64,000 nucleotides of DNA, taken from contig CACRXP010000725.1 of NCBI GenBank assembly GCA_902702965.1, positions 259,065 to 323,064 of the forward strand, written 5' to 3'. Source of the stretch: Spirometra erinaceieuropaei. Its lineage: Eukaryota; Platyhelminthes; Cestoda; Diphyllobothriidea; Diphyllobothriidae. Under the pieces are notes generated by a model. The model saw nothing but the letters and a program-made list of their open reading frames with translations, did no database searches and was not told the DNA's origin. The position numbers and the translations under genes were made by a program. This document shows positions 1-64,000 of this stretch, one piece after another; within the stretch, counting starts at the first letter, position 1; every line of letters starts with the position of its first letter.

Positions 1-50
1 TGGTGGTGGTGGTGCTGGTGGTGGTGGTGGTGGTGGTGGTGGTGGTGGTG
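1..50. repeat. (TGG)n trinucleotide microsatellite
   Basis: About sixteen TGG units with one interruption (a C near position 15) open the window, so the tract probably continues beyond the left edge. The valine-rich reading frame through it is a by-product of the repeat and not evidence of a protein. Confidence 0.95.
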
Positions 51-3000
51 AATGCGTGGGTTGTTTTACGGGCCGTCGGGTGCGTTTTGGGCATTGGCGG
101 CAGTCACGGAGGCACATGTGATTTTCCACAAAATTTTATTTGCTTTGATGTGGTTAGCCTCGTTCTTAGCGCATATAAACCGGAGTGCAAAGTGGTTGTA
201 GATTGTTTTAAACATGAACACCCAGTATTTTTAGCCACTTTCAGCCAGATCACGTGCATTCCTTTACGAGGAGGGACTTAATAGCTGATACATGTTGACA
301 TTCGGGCAGTCGTAGCTTTGAAACTACCTTTTCGTTTGGACGTCAGTCATTACGTATTTACATGCTACTCGTGACGGCCCATTCGTGACCAGGTCATGAT
401 TTGGACCGGGCAGTGAAGACATTGAAAATTAAACATCAGGTCATGCGTCTATTTTCCTCTCACTCAAGAGGACGTTCCGAGAACTAAAACATCCCTTTCT
501 CGGTGACTTTTACATCACAAGTGGGAACCCTCGAAGGAAAATGCATTGCGACGAATGATAGTAAGGAATATTTGGCAGAAGACCAAAACGTTGTTAAATG
601 GCTAACGGACGGTGGTTACTGCACTGTCTTTTTGCATAAATAAGGATGTATATATCGAGGGATGAACGTTTAACGAGCGGATTACGGTGTGCTTCCGTCC
701 TGTTGATTTATGGGACCCAATCCATTGTCCTCACCAACGTTCGCATAGCAGCCTGTGCTTATTCGGGATGGATAAGATGATGAAAATAAGTTGACCAATT
801 TTTTGCCGGAAACTCTGAAACTAAATTCTGAACGAAAAAAGAATTGAAATCCGGAACCTACGTCATCCGTCTAGTAGGACGGATATTTTCATTCCAATTT
901 CCTACGGTTTGCCAGTACTTCTTCTGTGTGTATGTGTTATATAGTTGTAATCGTTGACAAACTTTTCATTGGTAAAGCTATGCATATTCATTGCTCAGTT
1001 ACGAAAACTGCTCGTGCCGTAAGGCCTTGGAACATGATCCGAAGACTCGCAGACACTCACATGTGATTTCAATGCGTTAGAGTATATAAGTAGGTAAAGA
1101 ACGTTTGCAAGTGCTTATAATTAAATGAATTAAAAAAACCTCGTTTCGGGAGAGCATTAACTTTGGCGAGGAGTTCACATTTTAGACAAGCCTACGAAGT
1201 TAACGCAGAAGGGGATTTTCCAAAGCAGCACACGGCACCGACTCGAACTTTCAAGAATTTCCTTATCATTAAATGCTAAAAGCCACCAGTCTGGCAGTCG
1301 ACGGCGGCTATCATTGAAACCGCGGTGTTCGTCAATATTGCGAAGGATGTTTCAGTTTGGACGGCATTTACTGATGTCGAATAGTTACGATAATTTTGCA
1401 TAATGTGCCTTCGTTCATCGGTCTAAAGAAGTGTGGATTTGATAACGCTCCTATATATATAATCTGGCTTTTCAGGCCACATCCAGGCTCTCCGTCTGCG
1501 GCTTTGGAATAAATGGGCTGAAAGACACCAATTAGTTGTCGACAGACCGTAGATCGTGTGCTGATGCATGCACTTGCGAAATCTAGTTTAGCACTGATGA
1601 CTGGCAGTTGTAACAAATATTGTAAAGAAGCAAAAAACGAGATCAAATGAGCATTCATTGAGGGATAGAAGGTATGCCCGCCACGGGATAGGCTCAAATG
1701 ATCGATAGTCAGTCACTTCTTTAAGAGAGAAGACCACGGAATATCCAACTGGATACCCGATCCGCATGCATCCATCGTTCTTCTCGGAGGTATCGTATTT
1801 TGCGGTCAACCATTTTCTGTGTTTCCCTGCATTCCGTAAGCTTACTATCTAGCATGCTGGCCCACCCGTACAACCCTCTATTGCCACCATCCGCTTACGA
1901 TACGATCTGCATTACGCCGACATCTAAATGGGATCCTTTACCCCACCGTTGTCCACGCCTTCAGAAGTAATTGGGTCTCCCCTAAAAGACCGGAGCCTGA
2001 CCTCATGGAAAATGGTTTACGCTTATCAAAAGGAAGTGTCAAAAGGCAAAGGAGTTTCCTGCAATCCAAAAAGCCTGATTTAATTCCTAGCAATAACACT
2101 GAACAAAGCACCGTAGACAGACTGGTTTACACCATGCCTGTCAGATTTTATGCTGTTTTTAACGTCAGTGGTCGGCCAAAAGTGTGCCTTTCTTGCATTT
2201 TATACCCCGCATCCTTGTGCCCGCTTATAAGTAGCCCTGCATAAATAATTTATAATATATGGGTTTTCTAATTTTTTGAGTTTCCATGAAAAATGGTTAT
2301 ATCGAAGTCAGTAAATACCTATTTATGAATCATCCCATGCCTTCGTTTTAATGGTAGTCGCTTTTTTACGGCCACAAGACCTTAGGAACATCGCGCGGGT
2401 TGATGTCGTGCTGGTAGGGATTTTTGGACGAAATTTCTGACGTATCATGAGTCACCACGCCTACTGTAGCTGACTCATACCTGACGATAAGGGTGTCAAC
2501 AAATTCCCCGCCTTATTCATTGACCTTGAAAGTAGATGTGACTCCCTTAATTGGGCAGTAGTTAATTACTGCCGTCCTGTGTTTCGCCTTTGATGGTTTT
2601 TTTAACTTCTTTCTAGTAGGTTGCTGATAAGTTGTACATTGGGCCGACCAATACGTTCAGCAACCAGATGTTTGGTCTTTTATAAACTCAAACAAGTCAA
2701 TATCCTTTTTAGTTTATAGATACTCCAGTGAGCTAACAGCAGAATAAAGGAAAAAATACGAAGTCTGGAAATAAAAAATTCGCATATCCCATCTCTTAGT
2801 CGACCTGCCAGTCACATACAAAATCGTGGTAGGCCGTACACGCGGGAAATAGACTATCTAGAAAACAGCCGAACAATCTATTACAGTGCTTTTTTAAATT
2901 CTCCAATCCCCTTGTATTTTACCAAGTACAGGCTAAAAAATGTGGGTAAGAAAACTGTTCACCTTCTCCTCTATTTCCACTTTTGGGTCTATGCAGTTGT

Positions 3001-3550
3001 TGATGTTTATACATGCATTTTCGCGTAAAGAGCATTTGTGCACCTATGACCATAATTAGAAAGCAAAACGACTTGACAGCAGCGGAAACGCAACTGATTC
3101 TCGGTTATTTTTTCCAGAAGTACTGACATGCAAAATTGTTGGAACAGAAACTCACAGTGCTTATAGGGGAATATTACCGTCACGTTGATATGCATGTTTT
3201 TGTAGTTGCACAGGATCTCATCGGCTAAAAACAAAAATAATAACATTATGTTTGCACCACATCTTCGTAATTAAATTACATAATCTAGCAGGAAACATAC
3301 TTGCGCAATACATTTTATGACCATTAAATTCACTCGATATAAGTGCAAACGACTCACAAGTATTGCTTGTACGACATTTTTTACGTTAAATGCCTTTTTA
3401 CCATGCGATGTGCCGTTTAACCTCCCCTGCGTATGCATTGACATTAATGGCGACTAATTTTCAAATAGCGGGAAAAGATGAGTCCTGCTTTAATCAGCTC
3501 TGCATCATAAGGCCTAAAATGCAAACCGCTTGTCACAAAGTACTTCTAAT
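51..3550. other. AT-rich spacer, no gene recognised
   Basis: Only short chance open frames occur here, none with a family motif or a convincing acceptor/donor pair. I see no intact mobile element. Very old repeat debris cannot be excluded by eye. Confidence 0.5.
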
Positions 3551-3552
3551 AT

Positions 3553-3910
3553 ACAGATTACTGTTGGAGGCCACATCATTCACTTGCTCCTGTGGAGCGG
3601 GATACATGGACCGTACAACGAGACGCCTGGTAAAGTGTGTGCGTGAACATATGCCCGCCTGGCTAGACAGAGGTGAGACCCGATCGGTTTCGAGGTCTAT
3701 TCTCGCACATTTAATCGATAAGGATCACCGAGTCGATGCCAAGGGAGCATTTAAGGTTGTCTATCGGACACCAACAAGCTTCACAAAAGGCCTACGCCAA
3801 CGAATACCAGCAACGGCCGAGGCAGTGGCTACACGGCTAGCGAATTCGGTGTTATTCTGTCAGAAAACCATGACACAAGCGCTGTCTCTGCCGTGGCCAA
3901 CGCCAACCTC
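3553..3910 (+). pseudogene. GIY-YIG endonuclease-like remnant (lineage F)
   Basis: The frame reads CSCGAGYMDRTTRRL, then EHMPAW, ILAHL and HRVDA, and ends in an LPWP tail. This is the usual order of the GIY-YIG nuclease found at the C-terminus of flatworm retroelement proteins, where a Tyr-Ile-Gly would be expected in place of YMD. Loss of that motif and the lack of an upstream reverse transcriptase suggest a dead fragment. Three more decayed copies of the same reading lie at about 36000, 37485 and 39104. In a living element the domain would nick the target DNA for target-primed reverse transcription. Assignment to GIY-YIG rests on the motif order; which retroelement class it came from is not settled. 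Confidence 0.6.
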
Positions 3911-4150
3911 ACGTGATGCCGACATGCCGCCTCAAATCCCTGATTACAGTGATGGGTACTCCGTGTACTCAATCCAAGAACATCACTCAAAGACTCGCTC
4001 ACCCCCCTCACCCAGCTCTAAGGACCAAAACCCGCCGACCTCGTCATGCGGGCGGCGTGTGGAAGATAAGTGTTTATGACTTAATTGCCCTTGCAACACC
4101 TATAAACACTGTTAACTTTGTACATTTTCACTCCTTTATGTAATTGTATT

Positions 4151-4176
4151 AGCCTGACGAAGAATTACCGAAAATA
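4151..4176 (+). other. CTGACGA...GAAA motif downstream of lineage F
   Basis: CTGACGA (from 4154) is followed by nine bases and GAAA. This matches the spacing of the hairpin seen at the PLE ends in this window, but stem II is barely paired here. It lies about 240 bp past the GIY-YIG remnant, where the 3' end of the element would be expected. Confidence 0.35.
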
Positions 4177-5149
4177 CATGTTAGCCAATTGGACTTTTTA
4201 ATTACTAATCCTCTTAGAAATGCGGACATGTAGTCTTGTTGGTGGAAAGGAGAGTCTAGCATCTGATGTGAGATAACAAGACAGATTTGTGTATATCGTG
4301 AGAACCAAATGCAAAACGTGATTTACTTGCCTCCTGCAACATGCTGCTTATGAAGCTTACTTTTAGCAATCGCAAAATATCGGTTTGGAAATTACAGCAT
4401 TACGGCCCTATTTAACGAAGCAATCCGAATCCCACGCGCTGCTCAAACATAAGTAAGCAGGAAATCTGATCTGAGAAAAGGAAATTAATCGCGACCAGAG
4501 CGTTTTCTCATTTGCGAAGCCTTCACTGTTTGGAAGTTAAACTAAGTTAAATATGACTTATAGACTTAATGAAGTTTGATTTTAGGGTTTTTTATTTGCT
4601 ACCAACTGGTCGGTGTTTTACTGCCATATTATAGGCCGAAGTAAAATCTGGCTAAGCAACGCCCATTTTCTGTCTATGTTTAATGTGCAAATGAATTGAA
4701 AAATTCATTACTTCAGCCGTTTTACAGGATATAGCGTTTGCTTTTAACATATCAGGACATAATGCAATGTTAATAAATTTCATTTTAGCAAATTTTGGAG
4801 GTTATTAGGATTTCCATCTAGCTTGCTAGTATCTAGTTTATCGATGTCTGACCAGGCGAGGGCGTTAACTTTGTTTCACATTACACAAGCCTTAATAGAG
4901 ATTCTTTAAGTAGAATTAATATTCTTTTCTGTGATATTGCTTTCTGCACACGTTCATCAAAATTTTGATGAAGACAAATTTTAAATAGATATTTATTTCA
5001 AAGGCATATGCACGCACATATGTTTGGCAAAAAAACTCGATGTATTAAGTAAAGGAATAACCTTTTCTTTGCGTTTCGCGGTAAGGCACTTTGATACCTT
5101 TTATACGTTTCTAAAAATTTTTAATTTCCTTTGCGTTGAAACGGTTCCG
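4177..5149. other. AT-rich spacer, nothing recognised
   Basis: No motif, repeat family or splice-bounded frame stands out on either strand. Confidence 0.5.
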
Positions 5150-5358
5150 TCAATGTTACGCGCTTTATTGCGTGTACCGTAGGGGTCCTTGTGCAGCTCT
5201 CTGACCGAGATGCACTTGTACTTCTCGCCGACAGCGTGGGTGGTCCGGTCGGTCGCTACGGGTTTTATCTGGGCCCATGCCCCTCGCAGAAATAGCGGCC
5301 CATTTCTTTACGAAGGCGACCACGTAGCTCTCGCAACGGCAGCAGATGCCCACTGATT
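5150..5358 (-). pseudogene. GC3-rich coding-like patch, unknown protein
   Basis: Against an AT-rich background this stretch is GC-rich, and its minus strand shows a strong bias to C or G in third positions. One frame reads CESYVVAFVKKWAA. After a shift of frame a second reads THAVGEKYKCISVREL and then HKDPYG, with nearly every codon ending in C or G. A stop interrupts the second frame upstream of the join. An AG preceded by an ordinary intron-like stretch lies near 5360 on the minus strand. I do not recognise the protein. It could be an exon with a sequencing error, a broken or processed gene, or foreign DNA. Confidence 0.3.
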
Positions 5359-6771
5359 GCTTCGGGGCTCAGTATTTTAACCTAGACTAATGACTCAAAG
5401 TAAGGCGAAGGAGCTGTCTGGATGTCATATTAGCTACCAGTAGAATGTGTGGTCTAGTGTACGCGTTCCTGATTAGTGATTACGTAGATTGGTGGTCTGC
5501 CTTCCCCGAGAGATGTGCGACCAGTGTTACTTCCACTAAATTTAATTATTATACTCCCAGGTTTTAATACGCTGTAGGCGTTTGCTTGACTTTATCAAAG
5601 TGCGTTTAATTAAGCACTGGCGTCTAGCAGCCACGTCTAGTTGCTGAGGATGAGTCGGTCGCAAAATGCTTCGAAGACCCTGTTAAGGTGCTGGTGGAGT
5701 TCTTTAATTTAGCCCTTCGTTTAATTATTCAACGCCTGCTCATTCAACGGCTCCTGTTTTAATCCATGCTTTGCTTAATTGTTCATCCTGAATCTAGACC
5801 ATTCTCGCTTGGTGATTAGAACTGTGAACTGGAAAACGCAGTAAGGTGAAGCTGGTCCAGATGCCTTGACTGCGAAAAGGTCTGCGACAAACGCGGGGAT
5901 GCTACTTTTCAAAGGCGAGGGAAGGCAAAGCTACTTCATCCCCGTATGTCCGCTATGTTATTGAATATTTTGAGAATTCGCTTTTCATCTCAGCAATCTG
6001 GCTTGCTCCACAGCTGTCTGCAAAAACTCGCGTTTACACACAGCATGTGCGCTAACTCATAAAAAATTAAGCAAAATCCCGAACTGCAATTTAGATTAGA
6101 AGAAAGTGCTTAAGAAGTGTTTTAATATTAATCAGCTTGCGGCGTAATCTTATGATCATCCAGTCACTTTAGAATGCCGGCTTTTTAAAGGAACTAATTC
6201 TGGCTGCCGGCAAAAATCGCACTTGATAAAAAAGGACAAATTAGGTTGTATGAATTTCTCTCGTTGAATTTCGGTACTCTTACAAAGTCAACTATATTTC
6301 GTGAAATACATGGATAAAACTATTTATTGTCCGGCCCATTTGGTTGAAACATACGTCCTTTTCAAAATTTCCATTCGAAAGAATATTATACTTCGGTTTA
6401 AAATCAGTTATAATTCCCAAATAGCTTTTAACCCAACACACTGTTACACTTACATCCAGGATTCCAAAATACAAGGTTTATTTTTGACGGGTATGGCAAA
6501 TCATACACTTATCTACGGTATTGAGAGAAGACCATAAATGGGGTTCATAACGCTTATCAGTGTATTTGAGCCCCTGATGCAGAAACTCGGACATTTTGCG
6601 ATCTTAAAGAATCGCATAATTATGAACTATTTAAAATCAAAACACTTTCTGCGTGAGTACCTTGACTACTGACAGTTCTGTCATTGGTTCCCGCACTATA
6701 AACACCCGCGTCGGTTATTGATACAAGCATTACCCCGTTATTTCACTCACATGGCTAATTATCCTTTTCAG
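5359..6771. other. Spacer with faint MITE-like debris
   Basis: Most of this interval shows nothing. Around 6095-6320 phrases such as 'agaatgccggctttttaaa' and 'ggtactcttacaaa' resemble the internal part of the palindromic MITE family described at 10391 and its relative at 22287, so an old copy may lie here. No gene is seen. Confidence 0.35.
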
Positions 6772-6946
6772 GCAAAATCGTAACACTGAATCAGACTGGG
6801 CTGGAGCATTGTCCTTGTCTATGTTCTGGACAACGGAGAACAAGAATTCAAACAGCTTGCGACCCATGTCTGCCGGATTTCGCCTTGCCGAGCCGTGGGT
6901 GATCTCAGCCATAATGATGGTTTCGATTGCGATTCCGAAACGTCAG
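6772..6946 (+). CDS. Candidate internal exon, unknown protein
   Basis: A 175-bp block is bounded by a good acceptor (a branch-like CTAAT, then CCTTTTCAG) and a CAG/GTAAAT donor. Only one plus frame stays open across it, entering with one leftover base and leaving in phase 0. The peptide contains LSLSMFWTTEN and RLAEPWVISAIMM and matches nothing I know. The phase agrees with the next candidate exon at 7498. An alternative is a minus-strand exon over the same bases: a frame beginning MAEITHGSARRNPADMG and containing KLFEFLFSVVQNID ends at a CAT/GTGAGT donor near 6750. Only one reading can be right, and chance is possible. Confidence 0.27.
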
Positions 6947-7497
6947 GTAAATAATTTCTTCTACGAGACGCCCCGCTTTCTTCTTCTCGCAGATAGGACC
7001 TCAGGACCTCGTATTGTTGACCCTTTTGACTTAGATTTCAATCAAAAGTTTTTAAAGGTCTTGAAATGTGGAGCTCAATAAACAACGAGATTGTTTTAAA
7101 TCATGCCAGTAACGTTCATGTCACCCACTTTGAGTCTTTCATGTCTGCGGATTATTTTGTTTTGGGGATATTGGACTATGTGATATTTCATTCGAGAACT
7201 TAAGACGTAAAATTGTTGAGCTGTCATATCGCACCTCTAAACGCCATGAAAAGAAGCGACTGGACTGAGAGATAATATATTTTTTACACGTAAGAATTTC
7301 CTGACTATTTCTGAAGGCCACTATATTTTCAAAATTAAGACGCATTTGCCAGTATTGTCAGACATTCGCTTATCGTGACGATCATATTTGCACGACCAGG
7401 ACTGTTAAAGAACTCGTATTGGCGCATAATGTGATTTCATCTTTCGAGGCAACTGTTCACTGTAGAGTATTTTGACCTCCAGTGCATTTGTATGCAG

Positions 7498-7638
7498 GAG
7501 GATATCGTGCGGATGCATCCTGAAAAAACAGCCCCTCCCTCGGTTTCCCATGATGTTTTTATTCGTAATAATACAGATTCAAACTTTACCACAGCGAAGT
7601 TTTTTATGCAAACAGCTCAACAGGGACGACGGTTTTAA
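7498..7638 (+). CDS. Candidate terminal exon, unknown protein
   Basis: After TTTGTATGCAG the frame reads EDIVRMHPEKTAPPSV and ends QTAQQGRRF followed by TAA: 46 codons of ordinary composition. It starts in phase 0, matching the end of the candidate exon at 6772-6946 across a 551-bp interval that would be the intron. No clear poly(A) signal follows at once. The family is not recognised. Support is limited to composition, one acceptor and phase agreement. Confidence 0.27.
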   Translation, partial: EDIVRMHPEKTAPPSVSHDVFIRNNTDSNFTTAKFFMQTAQQGRRF

Positions 7639-8364
7639 ATCGGACTTGAGTGGATTTTAAGAAGCAGTTAGCGCAACTGCGCCAGACAAAGTATTCACCT
7701 TGGTTTGTTTATGGTGCCTCAGCTTGATTGATGGTTGTGAGTTTCGGAATGTTTTACGGACGCGCCTAAAATTCTTTATGCCGCAGAACCAGACGTCTTA
7801 TTTGAAGCAGGAAGCGTCTTTCGGACACAATAAACAACCGGCTGGCAGAAAGCATCCAGTGCAATTATTTTCAACAGTGATCTATGTTCTACTAGGTCTA
7901 CCCCAGTATAATTATTTTGATGCAAGAGTGGAGACGGTCATGGTACCGCGATGTACAAATTAGACAGTGCAAATTTTAGCTGGCATTAATTTCTTTACCG
8001 ACGCCAACCTTCCCCAGTAACCTCAGGCAGTCACTTGCTTTAACTCATGATAGCCTATAGCCTGGGCCGAATAAATCGCTTATATTCTTTATCTTCATCT
8101 CACAAATCAGCCTCATATCTTAACTAAACGGACTATGAACGATCTTGAGACTGAATTCTGCATCAAAGTAGCAGCCGACTGTTGCTTAAACGCCTTAGCA
8201 AGATACAATGACTTGTAAATTAGTCTAATTCAAATCGCGATCTCTTAACCTAATAGACGGTATCATACGCAATTATATATACTGGCTTACTTTGGCGGTT
8301 TTTTGAATATCGCATAGTTAGTCAGCAGTGGCTGATGGATTTCAGCTCGAGTATTCATATAAGC
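7639..8364. other. Spacer, nothing recognised
   Basis: An 87-codon open frame lies near 7700-7960, but it has no motif or splice context. No repeat family is evident. Confidence 0.4.
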
Positions 8365-8535
8365 GCCTTAATATCCTCGGAAATTAATCACGTCAAGGTG
8401 AAATCGTAGTTTATATATGAAAACTACACGACGACGGTTAGGGGACCACCAATGAGTCCAAACCATCGTAGGTGCTTCAGCCAGCTACATAAGATAGGCG
8501 GAACACGCGTGTCTGGCCTTCTACCTAGTAGGTGT
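8365..8535 (+). repeat. Repeat family R3, decayed copy
   Basis: It shares 'cctcggaaattaatc' at its start and 'ggcggaacacgcgtgtctgg' at its end with copies at 9195-9620, 59380-59720 and 62145-62360. The copies diverge strongly. No coding capacity is seen, and the class of element is unknown. Confidence 0.4.
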
Positions 8536-9194
8536 GTTTTCATTATAGTACATAGTTACACAGGCAGCATACTTGCCGTTTACCAGTCACCGAACTTAAC
8601 AAACTAAACTACCTAACCACTGATAAACCATATTTTTAATTCAAGTAAGCTCCACAGTAGGTCATTTACCAATCATGCACGTTTTGTTGCGTCCTATTAC
8701 TCCGGCTATACGACGTAATGGTGAATTCGACAGGTAAAACGTCAGTTTAAAATGCAGTCTGTAGACTACTTTACACTTACTATATAATGGTGTAATCCTT
8801 ACAACGACGCGAAGTTAATTAACTTTGAGTTTTTTGCTAAAAACGGTTACCTGCCAATTGCTATTGTCAAATCCAATCACTGAGCATCAGGATTGGCAGT
8901 TCAACATGAATCTGGGACGTTAATTGAACTAGCTTCGCAATGATTTATCCGAGAGTTTAGGCCTCATGTTCTGTCAGTAGAATAGCACTGGGGAGTGCGG
9001 GTAACTATGACTTCTTAATGGTGACAAATCACATTCAAACGTAGTGCGTAGTATCATTCTCGCTCCCGTTAAAATCATGACAGACAATATAGATATCCGG
9101 TTAATCGGGAGAAACCAGTTTTCACTGCCTGCCAATAATTGAATATTTCTGGAGATTCTTTGTTTACAAAAATGTAAGAGCGCATACTTTGCAG

Positions 9195-9620
9195 CCTTTT
9201 AACTTCCTCGGAAAATAATCACCAACTTGGAAAAAGTCAATTTATTTGAGACCTACGAGTGTAGACTGAATTTTAACATCAAATTTTGAGCCGAAGTCCA
9301 TCAACTCCTACGGTATAACTGCATGTATACCCGTACTGGCAAGTATTATATATGCCATTCAACCTCGGTATTTACGTCTGGGTGCCTGTTAGCAGTTTAT
9401 AAGTATTGCATGGTTATTTTGCAGAAATCGAAATTCCATCTGAGATTGCTGGTCTCAAAAAGAATGATTTACACCAAGCTGGGGAAATAAAATAGTTTGG
9501 GGTATCTACCAGAAAAGACACAGGGGACGCTGGGGCACCCACTGATAAGTTGGACCTTTCGCAGCTATGGCACGCAGCGAACAGAATTTTGGCGAAACAC
9601 ATGTCTGGTAGACGGCCAAT
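9195..9620 (+). repeat. Repeat family R3, longer decayed copy
   Basis: It starts with 'cttcctcggaaaataatc', carries a middle segment beginning 'gagccgaagtcc', and ends 'ggcgaaacacatgtctgg'. The order of these blocks matches the copy at 59380-59720, where the end block reads 'cggcaaaacacgcgtgcctgg'. The short minus-strand open frame across it follows from the repeat and is not a gene. Confidence 0.4.
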
Positions 9621-10388
9621 AAGAATCCCACCCGAAAGCCGGCATCCATGCGCAACTTAAATGTTTTGGGACTGTGCTACATGGTACTTCATATGACGGC
9701 GCTACTTAATTATTTTTTCCCGAATTTGACTTTACACGCGATAGCGCATCTACTGGATGTCGACCACTTGCGTCAATTCGTGAATATGGCAAACCCCTAG
9801 TTGTATTCGGTTATTTTAAAGCTAGAGACGATACAAAGCCCTAAGACAATTACTACACTGGTCCTTGCTGCTCATTCGCCGGAGTCGATTGCAGTCAATG
9901 CGCATGCGTCGTTTAGATAATGTGACCTGGCATTTATCTCTCTGCCCGCTGGTCACGCTCAAGTTCACGTTCTAATCAGGTGCTCCGTATTTTGCACTCT
10001 GGAAGCTGCGTACTTGCTGAAGATAGGCAGATTTTGGTTCTAGCTAAGTTAAAAAGTGTTGTTAAAATATTGGCGAAAGTCGCGATCCGAAGTATCTCTG
10101 ATTATGCAGTAAGTGCTGCATGACTGTTGTTATTGAAGACACTAAATACTACCAAATCCAACTCAACTTTACATCAATATTACCCACAGAAAGCAACTTA
10201 TTTTTTTCGTGCACCTTACGGAAGATGTAATCAGAGAAATAATGTATCACTGCTTAATAGGAAGGTGTATTCTAAGAAACGCACGACTTAACGATGAACT
10301 CTTTAATCTTCTTCTAAATTATTATAAACACATGTACAAACGTTTGTACAAAGCAACGCTTTGGGATTGGTAAAAATGTTTAATCAGT
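9621..10388. other. Spacer, nothing recognised
   Basis: AT-rich non-coding sequence; no repeat or gene is identified. Confidence 0.45.
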
Positions 10389-10390
10389 TA

Positions 10391-11385
10391 CAGTGAGTGA
10401 CCTATCTCATGAAATGTTGGCTGAAATTCTGAAATGCGTTTTCGATTAGGAAGGATTACTTGGTCGTGGTTGTAATACTAATTATCTTGCGGCATACTCT
10501 AATAACATTTCAGACTCAGCAGGATGTCGGCTTTTAAATGCACTTCTTTTCAATCTCCTGTAGAAAGCATGCTCGGTAAAAAATGACTACATAAGTAGCA
10601 TATATTTTTCCCATTGATTTTCGATAGTCCTGGAAATTCAAATATATTTTATGGAAACCATAAATAAAAATATGCTTTCTTTTAATCAATCAATAGAGAA
10701 TCACGTCTTCTTTATATTTTATACTTAAGGAAAGAGAATAATTAGGTTTTAAAAAAGTTTTCTAATTGCCGAATAATTTAGAGCCTCATCATTCGATACA
10801 TTAGCGCTTAGTGATTTCTCTCTACAAGGTGCGTGCGTTCCGCGTAAAGAAAATCACATATTTGTCTATGCCATTAAAGAGATATTATACAGAGTCCATA
10901 AAATTTTGCAATGGATGCGGACCATGTTGTACATTCCATGAGGAGCAGCGGTAAACGGACAGGTACGATGCTATGTGAATGGACATTTCGCGGTCTTAAA
11001 AAGTCTCATAATTAGAAACTTTTTCAAAACCTAATTATACTCCTTTCTTAAGTATAAAATATAAAGAAGACATGATTCTCTATAGATTGACTAAAAGAAA
11101 GCATATTTTTGTTTGTGGTTTCTAAAAAATATATTTGAATTTCCAAGACCATCGAAAATCAATGGAAAAAATGCATGCTATTTAAGTAGTCATTTTGTAC
11201 CGAGTACGCTTTCTACAGGAGATTGAAGGGAAAAGCATTTAAAAGCCGACATCCTGCCGTGTCCGAAATGTTATAAGAGTATGCCTTAAGATAATCAGTA
11301 TTACAACAGCGACCAAGTAACCCTTCCAAATCGAAAACGCATTTCAGAATTTCGGCCAACATTACATGAGATAGGTCACTCAGTG
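10391..11385 (+). mobile_element. palMITE copy 1: 995-bp palindromic MITE, TA-flanked
   Basis: The left end reads CAGTGAGTGACCTATCTCAT and the right end is its near-perfect inverse. TA lies directly outside both ends (10389-10390 and 11386-11387). The arms stay inverted repeats for roughly 385 bp each, and a non-palindromic centre of about 220 bp separates them. A TA duplication and CAGTG termini are the marks of Tc1/mariner-type DNA transposons, so this is probably a non-autonomous element of that superfamily. No transposase frame is present. A second copy at 51283-52277 has exactly the same length. Confidence 0.8.
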
Positions 11386-11387
11386 TA

Positions 11388-14027
11388 TCTGAGTTATGAA
11401 TCACAAATTTCAAAGGAATAATTGTGTTTTATGCGGATCAGTCCACATACAGTTTGTAACATATAAATGTCGAATGGTTTAGCGTGATAAATAAAAACAA
11501 ATTTCATTTCCCATATTTGTTACTTGCCCGTGTTCTTGTAAGGACCTGTATACTATGGCATTTATACAAATTACCAATAACGGCATTTTACGTTAACTGT
11601 CCTCCGCTTCAACTTAGGAATGAAGCAACGCATTTGCCTAAGGCAAATATCTGTTCTCTATAAAAAACCCAAAGTAAAGGATGTCTGCTTGGAAGGAAGT
11701 AAGAACTGAAAAAAACTTCGCTGAGCTAGACAGGCGGTAAGCAAACGGAAGGCAGTCAGATAGCAGCAGCCCGTCGTCATGGGATTTTTGTTCTCATTTA
11801 CGTCATCTATTATGATTCCTGTAGAGGGGTGCCAAAGTTCATATGGTCAAGGCTGTGATTCTTTGGCGTCGGATGCAAACACGGCATCCACAACAGCTTG
11901 CTAAAACTATGACACCTTTTGGTTACGCCTTATACTACAGTGGCGATATTAGTTATGCCAGTGAACGCGATAACTAATTCAGAGTTCCAAGTTCGGACCT
12001 GAATTATCGAATTTCTATATATATACCCCAGGGGTTTTCAAGACTTCCTAGTTCAGAACCAGCCTTTACAGCCTAAAGTAGTTGTAAGTCGATGTATATG
12101 ATTCCTTGAGACAGGGTTTTCTTACGGCTGTTTAATCACCTAACACACTGGCCTCTACACTGCTCGCCATAATTTATGTCCGTGCCTTCAAAAATGAAGC
12201 GGATCGGATGGTCGCGACACGTTTTTCTTCAGAAGTATTTGCGTCTACCGGCAACGGCTCGAAGGTCGGTTTAACTGATGCGAATGTCGACTGTATATCA
12301 TGGTGAACAACTAACTCATTAGTCCAACCAGTCCGTCATCGAAGCCAACTCATGACCCAAGAAAGTCATTAGGTCAAAAAACGATCAGATAATTGAGCCA
12401 ATGCGGAAATCAAATTATTAAAATTAGGATTACAATAATCAACAAGTGCGAAAGTAACTACATTCAGTTATTTTAAGGAGGTTCCGCGTACTACTCTTGT
12501 CGAAAGGAGTATTTAGTGAGGTGTGATACGTAAACGCCAATCTACATTAATTACAAAGCTCTAAAGGTTATTTCTGCTTTGGCCTATAGTCACGTTATTA
12601 TGGCATCCTATCATTCAAATCGTTTTTGAATCTTCCGATTAAAATACGAGATTGTGTCTAGGTACTCGTTTCATTTAAATCTTAGACTGCGGTATGATTG
12701 TTCAACCACGGTTCAGAAGTCAGAAATAACCATCACAGACCTCCTCATCATTGGCAGTATATATTTACCATTGTTTACTCTTATGACAGCAAGTGTTTGG
12801 CAGATTTGGGACCACTTGAGTCGTCAGTGGTCCTTCCTGTCCAGTTGCCGATGAAAAATATCTTAATGTTCAGCATTACCGAGCAATTTGTGCTACCTGC
12901 GTCTCGCATAAAATATAAACAACTAAATTAATTTCAGAACAAAGTTGATTGGAGCTACGTTTCCATTATATCATTCCCTTCGGTTGCAGTGTGTGGCCGA
13001 ACGCGAATATCTTAAAGAACTCTATCCTAACTATCAAAATGTCACGCGGCACCCATTTTGTCTGAATTTGATGTCCTACCTGGGTGCTGTTTTCAAACAC
13101 ATAATTTCATAAAATTTGCAGAGTTCCTTGATTTGGGTAATGCTTAGCAATTAACCTTGAGGCGCAGAGTGCGGTCTAAGGTAAATCAGACCACTAAACA
13201 TGAGGAAGACAATGCGATATGAAGTTCCCTACATTTTATCCAGTATTTGTCTTTACTAGCGAATATTTGGTGATTCAACATAATCAGCTATTATATGCGT
13301 TATTGGCTCGTTTGTTGCTCATGGGCGTGCGCGACATGTAGGCCCGACCGGAGACACAATTTCTGTCTTTTTATGGATCATAGCGGCAACTTGTCCGATT
13401 ATTATTCGCATTATAAGTCATTGTGCCTAAAAAGATCCCGTCCCTCCGTTGTGATTGCGCCTTGGACAGTTTAAAATACCGTGCTATGGCGATCAGAGCA
13501 CATATTCATCATACACTCCTATGTTTCCGATGGGATTACTGGTTTATTCATGAAGACAGTGATAATCAAATCGGATTATGATGTTTATATTGATGAATGT
13601 TATGTCAGAAGCATAATCCTGTCTGGTTAATTACTAAGTCGTGCAGAATACATTCATATTATTGGTGTTCATAGCACTCCTCAGCGTCACAGTACATCTT
13701 ACGAGATTCAGTCCAGTCACTCAAACAAAAGATAGACATATAATCCTGAGATTGGCCGTATTCGGCTCAAATGTTTAACTTCTTTTCCGTAGGCAAAATA
13801 AGGAGCTGCGAAGCTTGCACTATGAGCTGCCAGTTGGGTGTAGAAAGTGTCAACTGACTGGCTAAACGGATCCTGGATTCGTTTTATTTTTTTCTGCCTG
13901 GGTTATTACAGCGGGTATTCCTGGCTCCATTATTAGAGGACGAGGAAACAGTACATGCGCCGTGCGCGTAGACTACACCCGCGTTTCGATAGCCACTGCC
14001 TCCCCGATTATTTATAGTTATCTTTTG
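11388..14027. other. Long spacer, no gene recognised
   Basis: No family motif and no chain of splice-bounded frames was found. Short open frames near 12654-12931 overlap one another in two frames and look like chance. Confidence 0.45.
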
Positions 14028-14177
14028 TTAGTCGGAGGGAAGAATGAGTAGATGCCATCGAAGTCTGCCTTGTAGTAAATAAGGTGTCGCAAATATATCA
14101 CCTCTGCCCCTAGGGACTGCGCTCAACGGCGTCTTATGCGACAGATGAACGATCGGCACATCAAAGGCGGGGGAGTA
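14028..14177 (-). CDS. Weak candidate terminal exon, unknown protein
   Basis: On the minus strand an acceptor (CTTTTTTGCACATACAG) is followed by a 49-codon frame ending in TAA, with blocks such as FDVPIVHLSHKTPL and RGRGDIFATPYL. It starts in phase 0, so it does not follow the other minus-strand candidate exons directly. It could be an alternative last exon, belong to another transcript, or be chance. Confidence 0.2.
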   Translation of the reverse strand, partial: YSPAFDVPIVHLSHKTPLSAVPRGRGDIFATPYLLQGRLRWHLLILPSD

Positions 14178-14371
14178 CTGTATGTGCAAAAAAGATCCCT
14201 TTGAATGTTGTTGAGATGGTTCCTCCGTTATAATATATCCGCATATACAACTGCCTTTCAAAAAAACTCCTAGTTTTTCAAGTGTGATCAACTGTGTTCT
14301 AGCGTTCAGTTTTTTATATATAAAGGTTCAAAAAATATTGTTCGATTGGCTAAAAATAGGCAAGAACGAAG

Positions 14372-14520
14372 CTAAAATGAGAACACATGGACACGTCCGA
14401 AAGGCAAAAGCCGACTTATCATAATACGCCATAGTATACTTTTAGTGATGTTAATTTTAAAATATGCTCCACCACGACTGGAATCTGGCAAGGCAAAACA
14501 AGCCATCTTATTTCCAAAGT
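14372..14520 (-). CDS. Candidate 3' exon of the minus-strand gene model
   Basis: An ATCAAATTAG acceptor gives a frame that enters with two bases, exactly the phase left by the exon at 14642-14890. The putative intron between them is 121 bp and begins GTAAGT. The frame contains ALPDSSRGGAYFKINIT and stops with TAG. The acceptor's pyrimidine tract is weak, and the real end could be a donor inside this interval. The protein is unknown. Confidence 0.27.
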
Positions 14521-14641
14521 CTAATTTGATATAGACAATGGGACGGTTAATGTCATCTTATCAATTTTGAGATCTGCCTTAAGTAGTGGGTTGTTTTGAA
14601 AGCAAACTTGAAAATTGCCGGCAAAATATTTTGAAACTTAC

Positions 14642-14890
14642 CAATAAAGTAAATATGGCACAGGCGTTGGGATTTGCTGCGGGATATTTGTGGCATCAAG
14701 TGGGATAGGTTGAGAAACAGTTTGTAGGCAGGCGGCTTAGTGAAACAGTCCACTAATAGCTGCATTGGTGCCGTCTCCTGGGGTATTTGGCAGTACGTGT
14801 AGGCTCTTGAGTCTGAGGTCTGGAAAGAACAGTCAGACGGGTAATATTGCAGAACAGACATGAAATTGTCATAATTTAGTTCCGCAAATC
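14642..14890 (-). CDS. Best candidate host exon (249 bp, phase 1-1)
   Basis: A strong acceptor (a CT-rich tract, then TTTCTTTGTTAG) and a consensus donor (TTG/GTAAGT) bound a 249-bp block that stays open in one minus frame. The peptide has an ordinary, cysteine-containing composition, for example FAELNYDNFMSVLQYYP, then QETAPMQLLVDCF and LNLSHLMPQ. It enters with two bases and leaves with one, so it is symmetric (phase 1-1). I know no family with this sequence. It is the most convincing exon in the window on splice signals. The neighbouring candidates at 18218 and 14372 have compatible phases. Confidence 0.5.
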
Positions 14891-14965
14891 CTAACAAAGA
14901 AAAAACGAGGGAAAGAAAATAGTGATTTTGATATTTCAAATGTTGAAATTCCAATCAGACGGGTA

Positions 14966-15120
14966 CAGTAGATGTGCCGAAATTCTGAAATGCATTTTTG
15001 GCTCGAAAAGATGGCTTAGGTGGCATGGTAACACTAATCCCCACACAGCTTACTCCTTGTAATAAATTCGCTATTTTAGAATGCCAGCACTGATTGACCT
15101 TATTTACCACCGTAAAAATA
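14966..15120 (+). mobile_element. palMITE-related fragment, left end only
   Basis: After a TA it begins 'cagtagatg' and shares 'gccgaaattctgaaatgc' with the left arm of the palindromic MITE, then diverges. The assembly gap at 15252 may hide the rest. Confidence 0.45.
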
Positions 15121-15251
15121 ACAGTAAAAATGATTGCTTGTGTAGTTTTATTGTTCTTATGGATTTACGACGCCCATATAAATTGAAATATATTTATAGA
15201 TACTGTGCGTATGAATATTCATTTTGTTGCTGTTAACAAATGCGATTACGT

Positions 15252-15335
15252 NNNNNNNNNNNNNNNNNNNNNNNNNNNNNNNNNNNNNNNNNNNNNNNNN
15301 NNNNNNNNNNNNNNNNNNNNNNNNNNNNNNNNNNN
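15252..15335. other. Assembly gap (84 N)
   Basis: Bases are unknown. The reading frames that appear to cross it are artefacts. Confidence 1.
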
Positions 15336-15432
15336 TTATGAACGCATACCGGTCATCTACCCAACAGATCAATGAATTCTACAAAATATGCCAAACAACT
15401 AACAAAACAAAAAAACCGACAGGGCAACGGAC

Positions 15433-15600
15433 TCGTGGCCCGGTGGGTAGAGGCGTGGACTTCTAAACCAACAGGTCACGAGTTCGAGGCTCGGGTGTTC
15501 CACACTTCGGGCTTGGGTATGGCTGGCTGACGACGGCTAATAAGCCAGAAATGGCCATTCCAGTCTCCCTTGTCTTAGTCGGTAATACCATTTCTGCCAA
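15433..15600 (+). mobile_element. tRNA-derived SINE copy
   Basis: A diverged tRNA-like head ('cgtggcccggtgggtagagg', with the B-box region near 15478-15492) is followed by the family body with the marker 'gacggctaataagccagaaa' and 'tctcccttgtctt'. It matches the better-preserved copy at 40510 and is older. The sequence after 15600 resembles the family tail. Confidence 0.75.
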
Positions 15601-15954
15601 CTAACATCTAATAGGCGAAGTGCGTTCACTAGCTACTCACTGGGATACTCTTTTCCCGCTATGCCTTAGAGTCCCATCCATAGCTCCCACGAGCAGTTCC
15701 GTAGCAATGGATCATTAGCGGCCATCTGAGCGGCCGTTTATGTACCGATACAACTTTGCCTGCATATACGTATATTATCTATAGTAGAGACCGCTCACCT
15801 ATCGCCTTACATAATCTACCGACCTAGTTGTACTTAGGTGCCCGATATATAGCAGCGAAGAGGTCAGCAGTGTAGGCCAAAAGAAGGATAACTTAAATGG
15901 CCTTTTAAGGCTTATCAACTGTCATAGGCCAGCCGTACCAGATTCTACCTTTAA

Positions 15955-16170
15955 ACGCCATTGGTTTAAAACCCGCGACCTGTTTTCGAGGAGTTCAATG
16001 CCCTGTTAATTGAGCCACGGGTTCACTATCTTGTCGATGGCGATTAAATGTATTATCTATGGCTTCAATTCCAAGGGTTTGCAAAACCTGGGTAAGGTAT
16101 GACTGACTGATGATATAGTATAAGCCAGAAATAGGCGTTCCGGTCTTCCTTGGTTTTTTGGCAATGTTAT
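15955..16170. mobile_element. SINE pieces in opposite orientations
   Basis: 15955-16025 reads as a minus-strand tRNA-like head ('attgagccacggg'). 16075-16170 reads as a plus-strand SINE body ('gtataagccagaaatagg'). The two halves are joined by about 50 bp, so this may be a rearranged inverted pair like the intact one at 40283-40787. Confidence 0.5.
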
Positions 16171-16735
16171 GCCTCCCATGCTTCATGTGCGGTCGTCTGC
16201 GAGGTTTTAGATGGAGCCCCCCTGTTGTGTGAAATCCTGGTGTTGTGTGTATGGGGGGCTAGGTCGTGCCGTGGCGCACGCAGTCATGGTCAGTCGACCA
16301 TGACAGCCACCGCACCCATTCCCCACTCCAGTCTGCTGACCGGCTCGGACAGCGGCTGGGGTGTGGGAGTTGGAAGGGAGAATGAGGTCGACGACTCAGC
16401 GCACTTTCTCTTCACTATAAACAATCTGACCGCGCTTGAAGCTATCACGGTGCGCTAAAAGTCGTGGCTTGGAAGGTTGCCAACTGACGGGGTAACTTGG
16501 ACCTTTTCCTTTACTGGAGGCGGTCTGAGAGTCAGGCTGCAATGGCTCCTTTTTAATGTGGCCTTTATGGCACTTCCACCACAGTGTGGGATCCGAGCAA
16601 GGCGTCGGCGGCACGCCCAGGTGCGGCTTCAGCCGTGTCAGCCTCCAAATCTCTGTTTTGTTGGTTGAAATCCTTGTCATTTGTTGTGTGGACCAGGGGG
16701 TGTGGTGTAACGCCAATGTGAGATTCCGTCCGCGC

Positions 16736-16925
16736 CATCCACCTGCGGCCTCCCTCGTCTCCGGTCTTCTTGACTCTGTCTTGACACCGGGCTCGTGCGA
16801 GGGAGGAGGAGGGAGTGTAGATAGATGCTACGCAAGTCTACGGTCACTATAAACAGCTGCGTAAGTCACCGTCCTTGCTCCCATTGCTGCTGCAACCGTG
16901 GGGCACACGGTGGACATCATCGAAA
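16736..16925 (+). repeat. Repeat family N copy
   Basis: Shared blocks are 'gtctccggtcttcttgactc', 'atgctacgcaagtctac', 'cactataaac' and 'cacacggtggacatc'. The same order occurs at 38850, 59825 and, inverted, at 23395. No protein is encoded. The flanking GC-rich stretch 16200-16735 has several overlapping open frames in different frames and is probably related repeat rather than a gene. Confidence 0.6.
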
Positions 16926-18217
16926 CCGATGGTCGAACTGTCAGATAGAGCCGCCAAACACCATTAGACAAGTTTATCCCCTAATGCGATCACTGAGTAT
17001 ATTGATGAGCGAAATCATTGTGTTCAGTGACTATCGCAGCAGTTGGTGGGCGCTTTTTACATGAACAATTTGAGGCGACTTTGAGCGGATGAACAGCTGC
17101 TCAATGATGAGCAAATTTTTAGGAATAAATCTAATTGAAGAACTGCTAAGGACGGCTAGGGATTATAGACAATAACTGATACCCGAGAAACAGTTTTTGA
17201 TTTAAGCATTGGCCGTTATTACTTCACCGTAACTTGATGTTTGCATAAATATACCCAGCTAATAGTAATGCGTTCACCGCTGGCATTACATGACGCAGAA
17301 AAAGGGGGTATGCTCGAAAATTGCTAAGTCTAGCTTTGATAGCCATTTCAGAGTACATAATATAAGTTGCGCATCGTAAATAGGGGGTTATATTCCAAGT
17401 TTGCGCGTTGAGAAAATATCGGTTATCTGAGCGATTGAAGGCAGTTCGTGCGCACCCACAATTTCCTCGGTAATCTGCAAATAAGAGATGGCTGATAGTT
17501 AAAACTTAAACGGTCGCGGCATTCTGCAGCAATGGTTGACTAGCGGTCGGTCCACAGGGATAAATAAACGTCGCTGTAACTGTTCTCCGTAACGAACAAA
17601 AGGGTAAAGGCCCGAGGGCTTACTGAATAACCTAATACAGGGGGTAGAATTAAATGTGATATAGGCGAGTTGCGTTTCGATTTTCAATGAGTGAGCGGCA
17701 GTCCGTAGTTTGGATTCTAGAGTTTATGTTAAGATACAGCACCAACGTCGCTGTTAAATGCATATGGCCAAATGCATGCGGCATACTTCTTACAAAATTG
17801 TTACTTATTTGCAAAAATCTTTCCAAAAGAGGGCTGACATCTTGTAAAAAACTGTAAAATATCCTATTTCTTCTGGTTGCTGTTACACTGATGTGGAAAT
17901 TAATAAGTGCCTCGATCAAGAGAATTTGTGTATAAAACAATTGAATTTTGTTTTTTTGGTTCAAATATTTGATGCCACGGTGTTTTTATCCAATTTTGTA
18001 AGTAGTGCGTAGGTTTGACTTTCAACAAATAACTAATTTTCCATGTAAGCAGATGAAAACTGTGTTTAATAGACATCGTCGGAATATCAACATTTGATCC
18101 GACGTAATATTGCAAATTCTCATACTTGGATCAATGTTCTAAAAACCAGCTTTATAGCCTTGCAAATTAAAGACAGGTTAGAAGCAAATTGATCCTATAT
18201 GGATTTACATTTGAAAC
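16926..18217. other. Spacer with one doubtful exon
   Basis: A minus-strand block at 17794-17887 has an acceptor (TTTCCACATCAG) and a TTT/GTAAGA donor, and encodes FYSFLQDVSPLLERFLQ. Its entry phase (one base) does not fit the exon at 18218, so I do not count it in the gene model. Nothing else is recognised. Confidence 0.3.
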
Positions 18218-18416
18218 CTGTAATCACAAGTAGACGGGTCCGAATAGGCGGTTGGTATAAGGAGGTGTGCTCGTTAAAACAAAAGTGATATTTGCCTGAT
18301 GCTTCGCATTTCGCTATAACCATGCTCTCGAATGGGGAACCCAAACACCAGGAAAATAAATCTGCGCTTCCTTCGAGCGCATTCTGATCAGCTGTGTTGT
18401 TGAAACTGCCGCGTGC
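18218..18416 (-). CDS. Candidate internal exon of the minus-strand gene model
   Basis: A TTCTTCTTTGAG-type tract and TTTGTCAG acceptor precede a 199-bp frame starting in phase 0 (ARGSFNNTADQNALEG; later FSWCLGSPFESMVIAKC). It ends at ACAG/GTTTCA, a weak donor, leaving one base. The next candidate, at 14642-14890, enters with two bases, so the join gives a Gly codon. The composition looks protein-like, but the family is unknown. The 3.3-kb intron would be normal for a flatworm. Confidence 0.35.
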
Positions 18417-20975
18417 CTGACAAACGTTGCACTCAAAGAAGAAACAAACACATTTCATGCATTAGTATCTCGTTCCTTGAATCCGACGATATGTTGCACC
18501 CCTAAATACCCAGCAAACTTTTACTTCGGCACTACGACCCCTTTAGTGTCGGTACATTGCTTGCCGATACTATTATGTAAAGCCGAACAATTTCTTCGCC
18601 TTTATTTTGTCCCTTGAGATGATTCTGCCTTCGTAACACAGCTCGGGTGTGCACTCTGTACGAAGATGTGGGAAGCATTGCCTAAAATGACAGCTTTGGC
18701 TTCTAAATTATGAGAGTTTCTAACACTGGTTGCTTTGAACATGATTTTAAGTCTACGTATATATGGGAGCTCTTCGAATTTTTAAACTAACGGTCACGTA
18801 CGTAATGACTTGAATTTTCCTAGTTTACCTGACACTTTCTGATTGCACATTTACTTTAGATTGTATAAATGTCATTAACTGTAAAGTTTGTTTAGGTAAA
18901 GACAGTTCTAAGAGGCTGCAGTGGCTTCATTTTCATCTAAAGAACAGTCAGCGAAATGTGTGCCCCATAATTTGGTCAGAAACGTGCAAAAAATTAGAGG
19001 AAAAAAACATTATATTAAACTTCACTTAATCATACCTTTGAAATTATATTTTACACGCGTGGATTTTCGAAATTCTTCTTTACCTGTCACAAAGAGTTGT
19101 ATATTTAGTTTTGGATATAGTTACCGAAACACTGTATTTTGTTACCACCCTCTTTGAATACTTGTATGATGATTTTCAAAGTTTACTACTGAAGGGCCAA
19201 TTCGTCGTCTGTGATGTCCAAGTTAATTCAAAATTTTTAAAAATAAATGAAGTCGTTACTACTTAACGTCTAGCAGCCGAAGACACTTACGATCACGGAC
19301 TGGTCGCATTTACCTTAATTACCAGTACGAACGTAGCATGCATTCCTGCAATGACTATTTTGTCCCGAGTTTCTAAGATCGCGTTTACAGATCTGAACGA
19401 CAAGAGGATTTAGCGGAATATCTTAAATATTTAATTAGTCTTAATGATGTTTTTTGTAATTTCGTCGACAACTGCAGCTGAAATCGGTGTTTCGGTCTAC
19501 TAAATAACGATCCTGAATTACAGCCGGGTTACGTACAACTACCAAAGTAAGCTGGTAGCTAACTTCTTAACCTGCTCTATCCACGTTTAAAATCGACGCT
19601 TTAATGAGAGTGATCACTTTTTTAGATCATATGTTTCGTGTCAGTTATAGGTGCTTCAATGTAGTTTAACATGACTCCCAAATCCTATCAAGCCGGGTTT
19701 CGTGGAGGCCTTCCCACAAACTGATTTTTAAATGATATTAACCGTAGCGACTGCGAAATTTCCTGCAATAAATTAGCCGTAAACTACCTGTTTGGAAAGC
19801 TAAACCACGTACGTTTTAAAAACATCTATTGATTATTATCAACCCACAACGGTGCCCTTCCTGTTCGCGATATATATAAATATTGTCCACTGTGAGCTCG
19901 AGTATCTTAATGTTGTCCTTTGCAGCAAATAAATGAATCCTGGGCTAATTATTGGAATGCTTTTCCACCGACGCAATATGTTGTTGATATGTCTGCAAAC
20001 AAAGGCTGCTGTTGACATTTAAATGGCCCATCCAAACTATCGTATGATTTCAGGTAAACACTTCTTATTTAGAAGCCCTCAGTTTTAGGCTACTACTGGA
20101 GGTAATCTATCTATAAATGCCTAACGAGCGACTCCAAATGAACCGGTTGTATGACTGGTAATTTTTTTCAAAATAAGAGAGCCGGGAAGGGTTGATATAT
20201 TTTTTACAGTTTTGCGGTGCTGTGAATACTATTGCATCCCATTTATGTAGGCATTATCTAACTATCTGCTCCTTTTGGTCGAGCTAGGTTACAAGCACTC
20301 TCAGCAATAAAGAATGTCTTGTGACAACTTTAGGGAAGTTGGGGTTAGGAGGTCTAGTGTTAGGGTCAAGGATTGTCTTAAGGACAATTTTGGGCAAGAA
20401 AACAGACGCTTTATGGCACTCTCGTCTCGTGGTACCCTGTGGTCCCGCCGGTAATGGGTAAACCGCAGGTTCTATAAACGTTTTACCTATAAAAGGCTAC
20501 CTTTTACATCTGCCACAAGATTAGCAGCAGTATTCGTGTACCTACACCCGCACCCAACCCTCCTTGTCTCAATTCAGTAGTATCTGCAGACAGTTTAATC
20601 AATTTTTTTTCAAAATCAGTCGCTCTAAGAAAATTGCATTTTCACGTTTAAGTATCCAATAAAATACTTATTCCTGCATAGATAAATGGACTAAGTAACC
20701 CATTACCCTACCAACAGTAGCTAACTCAACGACTCACGCTGATAACTGCGACGATGGGGTCGGATTCATAAAAATGACAAATGTCTGCATTAGGTTACAT
20801 GGAAGAATGGAAGATTCTTACCCAAAACACCTTATTTGTCGGCAAGACGCGGTTTGGGCAAACAAATATGAGGACATCTGAGACGAAAGCGACTAACTCC
20901 TTTGGCGAATTGGCTCTGAAACTATAAAGAAACACACTGTTAGCCAATCGCCTTAGGCGAAAATATAAGAAATAC
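18417..20975. other. Spacer or putative intron, nothing recognised
   Basis: AT-rich sequence without a family match. 20335-20400 carries a short run of GGTTAGG-like words, too degenerate to call a telomeric repeat. Confidence 0.45.
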
Positions 20976-21134
20976 TGCCGTTGCTGGAATTGTAATCAAA
21001 GTTCCCGTTTTACGGCTGACTAAGGGGAAAGCGCGGAGATTGGTCGTAGCAACTTCAGCCACAAAGTGTTGCTCAATAACCACAGTTTTGCGCGAATGGA
21101 CAAATAATGGATACGCCATATCAAAAAATATTGA
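20976..21134 (-). CDS. Candidate internal exon of the minus-strand gene model
   Basis: After GGAATTGCAG the minus frame runs 53 codons (FFDMAYPLFVHSRKTVV, then EVATTNLRAFPLVSRK) to a GCA/GTATTT donor, phase 0 to 0. Both neighbours in the model (24823-24890 upstream, 18218-18416 downstream) also meet it in phase 0. The donor is weak and the acceptor moderate. The protein is not recognised. Confidence 0.33.
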
Positions 21135-21884
21135 CTGCAATTCCGGAATGTGTTCTCAATTCAAGGAGCTCGCTTAGGCAGGGCCATCATACTAATTACC
21201 ATGCAGCGCAATTTAAAAATACTTCGGTCATCTCGGTGTGGTAACTTTTGAATCCACAAGCTTTTCTTGCTAATGCATACGTTACACTGATCAAAAAGAC
21301 CGCATTTATTGTCGATGCCCATATATATCTCAGAGATGGTAATACCATATTCAGGATAGCTTTTTGTCGATGATTCTGCTGCTGAATGAGATAGCTGCGA
21401 AGGATTCGGCTCTAAGTGGGTCCCACCGAGTTCTTTCTACGGCTTCTGGTGTTGTCTCCGAAGAATAATCAGGGTACGTATTTTAAGAATTATTGTATGC
21501 AGGCGGTAGAGTAAAGCGCCCTGTATGTCCTTTGTTGTCAGGTTCAAATTGACAATAAATATTTGAGTCAGAACAGATATCCTCTCTCCTGAAACCACAC
21601 CACATCCCAAAACAGGAATAGTTGCAAAACACTTTTAAGATACATGCTTAAATACAATAAAAAGAGAGCATAAAACAAAATGCATTCTTTCTTGTACTTT
21701 ATTGCAAAAAATATGTTTTCTTCGAATATTTTTACTTGGGGCTTCCAAACTACATGCTGCGCGCTTTCCACGCAAAAAATGATATTTTGGCTTAAGTTCT
21801 GTAGAAGATGTCAGATATCTGTCATAAACTTTACGATCAACGTGGCTGGAACTTTCCAGTAGACAAGCGCCCAAACAGCTGGAC

Positions 21885-22060
21885 GTGATTCACACATTCG
21901 GCAGCCGTTGATCCGCCCATCAGGGAGAGCGGCGAAGGCCCACCGGCGCACGCAACTTGCAACGAAAATCACAGCCGAGTAGCGAAAAGAGGGCACGTGA
22001 GCGCGCCAGCGGCCGGCTACTGAGAGGCCGAGGTCAATCCCCAGCCAGAAGGCAGGTCAA
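21885..22060. other. GC-rich patch, unclassified
   Basis: CpG-containing sequence stands out from the AT-rich surroundings. Both strands have short open frames, and none is recognised. It could be a promoter-proximal CpG patch or part of an unrecognised repeat. Confidence 0.25.
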
Positions 22061-22286
22061 AGTTCATTCGTCAAGCACGATTAATATACGAAGCACGCAG
22101 CCCGACAGAACAATTCTGGAACTGACGTCCCACCAGCTTGATGATGGAAACTAGGACGTTTTTGAGACGTCAGCACAAAACCCGTGGAGTCCAAGTAATC
22201 GTCACTTTATGTTCTTCGTCTTTTTTTGGGGACGATGAGTGAGGTAGTTTATTTTAGTGTTGACTGATAATTCATGTTAATATTTA

Positions 22287-22640
22287 CAGTAGATGGGCTA
22301 ACTCATGAAATGTCAACCTTAATTCCGAAATACGTTTTCGGCTCGAAAGTAGTGCTTAAATAGTTTTGTAACTTTAATCACTGTCCAGCAGAATTCCATG
22401 GTAATTCAGTTATTTCATGATTCTGATTTATGAGCGAACATTTTTCCGGTCGCTAACAAGAGCCACACTCTGTAATAAATATCTACTGATGGAATGTGAA
22501 TTTTTTCATCGGTCTTCGATACTCTTACAAATGCAAACTAATTTCAAAGAAAACATGCATAAAAGTATTCATTCCTTTTAAGCTGATAGAAAATTATGCC
22601 TTAACCCAATATTGTGCGAGGGTTGTAATCAAGGTTTCAA
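22287..22640 (+). mobile_element. Decayed palMITE relative
   Basis: TA and 'cagtagatgggctaactcat' followed by 'gaaatgtc' correspond to the terminal sequence of the 995-bp palindromic MITE. Internal phrases ('ttttcggctcgaaag', 'gcataaaagtattc') match another diverged copy at 34735. No right end was found. Confidence 0.45.
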
Positions 22641-23394
22641 ACAGTTTTCTATTTTAAGCTTTTTAGATTCGCGAAACGCCTGTTCAAGTAACATCGTGTG
22701 TTTGTCTTTACTCATGTATCTTGTAACGTTTACAGTAGAGCTCACATCTACTGCTGATTTTTACGAAACCTATACAGTCTTCTCTAAATAACGTCTGCAA
22801 ATTTATGATTTTCATCACAGGGAAAATATACAGTGTATATTTTAGAAAGTCTGAATGACATTGAAACGGCAGGACGGGTTCAAAATTATTTGGGAATTGA
22901 AAACGCCTTTTGAAATGAATAGTACAATTTTTGAGAATAAAATATAAAGGAGACGTGATGTTAAACCAGCTTAATGTACGAATGAATATCTTTGCGCATT
23001 TTTCTAAGAAAAAATGCTTTTATTCAGATATCAAAAATTAATGAAAACAATTATCCTACATAGTTAATAATGTTACGGAATTTTGTAGATGGCTGTTTTA
23101 GAAATTTTTGCGTTTCACGAGTTTGCGCATCTACGGTTTATATATACATATATATAAATGCATATCCCGAAAGTCTAATGAAATAATGCAAGCGTCAATT
23201 TATCCGAAAGCTGTGCAATCCGAGATCCTCTTCATTTTTGTGAATAGGCATTCATCTGCCGCAATCGTAGATTTATTGGCTGCTTACAAAGTCGAACTAA
23301 AAGCCACAGTTCCTAGGGACGAATTTCTCAAACAGAGAGGAAAAACCGTCCTCAAATATTATTCCAGAAGGAATGCTGTGCCATCATCGTTAGC
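22641..23394. other. Spacer, nothing recognised
   Basis: A 118-codon frame near 23108-23464 runs into the inverted repeat N copy and has no motif, so I do not call it. Confidence 0.4.
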
Positions 23395-23640
23395 CAATGT
23401 TTACGAGACGACAGTTCGACCGTCATTTCCGAGGATGTTCACCTTGTGCTCCATGACAAGTTAAACCAGACACTGTGACTTGCGTTCGAATTAGTATATA
23501 GTGAAAGTGTACTTGCCCTGCACCTACCGCACACTCCTCTCCCCCACCTGGGCCCGGTGATGGGACAGAGTCAAGAAAATCAAAGGCGGGGGAAGGCGCA
23601 GGTGGACGACACGGTCGAGCCCGCACCTTGACGCTCCACT
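23395..23640 (-). repeat. Repeat family N copy, inverted
   Basis: On the minus strand it shows 'caggtgcgcc'-like and 'ttcttgactctgtcc' blocks, the 'cactatat' region, and at its far end the 'ggtcgaactgtc' block seen at 16925 and 39045. More diverged than the other copies. Confidence 0.5.
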
Positions 23641-24822
23641 ACGCACCCCGCTTCTACACAGAGAATGACCAGGATTTTAACCAATAACAGAAATGGGCGG
23701 CGGAAACACAGGAGTCCCACTGAGCACGAGTTCTGCCGACAATAGGGCCTGGTAGCGCACTCATGAAATGTTGACGCTTGTTATATTGTGCATTCCAACC
23801 ACGTTTGCTAGAATCCGATAAGACCCCAATGTTGGTCCAGTGCATCTATTACAGAATCTTTAAGGCAAACATGGATATGGATATGTGCAATGCCGACCCG
23901 GATAAATGATTACATTTGCGATCGATTGGTATAAACGTAAGCAGTATTTTTGTTAGGCATGGTTTAAAGCTGACCGTTTTTGTGTACATCACAAATTTGT
24001 CTGACGACCTGCTGGGGAACCAGTTTCAAGAACTATGTCATTGAAGTTGATTCCGTTTCTAAGGGTGTTAAAATAGTTCCAGTCTATATATGCGCATACC
24101 TATCATCAAGCACTTTCCTTCTCCACCAGCATTTCAGCCAAATCGAAATCTCGGGCCTAGATGCTGTCCTCGTAAAGCCCGCGCAACCATAAAAACGAGT
24201 CCTCAACGACTGTCCACCTCAAATTCCCTGGCGTTGTTGTATAGGATAACGCTACATTTGGCCTAACAAGCAACCTAATGCGCTTCATTGCACATGAAAA
24301 GAGTGGACCAAATGCGCCTTTATTGCTCTTTCGGCTTTCATGTTTATTGCCTTGTACTGCTTACAGGCCACTGACCCCTTCGTTATAAGTTCCATAAGAG
24401 ATGCCGCGTATAGACGGGAATTTCGGGATAATTTAAAGAGCATCGTATACAGATAATATGGGAATATATGAATCTGCGCAGTATCTGCGTACGCCGAAAG
24501 GCCGGCTTAATGCTTGGCATTACATTGTTATACACCTGGGTTATATGTACTACGCTATAAGTGTATTGATGATCTTTTTGATTTACATTCCCACTTATCC
24601 ATGTATGTAACATATACCGCAGGATACTATCTTAACTTCTACCCAAAACAAACCCACAGAGAGCAGTGGACCCTGAATAATAAATGAACTCCATTATCGT
24701 TCTGTCTGGACTGAATACAAATTTTTCGGGGAGGTCGCAGTCAATGTCCAAGCCAGAAAGCTGCACAGAACTTTATGTGCAATTGCCGCCTGGAAGCGTA
24801 CCTGTGGTCTTCTTTGACTTAC

Positions 24823-24890
24823 TTCGCCACTTGACATGTGAAAAAATAATTCATGTGTGCACCGACTGCAGATAAACAGTGCTGGAGAAC
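24823..24890 (-). CDS. Candidate small internal exon with C-x2-C
   Basis: A clean acceptor (GGTTTATTTTGCAG) and a consensus donor (GAA/GTAAGT) enclose 68 bp open in one minus frame: SPALFICSRCTHELFFHMSS. It enters with two bases and leaves in phase 0, agreeing with the exon at 20976-21134. A single CxxC pair is not enough to call a zinc site. Confidence 0.35.
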
Positions 24891-26732
24891 CTGCAAAATA
24901 AACCGCAACAAGCCCGAAAACACGCGCTGCTCGCAAGCCTTACAGAGGGGCTGTAAATTTAACTCGTTGGCATCTTAGAATACTGACTTAACTTGACTTC
25001 TCGAAACTTTAGACTAAATGGAAGTGTGTTAAAACAACGACATGCATGTATTAGAAATCCTCCACTCACCCCCTTCTGCCCCCCTCCAGTGCCCTACTCT
25101 TTCGTGCATTAAATTGCAAAACACATGGGCTTGCCGCACTGCGTTGTTCGACTTCGAGTGAGTTTTTCTGACAAAAATGGCGCTCTTCTAGGCAATATTG
25201 CGTCAACATTATGAGCCCTCTGAACTTCTAAAGTCGAGCAATTTGCTACCCTGTTAATTTAACCAACTAGCAAAATGACGTTACTTTTGTAGATATAATG
25301 CATTTCGTCTGAATAATTTTTAAATGTTGCGTCATTAGTATAATTTTGTTAATAGCGTTCAGCCACGTATTTAAGCAAACCGTTCTGCTTGTACTTAAGT
25401 GGCTGCTTCCATCTGGAAAGTTTACCATCTTCAGTAGTAATGTATCTTGTTTTATGGGTCAAACGTTATGTTCTCGAAAAACAGACGCACATTTGGCGAC
25501 TTCTGTTGTATAAATCAGGTTTATATCTCGATTCTGCCTCAATTGCATAAATATTTGAGAATACCTGCAAATTCTAGACGAAATTACATTTCCCTAGCCT
25601 AGTCTTTGTTGTACAATGGTAACAAATCTTTTTGTTTTGTCTTTGACCTACAAATCGGGTGGGTTTCGGCCGTTTTTATGATACTTAAAGCTGTTTACTA
25701 TTTCCATTTTCAAATTTATAATATAATTCGCTGCCTTGTAAGAGACGGGGAGTTCAGTGGTTCAAAACCTACATTTCCCTCAAATAATCTGAAGTCAACT
25801 GATCTGCGCACATAAACCGAAAATATTAAGAATAAACAGGAGATATGCTAAGGCGCCTTGTTCTGCCTTACCTTTCTTTGCTAATCTATGGTTCATTTGC
25901 CCTAGGGGCTAAAAAAGCGGGGCTAAAATTTAGGGCTTATTGAGCCAGCAAAAATTAAAGGGCCCTTTCTTAGCAAAATTGAGTTTTCGCAACGGCATCT
26001 TTAGGAGAGGAAAACAGATAACGATCGAACAAGCGTAGGCCGGGGCGTGGAACATCATGTCTTGCGTCAAAACAGTATTTTGAACAGTCGCCGGACCGCT
26101 ACAACTCCTCAGGGAGGGCAAAGTGCTACATTTCAGCGTCATGTGATGCAACCTGTAGACTCGTGCCGTTTTTGCAACGTTCATTCCATGTTTACAATGC
26201 ACCTTGCAAGGATAGGAATCCAAAACTACGTCGTCTAAACCACGTGCTATTTTTGATTCGCCGACACAAACGATATTTAGTGTTATTCACAATGGACAAC
26301 AAGTCTTATTTCGCAGCTCATACCGTTGAAGCCAGCCAGCGTTTGTGTAAGAAATTATTAAAGCTTGGAGTAAGCCATGTTTTGAAAGCCTCAGACTACA
26401 TTATCAGCTATCACATGTCAGGTCCCGTGGCCGGCACATTGATTTCTTACTGGATTACCGGGCGCTACGTTATACCATAGTAAGAGACAAGAATATGAAT
26501 ATATATACTCACTTGCCAAAAACATATTCGGTGGATTTAGAGGGCTTGTGAGCTTTTTTCCGGTTTTTATTGGCAAAAGACTTAAAAGTTGGCAGTAATC
26601 CCAGCTACGGGAAAGTTTATGCATTTAAAGACATAACTTTAGCTTGTTCGTTATCACATCAGCATTATACTACTTTAAATCTCAATTCTGACCGATTACT
26701 CGAATTCTACATCAGTTGCCAGTGTAAGTGAA
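24891..26732. other. Spacer with unassigned open frames
   Basis: Overlapping open frames of about 100 codons lie on both strands near 25930-26480. None has a known motif, and the two strands compete for the same bases. The rest is AT-rich and empty. Confidence 0.35.
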
Positions 26733-28610
26733 GAAGAAGAAGGGCGGATCTAGCACCGGAACATTTTCTCCATTGTTCTGAGCTTCCGAACTCGTGCAGG
26801 AGTCCATCTTCAGAGACAGTAGCGGTAACAGAACAAACGACAGTTATAGGGTGTGTAAGTCAATCATCGACCGACGGCACAAGACTGGGAGTGACCGCAC
26901 AGTGCTGTCTACGCCGGCGCCAGATCGATAAATCAATTGACTGAGTTCTCATTTGAGCCCCAGGCTTCAATAAATTCTCGGCCTGTTTTGATTCTGGTGG
27001 GGGCGACTATTTTGGTGGCTGCAGAGTTAAATTCGTGACACATTTCGCAGATTTGGGCGACCACATGTTATAAAGCGTTGCCTCGTCACACAGTTTATGT
27101 CTGAGAATGCGCGATCCGAGCATGTGTCCAGTTTGCAGTGTGTAGTTACAAGGACAATTTTGACACGGGATGTTACGCACTAATCCAGATTGACCCTCAA
27201 GCTCTAACCGATCTTTATTTTTCATGACTTTACTGCATATGGTGGCTTTGGGGAGGTGTGCAACACCAACAGCTAGCTCCGCAGCAAAGGGTTCAGTTGA
27301 TTCTGACATGTTGATATATGGCAGTGAATGCCATATCGTTGGTGGTTTAGATGTTTGGGTCCTCTGGGGGCGACCTCCTAGGCAGCGACTTATGCGTGTC
27401 TTCGGATAACCATTGTGCAAACTCTGGTGGCTGAGATAGTGGGCCTCACGTACTCTGTTCTGCGGTTCACTGCAATGAGTTTGGATCCGTTTGAAGAGCG
27501 TTCTCACACAGCGTCGTTTTTGAGCCACTGGATACTTGCTGTGGAACTTTAGAAGCTGTGTGGTGTTCGTTGCCTTCCTATAAACCGTCGTTTCGAGTTC
27601 CCGTTAAGGTTTCGTCTGAGAAGCGCATCCAGAAAGGGTAACTGTTGTTTCACTTCTTCTTCCCTCGTGAATTTTATATCAAGGGAGTCTGCGTTGAGCA
27701 AGCTATGGAAATCTTGCAGCATGTCCTTCTTTAAGATGACGAACGTGTCGCCTACGTAACGGTGACAAAACACCGGTTCATGTTGGAGGAAGGCAATCTT
27801 TTCTAACACCTGTAGGACCAGTTCTGCCACTAAACCGGAGATCGATAAGCTCACTGGAGTTCAAAAGCCTCTCCAGCAAAAGCGAAATATGTTCTTCGCA
27901 GAATTAAAACGGCCTCATGAGGCGTTCATTTTTGAGTGCATTGAGTCTCGTCGCCCACCTCCCAAAGTCTCTTGCGTAAAACCTCGCGGGCCAGCTTTGG
28001 TAGAATGGGGGTAACTAACGACTTCACATCGAAGGAAACCATGGTTTCCTCCGACTGAATCCTCCGACCTCATAGTTCTACACGGAATTAAGAGGCTGAT
28101 GAAACTAAGGCAGTCTAATTGCCTTGGAGAAACTTCAGATTTGAAAACATCCACTTTGCCAAATTATAGGTGAGGCTGCATTGTGGGACAGTGATTGGAC
28201 GCAGTGAGACACTTGCTTTATGGATTTTTGACAGACCATATAAATTTGCTCAAGCGGTGTCACTTGTCCTATTTGTTGCCATCCATTATCCGTGACCATA
28301 GTTCTGCGTTTGTATTCTCTTAGCAGTTTGTTCAGCATATCTGCCATTGCGTTGGCTTGTGAGCTCCATGCTGGTCTGTAAAACTCTGCACCATCAGGAA
28401 GGGTCTTGGCTTTTTCACTACAGTTCTCCCGATTCTTTATGACGGTTGATCGTTCCTTATCAGCAGGCGGACTGATGATTTTGTCGTCTCTCCTCGGTTC
28501 CCTCATGGCTTTTGAATCCTTCTGGGAGATAAATTGTGTTGGCTTTGTACTATATTTATATTTTTCATATTTACCAGGCCTACTCCTTTTATTTAAAAAT
28601 ATTTGCATGT
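26733..28610 (-). mobile_element. Decayed Penelope-like element, lineage E
   Basis: Read on the minus strand the element runs from an N-terminal block (ADKERSTVI near 28480), through reverse transcriptase motifs, to a ruined GIY-YIG domain, and ends in the terminal hairpin and an AAGAAGAAG-type end near 26735. It is the longest PLE body in the window, retaining N-terminal, RT and nuclease regions, but it is full of frameshifts and stops. Another copy of its terminus lies at 52925-53030. No inverted 5' arm is visible, unlike the other PLEs here. Confidence 0.75.
27040..28520 (-). pseudogene. PLE polyprotein remnant: RT (YVGD) and broken GIY-YIG
   Basis: In order on the minus strand: ADKERSTVI (PLE N-terminal motif); FYGLSKIHKASVSLRPI and TYNLAKW (about 28250-28130; an RT finger motif); VSFDVKSL (about 28030); SGLVAEL; RYVGDTFVI (about 27760-27735), where the catalytic YVDD has lost its first Asp to Gly; LPFLDALLRRN; CVRTLFKR and GYPKT in the connector; and IPCQNCPCNYTLQTG (about 27180-27120), where YIG has become YTL. 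The frame changes several times between these blocks. A live copy would reverse-transcribe its RNA at a nick made by the nuclease; this one cannot. Confidence 0.75.
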
Positions 28611-30357
28611 TCTTTCATATTATTAAGTGACTGCTGCATGCAGTCCCACTACTTTACAACTTAAATGAGTGGTTATATGTGCGCTTAAATGGGAATTGTT
28701 AGTCAGACATGATGGACGTTTAATAGTTATACAGCAATTTCTAGAACTCGCATAATTAAGAATTTTTAGAACAGATGCCCCTGTGACATTGAGTAGAAGG
28801 TCGACGGATAACGCAACTTGCTTCAAAATTCTTAAAGGAGTACAAACTAATAAGGACATATACTATACAAAATATGTTTCAATTTCCAATAATGTCGAAA
28901 ATTAACGGAAACAGCTGGTATGAGTTAAGCAATCGGACTTAATGGCCTTAATCTTACAGACAATGAGAAATAAGCGCATTCATAAGCGGACACTTAATTA
29001 ACGGCAGTATTCTACGATTTTGCTAAATACTTTTTGCACTACACCCTACCTACATTATTCTTCTAGCCGAGATGTTCTTTATGAGAAGCACCACCTACCG
29101 TAAGTTTAACTACATGGTACAACCGTGTGAAATTTGTTTAGGCGTCCAACAGGCAAACTTTTGTAGTTACTTTCCGACTCCCAAATTAATTTTTTTCCTA
29201 CTTAACGCAAAATTGTGTTTTCAAGCAAAACAGCGGGCATTGTGCACATCGGTTCAATGGTGGCTCGGGTCACGCGGAAATGTGGTGGAGGATGACACCT
29301 CGCCGTGCGGATCACAGCGACTGGCATGCCCCCACCCCTACGCGCGGCTGCGGATGTGATTCTGGCCAGCAATCTGCCCCACGCGGATTGGTTCCCACTA
29401 GAAGCTCAAAATTCGCTGACGCATAGACACACGACACTTCTCCTTCCATCTCCTTCCAAGCCAGAATATGCGCGTTGCTTAACTAACGGTTGTCTGCTTT
29501 AATCTGTCTCACAGACTTTGTAACTAGAAATTGTCTGGTCGTTCACAGTCCGTGAAGTTCCGCTTCCTATCACATCAATAGACAAAAGGTCCCCACTTGT
29601 GCATCCAACACTAGTTCTTCGCAGGATATTAATCGCAGAAGTCAGTACATATATATATGGTGGTAATGGCGGTAATGTCATTCTGCCTATATATATATTA
29701 ATTTCATAAGGGTTCAATGATTTCTAAAATCATAAAGCCTGACCGACTGCTTAGTACACTCTGTCACCCAAATGCCCCGAAGACTCGAACACGGGCGCAT
29801 CTGGGCTAGTAATCGCAACAGTTTGCTGTCGTCGGTGCAATCAAGAATCGACTGCCAGGCGCGGCTTAGATTGATTTCTCACCCGACTTTATTTTGATGT
29901 TTGTCCTGTGTCCACGGATCAGAAGCCGCGGTCGAAAACACCTTGACTCGAACAAACCTCACAAGCAGTCGTCCAAACGTATTATCGTTTAAAATCGACT
30001 CCATCTTCGCCAAAGCTATTACTCGCAGGGTATCGTCATGTACTAAACATAATAACGCATTTCTGTCGATGAAAGTTAAAGATTGTTGACTCTACGTCCC
30101 GTGCCCCGACAACCGTAGACCAACTAAAGCGCAGTATTCTCCTGGCCTAGCATAATTTATCGGGAAGGACCTTGTCGTATGCACACGTTGACATGGTCTC
30201 TCAAGCGCGCACGCTGACTTCTGACTGACCTTCAGCTCTGCGTAGGCGGCCTCTTCAGTCTAACCACGTTTAAACCATTCCCTTTCACGACTGACACGTT
30301 ACACAACCTGCAAACGCACCGTCTATGAATATTTCTTCTATCTTTTGCCTAACAATC
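28611..30357. other. Spacer, no gene recognised
   Basis: 29250-29480 is locally GC-rich with short frames but no motif. A few (TA)n bits occur near 29648 and 29690. Nothing else stands out. Confidence 0.4.
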
Positions 30358-30373
30358 GACAGTCACCGTTTCG
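30358..30373 (+). repeat. Left target-site duplication of PLE-C
   Basis: GACAGTCACCGTTTCG abuts the left arm. Its partner at 31508-31523 differs at one base. A match this long on both sides of the element is unlikely by chance. Confidence 0.6.
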
Positions 30374-30752
30374 AAGAAGAAGACAAGATCGCCGGGACAA
30401 GAGCTTTACTAGCTTGAAGTTTCGGATTCCTGCTCGAATCCATCATCAGAGACATAAGCAGATACGGGTGATTCATGCACATGCGGCTGCAGTATTTATA
30501 GGATGCAGTCGCCATGCTACCGTATACCTATGAATATTCACGGCTCCCTCCCCTTCATCAGGGATCGTTGCACGTGGCGTGATGGCCGATATTCGCGTCG
30601 TTAATTGCTGCAATTTAATCACGTGCGTTGGATGCTCGTGTGATGATTGCTCGGCCATCTCACGCGCTGACCTGGGTGTTTGGAAGAGTGTTCACCAGTG
30701 CGCTCTCCACGTGGCCAATTACTCCGCCTAGACGAAGTCTCAGCACGGTGCA

Positions 30753-31098
30753 TTAAATGGAAAGATCATTACACTTGTTAATAGACTGGGGACCAGTAAA
30801 CCATGACTCCAACAGCTCCCGGCTCACGCTGCTGTCATCTCTTAGGGGGAGTTCAGTCTCGTCAAATTTAAATGTGTGACCGGAACCCGTCGAATGAGCC
30901 GCAACTTGATAGCTGGCGTCATTTCTCCGCACCGCAGCAGCGTGTTCGGCCATTCGCGTTCGGAGTTGTCTTCCGGTTTCTCCGACGTAGTTGCTTTGTC
31001 TGCAACTGCACCAGATCCCATAAACGACTCCAGACGTTTCTCGCCGTGGCAGTGGGTCTTTCGGTTTCATCACCTGACGCCGGAGGCAACCATCGGGC
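30753..31098 (-). pseudogene. GIY-YIG endonuclease domain of PLE-C (truncated ORF)
   Basis: The frame opens in the body with VMKPKDPLPRRETSG, then VVY (the GIY position), C-x-C, NYVGETGRQL (YVG for YIG, and the conserved Arg), AEHAAAVRRND, HTFKFDETE, ELLESWFTG (the metal-ligand Glu) and SINKCNDL (the conserved Asn) before its stop. All the expected nuclease landmarks are present, so the domain itself looks little damaged. What is missing is everything upstream: reverse transcriptase and start codon. The upstream methionine near 31157 lies in the inverted arm and is not a native start. Confidence 0.75.
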
Positions 31099-31471
31099 GT
31101 GGTGAGACTTCGTCTAGGAGGAGTAATTGGCCACCCGGTGAGAGCACTGGTGAACACTTCCCAACACCCGGGTCAGCGCGTCAGATGTTCGAGCAATCAT
31201 CACACGAGCATCCAACGCACGTGATTAAATTGCAGCAATTAACGACGCGAATATCGGCCATTACGCCACGTGCAACGATCCCTGATGAAGGGGAGGGAGC
31301 CGTGAATATTCACAGGCATGCGGTAGCATGGCTACTGCATCCTATAAATACTGCAGCCGCATGTGCATGAACTACCCTTATCTGCTTATGTCTCTGATGA
31401 TGGATTCGAGCAGGAATCCGAAACTTCAGGCTAGTAAAGCTCTTGTCCCTACGATCGTGTCTTCTTCTTTA
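31098..31471 (+). repeat. Inverted 5' arm of PLE-C
   Basis: Reverse complement of 30374-30747 with scattered differences, including the terminal hairpin at 31394-31423. An open frame through it mirrors the one on the opposite strand of the left arm; neither is a gene. Confidence 0.8.
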
Positions 31472-31507
31472 AGACTGCTTCCTCGGATTGGTCTGTTCGC
31501 TTTTATT

Positions 31508-31523
31508 GACAGTCACCGTCTCG
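31508..31523 (+). repeat. Right target-site duplication of PLE-C
   Basis: GACAGTCACCGTCTCG, direct-repeat partner of 30358-30373 with a single T/C difference. Confidence 0.6.
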
Positions 31524-31914
31524 TTCTGTGTCTGGCCGAGTGCCGTATCAGACAGTTGTTATTCAGGTGTCTGAGGTCTGTTTTCAACTACTCGCCAGGG
31601 CAAGGTATATCACATTTCCCTACGAGCGGTTCCACGTCCAAATACCGTAAAACAACTGGTGCACGCGCGCAGTCAGAAGCGCCCGAGCTGCAATAAGACA
31701 AAGCCTTCCTCGGCAATGCCGCCCAAAACACTTAACCTTACACCATTTTGATAATGCAGTGCCCATTTGCACATGAAATAATTTAACCAGTTTCTATAAG
31801 CCCATAAAAGGACAGGTGACTTCACAGTTTCACTCTCCGTTTCAGACATGAGTGTACCCCGTCAACAGGTTTTATGGTAATTGAAACGACGAAGCGGGTT
31901 CCAGGAGGTAGTCG

Positions 31915-32425
31915 CAAAGAAGAAGACACGATCGCAGCAACAAGAGCTTTATTAGTCCGACATTTCGTATGCTCAATCAACTCCATCATCAGAGACAGAG
32001 TTAGATAAGGGTGGTAAATTGCCCAAGTGCTGCAGGACTTATAGGATGTAGTTGTTAGACCGCTACATGCCTATCCCAGATGGCAGCTCCCGTGTGCATT
32101 ATGGCTCGACTGGCCAGGTGTTGAGGTGTACAGTTGCCGTGCAGTTGCCACGCCCATGTGTGCCCGTAAATATTATCGATTCCCACGTTCATCGCACGCA
32201 GTCGAGTTGCTGACGGCCGGATTTCGTCATTCGTGTGTACTCCGAGGCAATTTGGCTCGCCGATATTGACACCGGAACGGTGGCCATCCGCACGCTGTCC
32301 TCGCGGCTAACTACTTTGCTCGACAAAGACACAACGCAGAATATGGAGCGGGGAGGCCGTTGTGCTTGTTGAGTAATGGTGGAAGTATAATGAAGCGCTT
32401 GTTCCAACGATCGTATCTCCTTCGT
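31915..32425 (-). mobile_element. Decayed foldback relative of PLE-C
   Basis: The left end ('agaagacacgatcgcagcaa', then 'caagagctttatta') matches the PLE-C terminus, including the hairpin region near 31960-31990. The right end ('ccaacgatcgtatctcc') is the inverse of the same terminus. It therefore has both ends of a foldback unit, but the interior is unreadable as protein. Confidence 0.55.
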
Positions 32426-32634
32426 CACGTTCTGTGGCCTTGCCAGTGAACGTCTACGTCGGAAGATTCGTCCGGAGTTCCGTTCATAAGAAACTTACTA
32501 TTCTGATTTGTTTTCAGCTAGATCGCAGTTAAAAGCCAGGCCCCGTATTACAGGTGGCTGGAGGGTTTGTTTACTGGGACTATTTTGTGGGATTCCATAA
32601 TCACATGTGACCCGTTTGGCTTCCATTTTACGTC

Positions 32635-32885
32635 TGAGGTTTGGATTAGGGTAACGGTTAATGGTTTCCCATTTTCGGAATATTGTTATGCCTTTAGGCT
32701 TAGGTTTTCGGGTTACGGCTAGGGTTTGAGTGTGCGAATGGGTATCAGTATTAGAGTTAGGTTTTCCGGTTACGGCTATGTCTAAGGGCTGCAGTTCCGT
32801 TTACGATTTCGGTTAAGATTATGGTGCCGTCAAGGTTAACGGTTAACGTTTAAGGTTGATTTTCTGGTTAGGTTTAAGGTCGCAA
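32635..32885. repeat. Degenerate GGTTAGG/GGTTACGG-rich tract
   Basis: Words such as GGATTAGGGTAACGGTTAA, GGGTTACGGCTAGGGTTT and GTTAGGTTTAAGG recur irregularly. It resembles a decayed TTAGGG-type array. A related phrase ('ggattaaggtaacagttt') occurs at about 44833. Confidence 0.4.
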
Positions 32886-33062
32886 TCCGCTTCCCCATTT
32901 ATGCTTACCAACTGCGCTCTAGCCGTTTTTTCTTGTCCAAACAAGAGTGACTGGGCCCGTTGGTCAGAGCGCTCAAATCATATCAAGACCTTCACCAGAT
33001 ACCTCGTTGTTACTGACCATTCCGTTCTCAATAAGTGACTGGCAAATCGGCAGAAAGGGGAA

Positions 33063-33320
33063 TTTGCACCAAATCAGATATGCCATCACATGAAATGTTA
33101 ACCAAAATTTTGCAACGGGCTAGTGATCACTTAAGCAGTATTGTACTATTGATGATCGCACCGGAGAAGTTTAAGCTATTTCGGTCAAATCAGGTTGCCT
33201 GCTCTTGAACAAATTCCTTTGCTGTCTTTGCAAAATCCACACTCTGTAAAAAATGATTATGGTGCGGGACCTATCTCATGAAACCGGATAACGAAAAACG
33301 ATATAAGAATTTTCGGTCGC
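33063..33320 (+). mobile_element. Decayed palMITE relatives
   Basis: 'catcacatgaaatgttaacc' at 33082 resembles the MITE terminus. 'gggacctatctcatgaaacc' near 33266 resembles the copy at 63734, and the next 45 bp ('gataac', 'aatttt', 'cggtcgctttaa') also follow that copy. Probably two remnants of a subfamily. Confidence 0.4.
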
Positions 33321-34734
33321 TTTAAACATTTCTCACTTTGTTTGCCTCTCCAGTCGTTTCAGCACACCGATTGTGGTCTTTGCTGTGATCGACAGCGGAT
33401 ATCAGTGTTTTGACGAATGTAAAGCAAACCAGCTTCTTTCCCAAAGGAAGCAGCGGCGATCGTCAAAAGAAGCATTTTATACATAATATTTCAGATTCTT
33501 ATAAAAGGTCATCGGTGCCGGTGTTCCCTTCTTCTTCACTGCTTCCTGAAACTCATCTTTTAGCTTCTTTGGTCATGCATTTTCTTCTTAGTGGCCTTCA
33601 AAACGTACCTAGCAGATGACGACCTGTGATAATATGATAGAGAGCGAAAGGGAAATTCACCCCTAAATGCTGGTTTTCTGGTAACCCTTGCTGGGAATTT
33701 TGATTTGAAGCTGCATCCGCACAGACCTTTTGTCAGTCAGTGTGGTTAGGTGCGGTTAGGCTAGCGCCCGCACAACAGAATTATGTCGTTCCCACGTGAC
33801 CAGTGCCCTGGCTCGCGATGGCATTCGCAGCTTTCTGCTACCATACGCATGGCAGGCTTGTCTTTTCAAAAATACATCGTAAAGCGTTTTTCCTCGGTAG
33901 GACGTAACTCCAGGGTGACTGTTCTCTATGCCCAACAGTTAGCAGCGCGTTCGTCATGCCTTAGCAGCCAGTGAACCAGATCGCAGTCTTCCGACCCCTG
34001 GTGTCAGTTACACTATCGGTCAGCAGGAGAAAAAATGCTAGACCCGAAAGTGTTTGTCTGTTTCTCTTCTCGTTTTCGATACATTTACTTCCATTACCAC
34101 CACCGCTCGTTGGCGTGCCATTAGCCAGCAGACAAAGCAGAGTCCGCCAACTGTTCCCGCACATTTGACAGACTGGCGTTTTTGTCAAGAGGAGAGGACC
34201 GTTATTTATGGAATCATAAACCCCGTTTGAAGGCGTTGGAGCGGTGTTTTCAGTTATGAATCTGGAGGCATCAGACTCTGTAGCAAAAAAATTGTTGACA
34301 AATCAACCTTTAATTAGACAGTATGTGCTTTCTTTGCTGTTTTTTCACAGAACACAAGCAGCGTTAACTAACACTGTATTTAGCCATTTGAGACGTTCTG
34401 CGGACTAAAACGGAATATCAGGTTCACTAAAAATGCATTCTGCGAGAAAAAATCTAAAAAAAAAGTTTATGTGAAAACCTCTAGTGCGACATGCGCTGAC
34501 AGAATGTGTTTTTGTGTGGAGCGATTGACCGGTGGACTGTGAGTCAGCTTCCATCATTTCCTCGTAGCATATCTCTTAAGAAGCTCCTTTCTATGGGAGA
34601 TCCGAGCCGCATACCCTACCTAGTAACCTATCAACTAATACTTTTGAGGCCTTCTCTAAGTGTGCGCGCGTATATACAGAAGGTAAGCCGAAAATCTCAA
34701 ATATTTCTTCGAATCGGAAATATTACTTAAGTAT
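33321..34734. other. Spacer, nothing recognised
   Basis: Short frames near 33961-34188 overlap on both strands without a motif. No repeat is assigned. Confidence 0.4.
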
Positions 34735-34995
34735 TAATGTAACATTTATTGCCATGCAGCATTATTCCATGATAATTCAGTTGAATCAGGATGCCGGTTC
34801 TTGAGAGAACGTCTATCCGGCTATCTGCGAAAACTATGGTTGATATCAAAGACTGCTTAAAGTGCACGAATTTTTCTTATTGATTTTCAATGGCCTTTTA
34901 AATTAAAATATATTTCATAGACAACGTGCATAAAAATATTAATGTCGTTATTCGTTTGGTGGAAAATTGGCAGCGGTCGCATAGTTTATTCATAA
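34735..34995 (+). mobile_element. Decayed internal palMITE-like fragment
   Basis: It shares 'ccatg.taattcagtt', 'ttgattttcaatgg' and 'gcataaaaatatt' with the copies at 22287 and 45650. Ends were not found. Confidence 0.35.
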
Positions 34996-35999
34996 ACAAC
35001 CATTCAAGTACTTGTTCGTGCAGTTCGTAATTTGATAAAGCAGCTTACAAATTCAAATCAAAAAATTAATTGTATTAACATCTAGACTACGTAGTAGAAC
35101 AAACCATGCCCTGATCAAGACTAATTCTCTGACTTAAACATTCCTTCATGTCGTTTCCCTTCTCCCATCGTCTGTTTAGTTTACCACTTTCGTTGATGAG
35201 ACTCTGTGCATTAAACTCCATCTGTGTGGTTGCCATATTGATTTACAAAATACTCTCAACTTGCTGAGTCTTCACTACTTATTATTTGCTTTACGAGGCG
35301 ACAGGAAGTCCTTGCGAACTATTTAGTACAAGTATATTCTGCTGTTCATGGCTCTTTTAAATTCAAAAAGCGAACAAAATTTCTCAAATACCGAAATTCA
35401 CTAGCTTAGAGGCCAGAGCTACAAAGCAGTGCCTAGGGAATCCGACCGACCGTGTCTCAATGTGTGTTCAGTTTTTCGTTCTGTAGTGAGTTAACGGCTA
35501 TTTGAGACAATATAACTACCTTTATTGGTAGTAGTCTATTTCGTGACGACTTATCAATTGCAACCCCGTTGCTGCATAGCATATTTAACGAATAAGGAAC
35601 AGACGGCTATATAAAGTTACATAGAAGAATTAAAACGAAGTAATAAGGTCGTTGTTTGCTGCAAATTGATTAGTCAATACAAATGGTAACTTGACAAGCA
35701 ACATTAGGAAAAGGAAATGTAAAAGTCTGCTGTAATATATTTGCCACTTAGGATTGACAGCCATTTAAAAACTATCCAGCGACGAATGAGATGTGCCGCT
35801 GAAAGGACGCACGATGCAGCCGGACTCAAATATGGTATTCCCATTAAAGCTGTCCCAATTCCACGGAAACGTCATGCCATTCCGTGTTTATTAATTCAAA
35901 CGCACATGTGGATAAAAAAAAACCTTCAGCGAACGCAAATGGTAACTAGCAGCCAGGTCAGCAGGACGTCTGCCTAAATGGCTTTAAGGCAGGAAAATA
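34996..35999. other. Spacer, nothing recognised
   Basis: AT-rich sequence with no motif or repeat match. Confidence 0.4.
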
Positions 36000-36180
36000 A
36001 AATTCGTGATCTTGCTATCACGAAACACCTTCCATACGGCGGTTACACCGTTGACTCCAAAACATCTATTCGGGCACGGTCAACTCGGGCATTATGTTAC
36101 TTGGAGACAGCCGGGAGACGGCCGACCCATGCAAACGGTTAGACCACGTGGTTAACCTAAACTTACCCTGGTAATCCTTT
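36000..36180 (+). pseudogene. Lineage F GIY-YIG remnant, very decayed
   Basis: Interrupted reading TKHLPYGGYTVDSKT, with a closing 'aacttaccctgg', parallels TNHLGDTGLTVDS...LPW of the copy at 39104. It has stops and frame changes. Confidence 0.4.
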
Positions 36181-37484
36181 GTCCGTGGATTCAGACCTAT
36201 CCTTGTACATCTTACTTTCCCTATATTTCCTTCCTAAAATTGCGTTTTTATATTACCATTTTCATTAATTCATATGTGTGCAAAAAAACTTTAGTTTTCT
36301 TTTTTTCATTATTTTGCTTTGTTTCCTATTCCTCGTCTGTGCTATGCAGCGACGGGTTGCATTTGGTAAGTCGTCGCAAAATTTGTTGCTTTCAGTAAAT
36401 TCTCTTGTATATGTCTGTTTAGAATTCATTTTACAGATAATGTGCCTCGCATAACAGAACATAATGGCAAACTCGCTTTCATTAATATCCTCGTCTGAAA
36501 TAAGCATCGAGTTGCCTAGGCATCAACTCAAGCAGGAAAACGACAAACAATGCGTAAGTATAAAACTATCCAGCTTCGAGTGTCCGATCAGGTACAGCTG
36601 CAGACGATTAAGGATTTATGGTCGCGGACATAAACGCTTCCATTGAACACTTAAAGTCATCGTTTGGAAGTCTGCCGACCGGAACTGTAAAGCACTCCCT
36701 CTTTGTAGCAAAAGTCTGACCGTAGTGTATATTTTAAATTTACCCTCTATGGCAATTGCAACATCCCGATATCCGATGTAATATGCGGTCCATTTTAGGC
36801 AGTATTTCTGCATCCGAATCGGCCTTTGAGCCCCACCTTACCTTCCTCCACCACGCAGACGCCTTGTCTTGGATGTGTTTGGAAACAAAGGAAAAAGGGC
36901 GAAATTGGTACAGCTCGTATCGTACGCATTATCTCTTAAGCGTAAACAATCGCACACAGTCCCTACCCGTCATGCCACCCTAAAGACCATGTCTCGGAAG
37001 GCTGCTTACTGAAGGGATAATTCGATCCTACCCGGATTCTTTTTCAATCCGACTTTTACAGCTGCATTGTTCCGTGATGGATACGAGGTCCCATCTATGA
37101 AAACTAGTTAACGCGGGATTAGCGACCAGCGCGTGAGAAGCCTGTTTAGACCGACTATTCAGTTTTTTCCGCGCTTGCGCTCACGCCAACTCCAAATGGA
37201 TTTGTCACTGAAAAGTGGCGGATGTGAGATAGTGGGCGCGGGTTTATCTCATCACAACGCGATCATGCGCAAGTCTCAGCTGTGTCCCCTTGCGCCGCAT
37301 ACGACAGTTAACCCTTCAAAGGGTATTTGCGCACACATATATTCCTTAAATGCTGCGCATTTATGACAAGTTTTGGCTGCCTGATGTTGCCTAAATTCGC
37401 ACAGCTTGAAAGTCGGCCAGGAGGTCTGATAGTTAGGTGATTAAAGTTCTTTCAATTATCTTGTACCTCACTGGCCAATGAAAC
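36181..37484. other. Spacer, nothing recognised
   Basis: Short open frames on both strands overlap each other and lack motifs. Confidence 0.4.
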
Positions 37485-37680
37485 TGTGGAGTGGGATATA
37501 ATGGCCACACAACGAGACGCCTCAAAAAGGTAGTACGTAAACACATACCCGCTTGACTAGGCAGAGGTGAAAACAGATCGATTTCGAGTGCTATCCTCGC
37601 ACGTCTTGTTAATACGATTTATCGAGTCAATGCCAAATAAGCCTTTAAGATTGTCTGCCGGACACCTGCAAACGGGCGAT
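37485..37680 (+). pseudogene. Lineage F GIY-YIG remnant
   Basis: The nucleotide sequence follows 3587-3775 closely ('cacaacgagacgcct', 'cacatacccgc', 'tcgagtcaatgccaa', 'attgtctgccggacacc') but carries in-frame stops. It is clearly a second copy of the same element. Confidence 0.65.
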
Positions 37681-38849
37681 ATTTCAAGTTGCTTCCGATT
37701 GGATACCAGTGTCGCAACACTCCGTTACTGATGCTAGTAATATTGCAGTTAGTTACCCATACTGTAAGCGTTGGTAGAGTAGCATTGGCAGCCGTGGTGC
37801 CGGTGGTAGTAGTAGTAGTACTAATGGTAGGATTCTTAGTAGTATTCGCCGTATCAGTGTTGCGACAATTCTAAGTGTTGCGACACTGTATTCCCGCATT
37901 GCTCCCCTCTACTTGCATGCATTTAGTAATATATTTATCTTAACCGTCGGCAAACTTGAACTTACCATTTTAATTTTTCTAGGAAATATCCTCTCCATTC
38001 ATGCTCGGTTGCCGAAGCGTGTGATGCCGTTCACGAATGAGTCTCCCCTTCTTGTGAAGGCCTGAAAACACTTCTCTCACCTTCAGTTCATTAATCCTAT
38101 TTTAGTGGTCACTATCCTTATACATAACAATTCCAAATCGAAATAGTTCTCCTATTTAAACTTTAGCAAATCCAGCCCGTTTTGTGACCTACGTAAATCT
38201 TAGCGGAAATCACTTTAAGCAAATAAGCGTTTTGGTATCAGATGCTACGGTCGTACGGAAAATTAACGCCAGCTCAAAGGCAGAAAAATATCTGTCTCAG
38301 TGACATCATATCAGGTGGAGGTTTCCTTTAAAAGTCTGCAAAGCTCAAATAAACGTATATCTCAGATGGTACACAATAAAGCTTCGGATGGACGCATCGT
38401 GAGTCAAGTCACGATGTCCCCAAGGAGCCACCAAAAGCAGTTTAAGGCGAAGTTCGTCAAACAATCTTTCTTTAGATCTCTAACAGGAAGAAAATCTGGT
38501 GTATTTTGCAAGTTCAACTTAACCGCTGTTTAATGCAGTTAATTCACGTATTGTAATTATTCATCATACACATTTCATAAATTATGTAACATTCGTCCGT
38601 TGGTCATTGCGTCTTCCGAGGGCTTTAAGGATTGTATGCGTCTGCCTTCGTATGATTCAGCAAGAAATGGTCGTTGCACCATGGTGTGAGTTGGCAGTTG
38701 TCTGGCACCTGGCCTCCTGCCGGTAGATACGTGTGTGTTCTCTCTAGGTACACAGATAGTGAGCACGGCTTCCTAGTCATACCCACTTTTCTGGGCCGTT
38801 TATTTTGTTGTTAGTTAAAATCTTGGACCAGAGATATTGGTGGCGCACT

Positions 38850-39055
38850 AAGTGCAGGTTCGCCTGTGTCCTCTCCCGTCTCCGGTCCTTTTAACTGTCT
38901 TGTCACAGAGTCCAGGCAGGGGAAGAGGGTGTGCGGTAGATGCTGCGCAAGTCTACAGTCACCGTAAACTAAATAAAACAAAAATCACCGTGCCTGCTCT
39001 CCCCTTGCTGCAAAGCACACGGTGGACATCGTCGGTAACGTTGGTCGAACTACCA
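38850..39055 (+). repeat. Repeat family N copy
   Basis: Blocks 'cccgtctccggtcctttt', 'gatgctgcgcaagtctac', 'caccgtaaac' and 'cacacggtggacatcgtcgg' match those at 16736 and 59825. It is followed within 50 bp by a lineage F remnant. Confidence 0.65.
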
Positions 39056-39103
39056 CGTCTTCCGAGCACGTTCCTGCTTACTTTTTCTCTCGTCTAGTTA
39101 CTA

Positions 39104-39366
39104 AATGCATGTTAGCTATTAAGCTAAGGTCAGCTGAGCACATGCCGAAGTGGCTACGTAAGGCGGAAAATATAGTACCCAGGAGCACAATTACAAATCA
39201 CCTGGGGGATACGGGCCTGACTGTGGACTCAATGGTTACATGTAAGCTCCTGTTTCGGCCGACGATCGGGCGTCGCTTGCGCTTTGCAGAGGCCGCTGCA
39301 ATGCCGGGGAGGAAAACAGAACGCTGTAAGCAGCTGGACCACGTGATAAACCTGGTGTTACCATGG
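39104..39366 (+). pseudogene. Lineage F GIY-YIG C-terminal remnant
   Basis: AEHMPKWLRKAE, STITNHLGDTGLTVDS and NLVLPW parallel EHMPAWLDRGE, SILAHLIDKDHRVDA and LSLPWP of the copy at 3553. The N-terminal GIY-YIG motifs are missing and the Arg/Glu landmarks are unclear. Non-functional. Confidence 0.55.
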
Positions 39367-39479
39367 TAAGGATCATCCTTTATTGTTTTCCTAATGCATT
39401 CTCACAACATTTTGGAAGGCCTATATATAATCAAGGTAGAGTTCTGACAACCAAAAGGGAGGATAATTTCTGATTTTTG

Positions 39480-39600
39480 GCCGTCGTTAGCCGGCCCAAC
39501 CTACACCTATGATTAAAAGTCGCCTTCTTTGGTAATCGAACGCCACTGAGCCCAACGCGCTACCATTGAGCCAGGGTACCACAGCCATGTCCCCTGTGAT
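39480..39600 (-). mobile_element. Decayed SINE copy
   Basis: On the minus strand: 'ggctcaatggtagcgcg' (A-box region), a B-box-like 'gttcgattacc', and a body with 'cggctaacgacgg'. Same family as 40510 but diverged. Confidence 0.55.
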
Positions 39601-39661
39601 CGGGTATGTCAACTATCTTTGAAGGCGGTCATCGATAGGTTTATGCGATACCAGTATGATG

Positions 39662-39714
<53 letters not shown>
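39662..39714. repeat. (TA)n microsatellite, about 26 units
   Basis: Uninterrupted TA run; first of five TA tracts that separate the units of the 39.7-44.6 kb cluster. Confidence 0.98.
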
Positions 39715-39715
<1 letters not shown>

Positions 39716-40264
39716 CAGCGAGGAGGGACGACAGAGAATGCGGGTAGATTGATACAGCAATGTTTCTGGCTTATTCTGCCTTCATTCAGCCAATCATAAC
39801 CCTGACCACCAGCAGCTGAGACTAGAAACACAAACATGCGCACAGACGCACCTGGCGCAGTCAGTCCACCACTGAGGCCTACCAGATGGGTCATAAACAC
39901 TTCATCGAACCGAAGTTCATCAGTGCCTCGCCACCTGTCATTCTCTGTCGCTGCAGATCGGGTATTTATCAATCAGGAATTGGCGCACACCGATCTATTG
40001 GCTTCACAAAGCAAACAAGCTCCGTATGTGTGGCAAAGGTCACGAACAGGCAACCAATTACCAGGCCGAAGTCGGCCAAGTCATAATAGCAGCGAGGAGG
40101 GACGACAGAGAATGCGGGTATATTGATACAGCACTGTTTCGGGCTGCTATTATGACTTGGCCGACTTCGGCCTGGTAATTGGTTGCCTGTTCGTGACCTT
40201 TGCCACACATACGGAGCTTGTTTGCTTTGTGAAGCCAATAGATCGGTGTGCGCCCATTCCTGAT
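39715..40264. repeat. Repeat X with a 121-bp palindrome
   Basis: 39972-40092 and 40144-40264 are inverted copies, essentially identical apart from about one base, around a 51-bp spacer. The spacer sequence ('gcgaggagggacgacagaga') also occurs directly after the TA tract at 39717. Other copies of repeat X lie at 60215-60288 (inverted), 62350-62440 and 62815-62985. The open frames on both strands result from the palindrome. Function and class are unknown. Confidence 0.75.
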
Positions 40265-40266
40265 GA

Positions 40267-40282
40267 ATATATATATATATAT
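40267..40282. repeat. (AT)8 tract
   Basis: Separates the repeat X palindrome from the SINE pair. Confidence 0.95.
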
Positions 40283-40509
40283 GAGATGATACCGACAAAG
40301 ACAAGGGAGACCGGAATGGCCATTTCTGGCTTATTAGCCGTCATCAGCCAGTCATACCCAACCCCAAGTGTGGATCACTTGAGATTCGAACCCGGGATCT
40401 TTGGTCATGGAGTTGAACGCTCTACCATTGAGCCACGGGCCCGTTGTCCTGTCGGTTGTGATCGGGAATATTAATTATGACAGTGGGCGCTCGCCGATCA
40501 GGTTACGGA
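40283..40509 (-). mobile_element. SINE, minus-strand member of a head-to-head pair
   Basis: Reverse complement of the plus copy beginning at 40510: body marker 'ggcttattagccgtcatcag', B box 'gattcgaacccgg' and A box 'ctaccattgagccacgg'. Upstream of its tRNA-like head (to the right in plus coordinates) lies a further family segment, with 'gggaatattaattatgacag' and the 34-bp inverted-repeat element. The same upstream segment occurs beside the SINE at 54700-54960, so it belongs to the family. Confidence 0.85.
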
Positions 40510-40787
40510 CAACGGGCCCGTGGCTCAATGGTAGAGCGTTCAACTCCATGACCAAAGATCCCGGGTTCGAATCTCAAGTGATCCACACTTGGGGTTGGGT
40601 ATGACTGGCTGATGACGGCTAATAAGCCAGAAATGGCCATTCCGGTCTCCCTTGCCTTGTCGGTATCATCTCATCTATGTCTACCACTAGTCGCTGTGCG
40701 ACTGCCTGCGAGGGTTTAAGTATGAGCCCCAAGGCACAACGGAACGAGCATGTTCCGTAACCTGATCGGCGAGCGCCCACTGTCATA
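40510..40787 (+). mobile_element. SINE, plus-strand member, intact pol III boxes
   Basis: The tRNA-like head has A box TGGCTCAATGG and B box GGTTCGAATC, then the body ('gacggctaataagccagaaa', 'ccggtctcccttgcc') and a tail with 'ctaccactagtcgctgtgcg'. It ends with a 34-bp sequence (40754-40787) that is the perfect inverse of 40476-40509, so the unit 40476-40787 has 34-bp terminal inverted repeats (TATGACAGTGGGCGCTCGCC...). The best-preserved SINE in the window and the likeliest to be transcribed by pol III. Confidence 0.88.
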
Positions 40788-40804
40788 ATATATATATATA
40801 TATA
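40788..40804. repeat. (AT)n tract left of PLE-B
   Basis: Directly adjoins the inverted left arm of PLE-B. Confidence 0.95.
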
Positions 40805-41138
40805 TTGAAATCAAAAACGTTCTTTGGCAAAGGGAGAAAACTTTATTGAGTAAATTTTCGACGTCGGTTCCCCGTGTCGTCGTCAGACTAGAGTAAATGT
40901 GCTGAAAACAATTAAAATTTCAAACGTGCTACAAAATCAATACTCATTTGGTGCCTCAGCTAGTAAGCTGCCGTCGTATGTGTCAGTCCGTATTGATCGG
41001 CTTTCGTCTCTTCCACTTTTCTCTGAGATTCTTGTACGTGGCATCTAACTCGATATGCCTGTTGATGCATGACTCATCGGAGTGCATGGCTTCAAGAAAC
41101 CCTCGGCCTTTTTTAGATGGGCAAACTCCGACGATGCG
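40805..41138 (-). repeat. Inverted 5' arm of PLE-B
   Basis: Inverse of 41388-41721; the junction with forward sequence follows 'ctccgacgatgcg'. Contains a reverse copy of the GIY-YIG C-terminus and of the hairpin (40856-40886). Confidence 0.9.
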
Positions 41139-41543
41139 CACAAGCCGACGACTACGTTACGCACCCAGCCTGTACACCCTAAGGATAGGGTTGGCTATCT
41201 CGATAAAAAAAAAGTCGTCTATAAGATCCCATGCGATGCCTGTGATGCCGTATATTGTGGCCGAACGGGAAAATCTGCCTCTACACGCATCCACGAACAT
41301 CAACTTGCAGTTAAGAGGCGAGACAACTTGTCTCAAATGGCCATGCACACTCTTGATACTGGGCACAATTTCGCATGGGACAAAACTCGCATCGTCGGAG
41401 TTTGCCCATCTAAAAAAGGCCGAGAGTTTCTTGAAGCCATGCACTCCGATGAGTCATGCATCAACAGGCATATCGAGTTAGATGCCACGTACAAGAATCT
41501 CAGAGAAAAGTGGAAGAGACGAAAGCCGATCAATACGGACTGA
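41139..41543 (+). CDS. GIY-YIG endonuclease ORF of PLE-B (5'-truncated)
   Basis: The frame contains KPTTTLR, VVYKIPCDAC (VVY at the GIY position, with a Cys pair), VYCGRTGKSASTRIHEH (YCG for YIG; conserved Arg and His), HNFAWDKTRIVG, REFLEAMHSDE (Glu) and CINRHIELDATYKNL (Asn), then a stop at 41543. These are the landmarks of the PLE nuclease, which nicks target DNA; the Ile-to-Cys change in YIG is unusual. The apparent start at 41082 lies in the inverted arm, so native coding begins about 41139. Without RT the copy is non-autonomous. Confidence 0.8.
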   Translation, partial: HKPTTTLRTQPVHPKDRVGYLDKKKVVYKIPCDACDAVYCGRTGKSASTRIHEHQLAVKRRDNLSQMAMHTLDTGHNFAWDKTRIVGVCPSKKGREFLEAMHSDESCINRHIELDATYKNLREKWKRRKPINTD

Positions 41544-41751
41544 CACATACGACGGCAGCTTACTAGCTGAGGCACCAAATGAGTATTGATTTTGTAGCAC
41601 GTTTGAAATTTTAATTGTTTTCAGCACATTTACTCTAGTCTGACGACGACATGGGGAACCGACGTCGAAAATTTACTCAATAAAGTTTTCTCCCTTTCCC
41701 AAAGAACGTTTTTGATTTCAACCTATATTTCTTGCGATGCCTGCGTTCCAA

Positions 41752-41754
<3 letters not shown>

Positions 41755-41786
<32 letters not shown>
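41755..41786. repeat. (AT)16 tract between PLE-B and PLE-A
   Basis: Shared flank of two elements; right flank of PLE-B after its tail and left flank of PLE-A. Confidence 0.97.
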
Positions 41787-41790
<4 letters not shown>

Positions 41791-42540
41791 AGAAAAGGCG
41801 ATCTCGGGAACCATAGTTTTACTTTCCTGACGTTTCAAAAGCATACAAGCTTCCATCGTCGGAGGTGAGTGTGGTATCGCGCCTCACAGTATTTATGGGT
41901 GGGTAACAGTCATGTCAAAACGGGTTTTCTTACATACGAAGTCAGGGCGGCAGGGGGGGGATGGGCCGGGGAGGGGAGTCCTAGAGCGTCTTTTCGCCGG
42001 ATGAGGGGGTGGTGGATCAGAATTAGTGGTCATCAGCCGCATGCACACGTGAACTGTGGCGGGCGGGGGGGAGGGAGGGAGGGTGACGGAATGTACTCAA
42101 TCTACATCGGAAGCCGGCGTTGAGACGTTGGTGGTCGTCGTTCGTACCTTCATTGACCGTAGCTGTCGTCCAAGCCTGGCAATCTTGTTTACGCCGCAAC
42201 GACTGTCCGTTTTCTCGTCCGCCGGACTAGTAGATGGACCGGCTGTGGTGAGGACTGCGCCTTCGTCGGAACCCGGTTGAGGGGTGGCTGGGTGTGTATC
42301 CGCCATGGGCTCGCTCATGTCTGGATTCATGTTTAGCCTGGGTGCACGTCTGCTCATTTGTTTACTGAGCTGCGCTCGAAGGGCTTGATAGGCAGCGGGA
42401 AGAGTCACACAGCGGTTGATGGAGGTTGTCCCCGTGTGCCAAGCCTCGATTGTTTCCCTGGCTATGCGATCGTTTCCCCGGCCCAGAATTTCGGCATGCT
42501 GAAAGGCGAACGTGTGTCCGGCATCGGCGCAGTGTTCGGC
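41787..42540 (-). repeat. Inverted 5' arm of PLE-A
   Basis: Inverse of 43757-44510. On its minus strand it still encodes the last ~103 residues of the PLE protein (stop near 42097) and the 3' UTR. Few differences: for example one base changes Leu to Pro in a short antisense frame. Confidence 0.92.
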
Positions 42541-44200
42541 AGCACCAAGGTTCTATGGACTACCAAAGGTACACAAAGCCGGGGTCCCCCTCCGGCCAAT
42601 CGTATCATTGCGCGGGGCACCTACATTCAACTTGGCCAAATGGCTGTTCCGAAACCTGAGGTCTCTCACCTCGGACGCGGGCACGACGGTCTGTTCAGCG
42701 ACTCAGTTCCTGGAGCGGATCAAAGGGATGAGACTTACCGAAGACGAGGTCATGGTGTCATTCGACGTCACCTCTCTTTTCACCTCGATCCCGCAAGACC
42801 TGGCAATCGAAACGGTCAGTGAGCTGCTCGAGAGTCAGTACGACGAGACGGACGTAACCGTAAAAAGGAGACATCTCGTCCAATTGTTGAGATTCTGCCT
42901 GAAGACGTACTTTACCTTTGAAGGCACGACCTACGAGCAGGTCAAGGGGACGCCAATGGGATCGCCTCTCTCGGGCTTCATCGCAGAGGCAGTTCTCCAA
43001 AAAGTAGAAACCCTCGTTTTCTCAACCTATAAGCCGAAATTTTGGGCTCGATATGTCGATGATACCTTCGTTATCATTAAGCGGCAAATGGTCAAGGAAT
43101 TCCATGATGTCCTGAACTCTGTTTTCCCTGACATCCAGTTCATAATGGAGGCGGAAGTCAACAATCAACTCCCGTTCCTGGACGTTCTCGTCCATCGAAA
43201 TCCCAATGGGCACCTTAAAACGACGGTATATAGGAAGGCCACTAATACGCGCCAAATCCTGAGCTTCCACAGTAAGCACCCGTTAGGCCACAAACGCAGT
43301 TGTGTGCGAACACTCTACAGAAGGGCAGAAACACACTGCAGCGAGCCGGACGACAGAAGGTCAGAACTACGCTACCTCCAGCGCCTCTTCATGGCCAACG
43401 GGTATCCTCGCAACTTCATCGAACGCGGTCGACAGGCCGGACCGAGCCGACGTTTGGTGACAGAACGACCAACAATATGGCGGGCGCTTCCATACATCGA
43501 CGGCGTTTCTGAGGCCGTCTCGCGTCTCTTAAGACCGCTGGGGATCGGCATCGCCCACCGACCGGAGTCAACAATTCGACATCTGGTCATGAGACCTAAG
43601 GCCCCTCTGCCACTAGGCGAAACCACGAACGTCATCTACCGGATCCGGTGTAACTCCTGCGAAGTCAACTACATTGGGGAAACCGGCAAACGGCTACAGA
43701 GCCGTGTTGGAGAACACATGAGGGCAGTACGGCGAATGGACCCTTTGTCTCTGGTGGCCGAACACTGCGCCGATGCCGAACACACGTTCGCCTTTCAGCA
43801 TGCCGAAATTCTGGGCCGGGGAAACGATCGCATAGCCAGAGAAACAATCGAGGCTTGGCACACGGGGACAACCTCCATCAACCGCTGTGTGACTCTTCCC
43901 GCTGCCTATCAAGCCCTTCGAGCACAGCTCAGTAAACAAATGAGCAGACGTGCACCCAGGCTAAACATGAATCCAGACATGAGCGAGCCCATGGCGGATA
44001 CACACCCAGCCACCCCTCAACCGGGTTCCGACGAAGGCGCAGTCCTCACCACAGCCGGTCCATCTACTAGTCCGGCGGACGAGAAAACGGACAGTCGTTG
44101 CGGCGTAAACAAGATTGCCAGGCTTGGACGACAGCTACGGTCAATGAAGGTACGAACGACGACCACCAACGTCTCAACGCCGGCTTCCGATGTAGATTGA
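42512..44200 (+). CDS. PLE-A polyprotein: reverse transcriptase + GIY-YIG endonuclease
   Basis: 562 codons. The first ten residues come from the inverted arm; PLE sequence starts at about residue 11. Landmarks: FYGLPKVHKAGVPLRPI (14-30), NLAKWLF (40-46), MVSFDVTSLFTSIP (81-94, first catalytic Asp), GTPMGSPLSG (146-155), RYVDDTFVI (180-188, catalytic YVDD), NNQLPFLDVLVHRN (217-230), connector CVRTLYRR (264-271) and GYPRNF (297-302). Then the nuclease: VIY (374-376), C380 and C383, NYIGETGKRL (386-395), Arg398, Glu401-His402, Glu447 and Asn457. A Pro/Ser/Thr-rich tail follows to the stop. All core catalytic residues seen are intact. The protein should bind its RNA, nick DNA and prime cDNA at the nick, but it lacks the N-terminal ADKGG-type region found at 61486, so activity is doubtful. 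Confidence 0.9.
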   Translation: MCPASAQCSAAPRFYGLPKVHKAGVPLRPIVSLRGAPTFNLAKWLFRNLRSLTSDAGTTVCSATQFLERIKGMRLTEDEVMVSFDVTSLFTSIPQDLAIETVSELLESQYDETDVTVKRRHLVQLLRFCLKTYFTFEGTTYEQVKGTPMGSPLSGFIAEAVLQKVETLVFSTYKPKFWARYVDDTFVIIKRQMVKEFHDVLNSVFPDIQFIMEAEVNNQLPFLDVLVHRNPNGHLKTTVYRKATNTRQILSFHSKHPLGHKRSCVRTLYRRAETHCSEPDDRRSELRYLQRLFMANGYPRNFIERGRQAGPSRRLVTERPTIWRALPYIDGVSEAVSRLLRPLGIGIAHRPESTIRHLVMRPKAPLPLGETTNVIYRIRCNSCEVNYIGETGKRLQSRVGEHMRAVRRMDPLSLVAEHCADAEHTFAFQHAEILGRGNDRIARETIEAWHTGTTSINRCVTLPAAYQALRAQLSKQMSRRAPRLNMNPDMSEPMADTHPATPQPGSDEGAVLTTAGPSTSPADEKTDSRCGVNKIARLGRQLRSMKVRTTTTNVSTPASDVD

Positions 44201-44510
44201 GTACATTCCGTCACCCTCCCTCCCTCCCCCCCGCCCGCCACAGTTCACGTGTGCATGCGGCTGATGACCACTAATTCTGATCCACCACCCCCTCATCCGG
44301 CGAAAAGACGCTCTAGGACTCCCCTCCCCGGCCCATCCCCCCCCTGCCGCCCTGACTTCGTATGTAAGAAAACCCGTTTTGACATGACTGTTACCCACCC
44401 ATAAATACTGTGAGGCGCGATACCACACTCACCTCCGACGATGGAAGCTTGTATGCTTTTGAAACGTCAGGACAGTAAAACTATGGTTCCCGAGATCGCC
44501 TTTTCTTCTC
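43757..44510 (+). repeat. 3' arm of PLE-A (nuclease end, UTR, terminal hairpin)
   Basis: Forward partner of the arm at 41787-42540. 44201-44510 is non-coding, with C-rich runs near 44215-44240 and 44330-44350, a CCATAAATAC word at 44398-44407, and the CCGACGA...GAAAC hairpin at 44432-44472. Confidence 0.9.
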
Positions 44511-44549
44511 AATTATGTCCGGGGACGCGCATCTTCGCTTCTGTTAGCA

Positions 44550-44577
<28 letters not shown>
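44550..44577. repeat. (AT)14 tract right of PLE-A
   Basis: Follows the 39-bp tail of PLE-A; with 41755-41786 it brackets the element. Confidence 0.97.
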
Positions 44578-44581
<4 letters not shown>

Positions 44582-44589
44582 GGATCCGG

Positions 44590-44720
44590 ATTGCCGAAAA
44601 TGACATGGGTTATTTGAATAGCCATTTAGGGCTTTCTTACCGCCGTTAGCCAGTCGTTTCCACCCCCTGAGACACGAACAGCTTTTCAGTTGGTTAGAAG
44701 TCCAGCGGATTAATCATAAA
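44590..44720 (-). mobile_element. Decayed SINE body
   Basis: 'catttagggctttcttaccg' and 'ccgttagccagtcgtttcc' correspond to the family body in minus orientation; the tRNA-like end is no longer clear. Confidence 0.45.
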
Positions 44721-44759
44721 GCCGCGGCGAGATCGGTGCGCGTCCCTTTATCACTGGCT

Positions 44760-45649
44760 GCTCTTGGGACTAGGATTATCCTATGCTGTGGATGAGATTT
44801 AGGGTGGAGGCTTGGATTTGGGTTTTAGAGCCTGGATTAAGGTAACAGTTTCGTCCGAGGTTTTCTCAAATGCTTACGGATTGGACATTTCCGATTGCAG
44901 ACATGGGCATGATTGGAGTTAGGTCTCCCCAAAGGTAATACCTACCAAACCCTTGCTGACTGGGAAACGAGTGCCAAGAGTTCTGTACAAATGTAGCAAA
45001 CGCCCACTAATTTAACATCGATCAGCATGGCTACCTGGCTAGCGGATTATTGGTCAGTATTAAAATCGCTATTATGAATCACGTGTTGGTGTAACGAAAC
45101 AACAAGCATGCACCCAAACGAAAACCACGCACAGCTGCGATCATTCTGTAGTGCAGGCGAACTTTTAAGTGGAACGCAGACATATCTACTGAATGCGGAT
45201 GTAGGTTCTTTCACCTACAGGAGGCTCCGTCCGTCCTTATCGTAGTCCGCCACCCTCGCAGCGAGGTACAGGTCATGCCCGTGGCACGCGCAGACAGGTT
45301 ACTTAGCTTTGTCGACCAATGCGCCTTGCAAGTTGTACAAAGTGGGCGGGAATATGGAGTTTTAGGTGAACACTGTGAACTTCTGTCTGGAGTAAAACGA
45401 GTTCATGCACAAACCACTAACCTCGCATCAACTAGTGACGCAAGAGCAAACATCGCTCATTTCGGTGCTTAAACCAGCCAAATGAGGGTTCGAAATATCT
45501 AAGACTTTGTGAGATAGCTGCGGGCCAAAACCAGTGGAAGGAACGTACCACCAATTGTTTCTTTTTTTCCTGAATCTGAGATCATGAGTCCTAACGAGCA
45601 GTAGGAGCCAAAAAGTGTGCAGTACTGATGAGGAGGAGAATAACAGCTA
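44760..45649. other. Spacer with GGTTTTAGAG/TTAGG-type words
   Basis: 44800-44945 shares 'ggatta.ggtaac.gttt' with 32652. A 65-codon frame at 45275-45472 (PVARADRLLSFVDQCAL) has a protein-like look but no clear splice pair, so I leave it unassigned. Confidence 0.3.
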
Positions 45650-46280
45650 CAATAAGTGACCGATCTCATGACATGTTGGGCGAAATGCTGGAATGCGTTT
45701 TCGATTATGATGCATTACTTAAGGAAGGTTGTTATATTGATTATCATACTGCATAATCCTATAATATTTCAAATTCGTCAGAATGTCGGCTTTAAAATGC
45801 ATTTCCTGTTGACTTACTGTATAAATCGCAATCGGTAGAGAATGATTACGTAGGTAGCATGCATTTTGCACATAGGCTTTCGATGGACTCATAAATACAA
45901 ATATATTTTACAGAAAACATGCATAAAAATATTTTTTCGTTTAATCTTGATGTTTACAGATTTTATACTCGAAGACAGGATGCATTTCGGTTTTAAAAAA
46001 GTCCCTAAGTATGAGACTATTAAGGCCGTACGTTGTACATTCTTGCAGCATTGTGTCCGTCAGTTTATTAGTGCTCCTCAAGATATGCGCAACATAGTCC
46101 TCATACATCGAAACATTTCATTAAGTCTTTATGGTAGCTTCTTACGTGGAAAGTATGAACCATGTAGACCGAAATCGCTGACTGCTGCTGCAACGGCTGA
46201 TCAAGTGCGAAGTAATCCTTCATAATCGAAAACGCTTTTCAGAATTCCGGCCAATATTTCATGAGCTAGGTCACCCACCG
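45650..46280 (+). mobile_element. palMITE copy, internally deleted (631 bp)
   Basis: TA flanks both ends (45648-45649 and 46281-46282). The left end differs from the consensus terminus at two bases and the right end reads 'ctaggtcacccaccg'. The left arm is long. The right arm keeps only the outer ~60 bp, so one arm and part of the centre have been lost. Confidence 0.65.
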
Positions 46281-46282
46281 TA

Positions 46283-47292
46283 TTTCCGGCGTATCTTTTG
46301 TTCAAAACAAGCAGTTTTCCAAGCTCTTCGCCTTCTAGGACGCCGAGCATGCACAAGAGCCGTTTTCTTCAACCGCTTGATGGGTGGTTGGCGCCAACAC
46401 ATGAGGGCTACAGGGACGGACTATAATCTCCCTGGTATTCATTCTGCCTTGTCGACTTTACATCGCTGTATGGCCACCCGCAAGGCCTCTAACTCTCAGC
46501 TACGCAAAAAACTGATCGAATAACTTCGTTTAAGCAGTCATATTGGCGAAATGGCACTATTAATTTGACAGATACTATTCCCGAGCGCGATAGAGAAGTC
46601 ACGCGTATGACATAATGTAGACTTAACACAGAGACCGGTTTTGAGACCGAAAAGAAAATACGAGTCTCCCTTTTCACTGATTGCGTTCTTTTGCCTAGAA
46701 TCATTTATTTAAATCGAAAACAACCATTGCGTTGTAAGCGGTACGTAGGGAGGTATCTGGCCTTCCGGGGTAGTGTTCGATTCTGCATGTGAGAATATAT
46801 CTATACCTTCGTGCAAAGCGCACAAGCCACAAAATGACCGACCTTACGATGGCTCGACTGCTGATTGCATACTTTTTTATGTGCACTTGTGTACATGTTT
46901 GCGAAACTGTATGGGTAAAGCCGCTATCATGAAAAGCATTGTCACTGTCAGGGAAATAGAAATTTGCATACGCAGGCGTAGTCTGTTCAAATTCAATGCA
47001 GAAAATAGACCATAGTGCCATGTTACAAAATGCACTCGTTGTGCTTCGATTTAGTATACAGTTGCCCCGATGTGTAGTATTTATTTCATTTGCATGATAG
47101 GAGGTACCACGTTGTTGGTCAGGTATGTGTCAGTCTTGTTTACGCTCTGCTTACAATGCTCATAATGGTTATTCAAAAGGATATTTTCGAATTGTACAAA
47201 ACTGTCTGACTATTGTGTGCAAACCCGCTGATCCACATTGCTTGAGAATTCATGAGCGTACTCTGGCATCTAATTAAGGTCTTCCCGAATTA
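46283..47292. other. Spacer, nothing recognised
   Basis: Short frames on both strands near 46700-47020 overlap and show no motif. Confidence 0.4.
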
Positions 47293-47597
47293 CTGACATA
47301 TTTTCGTATTCCACAGGTTTAAGGTCGCCTTTTAAATATTTAAGTGTTACCCGAAAGTTACCAATTTTTCACCATGGGTTTATTTGTTCGAGTGTTTATT
47401 CCTGGGAGTATTTTTTTATATCGAGCGAAAGTGTCTTGTGAATTTGTGTAACCCTGTTTAAGCTCATTGCCTAAAAATTCATTCACAAACGTTGTTTCGA
47501 GTTACTGACACATTTTCGTGTTCCACTGACTTAAGTACCCAGTTTAAATATTTAAGCTTCGAGTGAAAATCCACAATTATTCATCATGGCTCAACCC
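47293..47597 (+). repeat. Pair of ~90-bp direct repeats
   Basis: About 47293-47385 and 47505-47597 share 'gacatattttcgtattccac'/'gacacattttcgtgttccac', 'tttaaatatttaag' and 'caccatgg'/'catcatgg' in the same order, about 212 bp apart. Function unknown; possibly a short duplicated segment. Confidence 0.5.
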
Positions 47598-48774
47598 TTG
47601 ACCTTAAAGATTGCCATTTGGGAAAATCAACCCTCAATGTTTATGTACACCAAAGACGAAATTACATTATAGGCCCACATATTTCTTAAAGGTCCAAATA
47701 ATTGCTGTCCTAGCTCCTCTCAGGGGAAATTCAGCACATTTAATTGGTAACTACTGTTCTGACCTTATTTGGGGATATTCACTGTAGCAAATGCTGAAGT
47801 AAAAGTGCTTTCCGGAAACTGGATCAGGCAGCGTCCATTGAGTTCCGTCGGCAGCGTTCAAAGAAAGTGTTAAAGGCCTACCGACACTTTCAGAATAAAA
47901 TTCAACACTCCGACTACGCATAAGACCATGTACACTTGAGATTTAATGGATAGTGAAAACTGCTAGTAAACGGTAGCAAAATATCGGAGTAAGTCTAAAG
48001 TATCTTTGATTTTTCGAAGGGTAGTTTAGGATTACACGTCTTATTAGTATGACTAAAAGGATGGATCACTGGATCTCATATAAGTCATAACGAAACTAAT
48101 GCCAAGTTGGCGAATGTTCTTTTTTGGTGAACAAACAGAACAGAATCGTAAAGGGCAGGAAATGTTGATCGCGCATGCGGATGGACACACACCGTCAGGG
48201 AGGGAAGTTGTTTGTGTGAAGGAGTTTTATGACGTTGTTGCGTTCTGCATATTTTGCCAACTTTGCCTTATCCGTGTTCATTGTCAGGATTTAATAATGC
48301 CTTCCGGTCTGCAAAGCCTGCGATAAAGTACTTATTGCGCACTGAAACCTGGAGCACTCGAAATAGGATTCCTTAAGTAGTATGAACACATTAATCACCT
48401 CTGAATTTTCCTGAGATCAGCTTTAGTGCGTGGGAAGGAGAAGGAAGCGGTTTCCTTCAGAAATCATGTTAGCCAGTTCTTAGCTCTTTAAAATTCCGAA
48501 CTACGAACATGTAATAGTTCAGTTTTTCAGTTTGTAGGCGCCCGCAGATACGTAGAGATGCCAAAATACCTGGAGGTTTTACCGTCATCTGCTGCAAGCG
48601 TGTCATCAAATATGTGTGATGATTAGGGAAATGCAGGATTCTCCGTACACGGAAAATACACAGCCTGTAGTCCAAAAGCTCAAATGCAAGTGTAACCGCA
48701 GGTCGGGTTCAAAAGTATTCGGAAATCAGGAATTTTTAAAACCAAATAACACCCACCCAAAGTGTTAAATTTAA
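47598..48774. other. Spacer, unassigned frames
   Basis: A minus block near 48575-48680 (ACTACAG acceptor, CCTCCAG/GTATTT donor; RVRRILHFPNHHTYLM) and a plus frame at 48099-48326 look mildly exon-like, but nothing links them to other exons. Confidence 0.25.
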
Positions 48775-49050
48775 AGAAGATATATTAGCCTACCAAGTGA
48801 GTAAACAAATGATTTTTATGCACGTTTTCTACGAGATATTATCAAACGTATGAGGGTATTAGCAATCAATAAGAAAAATTCATGTTAAAAAGGCAGTCAT
48901 TTTTACAGAGTGAAGTTTTTAAAGGCATCTCTAATTAGCTGAATTATTATGGTTTATACTGCACAGTAACTAACATTACAAACCTAATTAAGCAGTCGAA
49001 AACGCATTTCAGACTTTCGGCTAAAATTACATGATTTGGCACGTCCACTG
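48775..49050 (-). mobile_element. palMITE right-end fragment
   Basis: It ends '...gtcgaaaacgcatttcagac', then 'ttcggctaaaattacatga' and 'ggcacgtccactg', followed by TA, as in the right arm of the 995-bp element. The inner part is diverged and the left end absent. Confidence 0.5.
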
Positions 49051-49052
49051 TA

Positions 49053-51280
49053 TGCCAACTGGCATATTCGGTTTGCCAGAGATTGCAAATGATGATAACT
49101 TGGCGTTAAACCGATTGCCCATCGGTTTAAATCCAAACACCCCTAAGTATAACAATGCATTTTACGAGGGCTTATTTTCTACAGAGGCACAGGGAGAGAG
49201 GGTTTTTGCCCGATGTTTTGAAAAATACATTAACTCATTCTGTCGTGATTTCATCTAATGCGGTGTATGCAACCGACCGCGGAAGGACTGATTAGAATGA
49301 CAGCTGTCGAAGAGACAGGCAGTATTTTGGTATCACAACTTGTTCGTTGACAGTGCACAGGCTACCTATTCGATTCCCAATTACCAGTTGGGGATTTTGA
49401 TAAATGCTTCAGGATAACTCGGGCAAAACACTGGGTTCCCTGACCATCTATTGACCATTACGAACAATAGAAAGACGCCTCAACATGATCGAGTATGGAT
49501 GACCTCACTTTGTCGGTATTATTTAAGTAGATTGCGATGAAAATGATGTCAAGAGATGTGGCGCTCATCTTTAGATTGGTTTTCATATGAACAGTCCACT
49601 GTGTGTGTCCTTAGAAAACGGAGTTCCCTTTACTTTATCTCCGATACTTTTGCAATTGCAGTCACAGATTTTAGAAAGGCTGCAATAAAACATCACTGCG
49701 TACTCCCATTGTGAGGGAAAACAGCGTAACCCTTAAGTGTTTTGCATGGAAAACACGTGTTTTTCCGCAAAGAATGTGTTCCCAAGTGCTTTTTGACTCC
49801 AAGACATAGCCCTTGCTTGCACCGTTCTTATTGTATAAAAAGAACTTCCTCTGTATTTTATCTGGAACGCTACCAGCCCGCGTAACTGCCGTCGCAAAGG
49901 CGGCATGTCAACACTCATGCAACGCCCTTCTTGTGTCCGCCAGATGCATCAGGCCGGATGTGTTTATTGCCATTAACTTTTCCTAGGCAGACTGCGCTGG
50001 AATATGTTCTTCCTCCCTCTCTTGCTCTCCCGTTTAAGGAAGGCGTATGGGTTTTTTCGAGAGGAATAGTTGCAGGAATAATTCCGCACAGATGCTGTAT
50101 GCAATCACAGTGTGTTCACTGCATGTGCCCCATAGGCCAAGAAAGGTTTAAACTGTGTCATTTTCTCACTGCGTTGCTGAGAGCCAGGAGATCAACAAGA
50201 CGGAGAGGATTCAAGTTTACAGCCTAGCCTGTTTCTGCCTGTTCGCCTAGATACAGCCAAAAAATCATCCGTGTTCCGTTCATCGCGCAGATGGTCGTGT
50301 TCTGGATATAGAAGTTATTACTATTTCTAGACTGGTCACCGTTTTATGGGAATCCGCACAGGTTTGTAGAAAAAAAGGTTGACATTCTTTTCGATTTTTT
50401 ACTTCTAGTTGTTGTATTTCCAAGAATATTCCACAGGGCGTTGCCCTTCTCTAGTAAGCCAGGGCAGCACATTATATCACGCCTGTGTGGGCAGTTACGT
50501 GCAGTCCAATAAGAGCGTTGCAGACGCGAACAGAGAGAGTACAATCCGGAATTAATTTCAAATACGCCCCACACTTGACATGCTTTTTACTAAAGTCCCA
50601 GTTCTTAGTAAACGTTGCGAAAAAAATTACTATGCAAATTAAACTCATGTCAAACACGAGGGGATGTTTTGTCTCTTTCAACATGGCATTCAGGGGACCG
50701 ACTATTTATTTATTAGTTTGCTTTAATTTCCGGTCTTAATTTAATCATTTTTAGAATGTTTTATGAGCAGTTGTTTTCGGGTACTTTTAAGTAATATTGG
50801 TATTGTTCAATGGCTACAAATTAAAAATGAACTTACGTCCGACAAAATTTAACAATTCAGGACCATACTAAAAGACTGTTTTCATTTTTGCAACGGTGCC
50901 AAACTGCGTGTTTCGTGACTTTTTTAAATACAGCGCGTATATAAACAGCAATGTATACTGATGAGATCATGAAGGACTGTTCTAGGTTCGTTCTTCTGGC
51001 GGACGATGAATTATAAGTCAAAAATAGCCATGTGATCCTCTCTCTTATCTGGCAGTACTCATTTTTGAACGCTATCTGCAGTGTCACGTGCTTGCATTCA
51101 TGGCAAAAAGGAACGCGCATGTCCTATGGCCCGATCGGTTAATGCCAGTTACTCGTATGTCGTAATATACATGTGTATGTTGGGAAGGGTGTCTATCCAT
51201 TAGGAAACGGGATATGCTCGTTCCTTTGTGCCTTGGACTTAAGCACGAGTCATTGCAGACAGGCACTCAGCAACCACCAG
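49053..51280. other. Spacer, no gene recognised
   Basis: Several 60-100 codon frames occur, on both strands and overlapping. None carries a known motif. Confidence 0.4.
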
Positions 51281-51282
51281 TA

Positions 51283-52277
51283 CAGTGAGTGACCGATCTC
51301 ATGAAATGTTGGCTGAAATTCTGAAGTGCGTTTTTGATTAGGAAGGATTACTTGGTCGCGGTTGTGATACTGATTGTCATAAAGCACACTCTTAAAACAT
51401 TTCGGAATCGGTAGGATGTCGGCTTTTAAATGCACTTATTTTCAATCTCCCGTAGAAAGCCTGCTCGGTAAAAAATGACTACTTAATTAGCATGCATTTT
51501 TCCCATTGATTTTCGATGGTCTTGGAAATTCAAATATATTTTATAAAAACCATAAACAAAACTATGCTTTCTTTTAGTCAATCAATAGAAAATCACGTCT
51601 TATTTACATTTTATACTTAAGGAAGGAGTATAATTAGGTTTTAAAAAAGTTTTCTAATTGCCGAATGATTTGCAGCCTGATCATTCATGGCATTAGCGCT
51701 TAGTGATTTCACTCTACGAGGAGCATGCGTTCCGCGTAAAGAAAATCACATATTTTTCTATGCCGTTAAAGAGATATCATACAGTGTCTACAAACTTTTG
51801 CAATGGATGCGGGCCATGTTGTACATTTCGCAAGGAGCAGTGATAAACGGCCAGGTACGATGCTATGTGAATGGGCATTTCGCGGTCTTAAAAAGACTCA
51901 TAATTAGAAACTTTTTTAAAACCTAATTATACTCCTGTCTTAAGTATAAAATATGAAGAAGACGTGACTGTCTACTGATTGACTAAAAGAAGCTATATTT
52001 TTGGTTGTGGTTTCTATAAAATATATTCAAATTTCCAAGACTATCGAAAATCAATGTGAAAAATGCATGCTACTTAAGTAGTCATTATTTACCGAGCACG
52101 CTTTCTACAGGCGATTGAAAAGAAATGCAGTTAAAAGCCGACATCCTGCCAAGTCCGAAATGTCATAAGAGTACGCCACAAGATAAGCAGCATTACAACC
52201 GCGGACAAGTAATCCTTCCTAATCGAAAACGCATTTCAGAATTTCAGCCAACATTTCATGAGATAGGTCACTCACTG
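51283..52277 (+). mobile_element. palMITE copy 2: 995 bp, TA-flanked
   Basis: CAGTGAGTGACCGATCTCAT at the left and the inverse ending CACTCACTG at the right, with TA on both sides (51281-51282, 52278-52279). Same length, orientation and centre as the copy at 10391, from which it differs by scattered substitutions. No transposase. Confidence 0.85.
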
Positions 52278-52329
52278 TACATGCAGACGAACACCTTCTC
52301 CATAGTAATTGATAGTCTGGAGGCCGCAA

Positions 52330-52500
52330 CCCAAAAAATAACGGCTCTGTGTCTCAATGGTAAAGCGCAGAATTCACTGCCTAATAGCCAAAGGCCCCGG
52401 TCTCACATTTCGATTGTCTAAACCTGTGATTGAGTAAAGTTGGCCTGTGTAAACTAATTAGCCAGGAATAGCCAGTCACTTCCTCTGTCGATAGTATTTC
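52330..52500 (+). mobile_element. Decayed SINE copy
   Basis: A-box-like 'tgtctcaatggtaaagcg' is followed by a diverged B-box region and a body remnant ('attagccaggaatagccagt'). It lies about 55 bp after the MITE. Confidence 0.5.
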
Positions 52501-52924
52501 CTCTATATAAATTCATATACATGTATGCAAGACGTAATGTGCATTGGGAGATGATATAGAGAAAAAAGAATAGTCTATTTCAGGGCGAATAGTGGGAAGC
52601 CTGTTTATCGCATTAGATCGCTTGGGGCACAGTGGTTACACCGACATTTAGGCATCCATTGGGAGGCAGTGGACATCGTGTAACGAGATATGCCAAAACT
52701 TAATTGGAGGCGTTATTAATTTCAAATACGGTGGCAACCCCTCCAACCTCAGTTTAAAATATGATGCATTAACTGTGTTCACCATAGTTCTGGCGGGGAA
52801 GTCACTTATCACGCCAATTATTTCGGTGCGAACGGGTTGATATTGTAGTTTAGAACAGTCACGAGTACAACTGTAGCTTGCCGAAAGAACTTCTTCCATA
52901 TATTTATATACAAATATTGCTGAA

Positions 52925-53030
52925 TGAAAGCGAAATTTCGAGTCGAGCACCGGAGCACTTCGTTTACTATCCTGAGCATTCAGACTCGTAAAGGAATCCA
53001 TCGCCAGACGTAGTGGCAGAAACAGGACAA
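52925..53030 (-). mobile_element. Terminus of a PLE lineage E copy
   Basis: 'gcaccggagcacttcg', 'cctgagcattcagactcgt' and 'gaatccatcgccagacgtag' parallel 26753-26822 of the lineage E end. The 117-codon minus frame across 52648-53001 is not supported as a gene. Confidence 0.45.
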
Positions 53031-54234
53031 AGTAAATGCCAAATTAAATTCGTTTACTGCCGTTATGCAAACGATTTATATGACAGTGATTTTGCCACAA
53101 TCCCACGTATACACCAACCAAATGCCCACACACATATTTCGTCGAAGATTCTGCTGCCGTTTAACACAAATGCATTTCTCTGTGCGCCCCCTGCTCCTTG
53201 GATTCTGATACCCGCGGTCTAGACATGGGTAGAACCTTAATAATTTCTTATATTAATACCAATAGGGCTTCTATAAGACATATAAGGGAACTCCCGTCCG
53301 GACCTTCCCCTGAGTGCTCTGTTGAGAGTATGACGAAATTATTGGTATACTGTTTTATTAACTCACTTCATTAATGATTGAGTCCCATCAGCATACTACA
53401 TATAACGCAAAATGAGCCGATGCCGCAAGGCCCGCACGACATTACCAAAATACCAAATGAAAAACACTGTTAAAAATAGTACCGGTTTCTCATAATACTC
53501 AAAATCGTCGAGCACTTTAGAACTGTTTTGGCATATTTATGAATGGGGTCTCTGTACGTTAGTTTAGATGAATATTTATCTAGCAAATTAGATTCGGACA
53601 TATGTGTTTATTAAGTATGACAGAATATTTAAATACCGAGAACGAACAAAAATTAACATCAGAGAAGCCGTTTTTCGTCCAGGTGGTTACAAATATCTTT
53701 TTAAACAGCCCACAATATAATGTACTCGGGATTACTTCCCAAACTACTCAGAATCGCAATCCCATCTTAGTAGTATAAATTTATCTTAACGACTTTCTCT
53801 ATTTTAGTAGGCGTTTAGTGGCATATTGCTGCATTTTAGCAGAATGTAGACAAGCAACTTGATCCGCAACTTGTCAGCTAAGCAGTATGCAGCTTTGCTC
53901 CATTGAGAAAAAAAGTCATTTTATCTGTTGCCGCGGGTGAAACGTTTTGCAGCAAAACTCTCTCGCAGCAATTTTTTCCATCCCTTAGGCCCTTTTTATA
54001 AAGGCCAGACATCCATGATTTTCACGCATAAACGTTTTTGCGATAATGACCTCAAGTTGTTTTTTTGCTCTGGTTGGTATTTTGTCGAGTAGTTTTAGGC
54101 AAGTTGATCCGTAGGAGGACGGCGTGGAACATTCAGCAAAACAACTCTTTTTGTATGGAGAGCGTTGCAATTGTTGTGCAAATATAGCCTTCACCACCAA
54201 GAGGATGGGATATATGGCGGAGCGAGTTATGCAT
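53031..54234. other. Spacer, nothing recognised
   Basis: AT-rich non-coding sequence without a recognised repeat. Confidence 0.4.
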
Positions 54235-54660
54235 AACTAAGTGTTTTAGATCGGACATGCACGGGGTTTTAGGTTACCAGGGAACAGCCTAGCCGGTGGC
54301 GGACAGAAGGAGATCGATCAATATTCCGACGGCTACAAATGAGGGTCACGCATCTCCTTGACAATACTCACAAATATACAGAGCGAGGAGCTGCGGGGAC
54401 CAAAAAGACGAGGGAGCCCACAGTGAAAATTCTTGATTTATTGGCCGTCATCACGCTGCCATACTCAACTCCATATCCAAACGGCATTGAATGCGAACCC
54501 ACGTTTTCCCGCCACAGCGTTATGAAGTCCACCACACTGCAATTGGGTTAGGGGCACGTTGTCGTGTCTGCTGTAGACTGGACTATTAGCTATGGAAGAA
54601 GTAGACGCTCATTAATGAAGTTAGGGGCGTGGCGGTTTCAGTGTACTTTGCGGCTCAGTC
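54235..54660 (-). mobile_element. SINE variant with upstream block Y
   Basis: The block 'gccggtggcggacagaagga', 'gatcgatcaatattcc' and 'agggtcacgc', followed by a SINE-like body ('ttggccgtcatcac'), is shared with 55385-55930 and 63000-63490. So Y plus SINE forms one longer repeat unit. Confidence 0.55.
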
Positions 54661-54699
54661 TAGAGCCATCGCATGAAGCCGCATAGCGATTGGTATTAC

Positions 54700-54960
54700 G
54701 GGTATCAACGAAGACAAGAGAGACCGGAGGTGTCATTTACGGCTTATTAGCCGTCATCAGCCAGTCATACCTAACCCCAAATAAAGGATCACTTGAGATT
54801 CAACCCCGAGATCTTTTGCCATGGAGTCTGAGATTCTACTTCTGAGTCACGATCCCGTCATCCTGTCGGTTGTGATTGGGAATATTAATTATAGCAGATG
54901 TGCGCTCACAGATGTGGGTACGGATCGTGCTCATTCCGTTGATCCCTAGTTCATCCCAGG
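54700..54960 (-). mobile_element. SINE copy with its upstream head segment
   Basis: Minus-strand body ('cggcttattagccgtcatca'), diverged B and A boxes, then 'gggaatattaattatagcag' and a decayed version of the 34-bp head found at 40476. Useful because it shows this head belongs to the SINE family and not to a separate element. Confidence 0.7.
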
Positions 54961-54979
54961 ATTCCATGTGCCCCGATGA

Positions 54980-55245
54980 ATCATTTATCAGTTGATACAT
55001 TAAGTAAGATGTCATTTACAGAAATCTCATGGAATAGTACAAGAAACGAGAGCCAGTCAATATAGAATGACGCACACGGCAGCCGTCTACTGTCGCAAAC
55101 ACAAACGAATATTGATTTTGAAGCACATTTGAAATGCTAATCGTTTTTTGCACATTTGCTCAAGTCTGACGACAACCTGAGTTATCAGCGTCAAAATATA
55201 GCTAATAGAGTCGCATCTTTCTAAACGAGCGTGCTTGCTTTTAAA
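54980..55245 (+). mobile_element. Decayed PLE lineage B 3' end
   Basis: It follows 41455-41721: a remnant of the ATYKNLREKWKR coding end, then 'cggcagc', 'aatattgattttgaagcac', 'gcacatttgctcaagtctga' and CTGACGA at 55166 with a GTC-AAAA equivalent of the hairpin. No inverted arm is visible. Confidence 0.6.
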
Positions 55246-55384
55246 CATAGAGATATACATTTGCACATCAATGTACGAGCAAACCAGACGCAGACGCCAT
55301 AGGACTATGCTGTGCCTTTTAAATCGAGGCCTACCACGTAAGCGCGTGATTCGCCTTCATTCTGATTGAATACTTGCTCAAATC

Positions 55385-55930
55385 CCATTCGACCTATGGC
55401 AACTACATTTTTTTCTGGCACAACGTTTTTTTCGCCGGCCGGCTAGTCGGCGGCGGATAAGGGACTTGGAGAAGCAAGTTATGAACAACAAAATGTTTTA
55501 TATCGGACATACACATGGTTTTAGGTTACCAGGACGCATGATAAGAAGCAAAAACGTTTTTTGTCGCTAACAGACTAGCTAGTGGCGGGCAGAATAGGAT
55601 CGAGCAATATTCTAACCATAACATTTTAGGGTCACGAGCCTACCTGGCAAATGAAGGCACACACATGAACGGGATGCCTGTAAAAACAAGTGAGAGCGCG
55701 ATGAGAAATTTTAATTTTTTTGCCGTCATAACCGTGTTATAAGTAACTCCAAATCCGAATGACCTTTGAGTCGAACTCATGTTTCTCTTCACTTAGTCAA
55801 CACTCTGCTACTGGACCACGGACACGTTTTATTGCTTCCTGGGATCGGGATTTTAAGTCATTGAAGATTTTGACGCTTATTGATGATGGTAAGGGACGTG
55901 GTCGTTTCAAAATCCTTAATGACTCAATCA
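55385..55930 (-). mobile_element. Y+SINE repeat, partly duplicated
   Basis: 'tagtggcgggcagaatagga', 'tcgagcaatattc' and 'agggtcacgagcc', then a minus SINE-like body and a tRNA-like remnant ('ctactggaccacgg'). 55385-55460 and 55550-55600 both carry the 'aacgttttt...gcgg' portion, suggesting a local duplication. Confidence 0.45.
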
Positions 55931-55989
55931 AAACCCCTCGCGCCTAGTTCAAAATGCAGAAATGGGTTCTGGCAAAGATATAGGTCACA

Positions 55990-56260
55990 GGGCCTGAAAT
56001 TATGAAGCATTAACTGTTAATCTAAAATGCGATCTCGATTACAAAATATTGCAAAGGTGGAGTTTACATACTGATTATCGAGCGGGTTGTGTGAAGATTT
56101 AAATAATTACGTCAAGATAGCAGCTTTTGAATGTGCGTTTGGTTAAGCATGTCTTATTTCATTTCGGATCCCACAGCAGGTTAATGCATATTTTATGGAA
56201 GGTGGAACTAAAAGTATGCCTTGGTCTACTTTCCGTTGATAAGTGAGCATTTTTCATCTT
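55990..56260 (+). mobile_element. Very decayed palMITE-like fragment
   Basis: 'aaaatgcgatctcgattac', 'ctgattatcgagcgggttgt' and 'gcagcttttgaatgtgc' track the left arm of the 995-bp element in order. No ends are preserved. Confidence 0.3.
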
Positions 56261-58118
56261 CAAAACTTTACAATGATGGTATTTTAGGACCACAGAGCAA
56301 TTTTTAATCACCACTGTATCTAACATTTAACTAACTCTCTAAATAAAACGCTGATACTCCGGCAAATGTAGTGAGCTGCATATTAAGCCGTCTTACTAAA
56401 ATGTGAAAAGTCATGAGTTCCCTCAAACAGAAAACGTCAGGTCAAGTTCAAAGCTTTTAGGGAACTAGTTACGTCGTCCAACCCGAAAAGTACCCGAGCC
56501 TCGAATAAAAAATTTCGAGGCAACGTAAATTGCTGCAAATACGCAAAACATGTTTGGAATTAATAATATATGAAAATGAATGGGAAAAAATTCGGCATCA
56601 GTAGTCTTTTTAGATAGCAAGACAAATGAAGATGTTTTAAAAGAACGCGTGTAACTTCCATAAAATACTCCTGGATATATAAGGAAATGAATTAAAGCAG
56701 TCATTGTTAGCGAGTGTGAATTTTCAGACAACTGATAAGATGCGCACTTGGAAGCCAACATCCAAGTGTGATTAAACAATGCGTTTGTCAATATTGCACC
56801 ACCACCTACGTATTTACGAAAAACAAAATCGTCCTTCAAATAGTTCATTTAATGTTTTATACTTTGCACCACCTACTGTTGGTAGTTAATTTGGAGAAGT
56901 GTCTCAAGCGTAGGCCATTTAATGTGCAGTCATATGTACCGAGTTTGCAGAAAAACCTTTCCTTCCGGTAAAGTACAATGCGTGCTCACTTGAAGCATGA
57001 ATTGAGGATCGACATTCGGCTGCCAAATGCGATCAATCATACATTCTGCCCAAGTAGAGCGTAGAACAACGTGGGCTCAATTTGTGTACTTACAAAATGG
57101 AGATTACTTGTACAACTTCAGCACAAGCGTCTTTATAGGAATGTTTTCATTCGTATGGGAATTTCTTTCTTTTGTCTATTGGGGAGTGGACTTAGGGTGC
57201 AGTAATAACTATCCTAAATCTTCCATAGTTGAGCAAGTTTTCTCCCGCCTTGTTGTCTTGTTATTTTAGTGGGACGAATTTGCTTTACATACGCGTCAAG
57301 CGCTTACTTTGCAATGCATCTTATTCAGGAAGACTGATGTGTGTGCCTTCCTCACTAACATAAAATACGCGCCGTAGCTGGGGCCTACTCGCAACCTTGA
57401 AAATGCTTTTAAAATACCCTTTCTTAGGTTTAATCGCACCAAAGTTGCTCATTTTAAAAAGATAAGTGTTCTGTAGCAGTCTTAGGCCAATACTGATACC
57501 ACTTCATACGATTGCTAGTAGGACGTTGCTTAGGTAACGCTTGCATCGACTGCTTCCATCGCAACCATCTGTATCTCGCGAAATATATTCTCGCGCTATT
57601 TTGGGCAGAGTTCCTCAAAATTCGTTTTGGCAATGGTAGATTGTGTACCTTCATCGCTGAGCTAAATTTAACTGTCTTATTATTGTTTATGTGAAGGACT
57701 ATGCAGAATTATTCATGAAAATAAGATAGGTCAGGCGTACGTGTTCGACAACAGAAACCGTTCAGAGATATTAAGGAAAGTAAGTGTTCGTGTTCTAACC
57801 ATGGCATTGTAAACCAAAACGCAACCGGCGATCGTCGCAGCACGTTTAGCATGATGAGTACCGACATGGCAGAAAAAGTTTAACTACTCTTTCGCATAAA
57901 ATAAGTAGGTCACGGCGCACGGAATAGACAACTTAAGACAATGAAATTACATTTGCTTAACTATATAATCGGTATAAAACACAGAGAGGGGGAGCAAGAG
58001 CATCATGTCGACTAACTTATCACTGAAATGTCAAGCTGAAGCAATTCAGTGCATACGGTCACATCAAAGTGTTAGATGAAACACAAACTCTTTCTCAAAC
58101 AAATGCAATACTCATCTA
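56261..58118. other. Spacer, no gene recognised
   Basis: A 127-codon minus frame at 56465-56848 is hydrophobic (phrases such as FHILLIPNMFCVFAAIY) but shares its bases with other frames and has no known motif. Left unassigned. Confidence 0.35.
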
Positions 58119-58120
58119 TA

Positions 58121-59103
58121 CAGTGAGTGACCTATCTCATGAAGTGTTGGCTGAAATTCTGAAATGCGTTTTCGCTAAGAAGGATTACTTGGTCGCGGAT
58201 GTAGTACTGATTATCTTGAGGAATACTCTTATAAGATTTCGGACTTGGCAGGATGTCGGCTTTTGAATGCACTTCTTTTCAATCTCCTGTAGAAAGCGTG
58301 CTCGGTAAAAAATCACTGCTTACGTAGCATGCGTTTTGCCCATTGATTTTCGATGGTCTTGGAAATTCAAATATATTTTATAGAAACCACAATCAAAAAT
58401 ATAGTTTCTTTTAGTCAATGAATAGAAAGTCACGTCTTCTTTATATTTTATGCTTAAGACAGGAGTATAATTAGGTTGTAAAAAAGTTTCTAATTATGAG
58501 ACTTTTTAAGACCGCGATATGTCCATTCACATAGCATCGTACCTTGCCGTTTACCACTGCTCCTCTAGAAATGTACATCCGCATCCATCGCAACATTTAT
58601 GGACCCTGTATAATATCTCTTTAATGACATAGAAAAATATGGGATTTTCTTTACGCGGAACGCATGCACCTTGTAGAGTGAAATCACTAAGCGCTAAGGC
58701 AACGAACGATCAGGCTGCAGATCATTCGGCAATTAGAAAACTTTTTAAAACCTAATTATACTTCTTTCCTAAGTATAAAACATAAAGAAGACGTGATTTT
58801 CTATTGATTGATTAAAAGAAAGCATTTTTGTTTATGGTTTCTATAAAATATATTTGAATTTCCAAGACCATGGAAAATCAATGGGAGAAATTCATGCTAC
58901 TTAAGTAGTCATTTTTTACCGAGCAGGCTTTCTACAGGAGACTGAAAAGAAGTGCATTTAAAAGCCGACATCATGCCAAGTCCGAAATGTTAAAAGAGTA
59001 TGCCACAAGATAATCAATATCAAAACCGCGACCAAGTAATCCTTCTTAGCGAAAACGCATTTCAGAATTCCAGCCAACATTTCATGAGATAGGTCACTCA
59101 CTG
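58121..59103 (-). mobile_element. palMITE copy 3: 983 bp, centre reversed
   Basis: Termini CAGTGAGTGACCTATCTCAT and its inverse, with TA at the left (58119-58120) and TG at the right, probably a mutated TA. The non-palindromic centre reads in the opposite orientation to copies 1 and 2. Small indels account for the shorter length. Confidence 0.82.
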
Positions 59104-59379
59104 TGCTAAACCTAGTTGGGTTACACAACCTATCCTTATCTTCTTTTTCCTCAGCTGTCCACAGGCATTTCTCCTCGTCTAATCCTTGTCTTAGATACTC
59201 GGGTTTCCCACAGGTTCCATCTATCCATATTCGCAAATTTTAAACATAGGGACCTATATTACTATTGTGGATTTGAAGAATATATGGGAACTATTAGATC
59301 CCAACAACGTGCGTGTGCAAACAGAGTGTTCGTCGAATGTAAGTTTGTGAAATTGTGATCAGTATTGCAGACCTAGCAT

Positions 59380-59720
59380 TGCCTGTTTTAATTTCCCAGG
59401 AAATTAATGCGTCAACTTGAATTAAATCCTTCGAAAGAGACCTTTTTGAGCATGCTCCGAAATTATATAAGTATATGTGAGCTGAAATCCCCCAGCCACT
59501 GTGGAATAGTCGCGTAATATTCACAAACCGCTAACAGGCAGCAAGTAGTATAAAACTGTGTAATTATTCGCCGTACTGACAACACAGGTGCAAGCCAAAA
59601 GCGAGAAAGCACACCGTGAATGTTGGTGGTCCCACTGATGAGCCGAATCCCTCGCAGCTGCGTCAGACAGAGGCACAAGATCGGCAAAACACGCGTGCCT
59701 GGTCTTTTAGATTTTACCAG
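59380..59720 (+). repeat. Repeat family R3 copy
   Basis: 'cccaggaaattaatgcgtca', 'tcgcgtaatattcacaaacc' and the end block 'cggcaaaacacgcgtgcctgg'. The first ~230 bp match 62145-62360 well. Confidence 0.6.
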
Positions 59721-59824
59721 TGTTGTCACTACGGTAACTAGTTGCACAATTCTGGATTTCGGCACAGTTTTGGGAAGCAATACACCCCTAACAGTTTAAG
59801 GCCAAATGCAGCCTTGTAATTTTC

Positions 59825-60045
59825 GGGCCGCACCAGTCACCTGCGCCCCCTCCCATCTTCGGTCTTCTTGACTATGTCCTGACACCGGATCTAGATGGGG
59901 CTGAGGCACAGAGTGCAATAGATGCTGTGCAAGTCTACTATCACTATAAACTAATCCACGCGCATGTCTCCGTCCCTGTTCTCATCCTGGTGTGGACTAT
60001 ACAGTGAATATCGCCGAAATTAACCGCCTTACTGTCATGCTAATG
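59825..60045 (+). repeat. Repeat family N copy
   Basis: 'cccatcttcggtcttcttga', 'gatgctgtgcaagtctac', 'cactataaact' and 'cagtgaatatcgccg' follow the order of the copies at 16736 and 38850. Confidence 0.6.
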
Positions 60046-60214
60046 ATCATCATACAGACGGATTTTTCACTGTCTGTTATTCTGTTGTACGTGAACCTAT
60101 TAAGTCGCCCGTCAAATCCGGCCCACTAGGCTCAGTGCTTCAGGTTGTAAGAAACAAAACGTATTTCCCAACTGTAACATTTGGGGAAGTGCGAAAGACT
60201 GATACAAGTTCGAC

Positions 60215-60288
60215 GCCTCAGGATTTAAGCGGACCTTGTCTGTTTCGAGAAGCCATAGATTGGTGTGCGCCCACTCTTGATTCAGTAT
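60215..60288 (-). repeat. Repeat X fragment, inverted
   Basis: 'ccttgtctgtttcgagaagcc' and 'agattggtgtgcgcccac' match the inverse of 39980-40025. A 26-bp inverse of its left part recurs at 61861-61886 on the other side of PLE-D. Confidence 0.55.
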
Positions 60289-60699
60289 ATATATAAGACA
60301 GAAGGCTCGTCGGAATAAATCGAGTTGTACTCGTGAATTTTCGAGCTGGTGACAGCAACCCGTCGTCAGACGAAATAAACAGAGGAGAAAGTGAAATGGT
60401 CAAACCAAATTGGTTGGCGTGACAGGGCAGCCAGTAATAGGTAAGCAACTAATGAGTGAAAAAGGGGATGGAGACATAATTAGACTAGGGTCTGTGGTGA
60501 GGGAGGGAAGAGAGAACATTTGTGGCTCCCTGTGTTAGAAGGTACGGGGGGAGGACGATTCAATGTGACTTCGGATGGTGGACTTAATGATCGTCGATCC
60601 GGCGTGCGAGTAGGATTCAGTGATCCAACGTAGAGGTGTTAGAGATTACGGTTGCGGTTCGCTGTGTCTGGGGTAGGGAGGGGGGTGACGAAATAGTTC

Positions 60700-61485
60700 G
60701 ATTATACAGGGCCCGGTATGGATTAGCGGCTGTTGTTAGGTCGTGGGCGCAAGTCAGTGAGCCGAGTACGCAGACCTTCGTAATGGGCGTCCAGATCGAC
60801 ATGGCGATTGATGCTATTTATGTTAGAGTGTCAGGCTTCGAGGAATTCTCGGACCTATTTGGTGTTTACCATGGCAACGATTACAGTTTTTTCCCAATTG
60901 AAGCGATGGTCACATTCAAGGGCGTGCGCAAACACGAGTGACAAAGGGTCACGTCGGCGGATGGCTAGTTTATGTTCGTTTATACGTGTCCCAAGTCGTC
61001 GGCCTGTATGACCAACATAGTCACAAGAGCAGTTAGCACACGGACTTCGGTAGATGACATTGGTTTGCTGCTCCTTGGATAAAGGATCTTTCACATGGGA
61101 CAGTGTTGCGTGCAGGGAGGACGCCGGCTTATGGGCAACGAAGATACCAAACCAGTTTAATTTTCGAGCGATTGCCTCGGAAATACCCTGCATGTAGGGT
61201 AGAGAGCAGAATTTCCGTTGTTCGGGTCCCTCATTAGAACTAACGTCTTGTGTCTGTTTCTGTTGTCTGAGACAATTTTTCACAAAACTGACCGAGTATC
61301 CGGTGAGTTGGAATAACCGATACAGGAAAGCAAGTTCTTTCTTAAGTAAATCATCTTTGCTGCAATAACGATAAGCCCGGCGGAAAAGGGTTCGGACACA
61401 ACTCCTTTTATGAGCCGCAGGATGGTTGCTTTCGTAATTAAGAATGACGTCAGCACTGGAGTCTTTTCGGTACACGCTCGTAGCA
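60700..61485 (-). pseudogene. PLE-D connector and GIY-YIG domain (inverted arm)
   Basis: Minus reading: SVYRKDSSADVILNY, CVRTLFRRAYRYC, GYSVSFVKN, LPYMQGISEAIARKL, then TNVIYRSPCANCSCDYVGHTG (VIY, two Cys pairs, YVG), GTRINEHKLAIRRRD and HRFNWEKTVIV. After MVNTK a stop interrupts VREFLEA, a second stop follows, and SINRHVDLDAHYEGL continues beyond. The conserved Glu and Asn are thus cut off by stops, and there is no RT on this strand. Sequence upstream of 61485 in this frame is antisense to the plus-strand PLE body. Confidence 0.75.
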
Positions 61486-61858
61486 AGACTGACGACAGTA
61501 TAGTGATTGTGTCTGCTGACAAAGGTGGCGCGACCGTCATCATGGAAAAGAGTGATTACGTCAACAACGCGAACCAAGTCTTTAACGACAGGGAAGCCTA
61601 CGCACCACTCGCGGAGGACCCGACTAAAAAGCAAGCCGCGGCTGTAAAAAAAGAAGACAAATGAGCTCACTCGACTGAAACTCATAACCCCCGATGATTC
61701 CAAGCGCATGATTCTCAACGACCCCCGATTAGCCCATGCATATGGCCTCCCAAAGGTGCACAAAGAAGGTGCACCATTGAGGATCATAGTGCCGCTAATT
61801 GGATCGCCCACCTACAACCTCGTTAAATGGTTATACAGCCACCTGAAGCACCTTGCCA
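61486..61858 (+). pseudogene. PLE-D N-terminal region and first RT motif
   Basis: DDSIVIVSADKGGATVIMEK, AYAPLAEDPTKKQ, then after a frameshift near 61650 NELTRLKLITPDDSK and AYGLPKVHKEGAPLRIIV, PTYNLVKWLYSHLKHL. This is the PLE N-terminal ADKGG block followed by the first RT finger motif. It is cut off before the SFDV and YVDD blocks. Confidence 0.78.
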
Positions 61859-62144
61859 ATGGCTTCTCGAAACAGACAAGCTCCGCGCCTGGGCTTTTAG
61901 CAAGTATCTATGTCGGGAGTATGGTATAATACATTTAGCATATGCATTTCATACTACTAGTAGTACTACTTGTTTGTAGAATGGGCATTACGTGGTTATT
62001 CCACAGTAGTTGATCGTCTTCGACTCAAATGTTCATTGAAATATCGGTTCTGACACTAAAAGATCATGTGCAGGAGATTTGACTCCAAGTCCTGCACTGA
62101 ATAATTTCTGTAATTATTCAACTGATATAGATATATATATGCCT

Positions 62145-62360
62145 TGTTTCATTTGCGAGGAAATTAATGTGTGAACTTGTAGTAAATCTTTCGGAACAGA
62201 CTTCTTCGTGTATGGTTTGAAATTTAACATAAATATTTGAGTTGAAATCCATCAGCTACTGCGGATTAATCGCGTAATATTCACAAACCGCCAACAGTCA
62301 GTGGTAGTACGGAATTGAGTTATTATTTACCGTACTAACCACACAGCATATGAGTCGCAA
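62145..62360 (+). repeat. Repeat family R3 copy
   Basis: 'gcgaggaaattaatgtgtga', 'tcgcgtaatattcacaaacc' and 'accgtactaaccacacagc' align with 59385-59590. It runs directly into a repeat X fragment. Confidence 0.6.
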
Positions 62361-62985
62361 GCACTTCATCGAAACACAGTTAATCAGTGCCTCGATACCT
62401 GCCATTTTCTGTCGTTGCAGATGGAATATTTTTGATCACAACATACGTGCACAATTAAATTAAGCTTATTTGCATTGAAAAATGTACAGATCTACGTACT
62501 TTATCAATCTACCCGCATTCTTTGTTGCCTCTCTCCGGTAGATGCATACATTGAAAGAGTAGCATTCTATGAAATATAATTTGAAAGCAATGAGTCTATT
62601 GGTCCCGAGATTGTAGTAGAAATTTAAATTGAAGACCATCAAATGTTGCACAATAACCATGCAAAGTTTATTCTGCAAACAAGCAACAGTACAAATAACC
62701 CAAATTTCCTATGACACTCACGGCAAAGGTGACCACTGAAAGCTCTGACATGTGCTTCGCAGAGCCCGTCGCAGCTGCACCATACAGAAGTGGAATATAT
62801 ATGCATACAAATTCACTCAGAAATGGGCGGCCACCGATTCATTGGCTTCCGGAAGCAAACAGGTTTCGTATGGGTCATAAGGGTCACGAACAGGCAACCA
62901 CCTGCCGGGCCAAAATTGGCCAAGATATAATAGCAGAGGGGAGATGACAGAATCTGGGGGTATATTGATACAGCATTGAAGGCGC
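62350..62985 (+). repeat. Repeat X copy split by ~370 bp
   Basis: 62350-62440 matches 39888-39970 ('cacttcatcga', 'atcagtgcctcg', 'tgtcgttgcagat'). 62815-62985 matches the continuation (39975-40130: 'ggtcacgaacaggcaacca', 'gggtatattgatacagca'). The intervening 62441-62814 is foreign to the other copies and may be an unclassified insertion. Confidence 0.55.
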
Positions 62986-62999
62986 GTGGCAGTCAGTCA

Positions 63000-63490
63000 T
63001 TTTGGTTGAAAACGTGCTAGAATTCTATCCGGCCTATGGTTACCCCATTTGGTAATGACATTGAAACAGTTATGTACGTCTGTCGTGTTGTTACCGTTAT
63101 GTGCCTTCTTTGTATTACATGTGGTATTAGTTCTGTGGCACAACGCTCATTGTCGTAAGCAGCCTAGTCAGCGGCGGGCAGAATGGGATCGATCAATAAT
63201 CCAATCGCTAGAAATAAGGGTCACGCGCTGCTTGATAATGCACACATATATACAAATAGAAGAGATGGTATGCCCAAAGGACGAGGGAGACCTCGAAAAC
63301 AACCCCTGGTTTAATGGCTGTCATCAGCCTGTTATACACAACTCCTGATCCAAATGGCCTTTGATTCGAACTCACGTCTTTCGGCATTGAGTGTTAAATT
63401 ATCGAACACTTGGCCAGGGGCATGTTGTCTTGTATTCTGCGATCGGAACTATTGGCTGCGGAAGAGGTAGATGCTCATTCATGAGGTTAG
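63000..63490 (-). mobile_element. Y+SINE repeat copy
   Basis: 'gtcagcggcgggcagaatgg', 'gatcgatcaataatcc' and 'agggtcacgcgctgc', then a minus SINE-like body ('ggctgtcatcagcctg', 'gattcgaactcacg'). Third copy of the composite seen at 54235 and 55385. Confidence 0.6.
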
Positions 63491-63499
63491 GAGACGCTC

Positions 63500-63720
63500 T
63501 TCTTTTAAACGTCGTCAGCCATCCATACCTTTCCGCATGTCTGGATGGCTCGGGGCTTAATGGTAGGGCGCTGTGCGTGTTGACGTTTAACTTCCAATAA
63601 GTCAGAGATCGTCATCCCGTCCTTCCTTATCGTTAACGCTCTCCCGTTTCTGCATATACTACTAGCCACCGCGTGACTGCTAGCGACAGCTTCAGACTAA
63701 CCCTTACAGCACAAACCGAC
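63500..63720 (+). mobile_element. SINE fragment (head and tail)
   Basis: A-box-like 'ggctcggggcttaatggtag' near 63548, and a tail with 'actactagccaccgcgtgac' matching 'ctaccactagtcgctgtgcg' of the copy at 40510. Confidence 0.5.
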
Positions 63721-63733
63721 GGGCAAATACGTA

Positions 63734-63800
63734 CAGTACGTGACCTATCTCATGAAATCTGATAACTAAAACTGATTAGAGAATTTCTGGACGTCTTTAA
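63734..63800 (+). mobile_element. palMITE-related left end
   Basis: TA (63732-63733), then 'cagtacgtgacctatctcat' and 'gaaatctgataac'. The sequence after it follows 33266-33310, defining a subfamily with a different interior. Confidence 0.5.
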
Positions 63801-64000
63801 CGTGGCGCATTTTGTTCGCTCACCCACGTCCTTCAATGAAACGTCCTTTTCTTGTGCAGAAATTATGTTTACGTAATTATATGAAGTAAAATATCGGTAC
63901 AGTTTAGCGAAAATAGACGTTGGAATATATTCGTGCAATTTCCTATGCTAATACATGTCCTAGACTCCAGTTACGCATCTGAGCGACTTTTTCATTCAAA
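63801..64000. other. Spacer at window end
   Basis: No feature is recognised in the last 200 bp. Confidence 0.4.

Follow-up and report, generated by a model that had tools for sequence, protein, structure and literature searches.

What placed four inverted repeats end to end, with a TA tract at every boundary, in the genome of the tapeworm Spirometra erinaceieuropaei, and did one machinery make them all? In a self-comparison of the 64-kb stretch of contig CACRXP010000725.1 analyzed here (64,000 nt; hereafter the window), 39,715-44,549 is filled by four such units, X, M, PLE-B and PLE-A (Table 1). With four arm pairs, and with five TA tracts of at least 12 bp that are the only ones in the 64 kb and all form unit boundaries, the preliminary description of every unit as an inverted repeat and every boundary as a TA run is borne out, its coordinates deviating by 1-3 bases. 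The units are asymmetric, their right ends carrying extra sequence (~38 nt in PLE-A, 33 nt in PLE-B, roughly 110-125 nt in M and X) that is missing from the left ends.

Table 1. Features of the window, in order of position (sites A and B are the two outer ends; nt positions of the window).
Feature	Position	Strand and ends	Basis or detail
PLE-C, third PLE-like foldback, not at TA	30370-31507		~38-nt tail, right end only
PLE-C 12-bp target duplication	left 30358-30369, right 31508-31519		word count
(TA)26 tract, left boundary of chain	39663-39714		tract scan
X foldback	39715-40266	long sense copy -, site A 39715; short copy +, site B ~40266	arm comparison
X hammerhead-like core, CTGAATGA, one extra A	39768-39789	-	fold prediction
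X inverted arms	39963-40093/40143-40273		97% identity
X joint	about 40143-40158		
TA tract, X site B / M site A	40267-40282		tract scan
M foldback	40283-40787	- copy 40283-40509, site A outward; + copy 40507-40787, site B outward	arm comparison
M inverted arms	40298-40449/40507-40658		99% identity
M tRNA-like stretch	40514-40569	+ (also 40387-40442, -)	Rfam tRNA 19.8 bits, gathering score 29
M hammerhead-like fold	40597-40651	+ (- copy 40305-40359)	fold prediction
TA tract, M site B / PLE-B site A	40788-40805		tract scan
PLE-B inverted arms	40798-41138/41388-41728		99% identity
PLE-B foldback	40806-41754	- arm site A outward 40806, + arm site B outward 41754	tail 41721/41722-41754
PLE-B reading frame fragment	41073-41540	+	GIY-YIG match only, sub-threshold
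PLE-B hammerhead-like core	41640-41671	+ (- copy 40855-40886)	pattern
TA tract, PLE-B site B / PLE-A site A	41755-41786		tract scan
PLE-A inverted arms	41781-42540/43757-44516		99% identity
PLE-A foldback	41787-44549	- arm site A outward 41787, + arm site B outward 44549	tail ~44511-44549
PLE-A reading frame, 565 codons	42503-44197	+	RVT_1 and sub-threshold GIY-YIG
PLE-A hammerhead-like core, ATG at 44441	44435-44465	+ (- copy 41832-41862)	pattern
(AT)14 tract, right boundary of chain	44550-44577		tract scan

PLE-A and PLE-B belong to the Penelope-like elements (PLEs), whose occurrence as foldbacks is already known. A single frame of PLE-A combines the reverse transcriptase and GIY-YIG domains by which such elements are recognized, with Pfam scores of 33.9 bits for RVT_1 (cut-off 29.6) and a sub-threshold 17.1 bits for GIY-YIG (cut-off 22.6); close homologues score alike for both. 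The tail of about 30-40 nt typical of these elements, with their opposed or tandem copies, is found, at the right end only, in PLE-A, PLE-B and PLE-C (~38, 33 and 38 nt, respectively), and the word duplicated around PLE-C occurs in the window at its two flanks alone. Motifs resembling a hammerhead core were picked up by pattern in all three. The hammerhead-like core of PLE-A reads CCGACGA against a consensus CTGANGA, and Rfam reports no hammerhead there; stem II is present in the predicted folds of PLE-A and PLE-C.

X and M are best read as noncoding, tandemly repeated, retrozyme-like RNAs with hammerhead-like folds, M perhaps being tRNA-like as well. Their repeats measure ~374 nt (X) and ~307 nt (M) and recur in tandem arrays with a period of 374 nt and a spacing of ~308 nt, respectively, within the 170-400 nt of metazoan retrozymes, with which, in the available text of Cervera and de la Pena 2020 (PMC7229834), they also share the lack of a notable coding frame, the presence of PLEs in the same genome and, putatively, a type I hammerhead-like fold. 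They differ from the retrozymes of that text in a GC content of 52-53% (M 52.8%, X 52.1%) rather than below 50%, in the noncanonical core of X, and in the stem II base pair of M and X, which forms in just 6 of 50 M and 2 of 15 X selected copies. Among copies chosen for their resemblance, the hammerhead-like stems pair in 40-46 of 50 for M and in 11-15 of 15 for X, and three paired changes distinguish the stems of the two families. Rfam detected no hammerhead, either in the window at gathering thresholds or in 39.6-44.65 kb at E up to 10, and ARAGORN no tRNA in M. As described in the accessible part of PMC8490949, the SMalpha SINE-like retroposons of schistosomes are flatworm repeats of similar size with a hammerhead. 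Most Rfam matches were miRNA models lying on TA tracts.

Genome copies of all four families have one architecture: two sense copies lie head to head around a variable middle joint, and the outer ends are fixed, one being site A and the opposite one site B, mostly at (TA)n. These two ends are discrete in every family. All 17 resolved PLE-B pairs (18 found; 27 A and 30 B ends overall) had one A and one B end, a count based on 61 of 122 matches, the other 61 being mirror matches by the query's other arm together with the window's own left arm. The same holds for four of five resolved PLE-A pairs, window copy excluded, the exception (C430) being B/B, and for 18/21 M and 9/14 X pairs, where the query used favors this outcome. 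Among the M exceptions L058 is B/B, while L050 and L054 are each odd at a single end; at X locus L012 the B-side end falls at X178, without TA. Site A of X was read at 40 of the first 42 listed among 845 sites, and L155, which runs 10 nt into the element, was excluded as an end.

Joints differ among loci, which led us to reject the replication of a palindrome already formed. The arms overlap at the joint by at least 3 nt in 13/21 M and 5/14 X pairs, compared to 4.9% of simulated random M joins. Moreover, M arms of the same locus share variants (40540 and 40541, in 19/20 loci each), and their identity is 97.1% within loci against 96.2% between them, a small difference in means that none of 2000 permutations of loci reached when the arms were projected on one reference; in a simple multiple alignment, mean arm identity gave no information, the family being only ~5% diverged. 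M pairs are thus formed anew at each locus, as both joints and variants indicate. Of the preliminary description of M as a pair of SINEs, the head-to-head copies stand, but instead of two SINE insertions there is a single insertion comprising both opposed copies. Site A lies 64-82 nt behind the hammerhead core across the five families measured (PLE-A 76-77, PLE-B 81-82, PLE-C 76-80, M 64-66, X 75-78 nt). From A to B the distance is about 33-38 nt in PLEs but reaches about 110-125 nt in the M and X families; start site B is therefore not placed alike, and no sequence common to PLEs and M/X was found at the start sites. Hammerhead cleavage was not retained as the source of the inner breakpoints because the inner ends vary and many arms continue through the motif.

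We consider it likely that PLE-type enzymes made all four units by priming on both target strands, acting on X and M in trans. Each unit would be a separate insertion by a Penelope-type reverse transcriptase/GIY-YIG endonuclease that cuts an AT-rich target, by preference a (TA)n tract, on both strands; each cut 3' end would then prime reverse transcription inside a template RNA, possibly circular or multimeric, with site A used by one end and site B by the other. The resulting cDNAs would run towards each other and be joined through short matching sequences, yielding two sense copies in opposition, the first terminating at A and the second at B, with a copy of the target on either side. An insertion into a TA tract would in this way leave a tract at both flanks and thereby provide fresh targets, so that chains of mixed families grow. 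Purified PLE protein of Anolis (PAc) cuts both strands, primes on them and extends them; it prefers AT-rich DNA and initiates cDNA at two internal RNA sites (PMC11167929), and the same cutting and priming on both strands may take place in S. erinaceieuropaei.

The published reading of PLE palindromes is self-priming on an antisense template (PMC3846280, in the portion available), whereby a strand folds back and the second arm copies the first. This permits an A arm entirely enclosed by the span of the B arm, as seen in 7/17 PLE-B, 2/4 PLE-A, 3/18 M and 2/9 X pairs of A/B type; in the remaining 10/17, 2/4, 15/18 and 7/9, respectively, neither arm is contained in the other, which is impossible for a self-copied strand, and the pattern of A at one end and B at the other is left unexplained. 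Already disfavored as a general route, self-priming is an unlikely origin of these units. The one-A-one-B rule and the non-nested arms fit two-strand priming, as observed in vitro for PAc, better than self-priming, and in this way constrain the PLE mechanism.

The genome survey that the preliminary description had called for, in which all four families agreed in ends, orientation and target, also supports its suggestion of PLE-type target-primed insertion into TA repeats. An outer end abutting a TA run of at least 8 nt was scored in 32/45 cases for M, 29/32 readable for X (of 34, two being at gaps), 12/20 for PLE-A and 16/20 for PLE-B, the background being 0.8% (69 of 8393 positions sampled in the window). 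Such a run is missing from both ends of 5/21 M loci (L044, L045, L047, L051, L057), of X locus L014 and of PLE-B locus L063, as well as from the one readable end of M locus L050. Of the seven TA-less loci at which both flanks can be read (5 M, 1 X, 1 PLE-B), five share flanking words of 7-12 nt, though only those of L044, L051 and L063 beat 95% of random controls; by the same comparison, no target duplication above chance was found at L014 and L057. Copies without TA flanks, which the preliminary description had named as evidence against its reading, thus do occur in part; because most share flanking words, albeit with three alone exceeding controls, we do not regard them as a refutation, and TA is a preference, not a requirement. 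These copies, together with PLE-C and its 12-bp duplication in place of TA, also weigh against the idea that the tracts are not targets but products of the elements, through slippage or untemplated end addition. Both outer ends being cDNA starts, most of them with TA, would suit such an origin, but a recognized element end was seen, by eye, at only three of nine TA tracts of at least 24 nt taken in contig order, and we hold it to be improbable.

Across the tract, a PLE or retrozyme-like neighbor was found at 19/28 PLE ends with TA, at 1/12 without and in 17/400 random segments. SINEs are generally mobilized by LINEs, and RTE-BovB and CR1 each make up about 9-11% of the published assembly of this species, so that X and M could have been moved by a LINE of either type, clustering with PLEs through a common preference for AT-rich targets alone. 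However, LINE insertions generally have a single fixed 3' end, and X and M have two, on opposed arms, like PLE-A, PLE-B and PLE-C; a LINE origin is accordingly improbable. That the chain reflects an assembly error, or recombination between TA tracts, is highly improbable: although assembly gaps fall within X arrays and palindromes and TA tracts are difficult to assemble, 39,400-44,900 is printed without N, and other contigs (e.g., L055, L060, L062, C134) carry mixed chains in other orders, whose units have the usual ends and each its own joint. End sites, orientation, variable joints, targets and clustering are established here at the level of sequence. As regards the earlier proposal of one machinery for all four units, the shared ends, orientation and target stand, and it is from these shared marks that we infer use of the PLE enzyme in trans by X and M RNAs.

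Human L1 twin priming similarly draws two cDNAs from two cut strands and joins them by microhomology; L1 has one fixed 3' end, whereas in the tapeworm units both outer ends would be fixed internal start sites. With Penelope/Poseidon-type PLEs (D. virilis Penelope, A. vaga Pen families, Anolis PAc), as far as the available portions of that literature extend, the units share reverse transcriptase and GIY-YIG domains and an ATG within the hammerhead-like core (both in PLE-A), opposed copies, a tail at one end, AT-rich targets and short target duplications; site B of PLE-A lies 109 nt from the core ATG, and PAc cDNA starts at 111-118. Unlike those elements, the units described here make strong use of (TA)n and form long mixed chains, and the same portions contain no statement of a strict one-A-one-B rule.

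A more specific version of the PLE reading, for and against which we see the case as evenly balanced, is that retrozyme-like RNAs of this flatworm live as parasites on PLEs and possess the same start layout, with start site A following the hammerhead after about 64-82 nt, that labor is split between two strands at A and B, and that insertion into TA is self-amplifying. With one DNA end starting at A and the other at B, exactly one tailed end would result per foldback; each event would turn one landing pad into two, the TA tract serving as a relay where unrelated families stack.

PLEs are regarded as strong candidate movers of animal retrozymes (available text of PMC7229834), and retrozyme repeats are said to lack a conserved motif betraying an autonomous partner (available text of the review PMC7761336). 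Such a mark, searchable in any genome, is provided by the pair of fixed ends, by the one-A-one-B rule and by how far site A lies from the hammerhead; opposed-arm insertions with two fixed ends are not described in the former text, and we found no report of this signature for retrozymes in the literature searched. In summary, an end-to-end chain with common insertion marks suggests that the small repeats rely on the Penelope enzyme for their mobility.

The preliminary description's chain of four inverted-repeat units bounded by TA tracts is real: the inverted arms are 97–99% alike within the 64-kb window, and the five tracts are the window's only (TA)n runs of at least 12 bp. The units are foldbacks of X, a repeat of ~374 nt, of M, the ~307-nt repeat earlier called a SINE pair, and of the Penelope-like elements (PLEs) PLE-B and PLE-A.

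Foldback units and a shared word in the window
Feature	Position	Remarks
Three related foldback repeats, ~1 kb	10384-11392, 51280-52280, 58120-59104	Ends CAGTGAGTGACC, mostly adjoining TA
PLE-C foldback	30370-31507	Between 12-bp direct repeats (30358-31519 overall), site without TA tract
X foldback	39715-40266	
M foldback	40283-40787	
PLE-B foldback	40806-41754	
PLE-A foldback	41787-44549	
Word GATCGGYGNGCGCCCA	M right arm 40507-40787; X right arm 40143-40266	Before site B

When copies of the small elements are unrolled on their repeat unit, the outer ends of the opposed sense copies fall at two fixed places, sites A and B. M forms two sense copies head to head in the window and at 20 further loci, with outer ends at unit positions M147-177 (site A, mostly 160-172) or M263-289 (site B, a range to which BLAST may have added a few bases of TA tract), and X ends at X71 or X194. 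One end of each kind (A/B) characterizes 18 of 21 M pairs, the others being one B/B pair (L058) and two with one odd end (L050, L054), and 9 of 14 X pairs, the other five having at least one end at a gap, cut by the locus or unclear; the M and X loci were retrieved with an A/B query, which favors this arrangement. PLE-B provides a fairer test because a single arm was used to retrieve its copies: 18 head-to-head pairs were obtained, and all 17 with both ends resolved are A/B, where A and B ends in near-equal numbers (27 and 30) would give about half by chance. Besides the window's own, PLE-A pairs comprise four A/B, one B/B and one of unclear type.

The foldback is formed anew at each insertion, because joints differ between loci and arms of the same locus share variants. 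The position of the central joint varies from locus to locus, with short overlaps that reach at least 3 nt in 13/21 M and 5/14 X joints, versus 4.9% of simulated random M joins. Mean identity of M arms is 97.1% within a locus versus 96.2% between loci, the former value being reached by none of 2000 permutations, and at M bases 40540 and 40541 alike, both arms carry the same variant in 19 of the 20 loci that can be compared. A single strand folding back on itself would make a foldback, but cannot yield A/B pairs where neither arm contains the other, as seen in 15/18 M, 7/9 X, 10/17 PLE-B and 2/4 PLE-A pairs of this type. The anatomy observed would be produced by two cDNAs, one per target strand, begun at A and B respectively and joined midway. 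The available text on a purified Anolis PLE protein (Frangieh et al. 2024, PMC11167929) reports that it cuts and extends both target strands, prefers AT-rich DNA and starts cDNA at two adjacent internal RNA sites, which define the tail. Arms longer than one unit, as well as multi-unit arrays, would call for a template RNA that is circular or multimeric.

PLE-A encodes a 565-codon frame with an RVT_1 domain and a GIY-YIG match below cut-off; the sole domain match of PLE-B is a sub-threshold GIY-YIG. Aligned over 98% of its length, the PLE-A frame shares 96% identity with a protein of Sparganum proliferum, and a protein of Spirometra erinaceieuropaei matches 60% of it at 99% identity. Both share the Penelope build described in the accessible part of PMC3846280, that is, inverted head-to-head copies with an optional ~31-nt tail at one end. 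PLE-C, which served as an internal control, has a ~38-nt tail at its right end only, and the direct repeats around it are a clear target duplication. Counted from the start of the hammerhead-like core, site A (the untailed end) follows after 76-77 nt in PLE-A, 81-82 nt in PLE-B and 76-80 nt in PLE-C, and site B (the tailed end) after 115, 115 and 114 nt. An ATG of PLE-A lies inside this core, 109 nt from site B, compared with a cDNA start 111-118 nt into the ORF reported in the available text for the Anolis element PAc (PMC11167929).

In a search of the 758.7 Mb genome, M gave at least 176 matches, many near full length, and X at least 246, both lower bounds biased to close relatives that come from scoring the best 40 of 3143 (M) and best 40 of 2223 (X) candidates. 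M also forms arrays with a spacing of ~308 nt, and X arrays with a 374-nt period whose adjacent units are up to 100% identical, as expected if a circular RNA were copied repeatedly around. Such head-to-tail X arrays lie at L033-L036 (contig C144), L018 (C1172) and L026 (C206), and some extend into assembly gaps. Both repeats fit a type I hammerhead fold and are putative ribozymes: among distinct copies selected for resemblance, each predicted pair of stems I-III is present in 40-46 of 50 for M and in 11-15 of 15 for X, and the two families are set apart by paired changes, at one position in stem I and two in stem III. Because this fit has counter-evidence, and because their GC content (52-53%) exceeds the value stated for animal retrozymes, M and X are called retrozyme-like; the base pair at the foot of stem II forms in only 6/50 M and 2/15 X copies, the X core has one extra A, and an Rfam search detected no hammerhead in M or X. 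M includes a tRNA-like stretch below the Rfam threshold. M and X both carry the short word GATCGGYGNGCGCCCA immediately before site B, and this word may belong to the start signal.

The TA flanks anticipated for every unit were borne out by a genome survey at most M, X and PLE ends, and several loci proved to be without them. TA runs of at least 8 nt adjoin 32/45 M outer ends and 29/32 readable X outer ends, set against 0.8% of window positions, and a TA run is found at 12/20 PLE-A and 16/20 PLE-B outer ends. In a flank-blind sample of X (40 of the first 42 listed among 845 exact site-A words), the sequence runs on into the element in 30 cases and stops at TA in 6; of the remaining 4, classed as other ends, one proceeds 10 nt into the element, which leaves 6/9 true ends at TA. 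Judged from their flanks, putative target duplications at seven TA-less loci are clear in three, weak in two and absent in two: the flanks share AATTACTACTTT at L044 (a length attained in 2% of random trials), ATTTAATTATTT at L063 (1.7%), ATATTTGAAT at L051 (4%), TCAATTT at L047 (9%), AGCACTT with filler at L045 (15%), 6 nt at L057 (38%) and 5 nt at L014 (74%). L050, lacking TA at its readable end, runs into a gap. Because TA-less loci exist, three of them with clear duplications, TA is a favored target and does not belong to the element itself. The three ~1-kb foldbacks look like a DNA-transposon-derived palindrome, unlike the PLE-type units.

Mixed chains recur at other loci, and the window's chain is therefore a typical specimen. 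The window and 45 selected loci together hold 100 TA tracts of at least 10 nt, 23 of which are flanked on both sides by a recognized end from one of the four families (M-X 10, M-PLE-B 4, M-M 3, PLE-A-PLE-B 2, M-PLE-A 2, PLE-A-X 1, PLE-B-X 1), counts that stand without a shuffled control and come from loci picked for holding a family. Another PLE or retrozyme-like piece lies across the tract from 19 of 28 PLE ends at TA (three of these pieces being weak, E 0.002-0.008), compared with 1/12 PLE ends without TA and 17/400 random window segments, and locus L060 reads consecutively X, TA, PLE-A, TA, PLE-B, TA. Nine TA tracts of at least 24 nt, taken in contig order, include one adjoining PLE-B site B and two adjoining one further repeat, perhaps, by eye, another PLE family; this repeat likewise ends at TA tracts at L073, L078 and L021. 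At L114, a PLE-B end and a TA tract are followed by sequence that, by eye, resembles the 5' start of a small-subunit rRNA gene.

As far as the accessible parts of these papers go, foldbacks, tails, AT-rich targets and trans-mobilization of a host gene are already published for PLEs (PMC3846280), PLEs have been suggested as possible movers of animal retrozymes (PMC7229834), and it has been remarked that no motif discloses the retrozymes' partner (PMC7761336); by title and abstract, no report of PLE-type ends or foldbacks for retrozymes was found in the open-licence literature. Site A lies 64-66 nt from the hammerhead-like core in M and 75-78 nt in X, similar to the PLE spacing, and site B is placed differently, at 179 and 197 nt respectively. 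Because X and M share anatomy, target and a similar hammerhead-to-site-A spacing, we infer from these sequence features that a PLE-type enzyme probably moves both repeats in trans.
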